A stretch of DNA of 43,827 nt from Planctomycetota bacterium (lineage in GTDB: Bacteria > Planctomycetota > MHYJ01 > JACQXL01 > JACQZI01). The DNA lies in the NCBI GenBank assembly GCA_016207825.1, contig JACQZI010000005.1, positions 65,122 to 108,948 on the forward strand. The letters are read 5' to 3'. Of this stretch, positions 1-43,827 are shown piece by piece. Position 1 is the first letter of the stretch; every line of letters begins with the position of its first letter. The position numbers and the translations under genes are program-made. Under the pieces are notes generated by a model. That model saw only the letters and a program-made list of their open reading frames with translations. It was not told the DNA's origin and did not search any database.

Positions 1-1
1 C

Positions 2-1402
2 GTCCTTGGGCCGACCCACGAGGAAATTGTAACCGACCTCGTTGCCAACGAAATACGCTCTTACCGGCAGCTGCCGGTAACGCTTTACCAGATACAGACA
101 AAATTCCGCGATGAGATGCGCCCGCGCTTCGGCATCATCCGCTCCAAGGAATTCCTGATGATGGACGCCTACAGCTTTGATACAACCAAGGAAGGTCTGG
201 ACAAAAGCTACCAGGCGATGTACGACGCCTATTGCCGGATATTCGACCGCTGCGGGGTGAAATACAGCATAGTCGAGGCGGAAAGCGGCCTGATGGGCGG
301 CAATGTTTCCCACGAATTCATGACGCCTTCTGCCATGGGCGAGGATTTATTCGTCACCTGCCCGAAGTGCAATTACGGGGCAAACATCGTGCTGGCACCG
401 GCCAACATGAAGATAACCAAAGACGCGACCATCACGCTTAAACCGATGTCAGAAATACTAACGCCCGGTAAAACTTCTATAGAAGCGATAAGCGAGTTCC
501 TCAAGGCAAAACCGGAAATGATGCTAAAAACACTTATCTGCATGGCAAACGGGAAACCGATTGCCGTCTTGTTAAGAGGCGACCACGAACTTAATGTTTA
601 TAAGCTCTCTCAACTGGTCGGCACGAATAATATCTCCATGGCGGATGTAGAAACAATACAAAAAGTCACCGGCGGACCGATGGGATTTTCCGGGCCGGTC
701 GGATTAAAGGGGATAGAAATCATCGCAGATAACGCGGTGCTTGGGATGAGGAACTTCGTGGCAGGCGCCAACAAGTTTGATACGCATCTGGTGAATGTCA
801 ATCTAACCCGCGATTTCACTTTCTCCAAGGCGGCGGATATCCGGGTAGTCGCGGAAGGAGATTTGTGCCCGAAGTGCGGTGAAAAACTTACCATATCGCA
901 CGGGATAGAAATCGGGCATGTATTTAAGCTCGGCACTCGTTATTCGGAGGCGCTCTCGGCAAGCTTCCTGGATGAAAAAGGCAATCTACTGCCTGATATC
1001 ATGGGCTGTTACGGAATCGGGGTTAACCGTATCATCGCCTCGTTCATCGAAAATTCCTATGACGAAAACGGTATCATTTGGTCAAACGAAATCGCACCGT
1101 ATGACGTGGTTATTTCCTCCATCAATCCGGAAAAGGAAGAAATCGCCCGAATATCGCAGATGCTTTATACAAAGCTCGCGGCAAAGGGAGTGGATGTCCT
1201 GTGGGACGACCGCGACCTTTCAGCCGGGATTAAGTTCAAGGATGCGGATTTGATAGGGATTCCCATCCGCGTCACGGTCGGCAAATACGCGATAGAAAAA
1301 CAAACTGTGGATATCAAGTTACGCAAGGAACTAAAACAGAAAGCGGTCCCGGTGGCAGACGCAGTGAACGAAACCATGCAACTCCTAAGCCCGATGGAGT
1401 GA
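2..1402 (+). CDS. proS: Prolyl-tRNA synthetase, bacterial type (5' end outside window)
   Basis: Class II aminoacyl-tRNA synthetase that charges tRNA-Pro in the cytoplasm. The reading frame is already open at base 2 and begins with VLGPTHEEIVTDL, the class II motif 2 region of ProRS, so the N-terminus (motif 1) lies off the left edge. The first in-window ATG (116) is not the real start. A bacterial editing (YbaK-like INS) domain follows, roughly between a CPKC knuckle and the segment around base 800. The chain then returns to the catalytic core with motif 3, GIGVNRIIAS, and ends in the anticodon-binding domain (VDVLWDDRDLSAGIKFKDAD). The stop is TGA at 1400-1402. It is convergent with the DUF35 gene that follows, separated by 34 bp without a strong terminator. 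Family assignment is secure. Confidence 0.97.
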   Translation, partial: VLGPTHEEIVTDLVANEIRSYRQLPVTLYQIQTKFRDEMRPRFGIIRSKEFLMMDAYSFDTTKEGLDKSYQAMYDAYCRIFDRCGVKYSIVEAESGLMGGNVSHEFMTPSAMGEDLFVTCPKCNYGANIVLAPANMKITKDATITLKPMSEILTPGKTSIEAISEFLKAKPEMMLKTLICMANGKPIAVLLRGDHELNVYKLSQLVGTNNISMADVETIQKVTGGPMGFSGPVGLKGIEIIADNAVLGMRNFVAGANKFDTHLVNVNLTRDFTFSKAADIRVVAEGDLCPKCGEKLTISHGIEIGHVFKLGTRYSEALSASFLDEKGNLLPDIMGCYGIGVNRIIASFIENSYDENGIIWSNEIAPYDVVISSINPEKEEIARISQMLYTKLAAKGVDVLWDDRDLSAGIKFKDADLIGIPIRVTVGKYAIEKQTVDIKLRKELKQKAVPVADAVNETMQLLSPME

Positions 1403-1436
1403 CAAATCCGACATATCCTTTAAGCCTTAAGAATTT

Positions 1437-1883
1437 TTACGTCGGAATAAAATACTTTATATCAAGAATACTGCCGGTCCGTTTTTTGGGCTCGTTATAG
1501 ACAGGAACCACGTTCATCCCGATTTTGATTTCTTCCAGGCGAGCCTCCCCTATTTTATGCAAGATTCCCCCGGTGATTCCCTTAAACGTGATAAATGCCA
1601 CGATGATCGGTTCCAGTAAAGCCATGCCGTTCATATCCGTATAAGAGATGGTAAATGTCTGGATGGTCCCTTTTTTGGGAACGGGCTTCCATTTATCCAG
1701 TGTCTTAAAACAGCTTTCGCAGTATAATCTGGGAGGGAGGTAAAGCTTGCGGCATTTGGAGCAGACCGTACCCATAAGTTTTTCCTTGTCGCGTATTTCG
1801 CGGAAGAACCTTTCGCCGGCCAAGCCCGCGGTATAGATATATTCAACGGGCATATTGCCTTTCCAACGAATGAAATCGCTCAT
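1437..1883 (-). CDS. DUF35 zinc-ribbon/OB-fold protein (first of two)
   Basis: A 148-residue protein of the ChsH2/DUF35 type: an N-terminal helix, a rubredoxin-like zinc ribbon with Cys41, Cys44, Cys55 and Cys58 (CSKC...CESC), then an OB-fold (TFTISYTDMNGMALLEP onwards). Family members usually bind acyl-CoA and act as accessory subunits beside thiolases, HMG-CoA synthase or acyl-CoA dehydrogenase/hydratase partners. No such partner gene is present here, so substrate and pathway are unknown. The ATG at 1883 is preceded by AAAGGAG at 7-nt spacing, a good start. It is the last gene of the minus-strand run and is separated by 98 bp from its paralogue upstream (1982-2533). Confidence 0.88.
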   Translation of the reverse strand: MSDFIRWKGNMPVEYIYTAGLAGERFFREIRDKEKLMGTVCSKCRKLYLPPRLYCESCFKTLDKWKPVPKKGTIQTFTISYTDMNGMALLEPIIVAFITFKGITGGILHKIGEARLEEIKIGMNVVPVYNEPKKRTGSILDIKYFIPT

Positions 1884-1921
1884 AATTTACTCCTTTATAT
1901 ACACAAAAACACGGAATTAAT

Positions 1922-1953
1922 ACGAAAGCACAAAGGATTTACTCTTTCGTGCT
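1922..1953. repeat. Small inverted repeat between the two DUF35 genes
   Basis: ACGAAAG at 1922-1928 pairs with CTTTCGT at 1944-1950, and AGCAC/GTGCT can extend the stem in an alternative register. It occupies most of the 98-bp gap between two co-directional genes. The 'cacgaaa/tttcgtg' wording resembles dispersed intergenic repeats in many bacterial genomes. No T-run follows on either strand, so it is not a clear terminator. Confidence 0.3.
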
Positions 1954-1981
1954 ATCGTTCCGCTAATTTCGCGGTTTCGGG

Positions 1982-2533
1982 TTAAACAGGCTTAAAATAT
2001 TTTATATCCGTAATGGCGCCGGTACGCTGGGCTGGTTCTTTCCAGACGGCTTTGACGCGCAGGCCAACCCTGACCTTTCGCGGCTCGATTTCGCCCAGAA
2101 GGTGCATGATGCCCATTCCGGGAGAAGCGCCGTCTATCTCGACAACCGCCGGTATCTGCGGCTCAACCAGCCGTTTCATATTCCAGCTGATATAGCAGAG
2201 CGAAAACGTGTTGACCGTACCGGTATCCTGCAAAGGAATCCAATCCGAAGTAGGCTTGAAGCACCACTCGCAAAACATCCTCGGCGGGATAAGCACCCTG
2301 GAGCAATGCTGGCAACGGCGCGCCAAAAGCACGCCTTTTTTCAAGCCTTCCAGGTATCTGCCGATAGCCACGCCAGCATCCCATTGGTATTCCAGGATAG
2401 GTTTAAAAGAAGTAAGGCAAAGGTTGCCTTCGGTAAAATCATCGTTTTTAAGAGCCATGCCCGGTTTTATCTTAAAAGACTGGGGTTTTACCTGAACGAC
2501 CTTTTTAACTTTCTGCACTCGTTTTTTTCTCAT
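1982..2533 (-). CDS. DUF35 zinc-ribbon/OB-fold protein (second of two)
   Basis: A 183-residue paralogue of the neighbouring DUF35 protein, with a longer basic N-terminal tail (MRKKRVQKVKK). Its zinc ribbon uses Cys74, Cys77, Cys88 and Cys91 (CQHC...CEWC), followed by the OB-fold region (TFSLCYISWNMKRLVEP). Both proteins end in a similar phrase (AITDIKYFKPV here, SILDIKYFIPT in the other), which supports duplication. The ATG at 2533 overlaps the TGA of the HD-GYP gene in an ATGA junction, suggesting translational coupling. The nearest GGGAG lies about 15 nt upstream, so a later start at Met26 (MALKNDDF) cannot be excluded. As with its partner, no thiolase or synthase gene adjoins it. Confidence 0.86.
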   Translation of the reverse strand: MRKKRVQKVKKVVQVKPQSFKIKPGMALKNDDFTEGNLCLTSFKPILEYQWDAGVAIGRYLEGLKKGVLLARRCQHCSRVLIPPRMFCEWCFKPTSDWIPLQDTGTVNTFSLCYISWNMKRLVEPQIPAVVEIDGASPGMGIMHLLGEIEPRKVRVGLRVKAVWKEPAQRTGAITDIKYFKPV

Positions 2534-3612
2534 ACTAAAATATTTATTCTCCCTTTCCGATACATAGATAAAAACGCCTCGTTAACAAGAGGGTCGAACT
2601 GCTTGCCTGAAAGCAGTGAAATTTCTTTAATGGCATAATCCACATCCATTGCCTGGCGATAAGGACGGTCCATAGTCATGGCATCAAAAGTATCTGCCAG
2701 GCAGATAATCCTGGAAAGGAGAGGGATCTCATCCCCTTTTAAGCCCTGGGGGTAACCGCCGCCATCGTATTGCTCGTGGTGGGCAAGGATAACCCGCGCC
2801 AGTGATTTGTTTATATTATAAATAATGTTGTATCCGATAATCGGATGCATGCGGATTGATTGCAGTTCCAGTTTGGTCAGGTTCGTATCCTTGGAAAGAA
2901 GCGTGTCTTTCAAGGTAACCTTGCCGATATCATGCAGGACCGCGGCCAGGCTCAAATCCTGTTTTTGGAGCTCGGTCAGTTTCATTTCATCGGCAATAAT
3001 CATGCAGTATTCCTTGACTCTTAAAGAATGGCCGTGGGTATAGCGGTCGCGCTCTTCCAGAAACCTTATGCAAACCTCTGCCAGCTGGGTAAAGGCATAA
3101 GGATTCTCTCGGCGAAGCCCGATGGTAATCATATTGATTATCGGCTGAATGAGTTCAATATCGGACATGGCAAGTTTACGGCTTCCGTTAGAGGCGATTT
3201 CCATCACGCCGAAGAACTCGCCGAAAACGACAAGCGGAATAGCCAGTATGGATTTTTTGCCGTTAGAGTTTTGTTTCCCGGCAACATTAGCCGAGATAAA
3301 CTTTTCTTCTTCAGCGTAATACGGGTCGGAGGAAATGTCTTCGATAATAAGCGGCTTAAGATTAAACGCCGTTCGTCCGGCCACGCCTTTGCCTTTGGGT
3401 ATCTTTATTTCACGGCGCAGTTCATCGGAACCCTTGCCCACGCTGCAGAAAGTATAAAGCTCTTCGGTATGCTCGTCAATTTCAAAGAGGAGGCAGCTTT
3501 CCGCCTTGAGTATATTCAGGATGTTCTCGCACAACTCAAACAAATAACCGTGCTGGTCAATCCTGTCAATTTTATTAAGGACATCAAAAATAGGTTTTTC
3601 CGAAGGTTTCAT
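2530..3612 (-). CDS. GAF-HD-GYP cyclic di-GMP phosphodiesterase
   Basis: A 360-residue cytoplasmic signalling protein. An N-terminal GAF sensor domain (about residues 20-165, with the typical GKGVAGRTAF and SILAIPLVVFGEFFGVMEIA stretches) is joined to a complete HD-GYP domain. The metal-binding HD is His227-Asp228 in LHDIGK, followed by HHE at 278-280, DGGGYPQGLKG at 283-293 and the ADTFDAMTMDRPYR block. All hallmark residues are intact, so hydrolysis of c-di-GMP is expected. The ligand of the GAF domain is unknown. There is no Shine-Dalgarno sequence before the ATG at 3612. It starts 7 bp after the HU gene and overlaps the second DUF35 gene by 4 bp, so it is probably read in one transcript with them. 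Confidence 0.93.
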   Translation of the reverse strand: MKPSEKPIFDVLNKIDRIDQHGYLFELCENILNILKAESCLLFEIDEHTEELYTFCSVGKGSDELRREIKIPKGKGVAGRTAFNLKPLIIEDISSDPYYAEEEKFISANVAGKQNSNGKKSILAIPLVVFGEFFGVMEIASNGSRKLAMSDIELIQPIINMITIGLRRENPYAFTQLAEVCIRFLEERDRYTHGHSLRVKEYCMIIADEMKLTELQKQDLSLAAVLHDIGKVTLKDTLLSKDTNLTKLELQSIRMHPIIGYNIIYNINKSLARVILAHHEQYDGGGYPQGLKGDEIPLLSRIICLADTFDAMTMDRPYRQAMDVDYAIKEISLLSGKQFDPLVNEAFLSMYRKGRINILV

Positions 3613-3619
3613 ATTTTAA

Positions 3620-3910
3620 TTACACTATTTTCTGATACATCATGGTACCGGGCTTAAAGGTAACCACTTTTCGTTTCGGGAGCATGACCGGTTCGCCGGT
3701 GCGCGGGTTGCGCGCCTGACGGGGTTTCCTTATCTTAACCAGAAACACACCGAAGTTTCTCAATTCCAGCCGGCCTTTTTCCGCAAGGATATCGATGATG
3801 GCATCAAACGTTCCCTGGACGATTTTCAAAACATCGGTTTGGGGCATATGCTGCTGCTTGGCGATGCGTAAAGCGATATGCCTTTTGGTAACAGCATCTT
3901 TTTTAGCCAT
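3620..3910 (-). CDS. HU/IHF-family DNA-binding protein
   Basis: A 96-residue nucleoid protein. The HU signature is clear: GRLELRNFGVFLVKIRK followed by the flexible DNA-clasping arm with RNPRTGEPV, where the intercalating proline sits. It should bind and bend DNA as a homo- or heterodimer. Whether it behaves like HU (non-specific) or IHF (site-specific) cannot be told from sequence. The start at 3910 has an excellent AAAGGAG at 7-nt spacing. It lies between the ChaN-PDZ gene and the HD-GYP gene in the same orientation. A DNA-bending protein is of interest given the helically phased repeat arrays elsewhere in the window, but any link is speculation. Confidence 0.95.
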   Translation of the reverse strand: MAKKDAVTKRHIALRIAKQQHMPQTDVLKIVQGTFDAIIDILAEKGRLELRNFGVFLVKIRKPRQARNPRTGEPVMLPKRKVVTFKPGTMMYQKIV

Positions 3911-3929
3911 AGATTTACTCCTTTCTTGA

Positions 3930-5240
3930 TTATTCCGGTTTTACTTTAATCTTTTTCTCTTCACCACCACGGATGACAGTCAGCTCAATTTCATCACCTG
4001 CTTTTTTCTCCATCATTATCATTTTTAACTCGACTGCGGTGCTGGTTTTTTTGCCGTCAATCGCGATAATAATATCGCCAACCTCTAAACCGGCTTTTTC
4101 TCCAGGAGACCCGGGATTAACCTGAGCAATCTTCATTCCTTCCTTGTCATCGCCGGCCGGTTCAATCATCAAACCTATAGTGGGTGTTTTCTTATTCATA
4201 TCAATCTGTTCGGTAAAATAAACGTAATCAGCCGGCGGGAGGTTGTTGGCCTTTAAACCCTTCTTGAAATCTGACAAGCCCTCAACGGAAACCAGCAGAA
4301 TAGTCCGGAAAGCCATATTGGTCCTTTTTGCCATGCGTTCGGGTATGCCGAATTTATAAATTATATGGCCTCCCCCAACGAATACGACCATCTGCCCCGG
4401 TTGGGACAGGACGTCGCTGTTGTCCCGAGGCTTTTTATCTTCTGTCCCATCGCCGCTATCGCTTTGGGGAGGTTGCTGCTGTGCGGATTTAAAATACTTG
4501 GCGATTGCATCCGCCATGCCATCTTCCCAGAGGCATTGTGCTTCGTAGAAGTTGTCCATATTCATCATCTTGCTGTGGTCGCCTTCCCCAAAAATGGAGT
4601 TGATATATTTCTTATGTGCTTCATTAGCAGTATCTATCGATTCCGGGATTTGTTTCTTTTCCTCATCGCTCAATCCTTTTAAGCCTTTCTGTGCGACCTT
4701 TCTGGTTATTTCTGCAGGAACATTCAGCGCGATTACCGGTAGTTTATTGGCTTTGGCAAACAAAACCGTCGGGCGGTAAAATTCCCATGGATACCCCCAA
4801 CGTTCTTCATATTCCGTGTTTTTAAGCATATCTGTTTCTGTAATTTCATTCTTAAGATATGCGTTAAGGTCTTTCTGGTAAGGATGCTGGAACATTTCCA
4901 ACCCCAAAACCATATCCTTGGATTTATCATATAGAGCTTTGAATACCTTTTCCTGGACCAGATGGTGGGAGACATCCATATGCATCTCGCCGATAAAAAC
5001 AACCGGGACTTTGGAAATGTCCTTAACCATATCATCGAATGAAATAAATCCACCTTTTTTTATGTTCAGGATTTTATTCTTTACGTTCTCTGCCTTGCAT
5101 GAATGAACCACCTGCATCCAGGGAGGAGCTTCCGGTGCTTTTTCCTTTGAAGGCTCTGCAGGTTTATCTTCACTATATGCCAGATTTAAAATAGCCGCTA
5201 ACGAAAGAAATAAAGCCAAATACGCCAGTTTTTTTATCAT
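3930..5240 (-). CDS. Exported ChaN-like (Tiki superfamily) protein with C-terminal PDZ domain
   Basis: A 436-residue secreted protein. An N-terminal signal peptide (MIKKLAYLALFLSLAAILNL) precedes a ChaN-like haem-binding/Tiki-superfamily domain at about residues 60-310. Recognisable pieces are VVFIGEMHMDVSHH, GLEMFQHPYQK, WGYPWEFYRP and a later VVFVGGGHIIYKFGIP. Family members carry conserved Glu/His residues that bind haem or metal, and some are predicted proteases. A PDZ domain occupies about 350-436 (QVNPGSPGEKAGLEVGDII). Between the domains is a low-complexity linker with QQQPPQSDSGDG. The start has AGGAG at 9-nt spacing, and that site overlaps the last codons of dapB (2-bp gap). A periplasmic or envelope location is likely; substrate unknown. 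Confidence 0.87.
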   Translation of the reverse strand: MIKKLAYLALFLSLAAILNLAYSEDKPAEPSKEKAPEAPPWMQVVHSCKAENVKNKILNIKKGGFISFDDMVKDISKVPVVFIGEMHMDVSHHLVQEKVFKALYDKSKDMVLGLEMFQHPYQKDLNAYLKNEITETDMLKNTEYEERWGYPWEFYRPTVLFAKANKLPVIALNVPAEITRKVAQKGLKGLSDEEKKQIPESIDTANEAHKKYINSIFGEGDHSKMMNMDNFYEAQCLWEDGMADAIAKYFKSAQQQPPQSDSGDGTEDKKPRDNSDVLSQPGQMVVFVGGGHIIYKFGIPERMAKRTNMAFRTILLVSVEGLSDFKKGLKANNLPPADYVYFTEQIDMNKKTPTIGLMIEPAGDDKEGMKIAQVNPGSPGEKAGLEVGDIIIAIDGKKTSTAVELKMIMMEKKAGDEIELTVIRGGEEKKIKVKPE

Positions 5241-5242
5241 GC

Positions 5243-5986
5243 TTATTCACTCCTTAAAATATTGCTTAACGCATAAAATCCGGCTTTTTTGCGGGCAAGG
5301 ATAACAGCCGCTTTCAAAGCACCGTAAACGAATGCATCTCGGCTGTCTACTTTATGGGTTAGCTCAATTCTTTCTCCCGGAATAGCGAAGATTATTTTAT
5401 GTTCTCCGACAACCTGTCCCACTCTTACCGAATGGATAGGCATACTTTTTCGTTTCAGGTCTTTAAGCAATGCTTGAGCCAGCTTAAGAGCAGTTCCGCT
5501 GGGTGCATCACGCTTGGCGCTATGGTGGGTTTCGATAATCTCAGCATTCACATTTTTACCAAAGCTTTTTATTGCCTCGCTTCCAAGCTGCCCTAAAAGA
5601 CCGGCTCCCTGGCTGAAATTGGGGTTTAATAAAACCGGTATCAACTTTCCGGCATCTTTTATCTTTTTTAACTGCGCCGGATTAAAACCAGTCGTCCCGA
5701 TTAACAACGCTATCCTATACTTTTTGCAAACATCAAGGCAATTCATTGTAGCGGAAGGTGTTGAAAAGTCAAGGATTACGTCTGCTATTTTTCCGTTAAC
5801 GGCATCCGTTATTAAAAGACGTTCGCGACTGTCAAAACCGGCTGTATTTCCAATATCTTTTCCTAACAATCGATGGCCCGGCTTTTCCAAGGCAATCGTA
5901 AGCTTAACGCCCGGCTGCTGAGAAGCCAAACCGGCAAGCCTTAATCCCATCTTGCCGCAAGCGCCGTTAATTCCTATTTTAATCAT
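5243..5986 (-). CDS. dapB: 4-hydroxy-tetrahydrodipicolinate reductase
   Basis: NAD(P)H-dependent reductase of the lysine/diaminopimelate pathway, acting just after DapA (encoded separately at 23583-24458). It is 247 residues long, close to the family norm. The nucleotide-binding glycine motif is GACGKMG at residues 8-14, and the catalytic/substrate block ETHHSAKRDAPSGTA contains His154, His155 and Lys158. The DFSTPSAT segment and the C-terminal GALKAAVILARKKAGFY agree with the family. The ribosome binding site is weak. The gene begins 32 bp after the 3' end of tRNA-Glu on the same strand, with no obvious promoter or terminator between, so tRNAs and dapB may share a transcript. Confidence 0.95.
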   Translation of the reverse strand: MIKIGINGACGKMGLRLAGLASQQPGVKLTIALEKPGHRLLGKDIGNTAGFDSRERLLITDAVNGKIADVILDFSTPSATMNCLDVCKKYRIALLIGTTGFNPAQLKKIKDAGKLIPVLLNPNFSQGAGLLGQLGSEAIKSFGKNVNAEIIETHHSAKRDAPSGTALKLAQALLKDLKRKSMPIHSVRVGQVVGEHKIIFAIPGERIELTHKVDSRDAFVYGALKAAVILARKKAGFYALSNILRSE

Positions 5987-6018
5987 CGGTGACCCGCAAA
6001 CTATTTTCCACTGTTTAA

Positions 6019-6091
6019 TACCCCCATGGGGATTTGAACCCCAGTCCCGAGACTGAGAATCTCGTATCCTTGGCCGCTAGACGATGGGGGC
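6019..6091 (-). tRNA. tRNA-Glu (anticodon CTC)
   Basis: On the minus strand the acceptor arm GCCCCCA pairs with TGGGGGT (G1 wobbles with T72), leaving A73. The T arm reads GGGGTTCAAATCCCC. The anticodon stem CGAGA/TCTCG encloses the loop TTCTCAG, giving anticodon CTC for GAG codons. CCA is not encoded. It lies 35 bp after tRNA-Gln and 32 bp before dapB. Confidence 0.96.
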
Positions 6092-6126
6092 TTCTTCTGT
6101 GCCCCGCTTAAGTAATAGAATGATAA

Positions 6127-6197
6127 CTGCCGGACTAGGATTCGAACCTAGATACACAGATCCAGAGTCTGCGGTCCTACCGTTAGACGATCCGGCA
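6127..6197 (-). tRNA. tRNA-Gln (anticodon CTG)
   Basis: The minus strand gives acceptor TGCCGGA/TCCGGCA with discriminator G73, and T arm CTAGGTTCGAATCCTAG. The anticodon stem GCAGA/TCTGT holds the loop CTCTGGA, so the anticodon is CTG and reads CAG. CCA is not encoded. It is the first gene of the tRNA-Gln/tRNA-Glu pair and has a good promoter just upstream (6217-6245). Confidence 0.96.
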
Positions 6198-6216
6198 ATA
6201 GAGAAACAAGCCTTAA

Positions 6217-6245
6217 TTTATACAATTTTGCGGCAGATAAATCAA
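6217..6245 (-). promoter_or_regulatory. Probable sigma70-type promoter for tRNA-Gln/tRNA-Glu (and possibly dapB)
   Basis: On the minus strand TTGATT (6240-6245) and TATAAA (6217-6222) are separated by exactly 17 bp and end about 20 bp before the tRNA-Gln 5' end. It is back to back with the plus-strand promoter at 6258-6286. Confidence 0.65.
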
Positions 6246-6257
6246 GATATTTTATAA

Positions 6258-6286
6258 TTGACCTTTTATGTATCTTGTTATAGTAT
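6258..6286 (+). promoter_or_regulatory. Probable sigma70-type promoter for the peptidase C26 gene
   Basis: TTGACC (6258-6263), a 17-bp spacer, then TAGTAT (6281-6286), 31 bp before the ATG at 6318. The intergenic region is divergent, with the tRNA promoter on the other strand. Confidence 0.55.
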
Positions 6287-6317
6287 ATCAACTTAAAATA
6301 ATACGGGGTTTTGCAAT

Positions 6318-7025
6318 ATGCTTATAGGGATTAACTGCGATATGGTTCATAAAAAAGATTCCGACTATTGCCAATTGCCGGAAAATTATTACCAGGCAGT
6401 GAGGCGTGCGGGAGGACTTCCGATTATCTTGCCTTCAATCACCGATAAAAAAACAATAACCGAATTGTTAGGCTTAATCGACGGGCTGGTTTTTTCCGGA
6501 GGGGATGATATCCACCCCGCGGTTTACGGAGAAAAAATATTGCCTAAAACAAACCTGATCCTGAAAGCGAAGCAACAGTTTGATTTCTCGCTGGTGCGGC
6601 AGGCTTGGCACAAACGTATTCCAACTCTCGGCATCTGTTACGGCGCACAACTTATGAATGTGGCTTTGGGCGGAAACCTTATCCAGGATATAAAACGCGA
6701 CCTATCGCTTGGCTCGCACAGTTTCACAAAACACCGGCTATATATCCTAGAAACATCCCTTCTGTATAATATAATCCGAAAACCTTCTATCCATGTTAAC
6801 AGCCTTCATCATCAAGCAATCAGGGAAATTGGTAAAAGCCTGCGGATAAGCGCGCGGTCTGATGACGGCTTGACAGAAGGAATAGAATCAAAACTGCCTG
6901 GCCACTTTTTTATCGGTGTGCAATGGCATCCAGAAAAGATAATGGATACGCCCGAATCAAAAAGCTTATTTAAGGAATTAATCCGGCAGGCAAAAATATA
7001 TTCCGAGACCCAAAAGTGCGGCTAA
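6318..7025 (+). CDS. Peptidase C26 / gamma-glutamyl-gamma-aminobutyrate hydrolase-like class I amidotransferase
   Basis: A 235-residue cytoplasmic hydrolase of the PuuD-like class I glutamine amidotransferase fold. Visible motifs are GLVFSGGDDIHPAVYGE, the nucleophile elbow GICYGAQLMNVALGG with Cys107, the HVNSLHHQAI segment, and the His-Glu part of the triad in VGVQWHPE. Most relatives have Arg right after the nucleophile (GICRG); here it is Tyr. Family members cleave gamma-glutamyl bonds, for example in putrescine breakdown, but no polyamine genes adjoin it, so the substrate is open. The start has a GGGG at about 10-nt spacing. It is convergent with the lipoprotein gene at 7033. Confidence 0.9.
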   Translation: MLIGINCDMVHKKDSDYCQLPENYYQAVRRAGGLPIILPSITDKKTITELLGLIDGLVFSGGDDIHPAVYGEKILPKTNLILKAKQQFDFSLVRQAWHKRIPTLGICYGAQLMNVALGGNLIQDIKRDLSLGSHSFTKHRLYILETSLLYNIIRKPSIHVNSLHHQAIREIGKSLRISARSDDGLTEGIESKLPGHFFIGVQWHPEKIMDTPESKSLFKELIRQAKIYSETQKCG

Positions 7026-7032
7026 ACCAATA

Positions 7033-8259
7033 TCACCTCTCTTCTTCGTGCTTTTCTTCAGGCGGATTTTTAATTTTCTCAAAAACCTTTTGTAGTTGCG
7101 TCAGTTTCTCATCAAACTCTTCAGCCATATTTTCGTCATCGGATTCCATTATCTTCCAAAGGACAACAACATCCTGTATAATCTCCGATATGGTCTTATA
7201 TTTAATAAGACCGGGGTTAGAGGAAATATCCAAAAGCACCTTATTGAGGGCGTCCTTTTCCTTTTCAAACCAATCATGCCATTCTTCAGAATTAACGGAC
7301 TTATTTTGCCCGATGATTTCCTTTTGGATAAACGCAAAGTGGTTTTCGATAATGCTAATCTGCTCAATAATAACTTTTTTATTACCCATTTCAATTCCCA
7401 GTTGAATAAATTCCGCCTCGAAATCTGTTTTTATCTTTTCTATAGTTTTGAGCACGAACTCATATTTATCGCTTGAAACCCGCTCGCCTGCTGAAAGAGT
7501 CTTATCACATAATTCGGAAAGCATTTCAAGCTCTTGGACGAAAGCCCCGATAAAAACTTTACCTTTGAGTACACTATTAAACGCATTAAGAGGGTCAATC
7601 AACATGGTCCGGTCTGATATGGCTGAAAGTTCCTTATGGAATCCTATTAAGTACTCACGCCATGCGTTTTTATCAACCGTTTTTAATGTTATCTGGTTAT
7701 GGAACGCTTCACTGATTGACTGAAAAACGGATTTTAAGGCATCGGCATTATCTCGGATGGCCTTTTCAGACTGCTTGATTTCTTTTAACATATCATCGTC
7801 CGTCCCCCGACAAAGCTTTATTTCCTGTTTAAGCCCTTCGGGATTATCTCCAATTATCGCTTTCACTTCCTTGTATTGTTTCGCCGGATCAAAAGTAACC
7901 GTAATAACATAAGTGCCTGAATTCAATTTTCCCCGAAATGGGCCGAACTCCGCCTGATATACCCCTTTGTCAATTTTATATTTTTTCAGCTCGACCATTC
8001 TTTTATCGGTTTCTTGCCCGGAACAAGACGGAATATAATAAAAAAACAAAGTGATAACGGACGAATCCGGCAAATTTGTTTTACCATTTATTTTAACCAG
8101 GCTTTTTTGTTCAGTCTCATAATAAACAATCTCCGGCGTTCCTGATTTCAGGTAAAAACCCTGCTTTTCCGGAAGAAATTCCTGCGATTCAGCCAGGAAA
8201 TTATAACACGCCGATAAGATAACAACTAAGCAACTAATAATCATAATTACTCGCAACAT
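7033..8259 (-). CDS. Predicted lipoprotein, beta domain plus helical domain, unknown function
   Basis: A 408-residue protein I do not recognise. The N-terminus MLRVIMIISCLVVILSAC is a lipoprotein signal with lipobox LSAC. A probable beta-sandwich domain follows (about residues 45-145, containing KINGKTNLPDSS and GTYVITVTFDP), then a long helical part rich in Lys and Glu that probably forms helical bundles or coiled coils. The layout, and the phrase 'G-K/E-TNLP', match the neighbouring 447-residue protein, so the two are probably distant paralogues. It lies 2 bp after that gene and is the last gene of a run that starts with a GspK-like pseudopilin, which suggests an envelope assembly role. It ends 7 bp from the convergent C26 gene. 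Confidence 0.8.
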   Translation of the reverse strand: MLRVIMIISCLVVILSACYNFLAESQEFLPEKQGFYLKSGTPEIVYYETEQKSLVKINGKTNLPDSSVITLFFYYIPSCSGQETDKRMVELKKYKIDKGVYQAEFGPFRGKLNSGTYVITVTFDPAKQYKEVKAIIGDNPEGLKQEIKLCRGTDDDMLKEIKQSEKAIRDNADALKSVFQSISEAFHNQITLKTVDKNAWREYLIGFHKELSAISDRTMLIDPLNAFNSVLKGKVFIGAFVQELEMLSELCDKTLSAGERVSSDKYEFVLKTIEKIKTDFEAEFIQLGIEMGNKKVIIEQISIIENHFAFIQKEIIGQNKSVNSEEWHDWFEKEKDALNKVLLDISSNPGLIKYKTISEIIQDVVVLWKIMESDDENMAEEFDEKLTQLQKVFEKIKNPPEEKHEEER

Positions 8260-8261
8260 AT

Positions 8262-9605
8262 TTATTTCAAAAGGAAGTCTTTTGTTTTCTGGTTAATGAA
8301 ATTGATGAGTTCGTTAATATCCGCTTCTATTTTTTGGTTATCCGGATTTATCAGTTTTGAATCTAATTTATCTATCAGCATCAAAGAAAACTCTATCGTA
8401 TATGCTAATTGCTTATAACTTTCTTTCTTGGGATCCTTATCAGGCGGTATTTCCAGAAAGAGAGAAAGATCGGCATAGGTTTTCATTTCCAGTATTAATC
8501 CGTTGAGATATTTTACGAGCGCGAATTTAAAATCTGCCCAAGTTTCGTTTCCTTTTTCCTTATCTTTAAGGCATTTCCCGTAAACCGAGCCGGTTTCATA
8601 TATCCGGGCAATAAGGTCACGGCTGATTCTCAACAAAACTTCGCTTTCAAGCAAATCTATTTGCTGAATCTTGCGTTCATCAGATAATTTAAACGGCTCA
8701 ACCAAATACGCCGGCAAAGGAATACCCTTCAGTACGTTTTTAGCATCAAAAGCCGCCCGGCGGTATCCCCGATAATAGTCCAGTATTTGATTAGTTGTCT
8801 GATAAATATTGGATGCTGTCCCGAAGCACACCCCTTCTTCTTTCAGGCTTGCAATCATTTTATTAATTTTAGCCAACCATTCTTTTTCCCAAGCCAGCCA
8901 ATCGTTTGAAAGCGCATCAAATATTTCCTCCTTGTTTTTAATACCGAATACCTTTTTTAGATTCTCTTCGATTGCACTATCGCCCTGTTTCATTTTTTCT
9001 ATATCGTATACCTTATCCATCAACTGCTGGTAAAGCTCCTTATGCTCGTTTATCAAACCGATAAAAGCAATTACCGATTTCTGCCTTATATTAGGGATGT
9101 TTGTAGACAAAACATTTATCAGGTGGTAATCACCCAGCTGATTAAGGGAATCTTCGGAAAAGTTTTCTGCGATCAGCACATCTTTAGGTTGGTCGGGGAA
9201 GAGTCTAATTTTAACCTCATAATATTCGGCATTAAAAGAAAGCTTAAAACCGGCAAACCGGACGAAATACTGCCCATCATTATTTACGCTAACCTTTAGC
9301 ATATCAATCAGTTGAACATTATCCGGCTGGTTAAGCAGTGAAATCCCGCCCTTCAATTCCACCTGCAACAAGGTGTTGGCCGGCAGGTTGGTTTCACCGC
9401 GCACAAAGATACTTTCGGCACCTTGTTCTTCAACCAATTGTGTTTCTGTTTTCAGAAACGCCTTTTTTTTATCCTCCTCGTCTTTCTTAAAATCTGCGAT
9501 ATCGGCTTCTTCAGCAAATAGCCGGCGTTGTTCATATAAAACCGCCGTTAAAACAACGGTTAAAACCAAAATCATATAAATAAACAGAATGTTTTTATTC
9601 TTCAT
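8262..9605 (-). CDS. Membrane-anchored envelope protein, unknown function, paralogue-like to its downstream neighbour
   Basis: A 447-residue protein with one N-terminal membrane segment (IYMILVLTVVLTAVLY), probably an uncleaved anchor with the rest in the periplasm. Residues about 55-160 look like a beta domain (FVRGETNLPANTLLQVEL; GQYFVRFAGFKLSFNAEYY), and the remainder is almost all helical. The TNLP phrase and the order of parts repeat in the next gene. No known family comes to mind. Its ATG overlaps the TGA of the GspK-like gene in an ATGA junction, so it is very probably translated together with it. The context suggests a type II secretion or pilus-like accessory role; this is inference only. 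Confidence 0.8.
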   Translation of the reverse strand: MKNKNILFIYMILVLTVVLTAVLYEQRRLFAEEADIADFKKDEEDKKKAFLKTETQLVEEQGAESIFVRGETNLPANTLLQVELKGGISLLNQPDNVQLIDMLKVSVNNDGQYFVRFAGFKLSFNAEYYEVKIRLFPDQPKDVLIAENFSEDSLNQLGDYHLINVLSTNIPNIRQKSVIAFIGLINEHKELYQQLMDKVYDIEKMKQGDSAIEENLKKVFGIKNKEEIFDALSNDWLAWEKEWLAKINKMIASLKEEGVCFGTASNIYQTTNQILDYYRGYRRAAFDAKNVLKGIPLPAYLVEPFKLSDERKIQQIDLLESEVLLRISRDLIARIYETGSVYGKCLKDKEKGNETWADFKFALVKYLNGLILEMKTYADLSLFLEIPPDKDPKKESYKQLAYTIEFSLMLIDKLDSKLINPDNQKIEADINELINFINQKTKDFLLK

Positions 9606-12600
9606 GGCAACACATAAGACTCACATATTTGCGGCGATGATTTTATAAAAGTTATGGATATATCATCAAAAACAGGGCTTGTCAAAAGCGGGCTCAACAC
9701 ATCGCCGCGCAATCCCCGGAAAATCACTTTGTATTTAACCGATTCGGAAGGGTTTTGTCTCCAAGGTATTTCAAACCTGGCTTTTTCGGGATCGGACATG
9801 ATTTCTGAAATCGTGCTCCCCCTCTCATCGAAAAACTGTATCCCAATCGGCGCGGATGCTTGTTCCGCATCTGACGGGAAATAAGAGGTCCAGTCAACGC
9901 GGCATTTAATAAAGCCAGGATTATCTTTCTTCAATGCGTTTTCATCAGTATCGCCAATCTCTTTTGCCGCAACAAGAATCCCCGGTATATCAACGGGACC
10001 GGAGGTAAAAACTCCTTCTTCCCTATAATAACGGCCTTCATGAAATTCTCCGAGTATAAACTCTTTCGCATCTGGCACAGTTCTATGTATCTGGATAGCA
10101 ATCTCATCAAAGGTGGCATCCGCCGGAATATTCCAAAAAGGGGCATCGGCACGCTCCCCTAATCTAATCAGATTATCCCTTGAAAAATCAATATACTCGC
10201 TGATATAAGGTGGATATTTTTCCTGGCTTGTTCCAATATATTTTCCTATGTCCCGACCGTTAATGCAAAATGCGGTTATATCCGAAGGTGTCAATTTAGT
10301 TTCCCTTATCCTTCCTTCACCCTTGCACCGAGGACAAATAATTACGTTTGATAGCCAATCGATTTTTCCTTTACCGTTACAATTCGGACAATTATAACTC
10401 CATATTCTAGGGGGAGGATTGGTATCCCATGCAATTCCTATATGAATCCACCCCTTCCCGCGGTTGGATTCCAAGGGGTTACTAAAAATATACTCAGCCA
10501 CCTTATCGCCTTTTCTTTTATCCACATCCCACATCCAAATAGCCTGCGGACCAGGAGAAAACCTTAATCCTTTCCATCCACGGGGCTGGTAATTCGAAGG
10601 AATCAAAAACAGGCTGAAAAGGTTCTGCGTTTCATCACTTTTTGATAAACTAAAGATAATCTGCGGCTTGGCTGATTTGGCAAAATAAGCCGGTTTTACC
10701 CAAAAACTAACCGTCCCGCGAAACCGTTTTTCCCCAAATAAATTACGGTGAATAAAAGCATCAACCAGATTATTTTCCGCTTTATACGAAGGACACGACA
10801 TCAATTCTGAATATATTCCATCAGGATAAAGCAAACCGGCCGTAGCATTTTCCGCGGCAAATAGAGACTTCTCTTCATTGTCAAATACCGAAACTCCCGT
10901 TCCTTCAACGGCAGACGGGTTTCCCGCACTGTAATCCGCTTTTAAAGTGCCGTCAAAATGATTCCGGAAAGTAAGCAACTCGTTGCGTTCCTTGTTGCGG
11001 GAGCGGTTTTGGGTCGTCGCACGCATAATCTGCCCATCAGCAACACACTGTTCCTGGTAATCACCGATATCGGGCTCCGGGTAAAGCTGCAAGGTTTTAT
11101 TATGGTGCGTGAACTCATTTTTTCCGGAGCGGGAAATCACCCCATGCGAAAAATCTTGCTGGGTAGTTTCGTAATGGTTTTCGAATAATTTAACCACCTG
11201 CCGTATTTTCTGCAATCCGGTAACATTAAAATCGCCTTCTCCTTTCTCCGCACTCTCTATCGGGTTTGCAACAGACCTTATAACAATCCCTGTTGATTCT
11301 ATTTCAAAATAACCTTGGGGCTGGAAGCAAAATTCTGTTGTATAAACATTTAAATCTGATTTATCGATAACCCGTAAAACTAATTCATTGGGATTAAAAT
11401 CATTAAGCATAGTGTTAGGATTCGCACTGGCTTTGATAAGATCCGCTTTTGCCCGGGCTATTTCGTATTCTTCCGAACTTTCGATTGAACCAAAAACACC
11501 TTCTTCCAACAAACGGTCGCAAAACCTGTTAAAATCCGTCCATGAAAAGAAAGGCCGCACCTGCCGTTCCTTCATAATCAATTCAGCCAGCCTGGAGGTT
11601 AATTTATAATCAATGCCCGCTTCTTTAATTACCCCTATTTTAAGGCCTTCCCCCGCCTCATAATTGAATTTATCAAGAGGCTCTCCCTCTTCATCGGATA
11701 ATTCCGGATTAACAACACCTGACTGGGCAATATAAGACCCGTTAAGACCCAATAAAACAGCCATTAATACAGGTTTTGGGGCTGTGTTGATATTTACCGG
11801 AACCCTCGGCTCTGTTTCCAACAGGCCGGGATTTAACCGGCTGATTCCGGTAATATTCTCGCCATGCTTCGGCTGACCCAAGCGTTTAGAAAATGGTTTT
11901 GGTTTTATCACCTTTATGTTAGGCTGTCCCCAAACAGTAATATACGGCTCTATCCTGCGGTATTCTTTTTCCGTAAGCATTTCTTTTAATTCTTCTTTTA
12001 TGGAAAATGATTTATTGGAAAGTTTCTCCCTGCCGGCAAAAATCCGGTCGCCTAATTCGCTGTCTACATCAAGGATTTTTCCCAGGTTATTTAACAGCTG
12101 AAGAAACCCTTCACCCCGCCCGTTTATATATATCTGACCGCTTGTATCGATGATTTTTAAAACATATAAATCACTGACATCACCTTCAAGGCGCGGAATG
12201 ATGCCCGAACACCCGATAGTTTTACCCTGTATTTTCTGGGTTTTGCCCGAGGCAAAAGAAGGAGCTAACGCCAGTTCGCCCGGGCATTCAATAATATCAA
12301 GCTGCTTGTTTTTATTCTGATCCTCTTCCTTGTCGAGCTGATTGTTATGATTATAATCCTCTCCCCAGTAAAACCACGGGGTATTGTTATCATTGATAAA
12401 ATAAACATAAGGATTGTTTTGGAATTCTATAAGAGCTCTTTCGATACCCGCCTGTGCCAAGAATTTAGCCCTGAACTGGTCGATATAAGCAGAGTGGCTA
12501 ACCCCCTGGACACGGTTTAATATCCAAAAGACCACCATCATCAAGCCTAGAACCACCAAAAACCCTAGCAATAAGACAACGGATTGTCCTTTCTCTTTTG

Positions 12601-12637
12601 AATTCTGTCCGGCAAACCGGCGGATTGATAAATTCAT
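9602..12637 (-). CDS. Giant GspK-like type II secretion pseudopilin with LamG-like region and CxxCxGxG motifs
   Basis: A 1011-residue protein, about three times the size of typical GspK. The N-terminus KGQSVVLLLGFLVVLGLMMV is a prepilin-like segment with Gly before the hydrophobic stretch and no Glu at +5, as in GspK. Around residues 85-110 is a Ca-binding-like Asp/Asn ladder (DYNHNNQLDKEE, DQNKNKQLD). The GspK helix-hairpin-helix phrase VNINTAPKPVLMAVLLG follows near residue 280. The C-terminal half looks like a concanavalin/LamG fold (GTVSFWVKPAYF) and carries two CxxCxGxG motifs at Cys750/753 and Cys768/771, a pattern best known from DnaJ zinc fingers. No Shine-Dalgarno is seen at the ATG. 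No other gsp genes are in the window. Confidence 0.82.
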   Translation of the reverse strand: MNLSIRRFAGQNSKEKGQSVVLLLGFLVVLGLMMVVFWILNRVQGVSHSAYIDQFRAKFLAQAGIERALIEFQNNPYVYFINDNNTPWFYWGEDYNHNNQLDKEEDQNKNKQLDIIECPGELALAPSFASGKTQKIQGKTIGCSGIIPRLEGDVSDLYVLKIIDTSGQIYINGRGEGFLQLLNNLGKILDVDSELGDRIFAGREKLSNKSFSIKEELKEMLTEKEYRRIEPYITVWGQPNIKVIKPKPFSKRLGQPKHGENITGISRLNPGLLETEPRVPVNINTAPKPVLMAVLLGLNGSYIAQSGVVNPELSDEEGEPLDKFNYEAGEGLKIGVIKEAGIDYKLTSRLAELIMKERQVRPFFSWTDFNRFCDRLLEEGVFGSIESSEEYEIARAKADLIKASANPNTMLNDFNPNELVLRVIDKSDLNVYTTEFCFQPQGYFEIESTGIVIRSVANPIESAEKGEGDFNVTGLQKIRQVVKLFENHYETTQQDFSHGVISRSGKNEFTHHNKTLQLYPEPDIGDYQEQCVADGQIMRATTQNRSRNKERNELLTFRNHFDGTLKADYSAGNPSAVEGTGVSVFDNEEKSLFAAENATAGLLYPDGIYSELMSCPSYKAENNLVDAFIHRNLFGEKRFRGTVSFWVKPAYFAKSAKPQIIFSLSKSDETQNLFSLFLIPSNYQPRGWKGLRFSPGPQAIWMWDVDKRKGDKVAEYIFSNPLESNRGKGWIHIGIAWDTNPPPRIWSYNCPNCNGKGKIDWLSNVIICPRCKGEGRIRETKLTPSDITAFCINGRDIGKYIGTSQEKYPPYISEYIDFSRDNLIRLGERADAPFWNIPADATFDEIAIQIHRTVPDAKEFILGEFHEGRYYREEGVFTSGPVDIPGILVAAKEIGDTDENALKKDNPGFIKCRVDWTSYFPSDAEQASAPIGIQFFDERGSTISEIMSDPEKARFEIPWRQNPSESVKYKVIFRGLRGDVLSPLLTSPVFDDISITFIKSSPQICESYVLP

Positions 12638-12689
12638 AAATCTGACAAAGTGAAAATGTCTAATTGCTCAAAACCGCAATTTTAAATCA

Positions 12690-14057
12690 TTACCATTTCG
12701 GAGGGGGCTCTCGAACCGCAAAAACATATCCGTCAGCAGTCCCTAAATATATGATTGATTCATTCGGGTCAACGGCCCTGAAAGGAAAATCTCGAAGCGA
12801 ATATTTATCAAGAATATCGCCTTTTTCTATATCAAGGGAATATAAAGTAATATCGTCCTTGCCCAGGATATAAACACCAGCCAAACCGAACAACATATAC
12901 TTTTTGCCATCGGCGAATTTCCATCTTAATTTATAAGAGCCGGCTAAATCCGGTGCGTTAACCAGAAGGCTGTAAAAATCTTCTTTCTTATCAGTCCTGA
13001 AGAAAAGCGTTTTCTCGATAATTACATCCGCTCCCTTAACAATACGTCTGGCGCCTATGTAAGGAGTCGAAGATATTGGCAATCCCGTTTCGTATTTCCA
13101 CCTGAGCGTCCCTGTATTACGGTCAATCGCATACATAGCATAATCCGTGCTGCCCACATAAATAATATCGCCGTCTATCAATATATCAGACCTGATTGCC
13201 TGCTCGGTCTTATAATCCCAGATTTTTGCGCCTGTATCCGCGTTAAAGGCATAAACCTTGCCGTTATCACAGGCAAAATATATGGCAGGGCTTTCGTAAT
13301 AAATATGGCTGACAACGGAACCGTCTAATTTCAACCAGTCGCGTTCGAATTTCTTGCTGACGTCAAAGTAATATACCCGGTCAAAATCAATTGAACTTAT
13401 ATAAACAATAGTGCCGGAAGCGGTCGGCCCGCCTTTTGGGACAAAATCCAGCCTCTTTCGCCATAACACATCGCCGCTCCAACGGTCTAAACAATACAAT
13501 AATCCCTCGGAAATATAATACGCCACATCCTGGCTATATATGCTTTTAAGCACTTCATTAGCACTGCGCAAGCTTTCTTTTAATCCGTTAATTTTATTCT
13601 CATCGCGATCTGAAGAAATCTCTGCATCATCCAGTTGCTTTTTCAGATCTCTAATACGGACCTTTAGCGACTCCTGCTTTTGAGAAAGGCCTGTTATGTC
13701 GCAAGGAGGGAAATTAAGAGGCGTGGCCAGATTAAGCACCCATTGCGGTCGACCGATATCTGTGGTGAATGCCCTAAGTTTAGCTTTATCTGTTTCAATA
13801 TAAAGCATTGTCCCGATAAGAGTTATGTTCTTGATGCCCTCATCGGAAGTAGTAGCTTCCCATAATATATCCTTAAAAGGAAGCGTGCCGGTAATGATTT
13901 CCCGGTAGTGTTTAATACGCTCGATACGTTTCTGGACAACGACCCCATTATTATCCGGGATCTTTTCCCCGTTTGTGTTTTGAACACGGCAACTGTTGAA
14001 AAGCAGTAACAATCCCAAGAAAACCGTTACAAATAAAAACCATTTCTTCTTTTGCAT
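12690..14057 (-). CDS. PQQ-repeat beta-propeller lipoprotein (BamB-like fold)
   Basis: A 455-residue lipoprotein with signal MQKKKWFLFVTVFLGLLLLF and lipobox FNSC. Several PQQ/quinoprotein-type blades are visible: WSGDVLWRKRLDF, NADTGAKIWDYKTEQAI, YVGSTDYAMYAIDRNTGTLR and YLGTADGYVFAV. A coiled-coil stretch (about residues 120-165, KVRIRDLKKQLDDAE onwards) is inserted between the first blades, which is unusual for BamB-type propellers. Such proteins mostly act as protein-interaction scaffolds at the outer membrane; no enzymatic residues are evident. It lies 50 bp after topA and 52 bp before the GspK-like gene, on the same strand, and may belong with the secretion-like cluster. Confidence 0.85.
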   Translation of the reverse strand: MQKKKWFLFVTVFLGLLLLFNSCRVQNTNGEKIPDNNGVVVQKRIERIKHYREIITGTLPFKDILWEATTSDEGIKNITLIGTMLYIETDKAKLRAFTTDIGRPQWVLNLATPLNFPPCDITGLSQKQESLKVRIRDLKKQLDDAEISSDRDENKINGLKESLRSANEVLKSIYSQDVAYYISEGLLYCLDRWSGDVLWRKRLDFVPKGGPTASGTIVYISSIDFDRVYYFDVSKKFERDWLKLDGSVVSHIYYESPAIYFACDNGKVYAFNADTGAKIWDYKTEQAIRSDILIDGDIIYVGSTDYAMYAIDRNTGTLRWKYETGLPISSTPYIGARRIVKGADVIIEKTLFFRTDKKEDFYSLLVNAPDLAGSYKLRWKFADGKKYMLFGLAGVYILGKDDITLYSLDIEKGDILDKYSLRDFPFRAVDPNESIIYLGTADGYVFAVREPPPKW

Positions 14058-14107
14058 ACAACAATAATATACCTCAATCCTTCCCTATATGCAAATAATT
14101 TTGTGCT

Positions 14108-16237
14108 CTATTCGCCTATCGTTTCCTTTTCCGGCTCAACCGCCGGTTCGGCCTGCTTTTTCAATGATTTCGTAGTCTTGCATTCCGGATAGCCTGAACA
14201 GGCCATAAAACGCCAGCCTTTGCGGCTGCGTTTTATCACCATCGGCTTACCGCATTTCTCGCAAACTTCTCCTGTAGACTGGGTTTCAACCTTGGGTTTA
14301 AGAGATACAATGTTCTTACATTCAGGATATCCCGAACAGGCAAGAAACTTGCCGAAACGCCCCCACCGTTCAACCAACGGTTTTCCGCATTTATCGCATT
14401 TTTCGCCGGTTGCACTTTCTTTGCCCTTCGACGATGCCATTTCCAAAGTCGCCTTTTCCAGGTCACGTTTGAACAGCCTGTAAAAAGCCTTCAGCAAAGA
14501 AATCCAATCTGAACGCTCTTCTTCTATCGCGTCCAGCCTCTTTTCCATCTGAGAAGTAAACTTTGTGTTAAGAATATCCGTAAAATAAGGAATCAGCTTT
14601 TCGGTCACGAGTATCCCCAATTCGGTCGCCACCAGTTGCCTCCCGGCTTTTTGGACATAGCCCCTGTCCTGGATGGTGGAAATAATCGGGGCGTAAGTGG
14701 ATGGCCGTCCGATGCCGAATTTCTCCAGCGCCTTAACCAGGCTCGCCTCGTTATAACGCGGCGACGGCTGGGTAAAGTTGGCAGCCGGGAAAAGCTTCAT
14801 CAATAAAACCTTTTCGCCGCCTTTCATTTCCGGGAGAAGCTGCTCCTCAGGTTCGTATAATGCCAGGAAACCTTTTGAAACCAATCGCCTTTCGTCCACC
14901 CTGAAAACGCATTTATTTACATCCATCTTATCAGCCGTTGGCTGGGCTTCCCCGGAAATAATATTCACATCAAGCGGCAACGGCTTCTTTAAAGCCGCTT
15001 CTATCTCGATTGTCTTATTTCTCCAATGGCCCGGCTTCATCTGGGTGGCGACAAACCGCTTCCAGATAAGATTATAAAGCTTGTATTGCTCCGGCGTCAG
15101 GTATCCTTTTATCTCAGAAGGCATTTGACTGACATAAGTCGGCCGGATAGCCTCGTGCGCATCCTGCGCGCCCTTACGCGATTTATAATGGCGCGGCGTT
15201 TTAAAGACCTCGCTTTTGCCGTATTTCTTGGAGATAAAATCACGGCATTCCTTGATGGCAATCTCGCTGACCCTGACCGCATCGGTCCTCATATAGGTAA
15301 TCAGCGCCACCGGCTCGCCTTCGATATCCACGCCTTCATAAAGCTGCTGGGCGACTATCATGGTTTTCTTGGTGGAAAATCCCATTTGCGTCGAGGCCTG
15401 CTGCTGCAGGGTGCTCGTGATAAAAGGAGGTGGCGGCTGTTGATTATTCTCCCGCTCCCTGATATTCGCAACCTTAAAATCTGTCGCCTCAAGAGCGCTG
15501 ACTAAATTCCTTGCGTTGGCTTCATTCGGGATAAAAACCTCGGTTGAATCATCAGAGGGACTCCCGACCTGCTTATCGTCTATTTTATAAAGAGCTGCCT
15601 CAAAAGGCTTCTCATCATCTTCTTTTATCTTAAAATCTCCGCTGATTTTCCAGTATTCCTGCGGCTTGAAATCGCCTATTTCCTTTTCCCGCTCGACCAG
15701 CAATCTGACCGCCACGGATTGGACACGACCCGCAGAAAGCCCGCGTGCAACCTTGCGCCAGAGGAGCGGCGAAAGCTTGTAGCCGACAATCCTGTCCAGG
15801 AAACGCCTGGCCTGCTGGGCATTGACCAGGCTCATGGAAATTTGGCGTGTTTTCTTAAAGGCATCCAAAACCGCCTGGGGCGTAATTTCGTTAAAAGTAA
15901 CGCGTTCCACCCTCTCCGGCGCCAGCTCCAGCCCTTCCATCAAATGCCAGGCAATCGCCTCGCCCTCGCGGTCCGGGTCGGTCGCCAGGTAAACCTTATC
16001 CACCTCGGCGAGCGAACTTCTCAATTCGCTTATTACCTTATCGCGCGATTCCATCAGCTGGTATTTCGGCTTAAAATCCTTCTTTATATTTATCCCAAAG
16101 CCCTTCTTCGGAAGGTCGCGGATATGGCCGTAGGACGCCTTGATTTCAAAGTTATCGCCCAATATCTTGGAAAGCGTTTTTACCTTTGCAGGAGACTCAA
16201 CGATGACCAAAGATTTCTTTTTGCTGCTTTTCTTCAT
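14108..16237 (-). CDS. topA: DNA topoisomerase I (type IA)
   Basis: A 709-residue enzyme that relaxes negative supercoils. The Toprim domain opens with SLVIVESPAKVKTLSKIL (Glu14) and contains the acidic block YLATDPDREGEAIAWHL. The catalytic tyrosine is Tyr315 in TYMRTDAVRVSE, close to Tyr319 of E. coli TopA. SAGRVQSVAVRLL and GIGRPSTYAPII are also family hallmarks. Two C-terminal four-Cys zinc ribbons are present (CDKCGKPL...CSGYPEC and CEKCGKPM...CSGYPEC), then a short Glu-rich tail. The ATG overlaps the TGA of the upstream osmC-like gene (ATGA), so translation is probably coupled. Confidence 0.97.
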   Translation of the reverse strand: MKKSSKKKSLVIVESPAKVKTLSKILGDNFEIKASYGHIRDLPKKGFGINIKKDFKPKYQLMESRDKVISELRSSLAEVDKVYLATDPDREGEAIAWHLMEGLELAPERVERVTFNEITPQAVLDAFKKTRQISMSLVNAQQARRFLDRIVGYKLSPLLWRKVARGLSAGRVQSVAVRLLVEREKEIGDFKPQEYWKISGDFKIKEDDEKPFEAALYKIDDKQVGSPSDDSTEVFIPNEANARNLVSALEATDFKVANIRERENNQQPPPPFITSTLQQQASTQMGFSTKKTMIVAQQLYEGVDIEGEPVALITYMRTDAVRVSEIAIKECRDFISKKYGKSEVFKTPRHYKSRKGAQDAHEAIRPTYVSQMPSEIKGYLTPEQYKLYNLIWKRFVATQMKPGHWRNKTIEIEAALKKPLPLDVNIISGEAQPTADKMDVNKCVFRVDERRLVSKGFLALYEPEEQLLPEMKGGEKVLLMKLFPAANFTQPSPRYNEASLVKALEKFGIGRPSTYAPIISTIQDRGYVQKAGRQLVATELGILVTEKLIPYFTDILNTKFTSQMEKRLDAIEEERSDWISLLKAFYRLFKRDLEKATLEMASSKGKESATGEKCDKCGKPLVERWGRFGKFLACSGYPECKNIVSLKPKVETQSTGEVCEKCGKPMVIKRSRKGWRFMACSGYPECKTTKSLKKQAEPAVEPEKETIGE

Positions 16238-16623
16238 ATTATTATATTAATCTCCGGCGTTTGCATTATCGTATTATGAACCATACACTTTTCCGCCTGC
16301 TCATGCAAACCTTTCTTATGTTCTTCCGGACAGCCGCCGGGCAAAGATATCGTCGCGTCAATCATATCAATCCTGGCAGGCGGATTGGTTGATTTTGCCC
16401 AAGTCATGGACACCTTCATCCCTTCATAAGGAATCTTGTGCTTTTGGCAATACCAGACGGCATAAACGCCAATGCACGTCCCAAGTGAAGCGATGAAAAG
16501 CTCGGGAGGGGTCGGTCCCTCGTCCTTGCCGCCCTGCTCTTTAGGCTGGTCAACAATGATATTATGGCCGCGGACGGATACATCAAACCTAATCCCGCCT
16601 TTGTAACTGACATTCATTTCCAT
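16234..16623 (-). CDS. OsmC/Ohr-family protein
   Basis: A 129-residue protein of the OsmC/Ohr superfamily, typically thiol-dependent peroxidases. The two redox cysteines are in LGTCIGVYA and EKCMVHNTI, at the expected relative positions. PTPPELFIASLGTC is the typical helix preceding the first Cys. The subgroup (OsmC, Ohr or YhfA-like) cannot be fixed from sequence alone. The start at 16623 has only a weak AAAGG about 11 nt away; Met3 is an alternative. The stop overlaps the topA start by 4 bp. Pairing with topA in one operon is unusual, and no functional link is obvious. Confidence 0.88.
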   Translation of the reverse strand: MEMNVSYKGGIRFDVSVRGHNIIVDQPKEQGGKDEGPTPPELFIASLGTCIGVYAVWYCQKHKIPYEGMKVSMTWAKSTNPPARIDMIDATISLPGGCPEEHKKGLHEQAEKCMVHNTIMQTPEINIII

Positions 16624-16660
16624 AATCAGAAGACCTTTCTTATAGTAAGCAGATTAATCC

Positions 16661-16695
16661 GTGTATCCTTCGGACACTCCGCGTCCTCAGGACGC
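16661..16695 (-). other. Two tandem stem-loops between rluD-type gene and osmC-like gene
   Basis: GCGTCC and GGACGC (16681-16695) form a perfect 6-bp stem with a 3-nt loop. Next to it GTGTATCC/GGACAC (16661-16677) forms a second, imperfect one. There is no T-run on the minus strand, so these are not classical Rho-independent terminators. They may be mRNA processing or stabilising elements, or dispersed repeats. The adjoining 'attaatccgtgt' resembles the repeat wording at 31100-31169. Confidence 0.4.
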
Positions 16696-16710
16696 ACCGC
16701 AAACTATCTT

Positions 16711-17775
16711 TTACTTTCTATACTTCCTTAAAGCCTCCAGCGCACGTTTCATATCATCCGGCAAATCCGCGCAGAACGACATTATATTGCCGCTTAGCGG
16801 ATGTTGGAACATTATTTTATAAGCATGTAACGCCTGCCGGTCAAGTAATATCTCATTTAATAAATTATCGTCGGATTCCTTTTTGAGTTCCTCCGTCAGT
16901 AAATCGCCTATGGAAAGCTTTGCACTGCCTCCGTAAGTGGTGTCACCGACTATCGGGTGTCCGATAGAAGCCAGATGAACCCGTATCTGGTGGGTCCGGC
17001 CAGTTTTGGGCGCGACCTTGACAAAGGTAAATCCCTTAAAGCGCTCCTGGACCTCGTAATGGGAAACAGCCTCTCGGCCTTCGCCTTTCTTGGCAACCGC
17101 CATTTTCTCCTTATGGAATTTATGGCGCGACATTGGCTTGTCTATAATATCCGAATCCATCTTTACCTCACCTTCCACGATTGCCAGATATTCCTTCTTA
17201 ATAGTCCGCTTGGCGAACTGCTTCCCCAGCGACATATGCGCCCGCGCGGTCTTGGCGGCAAGCATGATGCCGCTCGTATTCTTATCCAGCCGGTGGACAA
17301 TGCCCGGGCGGTAAATGGATTCATCGCTTGGCTTTTTTTTCCCTCCGACGATTCGCTCGAAATCCACGGCGGAAGGCAAAACCCCGCAATGGCCCAGCAA
17401 TGCGTTGGCAAGCGTGCCCGACCAATGCCCGCCTGCCGGATGAACGACCATATTCGGGGGCTTGTTGACGATAATCATATCTTCATCCTCGTGGATGATG
17501 GTAAGCGGGATAGATTCCGGCACCATCTGCGGCTTGATGAGGCGCGGAACGGAAAGCGTGATATTATCTCCCACATGGAGCTCGTAAGAAGGCTTGGAAG
17601 TTTTCCCGTTCACTTTGACTAAGCCATCCTTGATAAAACGCTGGATGAGGTTCCTGGAATATTCCTTCAGGCGCTTGGTAATGTAGACATCCAGACGGTA
17701 ATCTTCCAGCATCGCCTTCTGGATGGAGAACTGCAAGTCGAACAAATTATTCTTATCTATAATGATTGGTTTCAT
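16711..17775 (-). CDS. RluD-family 23S rRNA/tRNA pseudouridine synthase
   Basis: A 354-residue RluA/RluD-type pseudouridine synthase. An N-terminal S4 RNA-binding domain (RLKEYSRNLIQRFIKDGLVK, then VNGKTSKPSYELHVGD) precedes the catalytic domain with the signature GIVHRLDKNTSG, whose Asp is the nucleophile. IIVNKPPNMVVHPAGGHWSG and GRTHQIRVHLASIGHPIVGD are further family blocks. I take the ATG at 17775 rather than a TTG 39 bp upstream, because homology begins after it; neither has a clear Shine-Dalgarno. The likely target is 23S rRNA helix 69 if it is a true RluD, but RluA/C cannot be excluded. Its start faces the 22-bp array region. Confidence 0.93.
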   Translation of the reverse strand: MKPIIIDKNNLFDLQFSIQKAMLEDYRLDVYITKRLKEYSRNLIQRFIKDGLVKVNGKTSKPSYELHVGDNITLSVPRLIKPQMVPESIPLTIIHEDEDMIIVNKPPNMVVHPAGGHWSGTLANALLGHCGVLPSAVDFERIVGGKKKPSDESIYRPGIVHRLDKNTSGIMLAAKTARAHMSLGKQFAKRTIKKEYLAIVEGEVKMDSDIIDKPMSRHKFHKEKMAVAKKGEGREAVSHYEVQERFKGFTFVKVAPKTGRTHQIRVHLASIGHPIVGDTTYGGSAKLSIGDLLTEELKKESDDNLLNEILLDRQALHAYKIMFQHPLSGNIMSFCADLPDDMKRALEALRKYRK

Positions 17776-18050
17776 AGCGTTCAAGAATTTAACACAACCG
17801 CTTGCTGGGGTCAAGAATTAATTCGTTATGACTTTAGCACTGATGTTACATTAATGTATATAAAGAGAAAGAAACAAGCGTAAACTAAACGCCCCTCATT
17901 CGCCTAATCTACGGTGCTTTTCACTTCAATCTTGACAAAGCGGTTTTTGATGATTCAGTAGAATACAATATAATACACTTTCAGCCTTAAAGAATAAATA
18001 TATTCGTTTTCGCTCAGGGGGGTACTGCCCCCCACCCCTTAATTACATCC
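17776..18050. other. Intergenic stretch left of array 1, with palindrome and G-rich hairpin
   Basis: No gene is visible. TACATTAATGTA at 17847-17858 is a perfect 12-bp palindrome about 70 bp upstream of the rluD-type start and could be an operator. GGGGGG (18017-18022) and CCCCCC (18028-18033) form a 6-bp hairpin with a 5-nt loop just before the array. TTTCGCTCA (18008-18016) and GGGGGGTA here are repeated in front of the second array (42793-42801 and 42841-42848). Confidence 0.5.
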
Positions 18051-18358
18051 CCCCGGCCTATAAGATACTTCTCCCCGGTCTATAATCTACCTCTCCCCGG
18101 CCTATAATATACATGCCCCCGGTCTACAATCTACCTCTCCCCGGTCCATAGTATACAGGTCCTCGGCCTATAATATTTATCTCCCCCGTCTATAGTATAC
18201 ATGCCCCCCTCCTATAATATTCTTCTCCCCCATCCATAATACTTATTCCCCCGGTCTATGATATACTTCTCTCCCGCCTATAAGATACCTCTCCCCGGCC
18301 TACAATATACTTCTCCCCGGTCTACAGTATACATCTCCCCCGTCTATAATATACATGG
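18051..18358. repeat. Array 1: 14 tandem 22-bp units, degenerate but in exact register
   Basis: Fourteen consecutive units of exactly 22 bp fill this interval with no insertion or deletion, although most units differ at a few positions. A typical unit begins CCCCGG, has a core such as TATAATATAC, and ends in TCT or TGC. Five units carry a perfect TATAAT. The period is not a multiple of three, so no repeat protein is encoded. The array lies between two genes transcribed away from each other. No dyad spans the whole unit, so it is not a CRISPR array, and there are no spacers. Confidence 0.93.
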
Positions 18359-18401
18359 GCCGGGTGGATAAAGTTAATGAGGAGTAATTTAAAAACAGTT
18401 A

Positions 18402-18460
18402 ATAGGGACAGCCTTATATGTCAACAAAATTAAGGGTTTTGAGGCGTGGGATGTCCCTAT
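18402..18460. repeat. Perfect 9-bp inverted repeat, possible small mobile-element remnant
   Basis: ATAGGGACA at 18402-18410 and TGTCCCTAT at 18452-18460 are exact inverted repeats 41 bp apart. The 'gggaca...tgtccc' wording resembles ends seen around IS200/REP-associated (Y1) transposases, but no transposase is present, so this is at most a remnant or MITE. Confidence 0.45.
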
Positions 18461-18567
18461 AGTCCGAATCTGTCCCCAGTGCCCAACCGCTCAATGGGTT
18501 TTCCTCGCGTGACTTTTAATCCGCTTATAATTTGCAGCCATAGCGGATAAATGTTATATTGCCAATT

Positions 18568-19131
18568 ATGGTTAAGGAAACCACCGACAAAGGCCGTCTG
18601 TGCGAAGTTTGCTTTAAGCCGTTTCCTTTCCAGGCTATCCGCATGGCCGGCGCACGGGATCTCTGTCCGGAATGCCTTTGGCGCACAAAAAAGCAAGAAG
18701 AAAACGCCCGGGTGGAGAAATCGCCCAAACCGGAAAGGAAAGAAATCAGCGTTGAGCACGATAAATTTCTTTCTTCACGAACTCTCTTCCGAATTCTTTT
18801 TAATCTATTACGGTTGGCGATTCTGATTTCCACAATGCTCTTTATGGATGCCATGGGCGATTTCCGCGGGTATTTCGAGGGACTGCTAATTTCTGATTTT
18901 GTGTGCCTTTTGGTTTATCGCCTGAAAACCCATGACAATTTTCCAGTAATAGAGACAATTATTTCCGCCGTGACGATTGTCAGCACGATTGCCACCATCA
19001 CCGATGGCGAATCGTTTTTCCTGGTTTTTGGGTTTGTCTTCACCCTGCTTTTTAAAGTCGCTTATTACCGGATGCTTTATCTCATGAAAAAACAGCGTGC
19101 AAGTAAAACACATGAGACACTCTACCCATAA
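18568..19131 (+). CDS. Small membrane protein with N-terminal four-Cys zinc ribbon
   Basis: A 187-residue protein of unknown function. An N-terminal zinc ribbon (CEVCFKPFPFQ, then LCPECLWR) is followed by a charged Lys/Glu linker and three or four membrane segments (IVSTIATITDG and FFLVFGFVFTLLFKVAYY are parts of them). The ATG at 18568 is chosen; a TTG three codons upstream is possible. No Shine-Dalgarno is seen. Zinc ribbon plus membrane domain is common in small uncharacterised bacterial proteins, and I cannot assign a family. It stands alone between the 22-bp array and a repeat-like CACGTG region, and its last codons overlap the start of the latter. Confidence 0.7.
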   Translation: MVKETTDKGRLCEVCFKPFPFQAIRMAGARDLCPECLWRTKKQEENARVEKSPKPERKEISVEHDKFLSSRTLFRILFNLLRLAILISTMLFMDAMGDFRGYFEGLLISDFVCLLVYRLKTHDNFPVIETIISAVTIVSTIATITDGESFFLVFGFVFTLLFKVAYYRMLYLMKKQRASKTHETLYP

Positions 19132-19195
19132 AACACATGGCCTGACACGTGAGCAACACGTGGGACACTTTTGCCAATTCCAATAAAATCAACGT
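19095..19195. repeat. Cluster of CACGTG/CACATG motifs at 11-12 bp spacing
   Basis: CACATG occurs at 19109 and 19134, and CACGTG at 19146 and 19157, the last three spaced 12 and 11 bp. Further ACGTG-like copies lie near 19096 and 19191. The spacing is close to one helical turn and half of 22 bp, and the motif resembles the ACGTGCC start of array 2 units. It may be a decayed array or a regulatory site. Confidence 0.4.
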
Positions 19196-19378
19196 GCTGC
19201 TAATGAATTATTCTTGACACAAAATACTCCTTTCATATAATAAGCGATAAGTAATATGCTCTAAAAGCTGCACGTGCCAATCCAGAGTTTAGTGCCCATA
19301 AAGAAAATTGATTTATAACATCTGGTAAATAAAGCGGAACGTATCCAATAGGCATCTCGAGAGGGGAAGTGGAGTCCC

Positions 19379-19441
19379 GGCCCATGGCGTCGGGGAGGTA
19401 ACAGGAGTATTCCACGATAGCCCCAACCTGTTTCCATGGCC
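19379..19441 (+). other. Possible structured leader upstream of the TPR lipoprotein gene
   Basis: An outer stem can form between GGCCCATGG (19379-19387, one C bulged) and CCATGGCC (19434-19441). Inside it AACAGG (19400-19405) pairs with CCTGTT (19427-19432), and GGGG/CCCC offers an alternative crossing pair. It ends 31 bp before the ATG. It does not match any riboswitch class I recognise. Apart from this and the CACGTG cluster I see nothing in 19132-19472. Confidence 0.35.
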
Positions 19442-19472
19442 AAATGCGGTACACAAATAAAGGAGAAAACAA

Positions 19473-20090
19473 ATGCGAAACGCAGGTAAATCTCTTTCAG
19501 TGGGAAAAAGGTTCTTATTAGGCGTGATTTCGTTAGCAGGGTTGATTTCCTGTGGAAACAATGGCGATGCTCGTGCTTTCAACTACGAAGGAACGGAAAA
19601 ATTCAACGCAGCGTTTTATGCAGAAGCCATTTACCTATTCAATAGGGCCATTGAAATAGATCCCAAGCTTTCAGAAGCGTATACCAATCGCGCCATGGCA
19701 AAATGCGCATTGGAGGAATACGAGAGTGCTCTGGAAGACTGGAAAATTTACCTTACCCTTGAAAAAGAAATCTATATAATACACAAGAGTGAATACGAGC
19801 ATGCCAAAGAAATGGTGGAGAATATGAAAAGCGACCCGAAGTCATTTTATTATCGGCGCGCCGATAAAGAATGGAATAGCAACAAGCTTAATGAAGCATT
19901 GGCTGATTTCACTAAAGTGCTTGAACTTGATCCCGAAGACGCCGAGGTTTACATCAAAAGAGGTTCGATAAAGGAAACAATGGGTGATTTTCCGGGCGCA
20001 GTTGAAGATTACGAAGAATCCATCAGATTAAGACCGGAATATGAAAAAGACATTAGGCGGTTGATTGACCGGGTTAAAGAAAAGTGGTAG
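19473..20090 (+). CDS. TPR-repeat lipoprotein
   Basis: A 205-residue lipoprotein. The signal KRFLLGVISLAGLISC ends in lipobox LISC. At least four tetratricopeptide-type helical pairs follow, for example FYAEAIYLFNRAIEIDPKL, ALADFTKVLELDPEDAEVY and AVEDYEESIRLRPEYEKD. TPRs mediate protein contacts, so a scaffold role at the inner face of the outer membrane is likely; the partner is unknown. The start has AAAGGAG at 7-nt spacing, one of the best ribosome sites in the window. It stands alone and is convergent with the ABC-2 permease gene. Confidence 0.88.
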   Translation: MRNAGKSLSVGKRFLLGVISLAGLISCGNNGDARAFNYEGTEKFNAAFYAEAIYLFNRAIEIDPKLSEAYTNRAMAKCALEEYESALEDWKIYLTLEKEIYIIHKSEYEHAKEMVENMKSDPKSFYYRRADKEWNSNKLNEALADFTKVLELDPEDAEVYIKRGSIKETMGDFPGAVEDYEESIRLRPEYEKDIRRLIDRVKEKW

Positions 20091-20191
20091 AAATCGCTTT
20101 AAAAGCCCTGCCCGCTCCGTTAGTTCGCTTCACATTCGTTCGCGGTCTCTTCAAGGGCACGTGGGGAAGCTAACGGCAAATCAGCATCCCC

Positions 20192-21880
20192 CTACACCTC
20201 CAACCGTTCAATGGATTTCAGTCCATACCTCAGAGGAAAATATGCCGCGGCAACGCCTATTACGGTGATTAAGCCGGTTGTTACCATCCGCCAGAAATAC
20301 AAATCGTGCCTGCCTAAATATCTGAATGAATGATATAAATGCGATGGAGCGGCTTGTATGAATACAATCGATAAAACAAATATCATGCTTAAAACCAGGG
20401 TCAGTGTCCCGCCGAAGCCGGCAACCATCTTGGAAGGATTATCTTCCTTAAGATTCGGGTATATCGCGCCGAAGCCGACCGCCAGTCCTGAAAGACCCAG
20501 GCATATAATAAAAACCGTATACGCCTGCATTATCGTATCATAAAGCGAAATCCTCAACATCTGGTTAGAGACAAACATCAGGCTCTCGCTTATCACCAAA
20601 GAACTTATCAGGGCAAGCAGGAATTTCCCGTAGACAATGGTTCGCCGGGTAATCGGCGCCATGCCGATGACCCAAAACCTTTGGCCTTCCAGACTCAACT
20701 GCGGATAGACGAAACGCGTGGTAAAGGTCGCCATGGTCAGGCTGGTTGCCATGAGATTGAGGAACGATATCAGGAACTGCCAGAACCTTTCCGTAGTCGG
20801 CAGATACGGAAGATTCCTTAAGTTGACGAAATATACGCCCAAGAGGCCGAAGAAGATAAGCGATTGCGACCACTGGACAGGGTCGCGTAATAACGATTTT
20901 ATATCCTTGATTATTATTTCCCTTAAAGGCCTCGGCAGTAAAAAGAGACATATCCCCCCTAAGAAATCCACCCATGTGCTAACCGGATATTTCTTATCGC
21001 TCCGTGATGATTGCATCCGCGAATAGCCCGTAAGATAATACCGGCGGACAAATGCCGTCAAGAGGAACACGATAAAAAGAGACTGCGCGAGGATAAACAG
21101 GAAAAAGAAACTTATCCCGTGCAAGTCCGCCCTTGACGAGGACATCACCCCCTGCACCAGCCAGTAACTGGGGAGAAGCGGGTTCTGGGCAAAGGAGAAC
21201 TTGCTTAAGAACTCCTCCATCCAGCGCACGGTAAAGGTCAACGCGGTTCCGCGCAGTTCTATAAGAGTGCTTATCAAAACCATGGCTAAGCCTATTGTCG
21301 CGGCAACGGCGACAAGGACAATCTGCCTTTTACGGCGCGGCATGTAGGTGGCAATCATCATGGAGATAAATATGCCCATCCCGGCCGGGATAAAGAGATA
21401 AATGATGATAAAGATAACGCTCAAAGGATAAAAGGAAAAAGGCAATCCCCGGTGGATTCCGTAAGCAAAAAGGAACGGGGTCACCAGAAAAAGGAACGCC
21501 CACGATGAAAAGCTCAGTGATTCCATTAACTTGTAACCGAACAAACTGCCGTTGCTTAAAGGGAAAGGTATCAGGAATTCGGTTTCCCTGGCTTTATAAA
21601 GGCCGGAAAAGCTGATGATGGCGTTGCTGACGACAAGCATAAGTGTCAAAGCAAGGAATAATAGCCCGAAAAGATATTCAGTAAGGAAATCTATCCCGAC
21701 ATCCGGAAAGGTGGAAAGGAAAACGTATCCCCTGGTAAAAACAGCATACAGGCCGAACCAGAAACTAACTGTTGCCAGGAATATAACGATAATCTTAAGC
21801 TTGGATTCCCGGAACAAGCCGAGCAGGCGGTTTTTCAATCCCCAGAATTTGGTCTGGGCTAATGCCGTAAAATTATTCAT
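20192..21880 (-). CDS. ABC-2-type exporter permease subunit
   Basis: A 562-residue integral membrane protein with about twelve hydrophobic segments. The arrangement (GLYKARETEFLIPFPLSN after the third helix, and a C-terminal LEGQRFWVIGMAPITRRTIV loop) resembles large ABC exporter permeases encoded next to an EcsA-like ATPase. It should form the membrane channel for the ATPase encoded 23 bp upstream; the cargo is unknown. The start has AAGGA about 12 nt away. About 100 bp separate it from the convergent TPR lipoprotein gene; that gap contains CCGTTAG/CTAACGG and GCCCT/AGGGC inverted pairs but no clear terminator. Confidence 0.87.
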   Translation of the reverse strand: MNNFTALAQTKFWGLKNRLLGLFRESKLKIIVIFLATVSFWFGLYAVFTRGYVFLSTFPDVGIDFLTEYLFGLLFLALTLMLVVSNAIISFSGLYKARETEFLIPFPLSNGSLFGYKLMESLSFSSWAFLFLVTPFLFAYGIHRGLPFSFYPLSVIFIIIYLFIPAGMGIFISMMIATYMPRRKRQIVLVAVAATIGLAMVLISTLIELRGTALTFTVRWMEEFLSKFSFAQNPLLPSYWLVQGVMSSSRADLHGISFFFLFILAQSLFIVFLLTAFVRRYYLTGYSRMQSSRSDKKYPVSTWVDFLGGICLFLLPRPLREIIIKDIKSLLRDPVQWSQSLIFFGLLGVYFVNLRNLPYLPTTERFWQFLISFLNLMATSLTMATFTTRFVYPQLSLEGQRFWVIGMAPITRRTIVYGKFLLALISSLVISESLMFVSNQMLRISLYDTIMQAYTVFIICLGLSGLAVGFGAIYPNLKEDNPSKMVAGFGGTLTLVLSMIFVLSIVFIQAAPSHLYHSFRYLGRHDLYFWRMVTTGLITVIGVAAAYFPLRYGLKSIERLEV

Positions 21881-21903
21881 CTATTTTTTAATCCTTACGT
21901 TCT

Positions 21904-22686
21904 TTAGTCTGCCTTTGAGCAGTTTTGTGTCAGCGCCATGAAGACATCCTCCAAATCTCCCGCCTGCGCCCAAGCTTCGGTGGGCAGGCCTTCCTGCTTG
22001 GCGCGCGCTTTAAGTTCCTGCAATGTCCCTACGGTAAGCAATTGCCCCCTATTAATTATGCCGATGCGATCGGCGGTTTCCTCCGCCACGGAAAGAAGAT
22101 GGGTCGACATGAATATCGTCCGCCCGTTTTCTTTTACTTCCTTACGGAATAAATCCTTGACGAGCTTGATGCTTGCCGGGTCTAAACCGACCAAAGGCTC
22201 ATCCACCACAATCAATCCGCCCCGGGCGGGCTGGTGCAGGAAACTCGCGGAAATTATCAGGCGCTGTTTCATGCCCAAGGAATAAGTTTCCGTCAGCTGG
22301 TCGATATACTCGCCCATCTCGAACATGGCGACATATTTATCCAGCGCCTGCTTGAAGACGTCTTTTTCCATCTTATAAACATGGCCGACGAACTTGAGGA
22401 ACTCCCTGCCGGAAAGCTTGTCATAAACAAACGGCTGGTCAGGAATATAAGCGAGCATCTTTTTGGCTTCGAGGTATTCTTTCTGGCGATGGATATTATG
22501 CCCGTAGATACTGACAGAGCCAAACGTGGGCTTAAGGAGCCCGACCATCATCTTGACCGTGGTGGTCTTGCCGGCGCCGTTCGGGCCGATAAAGGCGAAA
22601 AGCTCGCCATACGGTATTTCCAGGTTAAGGTTAAAAACGGCAATTTTGTCTCCGTAATGCTTGGTTAAGTTTTCAAGTTTTATCAT
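21904..22686 (-). CDS. ABC transporter ATP-binding protein
   Basis: A 260-residue ATPase with all motifs: Walker A GPNGAGKTT, Q-loop region around AYIPDQPFVYDKLSG, signature SLGMKQRLIIS, Walker B GLIVVDEPLVGLDP and the H-loop STHLL. The signature starts SLGMKQ rather than LSGGQ, as in many ABC-2 exporters of the EcsA/CcmA type. It is the first gene of a two-gene exporter operon with the permease at 20192-21880. Substrate cannot be inferred. Confidence 0.93.
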   Translation of the reverse strand: MIKLENLTKHYGDKIAVFNLNLEIPYGELFAFIGPNGAGKTTTVKMMVGLLKPTFGSVSIYGHNIHRQKEYLEAKKMLAYIPDQPFVYDKLSGREFLKFVGHVYKMEKDVFKQALDKYVAMFEMGEYIDQLTETYSLGMKQRLIISASFLHQPARGGLIVVDEPLVGLDPASIKLVKDLFRKEVKENGRTIFMSTHLLSVAEETADRIGIINRGQLLTVGTLQELKARAKQEGLPTEAWAQAGDLEDVFMALTQNCSKAD

Positions 22687-22723
22687 ACTGCTCCTCGGCT
22701 TAACACAAACTCATTCCTTCATT

Positions 22724-22794
22724 GTCATTCCCGCGCAAGCGGGAATCCAGCAATCCTGTTGGCAAAACTGGATACCTGCTTTCACAAGTATGAC
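22724..22794. repeat. REP/MITE-like dispersed palindromic element
   Basis: The element starts GTCATTCCCGCGCAAGCGGG and ends with AAGTATGAC, bounded by GTCAT/ATGAC. The left half is a near-perfect hairpin (ATTCCCGC/GCGGGAAT), CCAG/CTGG sits in the middle, and the right half is eroded. This is the widespread 'GTCATTCCCGC-GCGGGAATCCAG' intergenic palindrome type. It lies upstream of the ABC ATPase gene, in a 137-bp gap. Confidence 0.75.
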
Positions 22795-22823
22795 TATCTA
22801 ATAAGATACCACATCATTTACTC

Positions 22824-23573
22824 TTAGTTTTGCTCCCTCAAGAAATATATGCCCGGACCGATGAGTTCTTCTTTTAGCACACGGCCGTCCGGTGTAATCC
22901 AGGCGGTCGGCTTAAATCCTTTATAATCCAGAACAACCTCATAAACATCATATTCCTTGTTTTGCCATTCCATTTTAGACATGGATTCGACCACCGCACG
23001 GACGCGCTCGACCGCACCGTTTATCGGATTAACCATGGTAATAGTCCATTCCTTGCCCACGCTTAAAGCAGGCATGGAAATAAAAGGCGAAAAGCCGTTG
23101 GAGAGTGTCGCATTGGATGTATTTTCATAACGGCTGGTCTTGGTCTGGGCGCCGTCAAATACCGTGACGACCATATCGTTGCCTTCGGCCTTGCCGCTGA
23201 TTTTATAATTGATGACGGATGACTTTATGAAAAACTCGAAAGAGTCCGGCTGGTATTTCGGGTTAACCAGGGTATAACCGCTTATTTTGATTCTTTCGTT
23301 GAGGACAAATGAACTGATATTTATTTCCGAGTTGTTTGATATTTTATGATAGCCATCTTCCCGGAGTTCGATATCGGTAATTGAAAATCCGACCTTTTTA
23401 TTAAGAAAATAAATACCCATCCGCGTTTGGGTAATGGCTGATTTATTCTTAAGGAATGTCTCATAAGAAGGATTAGAAAGAATTGGCAAGCCGGGAATAA
23501 CCTCCTTGCTTATATAAAGGAAAGTCATTATTCCCCAGAAGACAACGATAAAGAAAGAAAACAGTTTGCCCAT
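22824..23573 (-). CDS. Membrane-anchored envelope protein, unknown function
   Basis: A 249-residue protein with one N-terminal membrane segment (FSFFIVVFWGIMTFLYI) and a predicted periplasmic beta-rich body. The closing pattern (YDVYEVVLDYKGFKPTAW, then ITPDGRVLKEE) resembles beta-sheet domains of the DUF3108 or transglutaminase-associated sort, in which a measured lipid-like or peptide value is 'converted' and used further, but I cannot name a family. It begins 9 bp after dapA on the same strand, so it is probably cotranscribed with it. Start signals are weak. Confidence 0.7.
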   Translation of the reverse strand: MGKLFSFFIVVFWGIMTFLYISKEVIPGLPILSNPSYETFLKNKSAITQTRMGIYFLNKKVGFSITDIELREDGYHKISNNSEINISSFVLNERIKISGYTLVNPKYQPDSFEFFIKSSVINYKISGKAEGNDMVVTVFDGAQTKTSRYENTSNATLSNGFSPFISMPALSVGKEWTITMVNPINGAVERVRAVVESMSKMEWQNKEYDVYEVVLDYKGFKPTAWITPDGRVLKEELIGPGIYFLREQN

Positions 23574-23582
23574 TTACCGATA

Positions 23583-24458
23583 CTAACTTTTATATTTCCT
23601 TAAAACGGATTTCAGCTTGCGGAGGTTTTCCCTGGCAAGAGGGACTAGCGGCAGGCGCACTTCGTTGTTTATCTTGCCGGCAAGCGCCAGGGCGGTTTTT
23701 ACCGGGACAGGATTGGATTCCAGAAATAGCGCCTTGGAAAGCGGTAATAAATACTCATGCACCTTCGCCGCTTCTTTGAAATTCCCCTGGATGCACAAAT
23801 TGACTAAAAGAACAACTTCATCCGGCATGATATTAGCAAGCACGGAAATGACGCCTTTCGCACCAAGCTCCATCATCTGGCAGGTAAGCGAATCTTCTCC
23901 AGAAAGGATGGTAATATCAGACAAGTGCCTCAGGCGTTTTATTTCTTCCATATCGCTTATCGCTTCCTTAACGGCAACGATGTTTTTAAGTTTGCTCAAG
24001 CGTGCAATGGTTTCCGGCTTTATGGAAACGACGGTCCGCGAAGGAACATTATAAAGAATAAGCGGGACCTTCGGCACGCTTTGGGAAATGGCTTTAAAGT
24101 GCTGGAACATTCCTTCCTGGGAAGGCTTGTTGTAATAAGGAACGACCACAAGCGCCCCATCAACACCAAGCGAGGCAGCAGTTTTGGTAAAAGCAATGCT
24201 TCGAAAAGTATCGTTCGTGCCGGTGTAAGCGATTACAGGAACCCTGCCTTTACAACGCCTGATGGTTGTTTTTATGACGGATATTTTTTCTTCCCCGGAA
24301 AGAGTACACGACTCACCGGTCGTGGCGCAGACAACAATGCCGTTAATCCCGCATCTTATCTGGAAATCCACGAGTTCGATAAGCCTGGGAAAATCAATCT
24401 TCCCCCTTCTAAAAGGTGTAACCAGAGCGACAAAAGCACCTTCAAACATATTTTTCAT
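23583..24458 (-). CDS. dapA: 4-hydroxy-tetrahydrodipicolinate synthase
   Basis: Condenses pyruvate with aspartate semialdehyde, the first committed step of lysine/diaminopimelate synthesis, upstream of DapB (5243-5986). The 291-residue TIM barrel has the Schiff-base lysine Lys164 in VAVKEA, Tyr136 and Arg141 in LYNVPSRTVVS, and the Thr46-Thr47 pair in CATTGESCTLS. Length is typical. There is no Shine-Dalgarno before the ATG at 24458; Met4 is an alternative start. It heads a two-gene unit with the anchored protein at 22824-23573. The upstream gap to the divergent cyclase gene is 166 bp. Confidence 0.95.
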   Translation of the reverse strand: MKNMFEGAFVALVTPFRRGKIDFPRLIELVDFQIRCGINGIVVCATTGESCTLSGEEKISVIKTTIRRCKGRVPVIAYTGTNDTFRSIAFTKTAASLGVDGALVVVPYYNKPSQEGMFQHFKAISQSVPKVPLILYNVPSRTVVSIKPETIARLSKLKNIVAVKEAISDMEEIKRLRHLSDITILSGEDSLTCQMMELGAKGVISVLANIMPDEVVLLVNLCIQGNFKEAAKVHEYLLPLSKALFLESNPVPVKTALALAGKINNEVRLPLVPLARENLRKLKSVLRKYKS

Positions 24459-24589
24459 TTATTCGGCTATTTAGTTTAATAATAATACCCTGAAATGGCA
24501 AGTAAAATAGGCGGGTAGTTTCCGCGTGAAGCGCCTAACCAGGCTACATCGAGGTAAATAATCCCGGTTAACTTTTTAGTATCATAATA

Positions 24590-24619
24590 TTGAAAAACTT
24601 TTATATATTTGTATATTAT
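24590..24619 (+). promoter_or_regulatory. Candidate promoter placing the cyclase transcript start at its ATG (leaderless)
   Basis: TTGAAA (24590-24595), an 18-bp spacer, then TATTAT (24614-24619). The -10 box ends 5 bp before the ATG at 24625, so transcription would begin at or next to the start codon. No Shine-Dalgarno is present. Confidence 0.5.
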
Positions 24620-24624
24620 ACGGT

Positions 24625-26325
24625 ATGCCTACATTAACCGTAAAACAGGGAATCAGGGTCATCAAGGAAGTAGTTATCAATAAACCATCTTTCTCTATCG
24701 GCCGCCTACCAGAAAATGACCTGGAACTGGCGGATAACCTTGCTTCACGGCGCCATACTGAAATATTAAAACAGGGAACCACTTATACGATTTATGATTT
24801 GGGAAGCGCCAACGGGACCTTCCTTAACAAAAAGAAAATAAAATCAGAACCTTTAAAAGACGGTGATGAAATCCAGATAGGAAACACCCTTATTATTTTT
24901 AAGGAGCAATCATCGTTTAACGTACCGGTCCCGCCCAAACCGCCCGTACCGCCGCCTAAACAGGGCAAAAGCAGTTTTGACAGCGACGTCGTCAAGCATA
25001 TAGGCGAGCTCTCGCTGGATTACCGGCTGAACGTGAAGGATATAATCGCCAGCGGGCAATCAATCGCCCAGGCAGCCAAGGCAACAGGAGAAAAATCCAA
25101 GGAAAGCGAGCGGTTTTTCATCCTGTATCATCTGGGCAGGGCCGTGGCAACGGCGGATACTCTCGATGAAGTGCTCGAAATAGGGATGAGTTCCGTCTTT
25201 GACGTCATCAGCGCGGACCGCGGCACTATCATGATCCTAGATAAAGAAAGCGGAAAACTTGTTCCTAAATTAACTAAGCGGCGCCTTACCGATAAAGAAA
25301 AACAGGATAAAGCCGAAGGTAAACAAATAAAAGAACCGGAAGTTTACATAAGCTCTACCATTACCAATAAAGTGGTAACCGACAAGGTTTCGCTTATTAC
25401 ATCCGATGCGGCGCATGACCCGCGTTTCCAATCCGGGCTTTCCATCGCACAGTTCAACATCCGCTCGGCGCTTTGCGTCCCCCTGTGGGAAAAGGAAGAT
25501 GTCTTCGGCGTTATCTACGTGGATAATTTGATGAAAACGCATGCGTTTACCAATGACGACTTGGAGCTCCTGACTGCTATCGCAAACCAGGTGGCCATCC
25601 GTATGAAACAGGATGAACTGCATAACAAGCTGCAGAAAGAAGCGCTGTTAAGAGGAAACCTGGAACGGTATCACTCACCCGACGTCGTGGAAATGATAAT
25701 CAAGCAGTCAGGCGGCAAGGAAAATCCACTGGATGTAAAGGAAAGGGCGGTAACGATACTCTTTGCGGATATACAAAACTTTACCACGCTTTCCGAGAAA
25801 ATAACCCCGATACAACTGGCGGAAATGCTGAACGGATTCTTTGAAACAATAACTAAAATCATATTTGAATTCAAAGGAAGCGTAAACAAATTTATCGGCG
25901 ATGCGGTATTGGCCACTTTTAACGCACCGATTGACCTGGAAAACCACCAGCTTAACGCCGTGAAAGCAAGTGTGAAAATAATAGAGGCGGTCCAGGAACT
26001 ACAGAAAAACGAACCTCCGGATGCGCCTAAATATAATGTCCGCTTGGGCGTCAATACGGGAACCGTGGTTGCCGGCAACGTGGGCGCCAAAACACGAATT
26101 GAATATGCAGTCCTGGGCGATGTGGTTAATATCGCTTCCCGCCTTAACCAATATGCCGATTCTAACGAGGTAGCCATAGGAGAAAGCACTTATGAATGCG
26201 TAAAGAAGGACTTTGAGTTTGCCTGCGTGGGCGGAGTGAAACTTAAAGGAAAGGCAAAAGAAGTCCAGGTTTACAAAATAAGCATTAAACCCGGTGATGT
26301 GCTGAAGTGCGAGCCACCCAAATAG
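24625..26325 (+). CDS. FHA-GAF-class III adenylate/guanylate cyclase
   Basis: A 566-residue cytoplasmic signalling protein. An N-terminal FHA domain (residues about 1-95, FSIGRLPENDLEL, SRRHTEI and GSANGTFLNKK) should bind phosphothreonine. A proline-rich linker (VPVPPKPPVPPPK) and a short helical part lead to a GAF domain (about 165-335, RSALCVPLWEKEDVFGVIYV). The class III cyclase domain follows at about 370-550. Its two metal aspartates are Asp382 (LFADIQNFT) and Asp426 (KFIGDAVLATF), and the YAVLGDVVNIASRL block supplies the substrate-specifying Asp and transition-state Asn/Arg. Lys423 plus that Asp favour ATP over GTP. The enzyme therefore looks active. It heads the plus-strand run that continues with dxr 40 bp downstream. 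Confidence 0.93.
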   Translation: MPTLTVKQGIRVIKEVVINKPSFSIGRLPENDLELADNLASRRHTEILKQGTTYTIYDLGSANGTFLNKKKIKSEPLKDGDEIQIGNTLIIFKEQSSFNVPVPPKPPVPPPKQGKSSFDSDVVKHIGELSLDYRLNVKDIIASGQSIAQAAKATGEKSKESERFFILYHLGRAVATADTLDEVLEIGMSSVFDVISADRGTIMILDKESGKLVPKLTKRRLTDKEKQDKAEGKQIKEPEVYISSTITNKVVTDKVSLITSDAAHDPRFQSGLSIAQFNIRSALCVPLWEKEDVFGVIYVDNLMKTHAFTNDDLELLTAIANQVAIRMKQDELHNKLQKEALLRGNLERYHSPDVVEMIIKQSGGKENPLDVKERAVTILFADIQNFTTLSEKITPIQLAEMLNGFFETITKIIFEFKGSVNKFIGDAVLATFNAPIDLENHQLNAVKASVKIIEAVQELQKNEPPDAPKYNVRLGVNTGTVVAGNVGAKTRIEYAVLGDVVNIASRLNQYADSNEVAIGESTYECVKKDFEFACVGGVKLKGKAKEVQVYKISIKPGDVLKCEPPK

Positions 26326-26365
26326 CAATATATAAATTATATAACCCGATATAAATTATCCCGAT

Positions 26366-27538
26366 ATGAAAATTATTATCCTCGGCTCTACAGGGTCAAT
26401 CGGCCAAAACGCCGTGAAAGTCGTAACACATCTCAATAACCTAAATAAAAAAGGCGTGATTAAAGAAAAAGTTGAGGTTGCCGGATTGGTCGCAAATTCC
26501 AACTGGCCGCTTTTATTAAAACAGATAAAAACAGTCAAGCCGAAATCGGTTGCTTTGATTGACAAAAACGCCTCGGATGCCTTAGCAAGCCGCCTGAAAC
26601 ATTATCCCGTCAATATCTGCCAAACACGCGATGATATCCATAGAATGATAGGCGAACCTTCGGTTAATATGGTGCTGGTGGCAATTTCCGGAGCGGAAGC
26701 GCTCCCCTTTACGATGACCGCAATTAATGCCGGCAAAAACCTAGCGCTGGCTAATAAAGAAGTCCTGGTAATGGCCGGTGAAATAATCATTCCTTTAGCC
26801 AGTAAAAAAGGGATTACTATCTTGCCGGTAGATAGCGAACACAGCGCGGTTTTCCAGGCGCTTCATTGCGGAAATCACAGCGATATCAAACAAGTAATCC
26901 TTACGGCATCCGGAGGCCCTTTTTATAACCATAAAAAGCAGGCGCTTAATAAAATAACGCTGGAAGAGGCGCTAAAACACCCTACGTGGAAAATGGGAGA
27001 AAAGATAACCATAGATTCGGCAACTCTGGTGAATAAAGCGCTGGAAATAATAGAGGCACACTGGCTTTTTAACCTTTCAGTCGGCCAGATAAAAGTAGTA
27101 ATCCATCCTCAAAGTATCGTCCATTCCATGGTTGAATTCCGCGACGGCTCGATAATCGCGCAGATGGGCAAACCCGATATGAAAACTCCGATACAATTCG
27201 CCCTGACTTACCCCGAACGGCTTCCGGCATCAAACGGAACAATCATAAATAATTGCCTGCCTGATCTGACGTTTTCCAAACCGGATAAGGATAGATTCCC
27301 CGCTTTAAAGCTGGGCTATCAGGTCGTAGAAGAAGGCGGGACAAGCGGAGCGGTCCTCAATGCAGCAAACGAAGAAGCCGTGAAAATGTTCAGGGCAAGA
27401 AAGATACATTTTACCGATATAATTCCATTAGCCCAAAAAACGCTGAATAAGCATAAAATCATCGCTAACCCCACCATAAGGGATATCTGGGAAGCCGATG
27501 AATGGGCAAGAAAAGAAATAAGGAGGCATAAAAAATGA
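26366..27538 (+). CDS. dxr: 1-deoxy-D-xylulose 5-phosphate reductoisomerase
   Basis: Converts DXP to MEP with NADPH in the non-mevalonate isoprenoid pathway. It is 390 residues long, the usual size. The nucleotide-binding motif is GSTGSIGQNAVKVV at the N-terminus. The active-site blocks ALANKEVLVMAG, PVDSEHSAVFQAL and TLVNKALEIIEAHWLF are intact, including the metal-binding Asp and Glu. No Shine-Dalgarno precedes the ATG. The TGA overlaps the first ATG of rseP. Isoprenoid precursors and RseP are a frequent pairing (dxr-rseP) in many bacterial phyla. Confidence 0.97.
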   Translation: MKIIILGSTGSIGQNAVKVVTHLNNLNKKGVIKEKVEVAGLVANSNWPLLLKQIKTVKPKSVALIDKNASDALASRLKHYPVNICQTRDDIHRMIGEPSVNMVLVAISGAEALPFTMTAINAGKNLALANKEVLVMAGEIIIPLASKKGITILPVDSEHSAVFQALHCGNHSDIKQVILTASGGPFYNHKKQALNKITLEEALKHPTWKMGEKITIDSATLVNKALEIIEAHWLFNLSVGQIKVVIHPQSIVHSMVEFRDGSIIAQMGKPDMKTPIQFALTYPERLPASNGTIINNCLPDLTFSKPDKDRFPALKLGYQVVEEGGTSGAVLNAANEEAVKMFRARKIHFTDIIPLAQKTLNKHKIIANPTIRDIWEADEWARKEIRRHKK

Positions 27539-29343
27539 TGTCAATATTCGGTCCTGTATTCACCGTTCTTATCGTAATGTTTGGCATAACAATTCTTATT
27601 TTCGTCCATGAATTGGGCCACTTTATAGTGGCAAAGCTTTCTAAAATAAAAGTGGAGGCATTTGCTATCGGCTTCGGACCCAAAATAATCGGTTATACCC
27701 ACAAAGATACGGAATACCGCATCTGCTTGATTCCGCTGGGCGGCTATGTAAAAATGGCCGGCGAAAGCTTTGCCGATAAGGAGAAAAAAGGCTCTCCTGA
27801 TGAGTTTATCTCGAAGCCACCTTTTACACGCATAGGGGTTTTTGCCGCCGGGGCAACCATGAACTTGCTGTTTGCCATTCCGGCATGCATCATAATGTAT
27901 CTTCTGGGCGTAAATTTCAGCTCCCCGCAAATCGGCTCAATCTCTCCGGGAAAATCAGAATGGAATTCGGGTTTGCAGGTAGGCGATACAATCCTTGAAA
28001 TAAATAACCAGCCTGTTAAAACAATGGAAGATTATCGCAGGGCAGTATTGCGCTCACCTCTGGGCACCGAACTACGTGTCAAAGCACTGAGGGGTGAAGA
28101 AACAATCACTGCCACGGTAACAGCGCAGGGCAGCCAGGGCTTCGGCGCACTGCCTCTGGCAAACGTGGTCAAATATATCAGGAAAGGTTCGGCCGCGGAA
28201 AAAGGAGGCCTAAAACCACGAGATGAAATACTGGAAATCTCAGGCAAAGTCATTTATAGTAACAAACAAATGCTCCAACTGGCAAGTGAAAAAAAGGACC
28301 AGCCCATTAATATAAAAATACGCCGACCCTCGCCCGATAATATCAATGTCTCGGCAGTTACAACGCTGACTCTAAAACCCGAAAGGTTTATGGACTCTTT
28401 ATATGATATCGAGGCGGTCGAAAACATTCCTGCAGTTGTCGGCTCGGTAAAAAAAGAATCCCCGGCTGATATGGCAGGCTTAAAACCGGGCGATAAAATA
28501 TTGTCTATAAACGATATGCCCGTACTTTCCTGGCATAAATTCAAGGAGATAGTCAACGCCCACAGCAATACCGAACTATCTGTAAAAATATTGAGAAAAA
28601 AAGAAGAGTTCACGCTTAAGCTCACACCAAGGGCTGATTTTGACGGCTCAGGAGTGGTTGATATGATTTTTGCCTCAAGTAATGTTTTAGGAGAAATTCC
28701 AGCCGGCTCCCCCCTGGAATCCGCTGGCCTCAAACCGGATGATATAATCATCAAGGCTAACGATAAAGAAATTTCTGATTTAACCGAACTGGACGAAATC
28801 GTCTGGGAAAGCAAAGGCAAGCTCATAAAGCTCCAGATAAAAAGAGGCGACGAAATAATTGAAACCTCTCTTGCACCAAAAGCAAAGGATCAGTGGCTAT
28901 TAGGAATAGAGTTCAAACCGAAAAGCGTCCAGCAAAAATACGGATTCGGAGAAGCCATCATCAAAGGATTAAACGAATCGGTTGATTTGGTCGTCCTTAC
29001 TTTCCAGCTAATAGGAAAACTGTTCAAAGGGGAAGAATCCACCAAGGGACTGGCCGGTCCGATAGGAATTTTCAGGTTTTCTTATATTGTCGTCCAGACA
29101 GAAGGTATTTCGTATTTCCTCTGGCTACTGGCTTTATTCAGCCTGAACCTAGCAATCCTAAATCTCTTGCCAATTCCGGTCTTGGACGGAGGCGGGATAT
29201 TCCTGACATTAATAGAAAAAATGAAGGGAACGCCGGTTAGCGAAAAAGTACAGATGGTGGCGCAATATATCGGACTTTTTATCATCCTTTCTCTTGTATT
29301 TTTTGCGTTTTATAACGATATCGTTAATATCGTATTAGGATAA
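27535..29343 (+). CDS. rseP: RseP-type intramembrane zinc protease with four PDZ domains
   Basis: A site-2 protease that cuts membrane-embedded substrates such as anti-sigma factors or signal-peptide remnants. It is 602 residues, against about 450 for most relatives. The zinc site HELGH is at residues 25-29, and the second active-site block NLLPIPVLDGGG is near 540. Between the membrane parts are four PDZ-like repeats at about 130-195, 205-282, 296-366 and 382-448 (for example SPGKSEWNSGLQVGD, RKGSAAEKGGLKPRD, KKESPADMAGLKPGD, PAGSPLESAGLKPDD). E. coli RseP has two. The ATG overlaps the dxr stop (ATGA), so translation is probably coupled. Confidence 0.96.
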   Translation: MMSIFGPVFTVLIVMFGITILIFVHELGHFIVAKLSKIKVEAFAIGFGPKIIGYTHKDTEYRICLIPLGGYVKMAGESFADKEKKGSPDEFISKPPFTRIGVFAAGATMNLLFAIPACIIMYLLGVNFSSPQIGSISPGKSEWNSGLQVGDTILEINNQPVKTMEDYRRAVLRSPLGTELRVKALRGEETITATVTAQGSQGFGALPLANVVKYIRKGSAAEKGGLKPRDEILEISGKVIYSNKQMLQLASEKKDQPINIKIRRPSPDNINVSAVTTLTLKPERFMDSLYDIEAVENIPAVVGSVKKESPADMAGLKPGDKILSINDMPVLSWHKFKEIVNAHSNTELSVKILRKKEEFTLKLTPRADFDGSGVVDMIFASSNVLGEIPAGSPLESAGLKPDDIIIKANDKEISDLTELDEIVWESKGKLIKLQIKRGDEIIETSLAPKAKDQWLLGIEFKPKSVQQKYGFGEAIIKGLNESVDLVVLTFQLIGKLFKGEESTKGLAGPIGIFRFSYIVVQTEGISYFLWLLALFSLNLAILNLLPIPVLDGGGIFLTLIEKMKGTPVSEKVQMVAQYIGLFIILSLVFFAFYNDIVNIVLG

Positions 29344-29348
29344 TTTAA

Positions 29349-29630
29349 ATGGCATCCGAAACCAAAAAGTGGCAAGGCTTTAAAGTGGAAAAAGTGATTG
29401 TGGATACCAATTCCTCCTATATCTATATGGGGACTTTGAAATCATACGATGATTGTTTCATCACACTTAATGATGTGGATGTCCATGATAACCGCGAAAG
29501 CACATCCACCAAAGAACAGTATATAAACCAAACGAGGAAAAACGGAATACATAAAAACAGGAATGAAGTAATCATCCGTAAGGAGCAAATCGTTAGTTTT
29601 TCCCTTCTGGATGATGTAATCCCCTATTAA
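29349..29630 (+). CDS. Small conserved-looking protein, possible LSm/Hfq-like fold
   Basis: A 93-residue cytoplasmic protein of unknown function. The pattern YMGTLKSYDDCFITLND followed, after a polar loop, by NEVIIRKEQIVSFSLLDD is reminiscent of the Sm1 and Sm2 motifs of LSm/Hfq proteins: a short strand with G-x-L and D-x-x-x-x-L, then a basic strand leading to an Ile/Val. I infer an RNA-binding beta barrel only from that pattern. AGGA precedes the ATG by about 8 nt. It lies 5 bp after rseP and 17 bp before the sugar transferase, so it belongs to the same transcript. Confidence 0.75.
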   Translation: MASETKKWQGFKVEKVIVDTNSSYIYMGTLKSYDDCFITLNDVDVHDNRESTSTKEQYINQTRKNGIHKNRNEVIIRKEQIVSFSLLDDVIPY

Positions 29631-29647
29631 CAACAAACTCCGCAAAA

Positions 29648-31087
29648 ATGATCATAAAAAAGGAACAAAGGTATAAGGCTTTGCTCTTAATTGCCGATAT
29701 ACTGGGCATTTCCGCGGCGTATCTGGCAAGCCTGGCAATACGCTTCTATCTCTTTAAAGATTGGGATATTTTCAGGCAGGGCGACCCGCCTTTGGAAATC
29801 TACCTCAAAACGCTTCCTTATATCCTGATCATCTGGCTGGTTATCTTCCGCTTCAGCGGGGTATATGCTCTGGCACTCAAAGGTTCGGATGAAATAATCA
29901 CCGTTTTTAAGGCCGTTTTATTCTGCGTGCTAATCTCGCTTTCTTTCCTTTTCTTCTACCGGGAATTTGAATATTCACGTGCAGTCCTGGCGTTTTTCGC
30001 CGTATTGGCGGCCATGGCTATCCTAACCTGCCGGATTATAATGCGCTGGTTGCAGGAAATCCTGCTCAAAAAATCCGGAAGTATCACCAACCTTATTATC
30101 ATAGGTAATAATAGCGTCGGCAAACAACTGGCTGATGAGATTTCCGGATATTCATTCGGCTATAACCTCCTAGGCTTTATCGGGACTGGAGATGAACCGC
30201 CCAAACATTTTAATTACCCTGTTTTGGGAAAACTAAAGGATATAGAAAAAATCATCGCGGAAAAAAATGTCCAGGAAATTTGGATTGCGCTTACAGGCGC
30301 ACCCAGGGAAAAACTGCTAAATCTCGTAGAAATATGCCTGAAAGCGAAAATATCCTGGAAAATGGTGCCTGACTTATACGAAATCATGATGGATTGGGTA
30401 AAGGTGGATTCCCTAGGAGGCATCCCCTTAATCGGGATGCGCCGTTCAAATATAACCGGCTTAAACGCCCTGACCAAGCGGATTCTGGACCTCTTCTGTG
30501 CCGGGCTTCTCATTATCCTAACCTCACCGGTAATGCTCGTTTCCGCACTGCTTATCAAAATCACCTCTGCCGGGCCTGTTTTATTCATGCAGAAACGCAT
30601 CGGGCATAACGGCAAACGCTTTGTCTTCCTGAAATTCCGCACCATGATGACGGATACCAGCCGCGCGATACACAAGGATTTCACCAAGAAATGGATTGAA
30701 GGCACCATTGAAGAAGCGTCCGGGGAAAAGAAAACCGTGTATAAAATAAAACACGACCCGCGCGTTACCAAGATCGGAAAGTGGCTGAGGAAGCTGAGCA
30801 TAGACGAACTGCCGCAATTATTTAACGTGATTAAAGGCGATATGAGCTTAATAGGTCCCCGCCCCGCACTCGCTTATGAGATAGAACACTACAAGGAATG
30901 GCACAAACGCCGCCTGGAAACCAAACCTGGAGTAACCGGACTTTGGCAGGTCAGTGGCCGTAATATGGTTTCCTTTGACGAAATGGCAAAGCTCGACATA
31001 TATTATATAGAAAACTGGTCTTTTGGATTAGACCTTAATATAATCATTAAAACTGTCTTTGTGGTTCTCTTTAAACGCGCGTATTAA
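29648..31087 (+). CDS. Polyprenyl glycosylphosphotransferase (exopolysaccharide/O-antigen initiating)
   Basis: A 479-residue membrane enzyme that transfers a sugar-1-phosphate from UDP-sugar to undecaprenyl phosphate, the first step of exopolysaccharide or O-antigen assembly. Four or five N-terminal membrane helices come first. A CoA-binding-like Rossmann domain (LIIIGNNSVGKQLADEI) follows, then the bacterial sugar transferase domain with its membrane anchor (KRILDLFCAGLLIILTSPVM), the FLKFRTMMTD motif, the KWLRKLSIDELPQL block, SLIGPRPAL and the terminal PGVTGLWQVSGRN. The family is WbaP/WcaJ/CpsE-like; the sugar is not predictable. There is no Shine-Dalgarno before the ATG. No other glycan genes are nearby. 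Confidence 0.94.
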   Translation: MIIKKEQRYKALLLIADILGISAAYLASLAIRFYLFKDWDIFRQGDPPLEIYLKTLPYILIIWLVIFRFSGVYALALKGSDEIITVFKAVLFCVLISLSFLFFYREFEYSRAVLAFFAVLAAMAILTCRIIMRWLQEILLKKSGSITNLIIIGNNSVGKQLADEISGYSFGYNLLGFIGTGDEPPKHFNYPVLGKLKDIEKIIAEKNVQEIWIALTGAPREKLLNLVEICLKAKISWKMVPDLYEIMMDWVKVDSLGGIPLIGMRRSNITGLNALTKRILDLFCAGLLIILTSPVMLVSALLIKITSAGPVLFMQKRIGHNGKRFVFLKFRTMMTDTSRAIHKDFTKKWIEGTIEEASGEKKTVYKIKHDPRVTKIGKWLRKLSIDELPQLFNVIKGDMSLIGPRPALAYEIEHYKEWHKRRLETKPGVTGLWQVSGRNMVSFDEMAKLDIYYIENWSFGLDLNIIIKTVFVVLFKRAY

Positions 31088-31099
31088 GAAAAATTTTGC

Positions 31100-31169
31100 A
31101 CACGGATTGAACTGATAAAGCTGATAATCCTTATATGATAAAAATCCGCCTAATCCACTAAATCGGTGT
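31100..31169. repeat. Imperfect dispersed palindrome between the sugar transferase and MnmE-like genes
   Basis: ACACGGATT (31100-31108) at one end and AATCGGTGT (31161-31169) at the other are imperfect inverted repeats. The intervening 'ataatcc...atccgcctaatcc' wording is typical of the 'cacggatt...aatccgtgt' intergenic repeats seen in many bacterial genomes. It fills most of the 86-bp gap. Confidence 0.45.
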
Positions 31170-31173
31170 ACTA

Positions 31174-32172
31174 ATGAAAGAGCCCCAAACAATGCTTTAC
31201 GCATTACCTATTACTCCCCCAGCAGAAGGCGGGATAAATATTATACACTTCATTGGTAAAGGTGTGAACAAAAAGATATTGCCCTTCCTTAAGGGGAAAA
31301 CCTCAATTATCAGGCCTAACAAACTCTATCTCGGGTATTTCGAGGATAAAGGCAAAATCATAGACGAAGTTATTATAAACCTGATTCCTGCCAAACAAAG
31401 TTTAAGCGGGCTGGATACCGTGGAGATAAACTCACACGGCAGCGTTTTGGTAGCAGATAAGATAATCTCAGCACTTAAAAAGAGCGGGATTAAAATAATT
31501 ACTACTCAGCAATTGCTGAAACTGGCCCTGAAGAATAGAAGGGTAAACTCCGTCCAAAAAGGCATTCTGGAATCGCTGTTGAGTGCAAAGACAGAACTGG
31601 CGTGCAGGTTCTTCCTGCAAAGGCTTGCCAAACCAAGCAAACAACCACCGGAATCAAAGCGGATGGAAAAACTGTTTAACCATCCAAGGCGAATTGTTTT
31701 AGTCGGAAAGGCAAACAGCGGGAAATCTACACTCTTCAATGTGCTGGCAGGCCAAAAGCGGGTAATTGAGCATCCGACTCCCGGCACAACCCGTGATGTG
31801 GTGGAAGAAACAATCGCGATAAAAGGAATCCCGTTTGTGCTGGCGGATACCGCCGGTTGGTTAAAAGGTAATTCAATAAACACAAAAAGAATATTCCGGA
31901 AAGGCGATATTATTATTTACATGGTAGACGGTTCCAAACGGCGTGAGAAGGCAGAAGAAACGGTTAACCACTTAGGGTTCACCGCCCTGAACCCAACACG
32001 GTTCAGGGAGAGGGCAACAATCTTAGCTATAAATAAGTGTGACTTGCCTAAGAGTGCGGATTTAGGCAGGCTAAAGATAAAGGCGTTATCGATTTCCGCA
32101 TTAAAGAGGATTGGCATAGAACCCCTCACCCAAAAGATACTCTCCATTACAAAAAAACAACTCCTAATTTAA
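31174..32172 (+). CDS. MnmE/TrmE-like GTPase, short and divergent
   Basis: A 332-residue relative of MnmE, the GTPase that with MnmG modifies the wobble uridine of some tRNAs. The N-terminal folate-binding-like domain is recognisable (ITPPAEGGINIIHFIG; SLSGLDTVEINSHGS). The G domain has intact G1 (GKANSGKST), G2 (TPGTTRD), G3 (DTAGW) and G4 (NKCD). Typical MnmE is about 450 residues, with a helical domain around the G domain that ends in a CxGK motif carrying the catalytic Cys. Here the chain ends soon after G5 and no such motif exists. No frameshift is evident. It could be a specialised relative rather than a working MnmE. A terminator follows at 32267-32304. No Shine-Dalgarno is seen. Confidence 0.82.
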   Translation: MKEPQTMLYALPITPPAEGGINIIHFIGKGVNKKILPFLKGKTSIIRPNKLYLGYFEDKGKIIDEVIINLIPAKQSLSGLDTVEINSHGSVLVADKIISALKKSGIKIITTQQLLKLALKNRRVNSVQKGILESLLSAKTELACRFFLQRLAKPSKQPPESKRMEKLFNHPRRIVLVGKANSGKSTLFNVLAGQKRVIEHPTPGTTRDVVEETIAIKGIPFVLADTAGWLKGNSINTKRIFRKGDIIIYMVDGSKRREKAEETVNHLGFTALNPTRFRERATILAINKCDLPKSADLGRLKIKALSISALKRIGIEPLTQKILSITKKQLLI

Positions 32173-32266
32173 CAGAATTAACCAGAAGGACCGATTCATC
32201 CCAACGACATCCACGTGCTTCTATCCTTTAAATAATCAGGTGTCCACAAAAGTAACGCATGTCGCG

Positions 32267-32304
32267 GAAGCTAAGCGAAGTGGAATTAACCTTAGCTTCT
32301 TTTA
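32267..32304 (+). terminator. Rho-independent terminator after the MnmE-like gene
   Basis: GAAGCTAAG (32267-32275) and CTTAGCTTC (32291-32299) form a perfect 9-bp stem with a 15-nt loop, followed on the plus strand by TTTT. It lies 95 bp after the stop codon. The kimA-like gene converges from the other side, and the same stem lacks a T-run on the minus strand. Confidence 0.75.
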
Positions 32305-32324
32305 CTTATTACCGATTAACGAAA

Positions 32325-34328
32325 CTATTTAATCCGCGCCGGCATAATTACCAATGTATGTTCAGATAACTGCAATCTCTTCTGAAGAATAAAAGCGGTT
32401 TCATTATGCAGCATCGGATGATACCAGCGCTCCTGCTGGAAAACCAATTGCCCCGCGAAGAATGTCACGTGGGAAAATTCCTTGCTCAAATCCAGGCAGA
32501 GTTTTTCAAGTTCGGCCACCACGTCCGTGCCGACCGCCATCCGGTAATCCGCCGGCATGCCCTGCCCGTGCATCAGTTCGACATACTTTTTAAGGTCGTC
32601 CTCGGTCTGATTTTTAAGGCGCTCAATCATATCTTCGCCTTTGAAGATGCCGGAATCAACCGCGCCGACGGAAAGGAAAACCACGTTCTTAAACTGGTTG
32701 GGGAATTCGCGGAAGGCCGCGAAGACGGTATGGATTCCCAGCCCGTTATATCCGCCCACCAAAACGGCCGCGGTCGGCTGGGTTTTATCTACCGCGCCGG
32801 GCAAAACTTCCGTTACCCTGGGCATACTGGAAAGATGCGTGTAAAGCATGGCGAGTTTTCTGCCCAGCGCCCGATAGTGCCGCCTGACCCAGAAGCAGAA
32901 AAGTATGATGGCTCCCGTAACCGCCAGCGTCAACCAGCCGCCTTCCGGGAATTTCTCGTAAACGGTCACACAAAGAATCGTTGAGCACATAGTCAAGCCG
33001 ATGACGTGGATGGAAATCTTTCTCTTCCATCCGGCAGGGTCTTTGCGCCGGCTGAAATAAAAGCGGCACATGGAAAGCTCGGTCATGGAAAAAGTCAGGA
33101 AAACATTGATGCTGTACATGACGACGATCTGGCGGACATCGCCCTTGGTATAGAGAAGCGCGATAAGCGCCGCCCCACCCATCAACATTACCCCGTTCTG
33201 GATGGTCAGGCGGTCGGATAATGAAGCAAACTTGCGCGGCATCCAGGAATCCATCGCCATATTGGAAAGCACGCGCGGCCCATCCACGAAACCCGCTTGC
33301 GCCGCCACCACCAGAAGCGCGCCTTCGGAAACCAGGGTCAGCACCACGAAAATATAACCGAGCGGAATGACTTCAATAAATCTCTCAACCAAAACGGCGT
33401 TCATGGTTTTTCCCTCAACCGCGCTGACATTCCAGAGGAGATAGCAGAACAAAAGACCGGAAGCGGTAAAGGCAAGCGAAATCGCCATATAGAGCATGGT
33501 CCGCTTGCCGGTTTGCACATGCGGCTCGCGCATTATCGCCAGCCCGTTGGAAACCGCTTCTATTCCCGTGTAAGTGCCGCCGCCCAGCGAATAGGCGTAA
33601 AGGAAAAGCGCAAACATACCGCCGATGCCGATTGTGGACAATCCGTTTGAAAATCCCTGCTGTGCCGTATCCAGCGTTGCCCCAAGCGACGGCGCCTTTA
33701 CTAAGAACCCGACCGAAATCAGGATAAAATGCGTCACCACGAAAAGCATGAATATCGGCGTAAGGATAAGGATGGATTCCTTGACGCCCCGTAAGTTCAG
33801 GATAATCAGCACGAGTATAAAGAAAATCTCGACGAATATTTTATATGGGTGCCAGGCTATCGGCAGAAAGCTGAACAAAGCATCTCCCGAAGCGGCGATT
33901 GAAACAGTAATGGTCAGTATATAATCCACGAAAAGCGCGCAGCCGGAAACAAGGCCCGCCTTCTCCCCCAACAGTTTCGTGGCGACGACATAACCGCCTC
34001 CTCCGTGCGGGAAATGCTCGATGACGCGGCTGTAGGCAATGGCAATGACAAACACGGTCAGCGCCATTACCGCTGCCAGGATGATTGCCAGGTAAGTATG
34101 CGTCCCGAGCGTGCGGAAGGCCTCATCCGGTCCGTAGGCAGATGAAGAAAGCCCGTCCGCGCCCAGACCCACCCAAGCAAGGAGCGCAATCAGGGAAAGC
34201 CGGTGCAGGATGCCCTTATCCTTCAGATCACGAGGCGGGCCGATTAAGAAACGCTTCAGGCGCGCGCCAAAATCCGGTTCTTCTTGAGGGGTGTTAAGAT
34301 TGGAGCCGTTGAGTGGATTGCCTTCCAT
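32325..34328 (-). CDS. KimA-like potassium importer (APC superfamily)
   Basis: A 667-residue membrane protein with about twelve transmembrane helices and a C-terminal cytosolic domain (about 460-667). The N-terminal GADGLSSSAYGPDEAFRTLG, HFPHGGGGYVVATKLLGEKA and FVDYILTITVSIAASGDAL blocks closely follow the KimA (YdaO) pattern of the amino acid-polyamine-organocation superfamily. KimA imports K+ with protons and is held down by c-di-AMP. A c-di-AMP riboswitch in its leader supports the same role here. The ATG is preceded by GGAGG at about 6-nt spacing. It stands alone on the minus strand, with its own promoter at 34648-34676. Confidence 0.9.
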   Translation of the reverse strand: MEGNPLNGSNLNTPQEEPDFGARLKRFLIGPPRDLKDKGILHRLSLIALLAWVGLGADGLSSSAYGPDEAFRTLGTHTYLAIILAAVMALTVFVIAIAYSRVIEHFPHGGGGYVVATKLLGEKAGLVSGCALFVDYILTITVSIAASGDALFSFLPIAWHPYKIFVEIFFILVLIILNLRGVKESILILTPIFMLFVVTHFILISVGFLVKAPSLGATLDTAQQGFSNGLSTIGIGGMFALFLYAYSLGGGTYTGIEAVSNGLAIMREPHVQTGKRTMLYMAISLAFTASGLLFCYLLWNVSAVEGKTMNAVLVERFIEVIPLGYIFVVLTLVSEGALLVVAAQAGFVDGPRVLSNMAMDSWMPRKFASLSDRLTIQNGVMLMGGAALIALLYTKGDVRQIVVMYSINVFLTFSMTELSMCRFYFSRRKDPAGWKRKISIHVIGLTMCSTILCVTVYEKFPEGGWLTLAVTGAIILFCFWVRRHYRALGRKLAMLYTHLSSMPRVTEVLPGAVDKTQPTAAVLVGGYNGLGIHTVFAAFREFPNQFKNVVFLSVGAVDSGIFKGEDMIERLKNQTEDDLKKYVELMHGQGMPADYRMAVGTDVVAELEKLCLDLSKEFSHVTFFAGQLVFQQERWYHPMLHNETAFILQKRLQLSEHTLVIMPARIK

Positions 34329-34419
34329 ACAGAACCTCCGTGGATAATCCCTATTAGAGAGTCGGGCCCTCCGGGATTTCCGGCACTCGTCCGAATGGAC
34401 ATTCGTCCGGGCGGGGGTT

Positions 34420-34634
34420 CTCTCCTTTAACGCCTACGGGGTTAGCTGACGGGCTCGGGCAAAAAGAGTTGCCCTACCCCGCACCTACTTTTGTAGATAA
34501 ACTATCTTTTGCCTGATAGCCTTTCTTCCAAAAGTAAGTGCGGGGATTCGCCCCAATTACCTGCCCCCGATTAAATCGGGGTTCGGGCGGGTCGGTTCCC
34601 CCATTCCCCTACTATATAGGAGATTCGGCGATGG
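34420..34634 (-). promoter_or_regulatory. Cyclic di-AMP riboswitch (ydaO/yuaA class)
   Basis: On the minus strand the conserved blocks of the class occur in order: CGCCGAATC, GGGGGAACCG, TTGGGGCGAATC, then GTAGGGC...GCCCGAGCCC, GTCAGCTAACCCCG and GTAGGCGTTAAAGG. GCC and GGC of the first and last blocks form P1. A long variable hairpin arm (about 34495-34560) is inserted, as the class allows. It begins about 10 nt after the predicted transcription start and ends about 90 nt before the ATG of the KimA-like gene. In this class c-di-AMP binding turns expression off. The segment from there to the GGAGG contains GGAC/GTCC hairpins but no T-run, so control may act on translation. Confidence 0.95.
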
Positions 34635-34647
34635 GAATTTTACGCGT

Positions 34648-34676
34648 ATTATAAACCGCTATTACGCAAAAGTCAA
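34648..34676 (-). promoter_or_regulatory. Sigma70-type promoter for the KimA-like gene
   Basis: On the minus strand TTGACT (34671-34676), a spacer of exactly 17 bp, then a perfect TATAAT (34648-34653). The predicted transcription start lies just ahead of the c-di-AMP riboswitch. Confidence 0.8.
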
Positions 34677-34723
34677 TAAATTGATAATGCCTAAAAGCAG
34701 GCTTAGCACCGGTGATTTCCACG

Positions 34724-36472
34724 CTAATTTAGCGGCAATTTTATGGTAAAGGTGCTTCCTTTATTGATTTCGCTCTGTACGGAAACCTCGCCCTGATGCA
34801 GTTGGATGATATGCTTGACGATTGATAATCCCAGCCCGGTCCCGCCCATTTCCCTGGAGCGGGATTTATCCACCCGGTAAAATCTCTCGAATACCCGCGC
34901 CAAATCCTCTTGCGGTATGCCGATTCCATTATCTATACATTCTATCTTCAGCTTATCCAATTCGATTTCGGCTTTAAGCTCTATCTTACCTCCGCTGGGA
35001 GTATATTTAATCGCGTTATCAATAAGATTCCCTATCGCTTTGCTCATAAGGTCAGGGTCAAGAGGCGTTTCCGGAATGGAAGCATCAATATTCCTGGTAA
35101 CAATATGCTGCTTGCCGGCAATAGCCGGCCGGTAGTTCTCAATCACCCTTTCGATAAGCTTGTTAATAGCGGTTGGTTTCAGGCGAATGATGCTCCCCAT
35201 CGGGCGCGAAGATTCCAGGCGCGACAGCTCCAAGAGGTCTTCTACCAGGTTGGTTAACTGCTTGACATTGCGGTCGATGATATTCAAGAACTCCGCGGCG
35301 CTTTGCTTATCCTCCATCCCGCCTTCTTTTAATGTTTCCACATAGCCTTTGATAAAAGTAAGCGGTGTCCTTAATTCATGCGAGACATTGGCGACAAAAT
35401 CCTTGCGCAACTGCTCAAAACGGTTTTGTTCCGTCACATCATAAATTACCAGCATAAAGTTATCAGGCAACGCGTTTATAGGCGTGTAATACAGCCGCAA
35501 TTGGCGGGCGTTAGGCGATACAATATCCATGGATGCAGAGCCTTTCATTGAACCGACCTGCCGGTTTTTAACAAACTTAACAAGCTGTTCGTGGCGGACT
35601 GTTTCCCAGAGATGGGTATTCGCGGCTTTTTCTATGGTAAAATCCATTAGTTTACCCGCGGCGGCATTGGCAAATATGATTTTCAACTCATCATCGAAAG
35701 CGATTATTCCCTCGGAGGTCGTGGAAAGGACGGTATTAAGCATATTGGATTTTTCCCTGATTTCAGAGAATTTCTGCCGGAGTTCGTCGCTCATTACGTT
35801 GATTGTCTTAGTAAGCGTCCCGATTTCGTCATTGGAGGCAATGGAAATCTGCTGGCTGAAATCCCCCTTGGCGATGGATTCGGCAACCGCAGCCACTTTG
35901 TTGAGAGGCCGCGTGACTTTCCTGGTCAGCCAGAATCCCATTAAAACCGCAATAATAATCAGGATGCCGAACGTAATCCCTATTGTTCGATACATCTGGT
36001 TTGTCATATGGTTAATCTGGCTTAATGGCAGGGCTACACGGATTATTTTATCAGCAGGGGCGTTCGGTGTTAAAGGGATTGCCAGATATATCATATCCAA
36101 AGAAAGGGTGTTGCTGAAACGAATTGCCTGTCCTTTGCCTGTCGCACGGGCGTTGATAATTTCCAGCCGGTCATTATGGTTTACCATCGTTTCCGGGTCT
36201 CTTTCGGAATCTGCCAGCACCTTGCCGTCCCTGTCAATGATGGTTATCCGTGTCCGGATGCTTTTTCCTAATTCAACCATTCTTGATTCAAGCGAAGGAA
36301 TGCTTACGTTTATTTCCTTGATTAAAGCGCTGGCCATTTGCGCGTTGTTATCGAGCTGCTGATTAATCTCCTGTATGTAAACTTCCTTAAACGACCCGAT
36401 TGCGATAAGCGACATTACCGCCAGTGACAGGATAATCAGGATGAAATAAGTTAAAAACAGTTTACGGAACAA
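34724..36472 (-). CDS. phoR: PhoR-type phosphate sensor histidine kinase
   Basis: A 582-residue membrane sensor kinase. The N-terminal membrane segment, a periplasmic loop (about 30-165), a second membrane helix (GITFGILIIIAVLMGFWL) and a HAMP domain lead to a PAS domain (about 240-345). The HisKA phosphoacceptor is His365 in FVANVSHELRTPLTF. The HATPase has NLIDNAIKYTPSGG, DNGIGIP and GGTGLGLSIV. The start is TTG at 36472, backed by AAAGGAG at 7-nt spacing. It is the last gene of the pst-pho run, 35 bp after phoB. Family function: phosphorylate PhoB when phosphate is low, under control of Pst and PhoU. Confidence 0.93.
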   Translation of the reverse strand: MFRKLFLTYFILIILSLAVMSLIAIGSFKEVYIQEINQQLDNNAQMASALIKEINVSIPSLESRMVELGKSIRTRITIIDRDGKVLADSERDPETMVNHNDRLEIINARATGKGQAIRFSNTLSLDMIYLAIPLTPNAPADKIIRVALPLSQINHMTNQMYRTIGITFGILIIIAVLMGFWLTRKVTRPLNKVAAVAESIAKGDFSQQISIASNDEIGTLTKTINVMSDELRQKFSEIREKSNMLNTVLSTTSEGIIAFDDELKIIFANAAAGKLMDFTIEKAANTHLWETVRHEQLVKFVKNRQVGSMKGSASMDIVSPNARQLRLYYTPINALPDNFMLVIYDVTEQNRFEQLRKDFVANVSHELRTPLTFIKGYVETLKEGGMEDKQSAAEFLNIIDRNVKQLTNLVEDLLELSRLESSRPMGSIIRLKPTAINKLIERVIENYRPAIAGKQHIVTRNIDASIPETPLDPDLMSKAIGNLIDNAIKYTPSGGKIELKAEIELDKLKIECIDNGIGIPQEDLARVFERFYRVDKSRSREMGGTGLGLSIVKHIIQLHQGEVSVQSEINKGSTFTIKLPLN

Positions 36473-36507
36473 AACGATACTCCTTTAAGGGCCGGTTATT
36501 TTACACT

Positions 36508-37185
36508 TTATGAGGCGGTGAATTTATAACCAACGCTTCGGATTGTTTCTATCCGGCTTTTATATTTACCCATCTTCTTTCTTAGCGATGCGATATGTAC
36601 ATCTATGGTCCGGTCAATCACCATGGCGTCATCCCCGCGCCCGGCGGAAATAAGCTCGTCCCGCGATACGACTTTCCCCATATTATTTGCCAGATGCCAC
36701 AAGAGGTTGAATTCCGTATTGGTCAGGCTCAGGAGTTTGTCTTTTATGGCAACGGTTCTCCCGCTATAATCTATCACGATATCTTCTATGGTTAATTGTT
36801 TCTTGGATTCGCTTTCCTTGAATCTTCTCAAGACCGCCTTGACGCGCGCCACCAGTTCCCGCGGGCTGAATGGCTTCGTGATGTAATCATCAGCCCCCAA
36901 TTCCAATCCAACCACTTTATCCGTTTCCTGTGCCTTGGCCGTGAGCATGATAACGGGTATCTTTGAAGATTCGGCGCTTATTTTGAGGCGTTTGCATACT
37001 TCTAATCCGTCCATTCCCGGCAACATAATATCCAGAAGTATTAAATCCGGTTTATGCTTGCGGATTATTTCCAGCCCCTGTATTCCGTCTTTGGCTCCGA
37101 TGACCAGAAACCCTTCCTTGGAAAGATGGTGTTCAATCAGTTTAATCAGGTCTTTTTCGTCGTCAATGACTAATATTGTTTTCAT
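36508..37185 (-). CDS. phoB: PhoB-type response regulator (OmpR family)
   Basis: A 225-residue transcription factor. The receiver domain has the acidic pocket Asp8-Asp9, the phosphoacceptor Asp52 (LILLDIMLPGMDG), the switch Thr in VIMLTAKA and the Lys in YITKPFSPREL. A winged-helix output domain follows (SLTNTEFNLLWHLANNMG, then TIDVHIASLRKKMG and RSVGYKF). It is probably phosphorylated by the adjoining PhoR and should bind direct repeats upstream of pstS. Its start overlaps the phoU stop by 4 bp. Confidence 0.95.
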   Translation of the reverse strand: MKTILVIDDEKDLIKLIEHHLSKEGFLVIGAKDGIQGLEIIRKHKPDLILLDIMLPGMDGLEVCKRLKISAESSKIPVIMLTAKAQETDKVVGLELGADDYITKPFSPRELVARVKAVLRRFKESESKKQLTIEDIVIDYSGRTVAIKDKLLSLTNTEFNLLWHLANNMGKVVSRDELISAGRGDDAMVIDRTIDVHIASLRKKMGKYKSRIETIRSVGYKFTAS

Positions 37186-37853
37186 TTGCGCTTCTTTTCC
37201 TCATGATGATGCCGGACATCCCGTCCCTGCACCAGGTAAATAACCTCTTCGGCGATATTCGTGGCGTGGTCGCCCATCTTTTCCAGGTTCCTGGAAATAA
37301 GGATTAACGCCAGCGCCCGCTGGATACTCTGGGAATCTGATATCATATAAGTCAAAAGCTCCCTGAAAATCTGGTCCTTGAAGGCGTCTATTTTATCATC
37401 CGAATCAAGCACCTTCTGCGCCAAGGCGACATCTCTCTGGATAAAGGCGTTCAGGCTGTCCCGCACCGACTTCTGGACGATATCCGCCATAATCGGCGTA
37501 TCCACAAAAGGCTTTAACGGAGGATATTTTAATAAATAAACCGTATTCTGGCAAATATTAATCGCCTGGTCGGCAATCCGCTCCAGCTCGTCGTTAATCT
37601 TAGAAGCGGCGATGAGGAAACGCAAATCGCCGGCAACCGGCTGCATCCGGGCTATCAGCGTAATCACATCCTCGTCTATTTCTATCTGGAGGGTGTTCAC
37701 CTCTTTTTCCTTTTCCTGCGCCTCGGCGATAATCCGCTCATTGCGGTCGACCAGCGCCGTAATCGCTATTCGAATCATCGCCTCCGCCAAGGTTGCCATC
37801 CGGACGAGCTTTTCGTTGATGCTTTTTACTTCGTTATCAAAATGCCGTTTCAT
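37182..37853 (-). CDS. phoU: Phosphate-signalling protein PhoU
   Basis: A 223-residue protein with the two-repeat helical-bundle PhoU fold. Typical pieces are the N-terminal HFDNEVKSINEKLVRMATLA, ERIADQAINICQN and the C-terminal NLEKMGDHATNIAEEVIYL, each with the E/D-x-x-x-D metal-binding pattern. PhoU connects the Pst transporter to PhoR and prevents excess uptake. The start has AAGGAGG at about 7 nt, lying in the last codons of arsC. It abuts arsC directly and overlaps phoB by 4 bp. Confidence 0.95.
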   Translation of the reverse strand: MKRHFDNEVKSINEKLVRMATLAEAMIRIAITALVDRNERIIAEAQEKEKEVNTLQIEIDEDVITLIARMQPVAGDLRFLIAASKINDELERIADQAINICQNTVYLLKYPPLKPFVDTPIMADIVQKSVRDSLNAFIQRDVALAQKVLDSDDKIDAFKDQIFRELLTYMISDSQSIQRALALILISRNLEKMGDHATNIAEEVIYLVQGRDVRHHHEEKKRK

Positions 37854-38285
37854 TTATTCGCCTCCTTTGTTGATGGAATCTATCAAATTCCTGACGTTCT
37901 GTTCTATGATGTTGCGGACGGCCCGGAATTCGGCTATACTCTTGTCTTTCGGGTCCGGGATATCCCATTCAAGATACTTCTTTCCGGGCATAAAAGGGCA
38001 GACCTGCCCGAATGATTTTCCGTTCAGGCGGGCCTTCTCGCAACCCATGGAAACGATGTAATCAAACTCCTTATCTTTGAAAGCCTCAAAGCCTTTAGGC
38101 CGTTGCGCGGAGATATCTATGTTTTTCTCCTTCATCACTTCTATGGCAAAGGGTTCGACCCGTACTGCCGGCTTTGAGCCGGCGCTGTAAGCCTCAATCA
38201 TGTTGTTCCCCAAAGCACGGGCAAACCCTTCCGACATCTGGCTTCGTGCTGAATTTCCGACACACAGAAATAAAATCTTTGTCAT
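37854..38285 (-). CDS. arsC: ArsC-type arsenate reductase / low-molecular-weight phosphatase
   Basis: A 143-residue protein of the thioredoxin-coupled (Staphylococcus-type) arsenate reductase family. The P-loop CVGNSARS has the nucleophile Cys8 and Arg14. Two further cysteines are Cys82 (SMGCEKA) and Cys96 (QVCPFMPG); the family uses such a pair to form the resolving disulfide, although their spacing here is larger than usual because of an insert. DIPDPKDKS carries the catalytic Asp. The ATG at 38285 is chosen over one 78 bp upstream because GGGAGG stands about 10 nt before it and the family N-terminus begins there. It sits between pstB and phoU. Confidence 0.9.
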   Translation of the reverse strand: MTKILFLCVGNSARSQMSEGFARALGNNMIEAYSAGSKPAVRVEPFAIEVMKEKNIDISAQRPKGFEAFKDKEFDYIVSMGCEKARLNGKSFGQVCPFMPGKKYLEWDIPDPKDKSIAEFRAVRNIIEQNVRNLIDSINKGGE

Positions 38286-38286
38286 A

Positions 38287-39054
38287 TTATCCGAACCTCC
38301 CTGTAATATAATCTTCCGTCCGCTTATCTTTCGGCTTGGTGAATATTTGGTTGGTTTCGTCAAATTCCACCAGCTCGCCCAGCAAAAAGAATCCCGTATA
38401 ATCGGAAATCCTTGCCGCCTGCTGCATGTTATGCGTTACGATAACGATTGTATACTCCTTTTTCAACTGATAAATAAGTTCTTCTATCTTGGCAGTGGAA
38501 ATGGGGTCTAAGGCGGATGCCGGCTCGTCCATGAGTATTATTTCCGGCTTGATTGCCAGCGCGCGGGCAATGCACAGCCTCTGCTGCTGGCCGCCGGATA
38601 AATCAAAGGCGTTTTTATGGAGGACGTCTTTGACCTCATCCCATAACGCGGCATCGCGCAGGCTTTGCTCGACCCTTTCGGATAACTCCTTGTGCGATTT
38701 GGCCATCCCGTTAATCCTTAACCCGTAGGCGACATTCTCGAAAATAGTCTTGGGGAACGGATTTGATTTCTGGAAGACCATGCCGATTTTGCGGCGCAGT
38801 TCCGTTACATCTATGTCGCAATTACACATATCTTTTCCGTCTATAATGATTCGTCCGTTACAGCCGCATCCTTTAATCAAATCGTTCATCCGGTTAAAGG
38901 TCCTTAAGAAAGTGCTTTTGCCGCACCCCGAAGGGCCGATTAACGCGGTCACTTTATTGGCTGCTATTTTGATATTGATATCATTCAGCGCCCTGACCTT
39001 GCCGTAATAAACATTAAGGCCGATTACTTCTATCTTGGGATTTTCGATTACCAT
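38287..39054 (-). CDS. pstB: Phosphate ABC transporter ATP-binding protein
   Basis: A 255-residue ATPase of the high-affinity phosphate transporter. Motifs: Walker [10 protein letters not shown] followed by [11 protein letters not shown] (a PstB hallmark), signature LSGGQQQRL, Walker [14 protein letters not shown] and H-loop THNMQQA. I choose the ATG at 39054, which has AGGAG at 9-nt spacing, over one 24 bp upstream that would overlap pstA by 31 bp. With the chosen start the overlap is 7 bp. It stops 1 bp before arsC begins. Confidence 0.97.
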
Positions 39055-39905
39055 TTCTTGTTTCTCCTGAAGCGCCATCTGATGATAATGGCTAATAAAC
39101 TCATTCCTAACACCAAAAGGATTAATACCAATGCCGTGCCGTATTGCAGGCTGATGCTCAATCCCGGAACCTGCGTGGAGATAACGTACAGATGATAAGG
39201 CAAAGCCATCACCTGGTCAAAAACTGATTCGGGCAGGTTCGGCAGGTAAAACGCCGCCGCGGTAAAAAGAATCGGCGCGGTCTCCCCGGCCGCCCGGCCG
39301 ATGCCTAAGATTGTCCCGGTAAGAATGCCGGGCAGGGCGTAAGGAAGCACGCACCGCCGGATGGTCTGCCATTTGGTCGCCCCTAATGCCAGCGATGCCT
39401 CGCGGAACCCCTGCGGCACAGCCGTCAACGCCTCCTGCGTTGAAGCGATAATCACGGGCAATATCATTATGGATAAGGTTAACGCGCCGGCCAATATCGA
39501 GGCGCCTAATTTCAGCATGATAACAAAAAGCCCCAGCCCGAAAAGCCCGTAAACAATGGATGGAACCCCGGCAAGGTTTACGATTGCCAGCTGGATAAGC
39601 CTGGTTAAAAGGTTCTGCCGGGCGTATTCCGTAAGATAAATCGCGGACATGATGCCGATAGGCAGGGCGATAATAACCGCCCCGGTTACCAAATAGAGCG
39701 TCCCGACGATTGCCGGGAATATCCCGCCCGCTTTCATCCCGTCGCGCGGCATATCCGTCAGGAATGTCCAGTTGATTGCCGGCAGGCCTTTAATAACAAT
39801 CATCGCGACAATCAACACGACCGGCACGACCACGACCAGCGTGGCTAACAACAAGACGCCGAAGGCGATGCGCTGGGAAACTTTCGGGCTTATTAACTTT
39901 CTCAT
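39048..39905 (-). CDS. pstA: Phosphate ABC transporter permease PstA
   Basis: A 285-residue inner-membrane permease with six transmembrane segments. The transporter-coupling EAA loop is [20 protein letters not shown], in the usual place before [20 protein letters not shown]. Together with PstC it forms the phosphate channel driven by PstB. The start overlaps the pstC stop by 4 bp. Confidence 0.96.
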
Positions 39906-40783
39906 TTCTTAATCCGCCTTATAAAGAAATCGCCGGTAAGGTTAATCATAAAAGTTATAATGAATAAAATAGCGCCGATGGCAAAAAGGGCGAAATAATG
40001 GTCGCTCTGGTGCACGGTCTCGCCCATTTCCGCGGCGATTGTCGCGGTCATCGTCCGGACCGGTTTCAGGAAGTTAAAGCTCATGACCGCGGCGTTTCCG
40101 GTAACCATCATGACCGCCATGGTCTCGCCTATCACCCGGCCGAATCCGAGCATGACCGCGGCAACAATCCCGGATAACGCCGCCGGCACGCATACCTTTA
40201 TAATCGTCTGCCATTTGGTCGCCCCCAGCGCCAGCGATGCCTCTTTATATGATTTGGGCACGGCGTTTAAGGCGTCTTCCGTAATGGAGACGATGGTTGG
40301 CATCGCCATAAAGGCGAGCATAATCGAGCCGGTTAAAGCCGTTAAGCCGGTATTAAGGTGAAATACGCTTTTCACCATAGGCACCAGCGTCACTATCCCG
40401 ATAAATCCGAGGACGACCGATGGAATCGAGGCGAGTAATTCCACCAGCGGTTTCAATATCTCGCGCACCGCGGCGGGCGCCACCTCTCCGATATAAATGG
40501 CGCAGGCGATTCCCAAAGGAACGGAAATAACCATCGCGCCGATGGTTACCAGGAAAGAACCCATTATGAGGGGCAGGATTCCGAACCGCGCCGGGTCGGA
40601 AATCGGATACCAGAACTTGCCGGTAATAAACTCGCCTAAGCCGGTTGTTTTAAACAACTGGCTTGATTCCTTGATAAGGAAAACAAATATCAGGCAGACG
40701 AAAAGAACGATTAACAGCCCGCTAATCAGGATGGATTTTTCAATAACGAATTCTTTTGCCTGCCTGAAAATGCCTGCCTTCAT
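39902..40783 (-). CDS. pstC: Phosphate ABC transporter permease PstC
   Basis: A 293-residue permease with six membrane segments and the EAA loop [20 protein letters not shown], followed by GFGRVIGETMAVMMVTGNA, typical of PstC. The long first periplasmic segment (TTGLGEFITGKFWYPISDP) is a PstC trait. GAGGG precedes the ATG closely. It follows pstS by 10 bp and overlaps pstA. Confidence 0.96.
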   Translation of the reverse strand: MKAGIFRQAKEFVIEKSILISGLLIVLFVCLIFVFLIKESSQLFKTTGLGEFITGKFWYPISDPARFGILPLIMGSFLVTIGAMVISVPLGIACAIYIGEVAPAAVREILKPLVELLASIPSVVLGFIGIVTLVPMVKSVFHLNTGLTALTGSIMLAFMAMPTIVSITEDALNAVPKSYKEASLALGATKWQTIIKVCVPAALSGIVAAVMLGFGRVIGETMAVMMVTGNAAVMSFNFLKPVRTMTATIAAEMGETVHQSDHYFALFAIGAILFIITFMINLTGDFFIRRIKK

Positions 40784-40793
40784 AAAACCCTCT

Positions 40794-41678
40794 TCAGTTT
40801 ATGGGAACAAAATCCAGCTTCTTCACGATTTCCTGCCCTTCGGCTGAACGCACAAAGTCCAGGAATGCCTTAGCCAGTCCTTGCGGTTCGCCTGCCGTAT
40901 ACATGAAAAGCGGGCGGGAAATCGGGTAAGAATTATTCTTGACCGTTTCCATGCTGGGCTTGACAAAAGGCCCGCCTTTTTGGGAAACCCCCAGCGCCTT
41001 TTGTTTATTGCTGACATAGCCTAATCCGTAATAGCCTATGGCGGATTGGTTCTGCGATACTTCATCCGCAATCGCCTGGGAAGAGGACATCAAAAGGGCG
41101 TTCGGTGCAAACTCCTCCGGCCCTTTCTCGTTGCCTTTTCTCAAAACATGCTCCTTAAAATACACGTGCGTCCCGGAATTAACCTCGCGGGAGAGTATGG
41201 TAATGGACTGGCCATTCCCGCCGACATCTTTCCAGTTGGTGATTGTTCCCATAAAGATATCCCTCAACTGGTCTGTGGTTAATTGAGCAATTGGGTTAGA
41301 AGGATGGACGACCACGGCCAGCCCGTCAAGCCCGACGACAAACTCTGCCGGGTTTTTCCCTTTATCCTTTGCCTGTTGCTTTTCTTTATCCTTCATGGCG
41401 CGCGAGCACTGGGAAATATCGCAGGTGCCGTTGATTAAAGCGGCAATGCCTGTGCCCGAGCCGCCGCCGGTTACCGCCACGCTTGTTTTAGAATGCTTTT
41501 TCATGAACGCCTCTGCCCATGCCTGGCCGAGATTGACCATGGTGTCCGAGCCTTTAATCTGGAGGCTTCCGGTTAATTCCGAGTTGCCGGCTGGGGTGTT
41601 GCTGGAAGGTGATGCTTCCCTGCCGCAACCCATAAGCACGCTGCACCCTATCACTATTAACCATATTAGGTTTCTCAT
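40794..41678 (-). CDS. pstS: Periplasmic phosphate-binding lipoprotein PstS
   Basis: A 294-residue phosphate-binding protein that delivers phosphate to PstCA. The signal MRNLIWLIVIGCSVLMGC ends in lipobox LMGC, so it is membrane-attached. IKGSDTMVNLGQAWAEAF and VTGGGSGTGIAALINGTCDI are the phosphate-binding loops. I choose the ATG at 41678, which has AGGAGG at 9-nt spacing. An ATG 9 bp upstream directly abuts the AGGAGG and would be unusable. It is the first gene of the pst-pho run. Confidence 0.96.
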   Translation of the reverse strand: MRNLIWLIVIGCSVLMGCGREASPSSNTPAGNSELTGSLQIKGSDTMVNLGQAWAEAFMKKHSKTSVAVTGGGSGTGIAALINGTCDISQCSRAMKDKEKQQAKDKGKNPAEFVVGLDGLAVVVHPSNPIAQLTTDQLRDIFMGTITNWKDVGGNGQSITILSREVNSGTHVYFKEHVLRKGNEKGPEEFAPNALLMSSSQAIADEVSQNQSAIGYYGLGYVSNKQKALGVSQKGGPFVKPSMETVKNNSYPISRPLFMYTAGEPQGLAKAFLDFVRSAEGQEIVKKLDFVPIN

Positions 41679-41719
41679 GTTCTTCATCCTCCTATATCTT
41701 TGGTTTTCTTATAAAACAA

Positions 41720-41772
41720 TCTCTGCGTTCTCTGTGTCTCTGTGGTGAATCTTAACATTCTTGTGTTAAGAT
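41720..41772. repeat. Dispersed repeat copy and 9-bp inverted repeat in the pstS leader
   Basis: CTCTGTGTCTCTGTGGTGAA (about 41729-41748) is one copy of the common 'ctctgtgtctctgtggtgaat' intergenic repeat; a second is at 43728-43755. Directly adjoining, ATCTTAACA (41749-41757) and TGTTAAGAT (41764-41772) are a perfect 9-bp inverted repeat with a 6-bp loop, about 70 bp upstream of the pstS start. The latter could be an operator or an mRNA hairpin. Confidence 0.55.
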
Positions 41773-41882
41773 TGTATTAAGAAGGCATGAATATCAGGTT
41801 AAGCCTCCCCGGACGGGATTCGGGATGGCGCCTCCTTAATAACCGTGTCGCGCGTAAAATATTACCTCCTTTCTTAAATATA

Positions 41883-41927
41883 ATTATAAACTAAGGCTGT
41901 TAAGGAAATATAAAGGAGAGGTTAAAG
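41883..41927 (-). promoter_or_regulatory. Candidate Pho-regulated promoter of the pst operon
   Basis: The minus strand has a perfect TATAAT (41883-41888) with no good -35 box 17 bp upstream. Instead CTTAACA (41898-41904) and CTTTAACC (41920-41927) occur in the same orientation exactly 22 bp apart, two 11-bp turns, the geometry of PhoB sites. An activator-dependent promoter would look like this. The motif itself is not the E. coli Pho box. Confidence 0.4.
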
Positions 41928-41944
41928 TTGTGTAAGCCCAGAAT

Positions 41945-42718
41945 TTAAGATTTGAAAACCTGGATGTCCAGATAGAGCAAGGTATTTTCTAACACAAAAT
42001 CCACCCTGGCCGCCAAGCCGTCCAGAAGGTATTCGCTTACTAATTGATTAGTTAAGGCGTTTTCGTCCGCAATGATGAACGGGGCAAAGCCGTATTTAAC
42101 TATCCTCGCTCCAGCCTGCCTGATGCGGTTTATCAGCCTTTGCCTGAATTCGCCTGCCCGCTCAGGTTGTGTGATTAATACCGGCCCGCCTTCTATTCCG
42201 TAATCACCGGGCTTGGTAAGCTTTAGGGCCTCCGGGTTTCCGGAGAGCCACCGCGCCGCAAACGGCGCTATTCCCCTAATCTTATTGCCATACCCGGTAA
42301 AAGGCAGGCTTGTCCGCGCTATCTTTAAGGCGGATTGGTATGACTGGCTTTCTATGGATTCATTAAATCTTTTGTTTTCTTCCCCATCCACTTTTTCAAA
42401 AGCCTGCTCAATCTTGCCTTTATATTTGTTATAGCCAGCGGGCATATTGCTAATCATGCTATTAATAATACTCTCGTATGTCCGGCCGCTCCTGGTGCGG
42501 TAATTCGGATTAAAGAACTCAATCTTGTCCTTGATATTATGATTCGCCATCTTTTGGGCGTAGTCTCCTAAGCCGGAAATGGAATTCTTGATATTTTCCC
42601 CCATCTTCGTTCCGGCATTTAGCATAGATTGTTTCCATTTTTCCAGATACTCCGCGGGCGGCTCTGATGGTATATCCACCTTCGCCTTAATCCTTGATAT
42701 TACCTTTTCGTCTTCCAT
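41945..42718 (-). CDS. Unrecognised protein, 257 residues
   Basis: I do not recognise this protein. It has no signal peptide or membrane segment and is mixed alpha/beta, with a run of helices early (MENIKNSISGLGDYAQKM-like region around residue 45) and a compact C-terminal part (GPVLITQPERAGEFRQRLIN, then YLLDGLAARVDFVLENTLLY) that could be a binding fold. The ATG at 42718 has GGAGG at about 8-nt spacing and is preferred over the ATG 42 bp upstream. Its stop is about 60 bp ahead of the pst promoter region and its 5' side faces array 2. It does not look related to phosphate uptake. Confidence 0.7.
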   Translation of the reverse strand: MEDEKVISRIKAKVDIPSEPPAEYLEKWKQSMLNAGTKMGENIKNSISGLGDYAQKMANHNIKDKIEFFNPNYRTRSGRTYESIINSMISNMPAGYNKYKGKIEQAFEKVDGEENKRFNESIESQSYQSALKIARTSLPFTGYGNKIRGIAPFAARWLSGNPEALKLTKPGDYGIEGGPVLITQPERAGEFRQRLINRIRQAGARIVKYGFAPFIIADENALTNQLVSEYLLDGLAARVDFVLENTLLYLDIQVFKS

Positions 42719-42823
42719 ATCTTCACCCTCCCTCCATAAGTACATGCAGGAGTGGGGCAAATGTCACAGGAAAAATTGAAATTAGATAAAAATTTCGCTC
42801 AAACTCAATATAAGCGGGTTTCA

Positions 42824-42848
42824 AGGTGCACCTAGGGGGAGGGGGGTA
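42824..42848. other. Left flank of array 2: palindrome and G-rich run
   Basis: AGGTGCACCT (42824-42833) is a perfect 10-bp palindrome followed by GGGGGAGGGGGGTA. TTTCGCTCA at 42793-42801 and GGGGGGTA here have exact copies before array 1 (18008-18016 and 18017-18024). Confidence 0.5.
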
Positions 42849-42858
42849 GATTCCGACA

Positions 42859-43166
42859 CTGTTCTAAAAATCCACCTCTCACGTGCCAAAAAAACGCCGT
42901 ATACGTGCCAAAAAATTGCCTCTCACGTGCCAAAAAAATGCCTCAGACGTGCGAAAAATTTACCTCTGGCGTGCCAAAAAAAGGCCTCAGTCGTGCGAAA
43001 AATTTACCTCTCACGTGTTTAAAAAATGCCTTGGACGTGCTTAAAATTTGCCTCTGATGTGCCAAAAAAATGCCTTAGATGTGCCAAAAACTCGCCTCTC
43101 ATGTGCCAAAAAAACATCTCAGCTGTGCGAAAAATCCACCTCAGATGCGCGAAAAAATATAGGTGG
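42859..43166. repeat. Array 2: thirteen full 22-bp units plus one degenerate edge unit
   Basis: Units of exactly 22 bp run without indels. A typical unit begins ACGTGCC, then has a 5-7 bp A-tract, and ends GCCTCTC or GCCTCAG. Between about 42903 and 43122 units ending CTCTC/CTCTG largely alternate with units ending CTCAG/TTAG, which gives a 44-bp higher-order repeat. Each A-tract is one period, about 2.1 helical turns, from the next, so the DNA should be intrinsically curved. Apparent open reading frames here are by-products of the repetition. The array lies between the 5' end of the 257-residue gene and the 3' end of the 158-residue gene. Confidence 0.93.
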
Positions 43167-43246
43167 GGGAATTTTGAAAAATGTCAAAAACAACCAAAGC
43201 CACAGATTACAGTGCAAAGCCTCTTGTAGGGGCAGAATAATCTAAT

Positions 43247-43723
43247 TTATTTTATTCTGCCGAGTTTACGCCATCTGCTTAGCCAATTATGTGACCAGTA
43301 ATATTTACCGGTTGCATCCCTGACAAAAGCGACATATTTATCAGAAGATAATTTTTCTTTTTCTTTCAGCTGGTCTTCATCCATATAAAAGTCTTTAGAT
43401 TTTCCCTCGGTTAATTCAACTTCTTTACTTAAATTCTGTGTTTCAACTAGATCATTTCCGCCTAAATTTTTAGGCTGTCGCAACCCCGCTTCTTTAAGTG
43501 TTACCGGTCTACGGCCTTTATTAACCACCAAAATCCTTATCATGTTTTTCCTTGTAATTGAGTTGGTAGGACTTGATTCATACACCTGTTTAACACTAAC
43601 TTTTATGCTTGCTTTATCCCTACGATATTCAAATATCTTAAAAACAGCTAATATTGTTGATAACGCAGCTCCCCAAATAGCTAATATTTCGATTAATTTT
43701 AATGAGTTTATAAAATCTTTCAT
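43247..43723 (-). CDS. Small membrane-anchored protein, unknown function
   Basis: A 158-residue protein with one N-terminal membrane segment (IEILAIWGAALSTILAVF) and a cytoplasmic or periplasmic body that looks like a single beta-sandwich (IRILVVNKGRRPVTLKEAG), ending in a Trp- and Arg-rich tail (YYWSHNWLSRWRKLG). I do not recognise a family. The 5' untranslated part is the dispersed repeat at 43728-43755; its GGAGG lies 15 nt from the ATG, too far to be a good ribosome site. It ends about 80 bp from the right edge of array 2. Confidence 0.65.
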   Translation of the reverse strand: MKDFINSLKLIEILAIWGAALSTILAVFKIFEYRRDKASIKVSVKQVYESSPTNSITRKNMIRILVVNKGRRPVTLKEAGLRQPKNLGGNDLVETQNLSKEVELTEGKSKDFYMDEDQLKEKEKLSSDKYVAFVRDATGKYYWSHNWLSRWRKLGRIK

Positions 43724-43727
43724 CCGT

Positions 43728-43755
43728 GTTCTCTGTGTCCTCCGTGGTAAATATA
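43728..43755. repeat. Second copy of the 'ctctgtgtc...gtggt' dispersed repeat
   Basis: GTTCTCTGTGTCCTCCGTGG and the following bases match the repeat at 41720-41748 apart from one inserted base and a few substitutions. It lies directly against the start codon of the 158-residue gene. Confidence 0.6.
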
Positions 43756-43756
43756 T

Positions 43757-43827
43757 TTACACCCTATGAACCTGTTCATTCTCCGTGATGTTAATCCATT
43801 CTTTGCAGACAAGCCAGCCGATTGCGT
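43757..43827 (-). CDS. C-terminal end of a probable winged-helix (DUF2582-like) protein
   Basis: The minus strand is open from the right edge to TAA at 43757-43759 and encodes AIGWLVCKEWINITENEQV and three more residues. The 'IGWL-x-x-(E/K)-(D/K)-x-I' pattern with a short strand after it is the wing part of DUF2582-type small winged-helix proteins. Only about 22 codons are visible, so this is a tentative call; the start lies outside the window. Confidence 0.5.
   Translation of the reverse strand, partial: AIGWLVCKEWINITENEQVHRV

Follow-up and report, generated by a model that had tools for sequence, protein, structure and literature searches.

The two 22-bp repeat arrays found in the window, i.e., the whole stretch of 43,827 nucleotides analysed here (G000:C5:65122-108948, from the source genome G000 of 2.89 Mb in 42 contigs), almost certainly belong to a family of intergenic elements specific to this lineage, in which a G-run leader is joined to ~13 units of exactly 22 bp. 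The leader, the period, the approximate unit number and, at two loci, the position are kept among these elements, while the unit sequence differs between sister species and even between paralogs with similar flanks.

The first array, A1 (18040..18369, + strand), consists of 15 direct, non-coding 22-bp units (AATATACATCTCCCCGGTCTAT), and the second, A2 (42866..43157, + strand), of ~13 direct, non-coding 22-bp units (AAAAAAATGCCTCAGACGTGCC) with a strong 44-bp super-period. A1 is preceded by a leader in the form of a G-run/C-run hairpin (GGGGGGTACTGCCCCCCACCCC, 18017..18038, + strand; example form GGGGGGTACTGCCCCCC), and its tail (GGGCCGGGTGGATAAAGTTAATGAGGAG, 18357..18384, + strand) is common to a second copy on contig C30, soon after which the homology ends in the alignment. 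The leader of A2 comprises G-runs (GGGGGAGGGGGGTA, 42835..42848, + strand) lacking the C-run partner, and the array is followed by the tail TATAGGTGGGGG (43158..43169, + strand). The motif CTCAATATAAGCG, which was found close to several arrays, lies near A2 at 42804..42816 (+ strand). A consensus scan detected a weak sigma-70-like promoter match, TTGATG-16-TATAAT, at 17947..17974 (+ strand), ~40 bp upstream of the A1 leader, which we regard as an optional part of the element; unlike A1, no promoter-like site was found before the leader of A2. The protein encoded by the pseudouridine synthase gene adjoining A1 is 92% identical to one in the Candidatus Brocadiia MAG DeMMO3_52. That identity points to a planctomycete of this group, and the isolate name suggests a deep-subsurface origin.

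The initial annotation had described both arrays as having an exact 22-bp period and ~14 units each. The period was borne out, as no other place in the window comes near A1 and A2 in lag-22 autocorrelation (peaks of 0.70 and 0.72, against 0.39 for the next highest), and the unit numbers deviate from that figure by about one in either direction. The two arrays had also been assigned to one family; beyond chance they do share the period, the unit number and a G-run leader on the same side, but kinship by unit sequence had to be rejected. The ~14 of 22 matching positions cited for it compare with 12/22 between the consensus units (best rotation) and 15/22 for the best unit pair, and A1 set against column-permuted A2 yields 13.1 on average, with a value of 15 attained in 7 of the 100 trials, so that the match is at chance level; array pairs in general average 13.1 as well. 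Likewise, TACCTCT, taken as another sign of kinship, is a common 7-mer with 55 copies in 819 kb. The upstream words TTTCGCTCA (at 18008 and 42793) and GGGGGGTA (at 18017 and 42841) do precede both arrays, and within the window occur only there, all on the + strand, but TTTCGCTCA immediately precedes the G-run in A1 and lies ~40 bp ahead of it in A2. The ATATA-like stretch near GGTGG is present in both tails, as had been noted.

A genome-wide system of sequence-variable, spacing-constant arrays had been proposed as well, and this idea gained support from a sequence-independent autocorrelation scan of 40 stretches of the source genome plus the window (839 kb, ~29% of the genome). The scan detected 36 arrays (A2 being counted twice, since one stretch overlaps the window), 24 with a period of 22 bp, 10 with a period of 21 bp and two outliers with other periods. 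The outcome was thus neither these two arrays alone nor periods scattered over 18-30 bp; the period is fixed, although there are two classes (21 and 22 bp) in place of the single 22-bp system first envisaged. Block-shuffled sequence gave no arrays, even with a lowered threshold. TRF, a second caller that permits indels and any period, returned periods of 21 or 22 bp for 20 of 22 arrays in G000, 10 of 11 in the sister species G001 (same genus; the remaining one 42 bp), 16 of 17 in G003 and all three in G007, the latter two genomes belonging to another family of the same order. We counted eight 22-bp and four 21-bp arrays in 242 kb of G001, 10 and seven in 470 kb of G003, and two and one in 61 kb of G007. 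With TRF, no arrays were found in E. coli (100 kb), a Clostridiaceae contig or relatives of family f4 (101 kb), and 227 kb of other planctomycetes contained two cases, with periods of 18 and 21 bp. Extrapolated from the sample, the whole G000 genome is estimated to carry roughly 80-95 arrays of the 22-bp class.

Arrays of the 22-bp class are intergenic in 29 of 33 cases, though ~90% of the sampled sequence lies under ORFs. Their units, mostly 9-16 in number (mode 13), abut without spacers, and the arrays fall under the generic definition of a minisatellite (head-to-tail direct repeats of roughly 10-60 bp). The exact period is held even in arrays with units only ~60% alike. An 11-bp sub-period is absent from the 22-bp arrays, and a simple helical signal within the unit is therefore not seen.

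Comparison of the units showed them to be mostly unrelated between arrays. With arrays oriented by their leaders, the consensus similarity averages 9.74/22, against 9.61/22 in the reverse-complement control, and kin pairs are few (A1/C30, A2/C12, L128/L137, L029/L050 and L030/L043). The conservation of position is based on two orthologous loci, rlmN and pilin. At the former, the interval from rlmN to a common CTTGTCGATATAGCT flank holds a G-run leader plus a 22-bp array in G001 (L128:12348-12640) as well as in G000 (L164:2590-2900), but the units of the two arrays are unrelated. At the pilin locus, G001 (L137) bears an L128-type array adjoining a broken IS66; the corresponding site in G000 (L170), expected to be empty, turned out to hold an array that is different and decayed, with a GGGGGTACCTCCCCCC leader of its own and a 22-bp signal exceeding those of 500 shuffles. 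At a third locus (L139/L057), a 21-bp array is absent in G000. The site in G001 orthologous to A1 is interrupted by a contig end, and near the start of L016 there is a GGTTAC repeat at 10-12 bp spacing without a clear 22-bp signal. Among paralogs, L048 and L057 share a 350-bp upstream flank with 78% identity (139 bp at 91%), and their units match at 13/22, within the range of unrelated pairs. The two sides of the L128 and L124 arrays of G001 map to different G000 contigs (C7/C18 and C22/C23), and from this mapping some arrays may be located at rearrangement breakpoints.

The spacing behaves differently from the unit sequence. Within arrays, the net phase shift amounts to at most 20 bp against 2615 mismatches (0.008); repeated flanking sequences in this genome have 0.060 gap openings for each mismatch. 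Mutations that change the spacing thus look 4- to 8-fold depleted in arrays relative to flanking DNA, a figure to be read as an upper estimate because the scan favours arrays without indels, and in which mismatches to the consensus are non-independent events. The substitution spectrum inside the arrays is ordinary (~47-50% transitions), on which ground base-pair covariation was rejected as the cause of CCC/GGG toggling within units. Higher-order structure is weak, the best lag being most often 1, 2 or 4 units, which fits unequal exchange or multi-unit duplication.

Thirty of 47 22-bp arrays bear a G-run hairpin at one end or have a clearly stronger one there, with the orientation of nine arrays assigned by eye. 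Roughly one third of the arrays lack the leader hairpin or have a weak one. The leader is of the GGGG(G)TA..TACCCC hairpin type (further examples: GGGGTGGGGGTACCCTACCCC at L057 and GGGGTATACTACCCC in G003), a motif nearly absent from the remaining sampled DNA. Its strict form, GGGGTA-N1-6-TACCCC, has 10 copies in 1.53 Mb of G000, G001 and G003, nine of which have a 22-bp array no more than 100 bp away. Across 23 genomes of the class, we counted 8 copies in G000, 12 in G003, 3 in G007 and 1 in G001, against 0-2 in non-carriers. Relative to the leader, the strands show no C-rich, rut-like bias (21 vs 18 arrays). A second motif, CTCAATATAA, has 11 copies in the sampled 819 kb, and eight of these are no more than 250 bp away from an array; together with TTATATTGAG it makes up an inverted pair of 215 bp that precedes the L048 and L057 arrays, is degenerate at L019 and was not seen at the other arrays checked. 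This inverted pair is a MITE-like trait of a minority of arrays.

Complete elements have now and then been copied elsewhere. A1 recurs, leader included, at G000:C30:56936-57234 (86% identical), A2 recurs with its leader at G000:C12:46760-47064 (69% identical), and L128/L137 is a further case. No target-site duplication was seen for the A1/C30 pair. A plasmid or phage origin of A1 was considered and dropped, as the array has no match in either collection.

The 21-bp class appears to be a sister set whose units form hairpins, and its mode of action may be different. Its units tend to hairpins (e.g., AGGTGGTTTTAACCACCT and GCCCTCAAGGGC), with a mean z of ~-0.8 compared with ~+0.1 for the 22-bp class, and the most strongly structured array of all is L098 (z ~-6). 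Many 21-bp arrays overlap ORFs. Some of these overlaps probably arose by chance, as 21 is a multiple of three, and others are probably coding repeats, the low-scoring cases inside long ORFs (L028, L084 and L085) among them. Two copies of a 21-bp array lie ~23 kb apart on the contig of the window (L052:4192-4591 and L053:6911-7187, G000:C5); their units are small hairpins, GCCCTCAAGGGC and GCTCTCAAGAGC, with paired changes, and their near flanks are similar. Similar hairpin units, of the TTCATCC..GGGATGAA type, were also observed in arrays of different families, L036:3523-3784 in G000 and L098:10810-11624 in G003, a likeness suggesting that the 21-bp class may keep more sequence than the 22-bp class. 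In G003, a 22-bp array is followed by a 21-bp array ~60 bp away at two places (L079:12447-13144 and L081:1152-1871), and in G001 the same order occurs with a distance of ~770 bp (L124:6384-7706). The two classes may be functionally paired.

As an account of the whole, we tentatively favour a MITE-like DNA lattice selected for its spacing. An array would be born beside the leader by repeated duplication in a fixed step of about two helical turns, through replication slippage or through nicking and re-synthesis at a set distance. The element may then be copied as a MITE-like unit or through gene conversion, and later selection would hold the units in register. As a lattice, its 22-bp spacing would matter and its bases would not; the spacing may provide self-similarity, or a rotational phase that survives the gain and loss of units. 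It is possible, albeit speculative, that the spacing is itself the conserved information: the leader hairpin would mark loci where any sequence amplifies to ~13 units of exactly 22 bp, and the cell would read period or self-similarity as the sequence turns over freely.

A possible but somewhat more doubtful alternative is that the arrays are selfish or neutral minisatellites carried by MITEs, dispersed and with a hairpin end, in which the slippage machinery sets the 22 bp and no host function exists. The copying of leader and array to unrelated loci, the mostly intergenic placement and the CTCAATATAA/TTATATTGAG pair enriched near arrays (L048/L057) agree with this, and BrickBuilt offers a precedent (PMC4596501). 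Nevertheless, at most arrays no shared terminal inverted repeat and no target-site duplication is apparent, units that are only ~60% alike still follow the exact period, and an array has been retained at two orthologous sites despite a changed unit. BrickBuilt, the minisatellite MITE of Porphyromonas gingivalis, is also the closest known system: an intergenic array of 23-nt units flanked by a leader and a tail (PMC4596501). The likeness extends to the spacer-free tandem array of a fixed unit, the one-sided leader, the many dispersed copies and the greater variability of one unit half, and the unit number of BrickBuilt varies between strains (PMC4596501). The copies of BrickBuilt, however, are built from a single unit sequence and have terminal inverted repeats that are IS-like (PMC4596501), whereas the present arrays have mostly unrelated units, a short G-run hairpin leader and two coexisting period classes. 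The correspondence in leaders concerns their presence alone (30/47 arrays), the leader sequences not being part of the comparison, and one common repeat, as in BrickBuilt, was not found here, the consensus similarity equalling that of the reverse-complement control.

The favoured lattice reading also has to be weighed against arrays of protein-binding sites (iteron-, parS- or tubC-like), read either by a private regulator for each array or by one degenerate regulator, which we consider unlikely. Plasmid iterons and centromere-type direct repeats have units of ~17-22 bp at helical spacing; in iterons, a single Rep or Par protein recognises the sequence common to the units. The spacing of about two helical turns and the ~13 copies recall iteron arrays, but the present arrays have no common recognition sequence across sites, as the consensus similarity is at control level (see above). 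Because the units have no motif in common, a conventional protein that binds a specific sequence cannot recognise every array. A genome would have to encode dozens of private regulators, and no 11-bp half-site signal was detected.

Less probable still is that the arrays are non-coding RNAs, in which the leader hairpin would cap the transcript and the repeats would act as structured or sponge RNA. Units of the 21-bp class form hairpins more often than shuffled units, L098 is strongly structured, and a promoter-like match stands ahead of the A1 leader. On the other hand, 22-bp units fold no better than shuffled ones on either strand, shuffling the unit order alters the energy little on average, the A2 leader lacks an upstream promoter-like site, and the sequence turnover is too fast for a base-pairing target. 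No Rfam match above the gathering score was found in the window and three loci (60 kb, including the L048, L057 and L128 arrays). General RNA structure of the 22-bp class was rejected by the column-shuffle, unit-order-shuffle and shuffled-consensus tests.

Polarised growth driven by the leader as in CRISPR adaptation, or synthesis linked to a reverse transcriptase or Argonaute, is largely refuted and very improbable. A leader at a single end and a unit length fixed by a ruler would suit such a process, but divergence shows no gradient from the leader (23 vs 18 arrays, p=0.31), and unlike CRISPR the units abut without unique spacers. No reverse transcriptase was found in G000, G003 or G007, and the Piwi domain is absent from all 15 genomes searched. 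The Y1 transposase (PF01797) does not track carriers, which have 1-2 copies against 0-5 in non-carriers; the arrays differ in this respect from REP/BIME with RAYT. Finally, chance, assembly artefact or coding repeats can be practically dismissed, since shuffled sequence yields no arrays, the independent assemblies of four species agree, and 22-bp arrays are intergenic amid mostly ORF-covered sequence, the few low-scoring 21-bp cases within long ORFs being the one point in favour of coding repeats.

Two other systems resemble the present elements in part. Intrastrand triplex motifs such as BoxC are like the leader only, being short, dispersed intergenic G-run/C-run fold-backs without strand bias; they are linked to rearrangement and highly conserved in sequence, and no attachment to period-locked arrays has been described for them (PMC4666352). 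By analogy, some leaders here (e.g., GGGGGTGGGGGTATCCTACCCC) might form a triplex-like fold. Borg genomes contain many independently arisen tandem repeat regions each, but Borgs are extrachromosomal, in methane-oxidising archaea, and the parts of that report considered here mention no fixed common period (PMC9879509). An open-access literature search, which is not proof of absence, found no description of sequence-free, period-locked arrays with a common leader. In a 21-kb contig of a Prevotellaceae MAG (L017, JAJPYQ010000094.1), we observed three or four short arrays with differing units at 2287-2504, 6574-6772, 14772-15012 and 20750-20871, with periods of 24, 23, 23 and 22 bp, a hint of a similar phenomenon in Bacteroidales.

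Besides the arrays, the window carries a c-di-AMP riboswitch (ydaO/yuaA, RF00379, 85.7 bits) at 34416-34640 (- strand), directly upstream of an amino-acid permease-like gene (32325-34328, - strand), in this Brocadiia planctomycete. A gene at 9602-12637 (- strand) encodes a 1011-aa protein without a Pfam match and adjoins that of a PQQ/beta-propeller protein.

Functional DNA is normally recognised by the conservation of its sequence. In the family described here, conservation between loci is essentially nil, and what is kept instead is the period, the length, the leader and, at two loci, the position. As a consequence, searches with BLAST, Rfam or motifs hardly detect the arrays, for which autocorrelation is the best means of discovery. 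Hidden period-locked arrays are predicted in other lineages as well, the Prevotellaceae contig with its periods of 22-24 bp being one such indication. The arrays also make the question of what fixes the unit length of a minisatellite testable. The overall pattern suggests that spacing or self-similarity, and not sequence, is used by the cell or by the element; if the spacing is indeed selected, these arrays would be a bacterial counterpart, in a small genome, of the evolution of satellite DNA, with its fast turnover and constant unit length.
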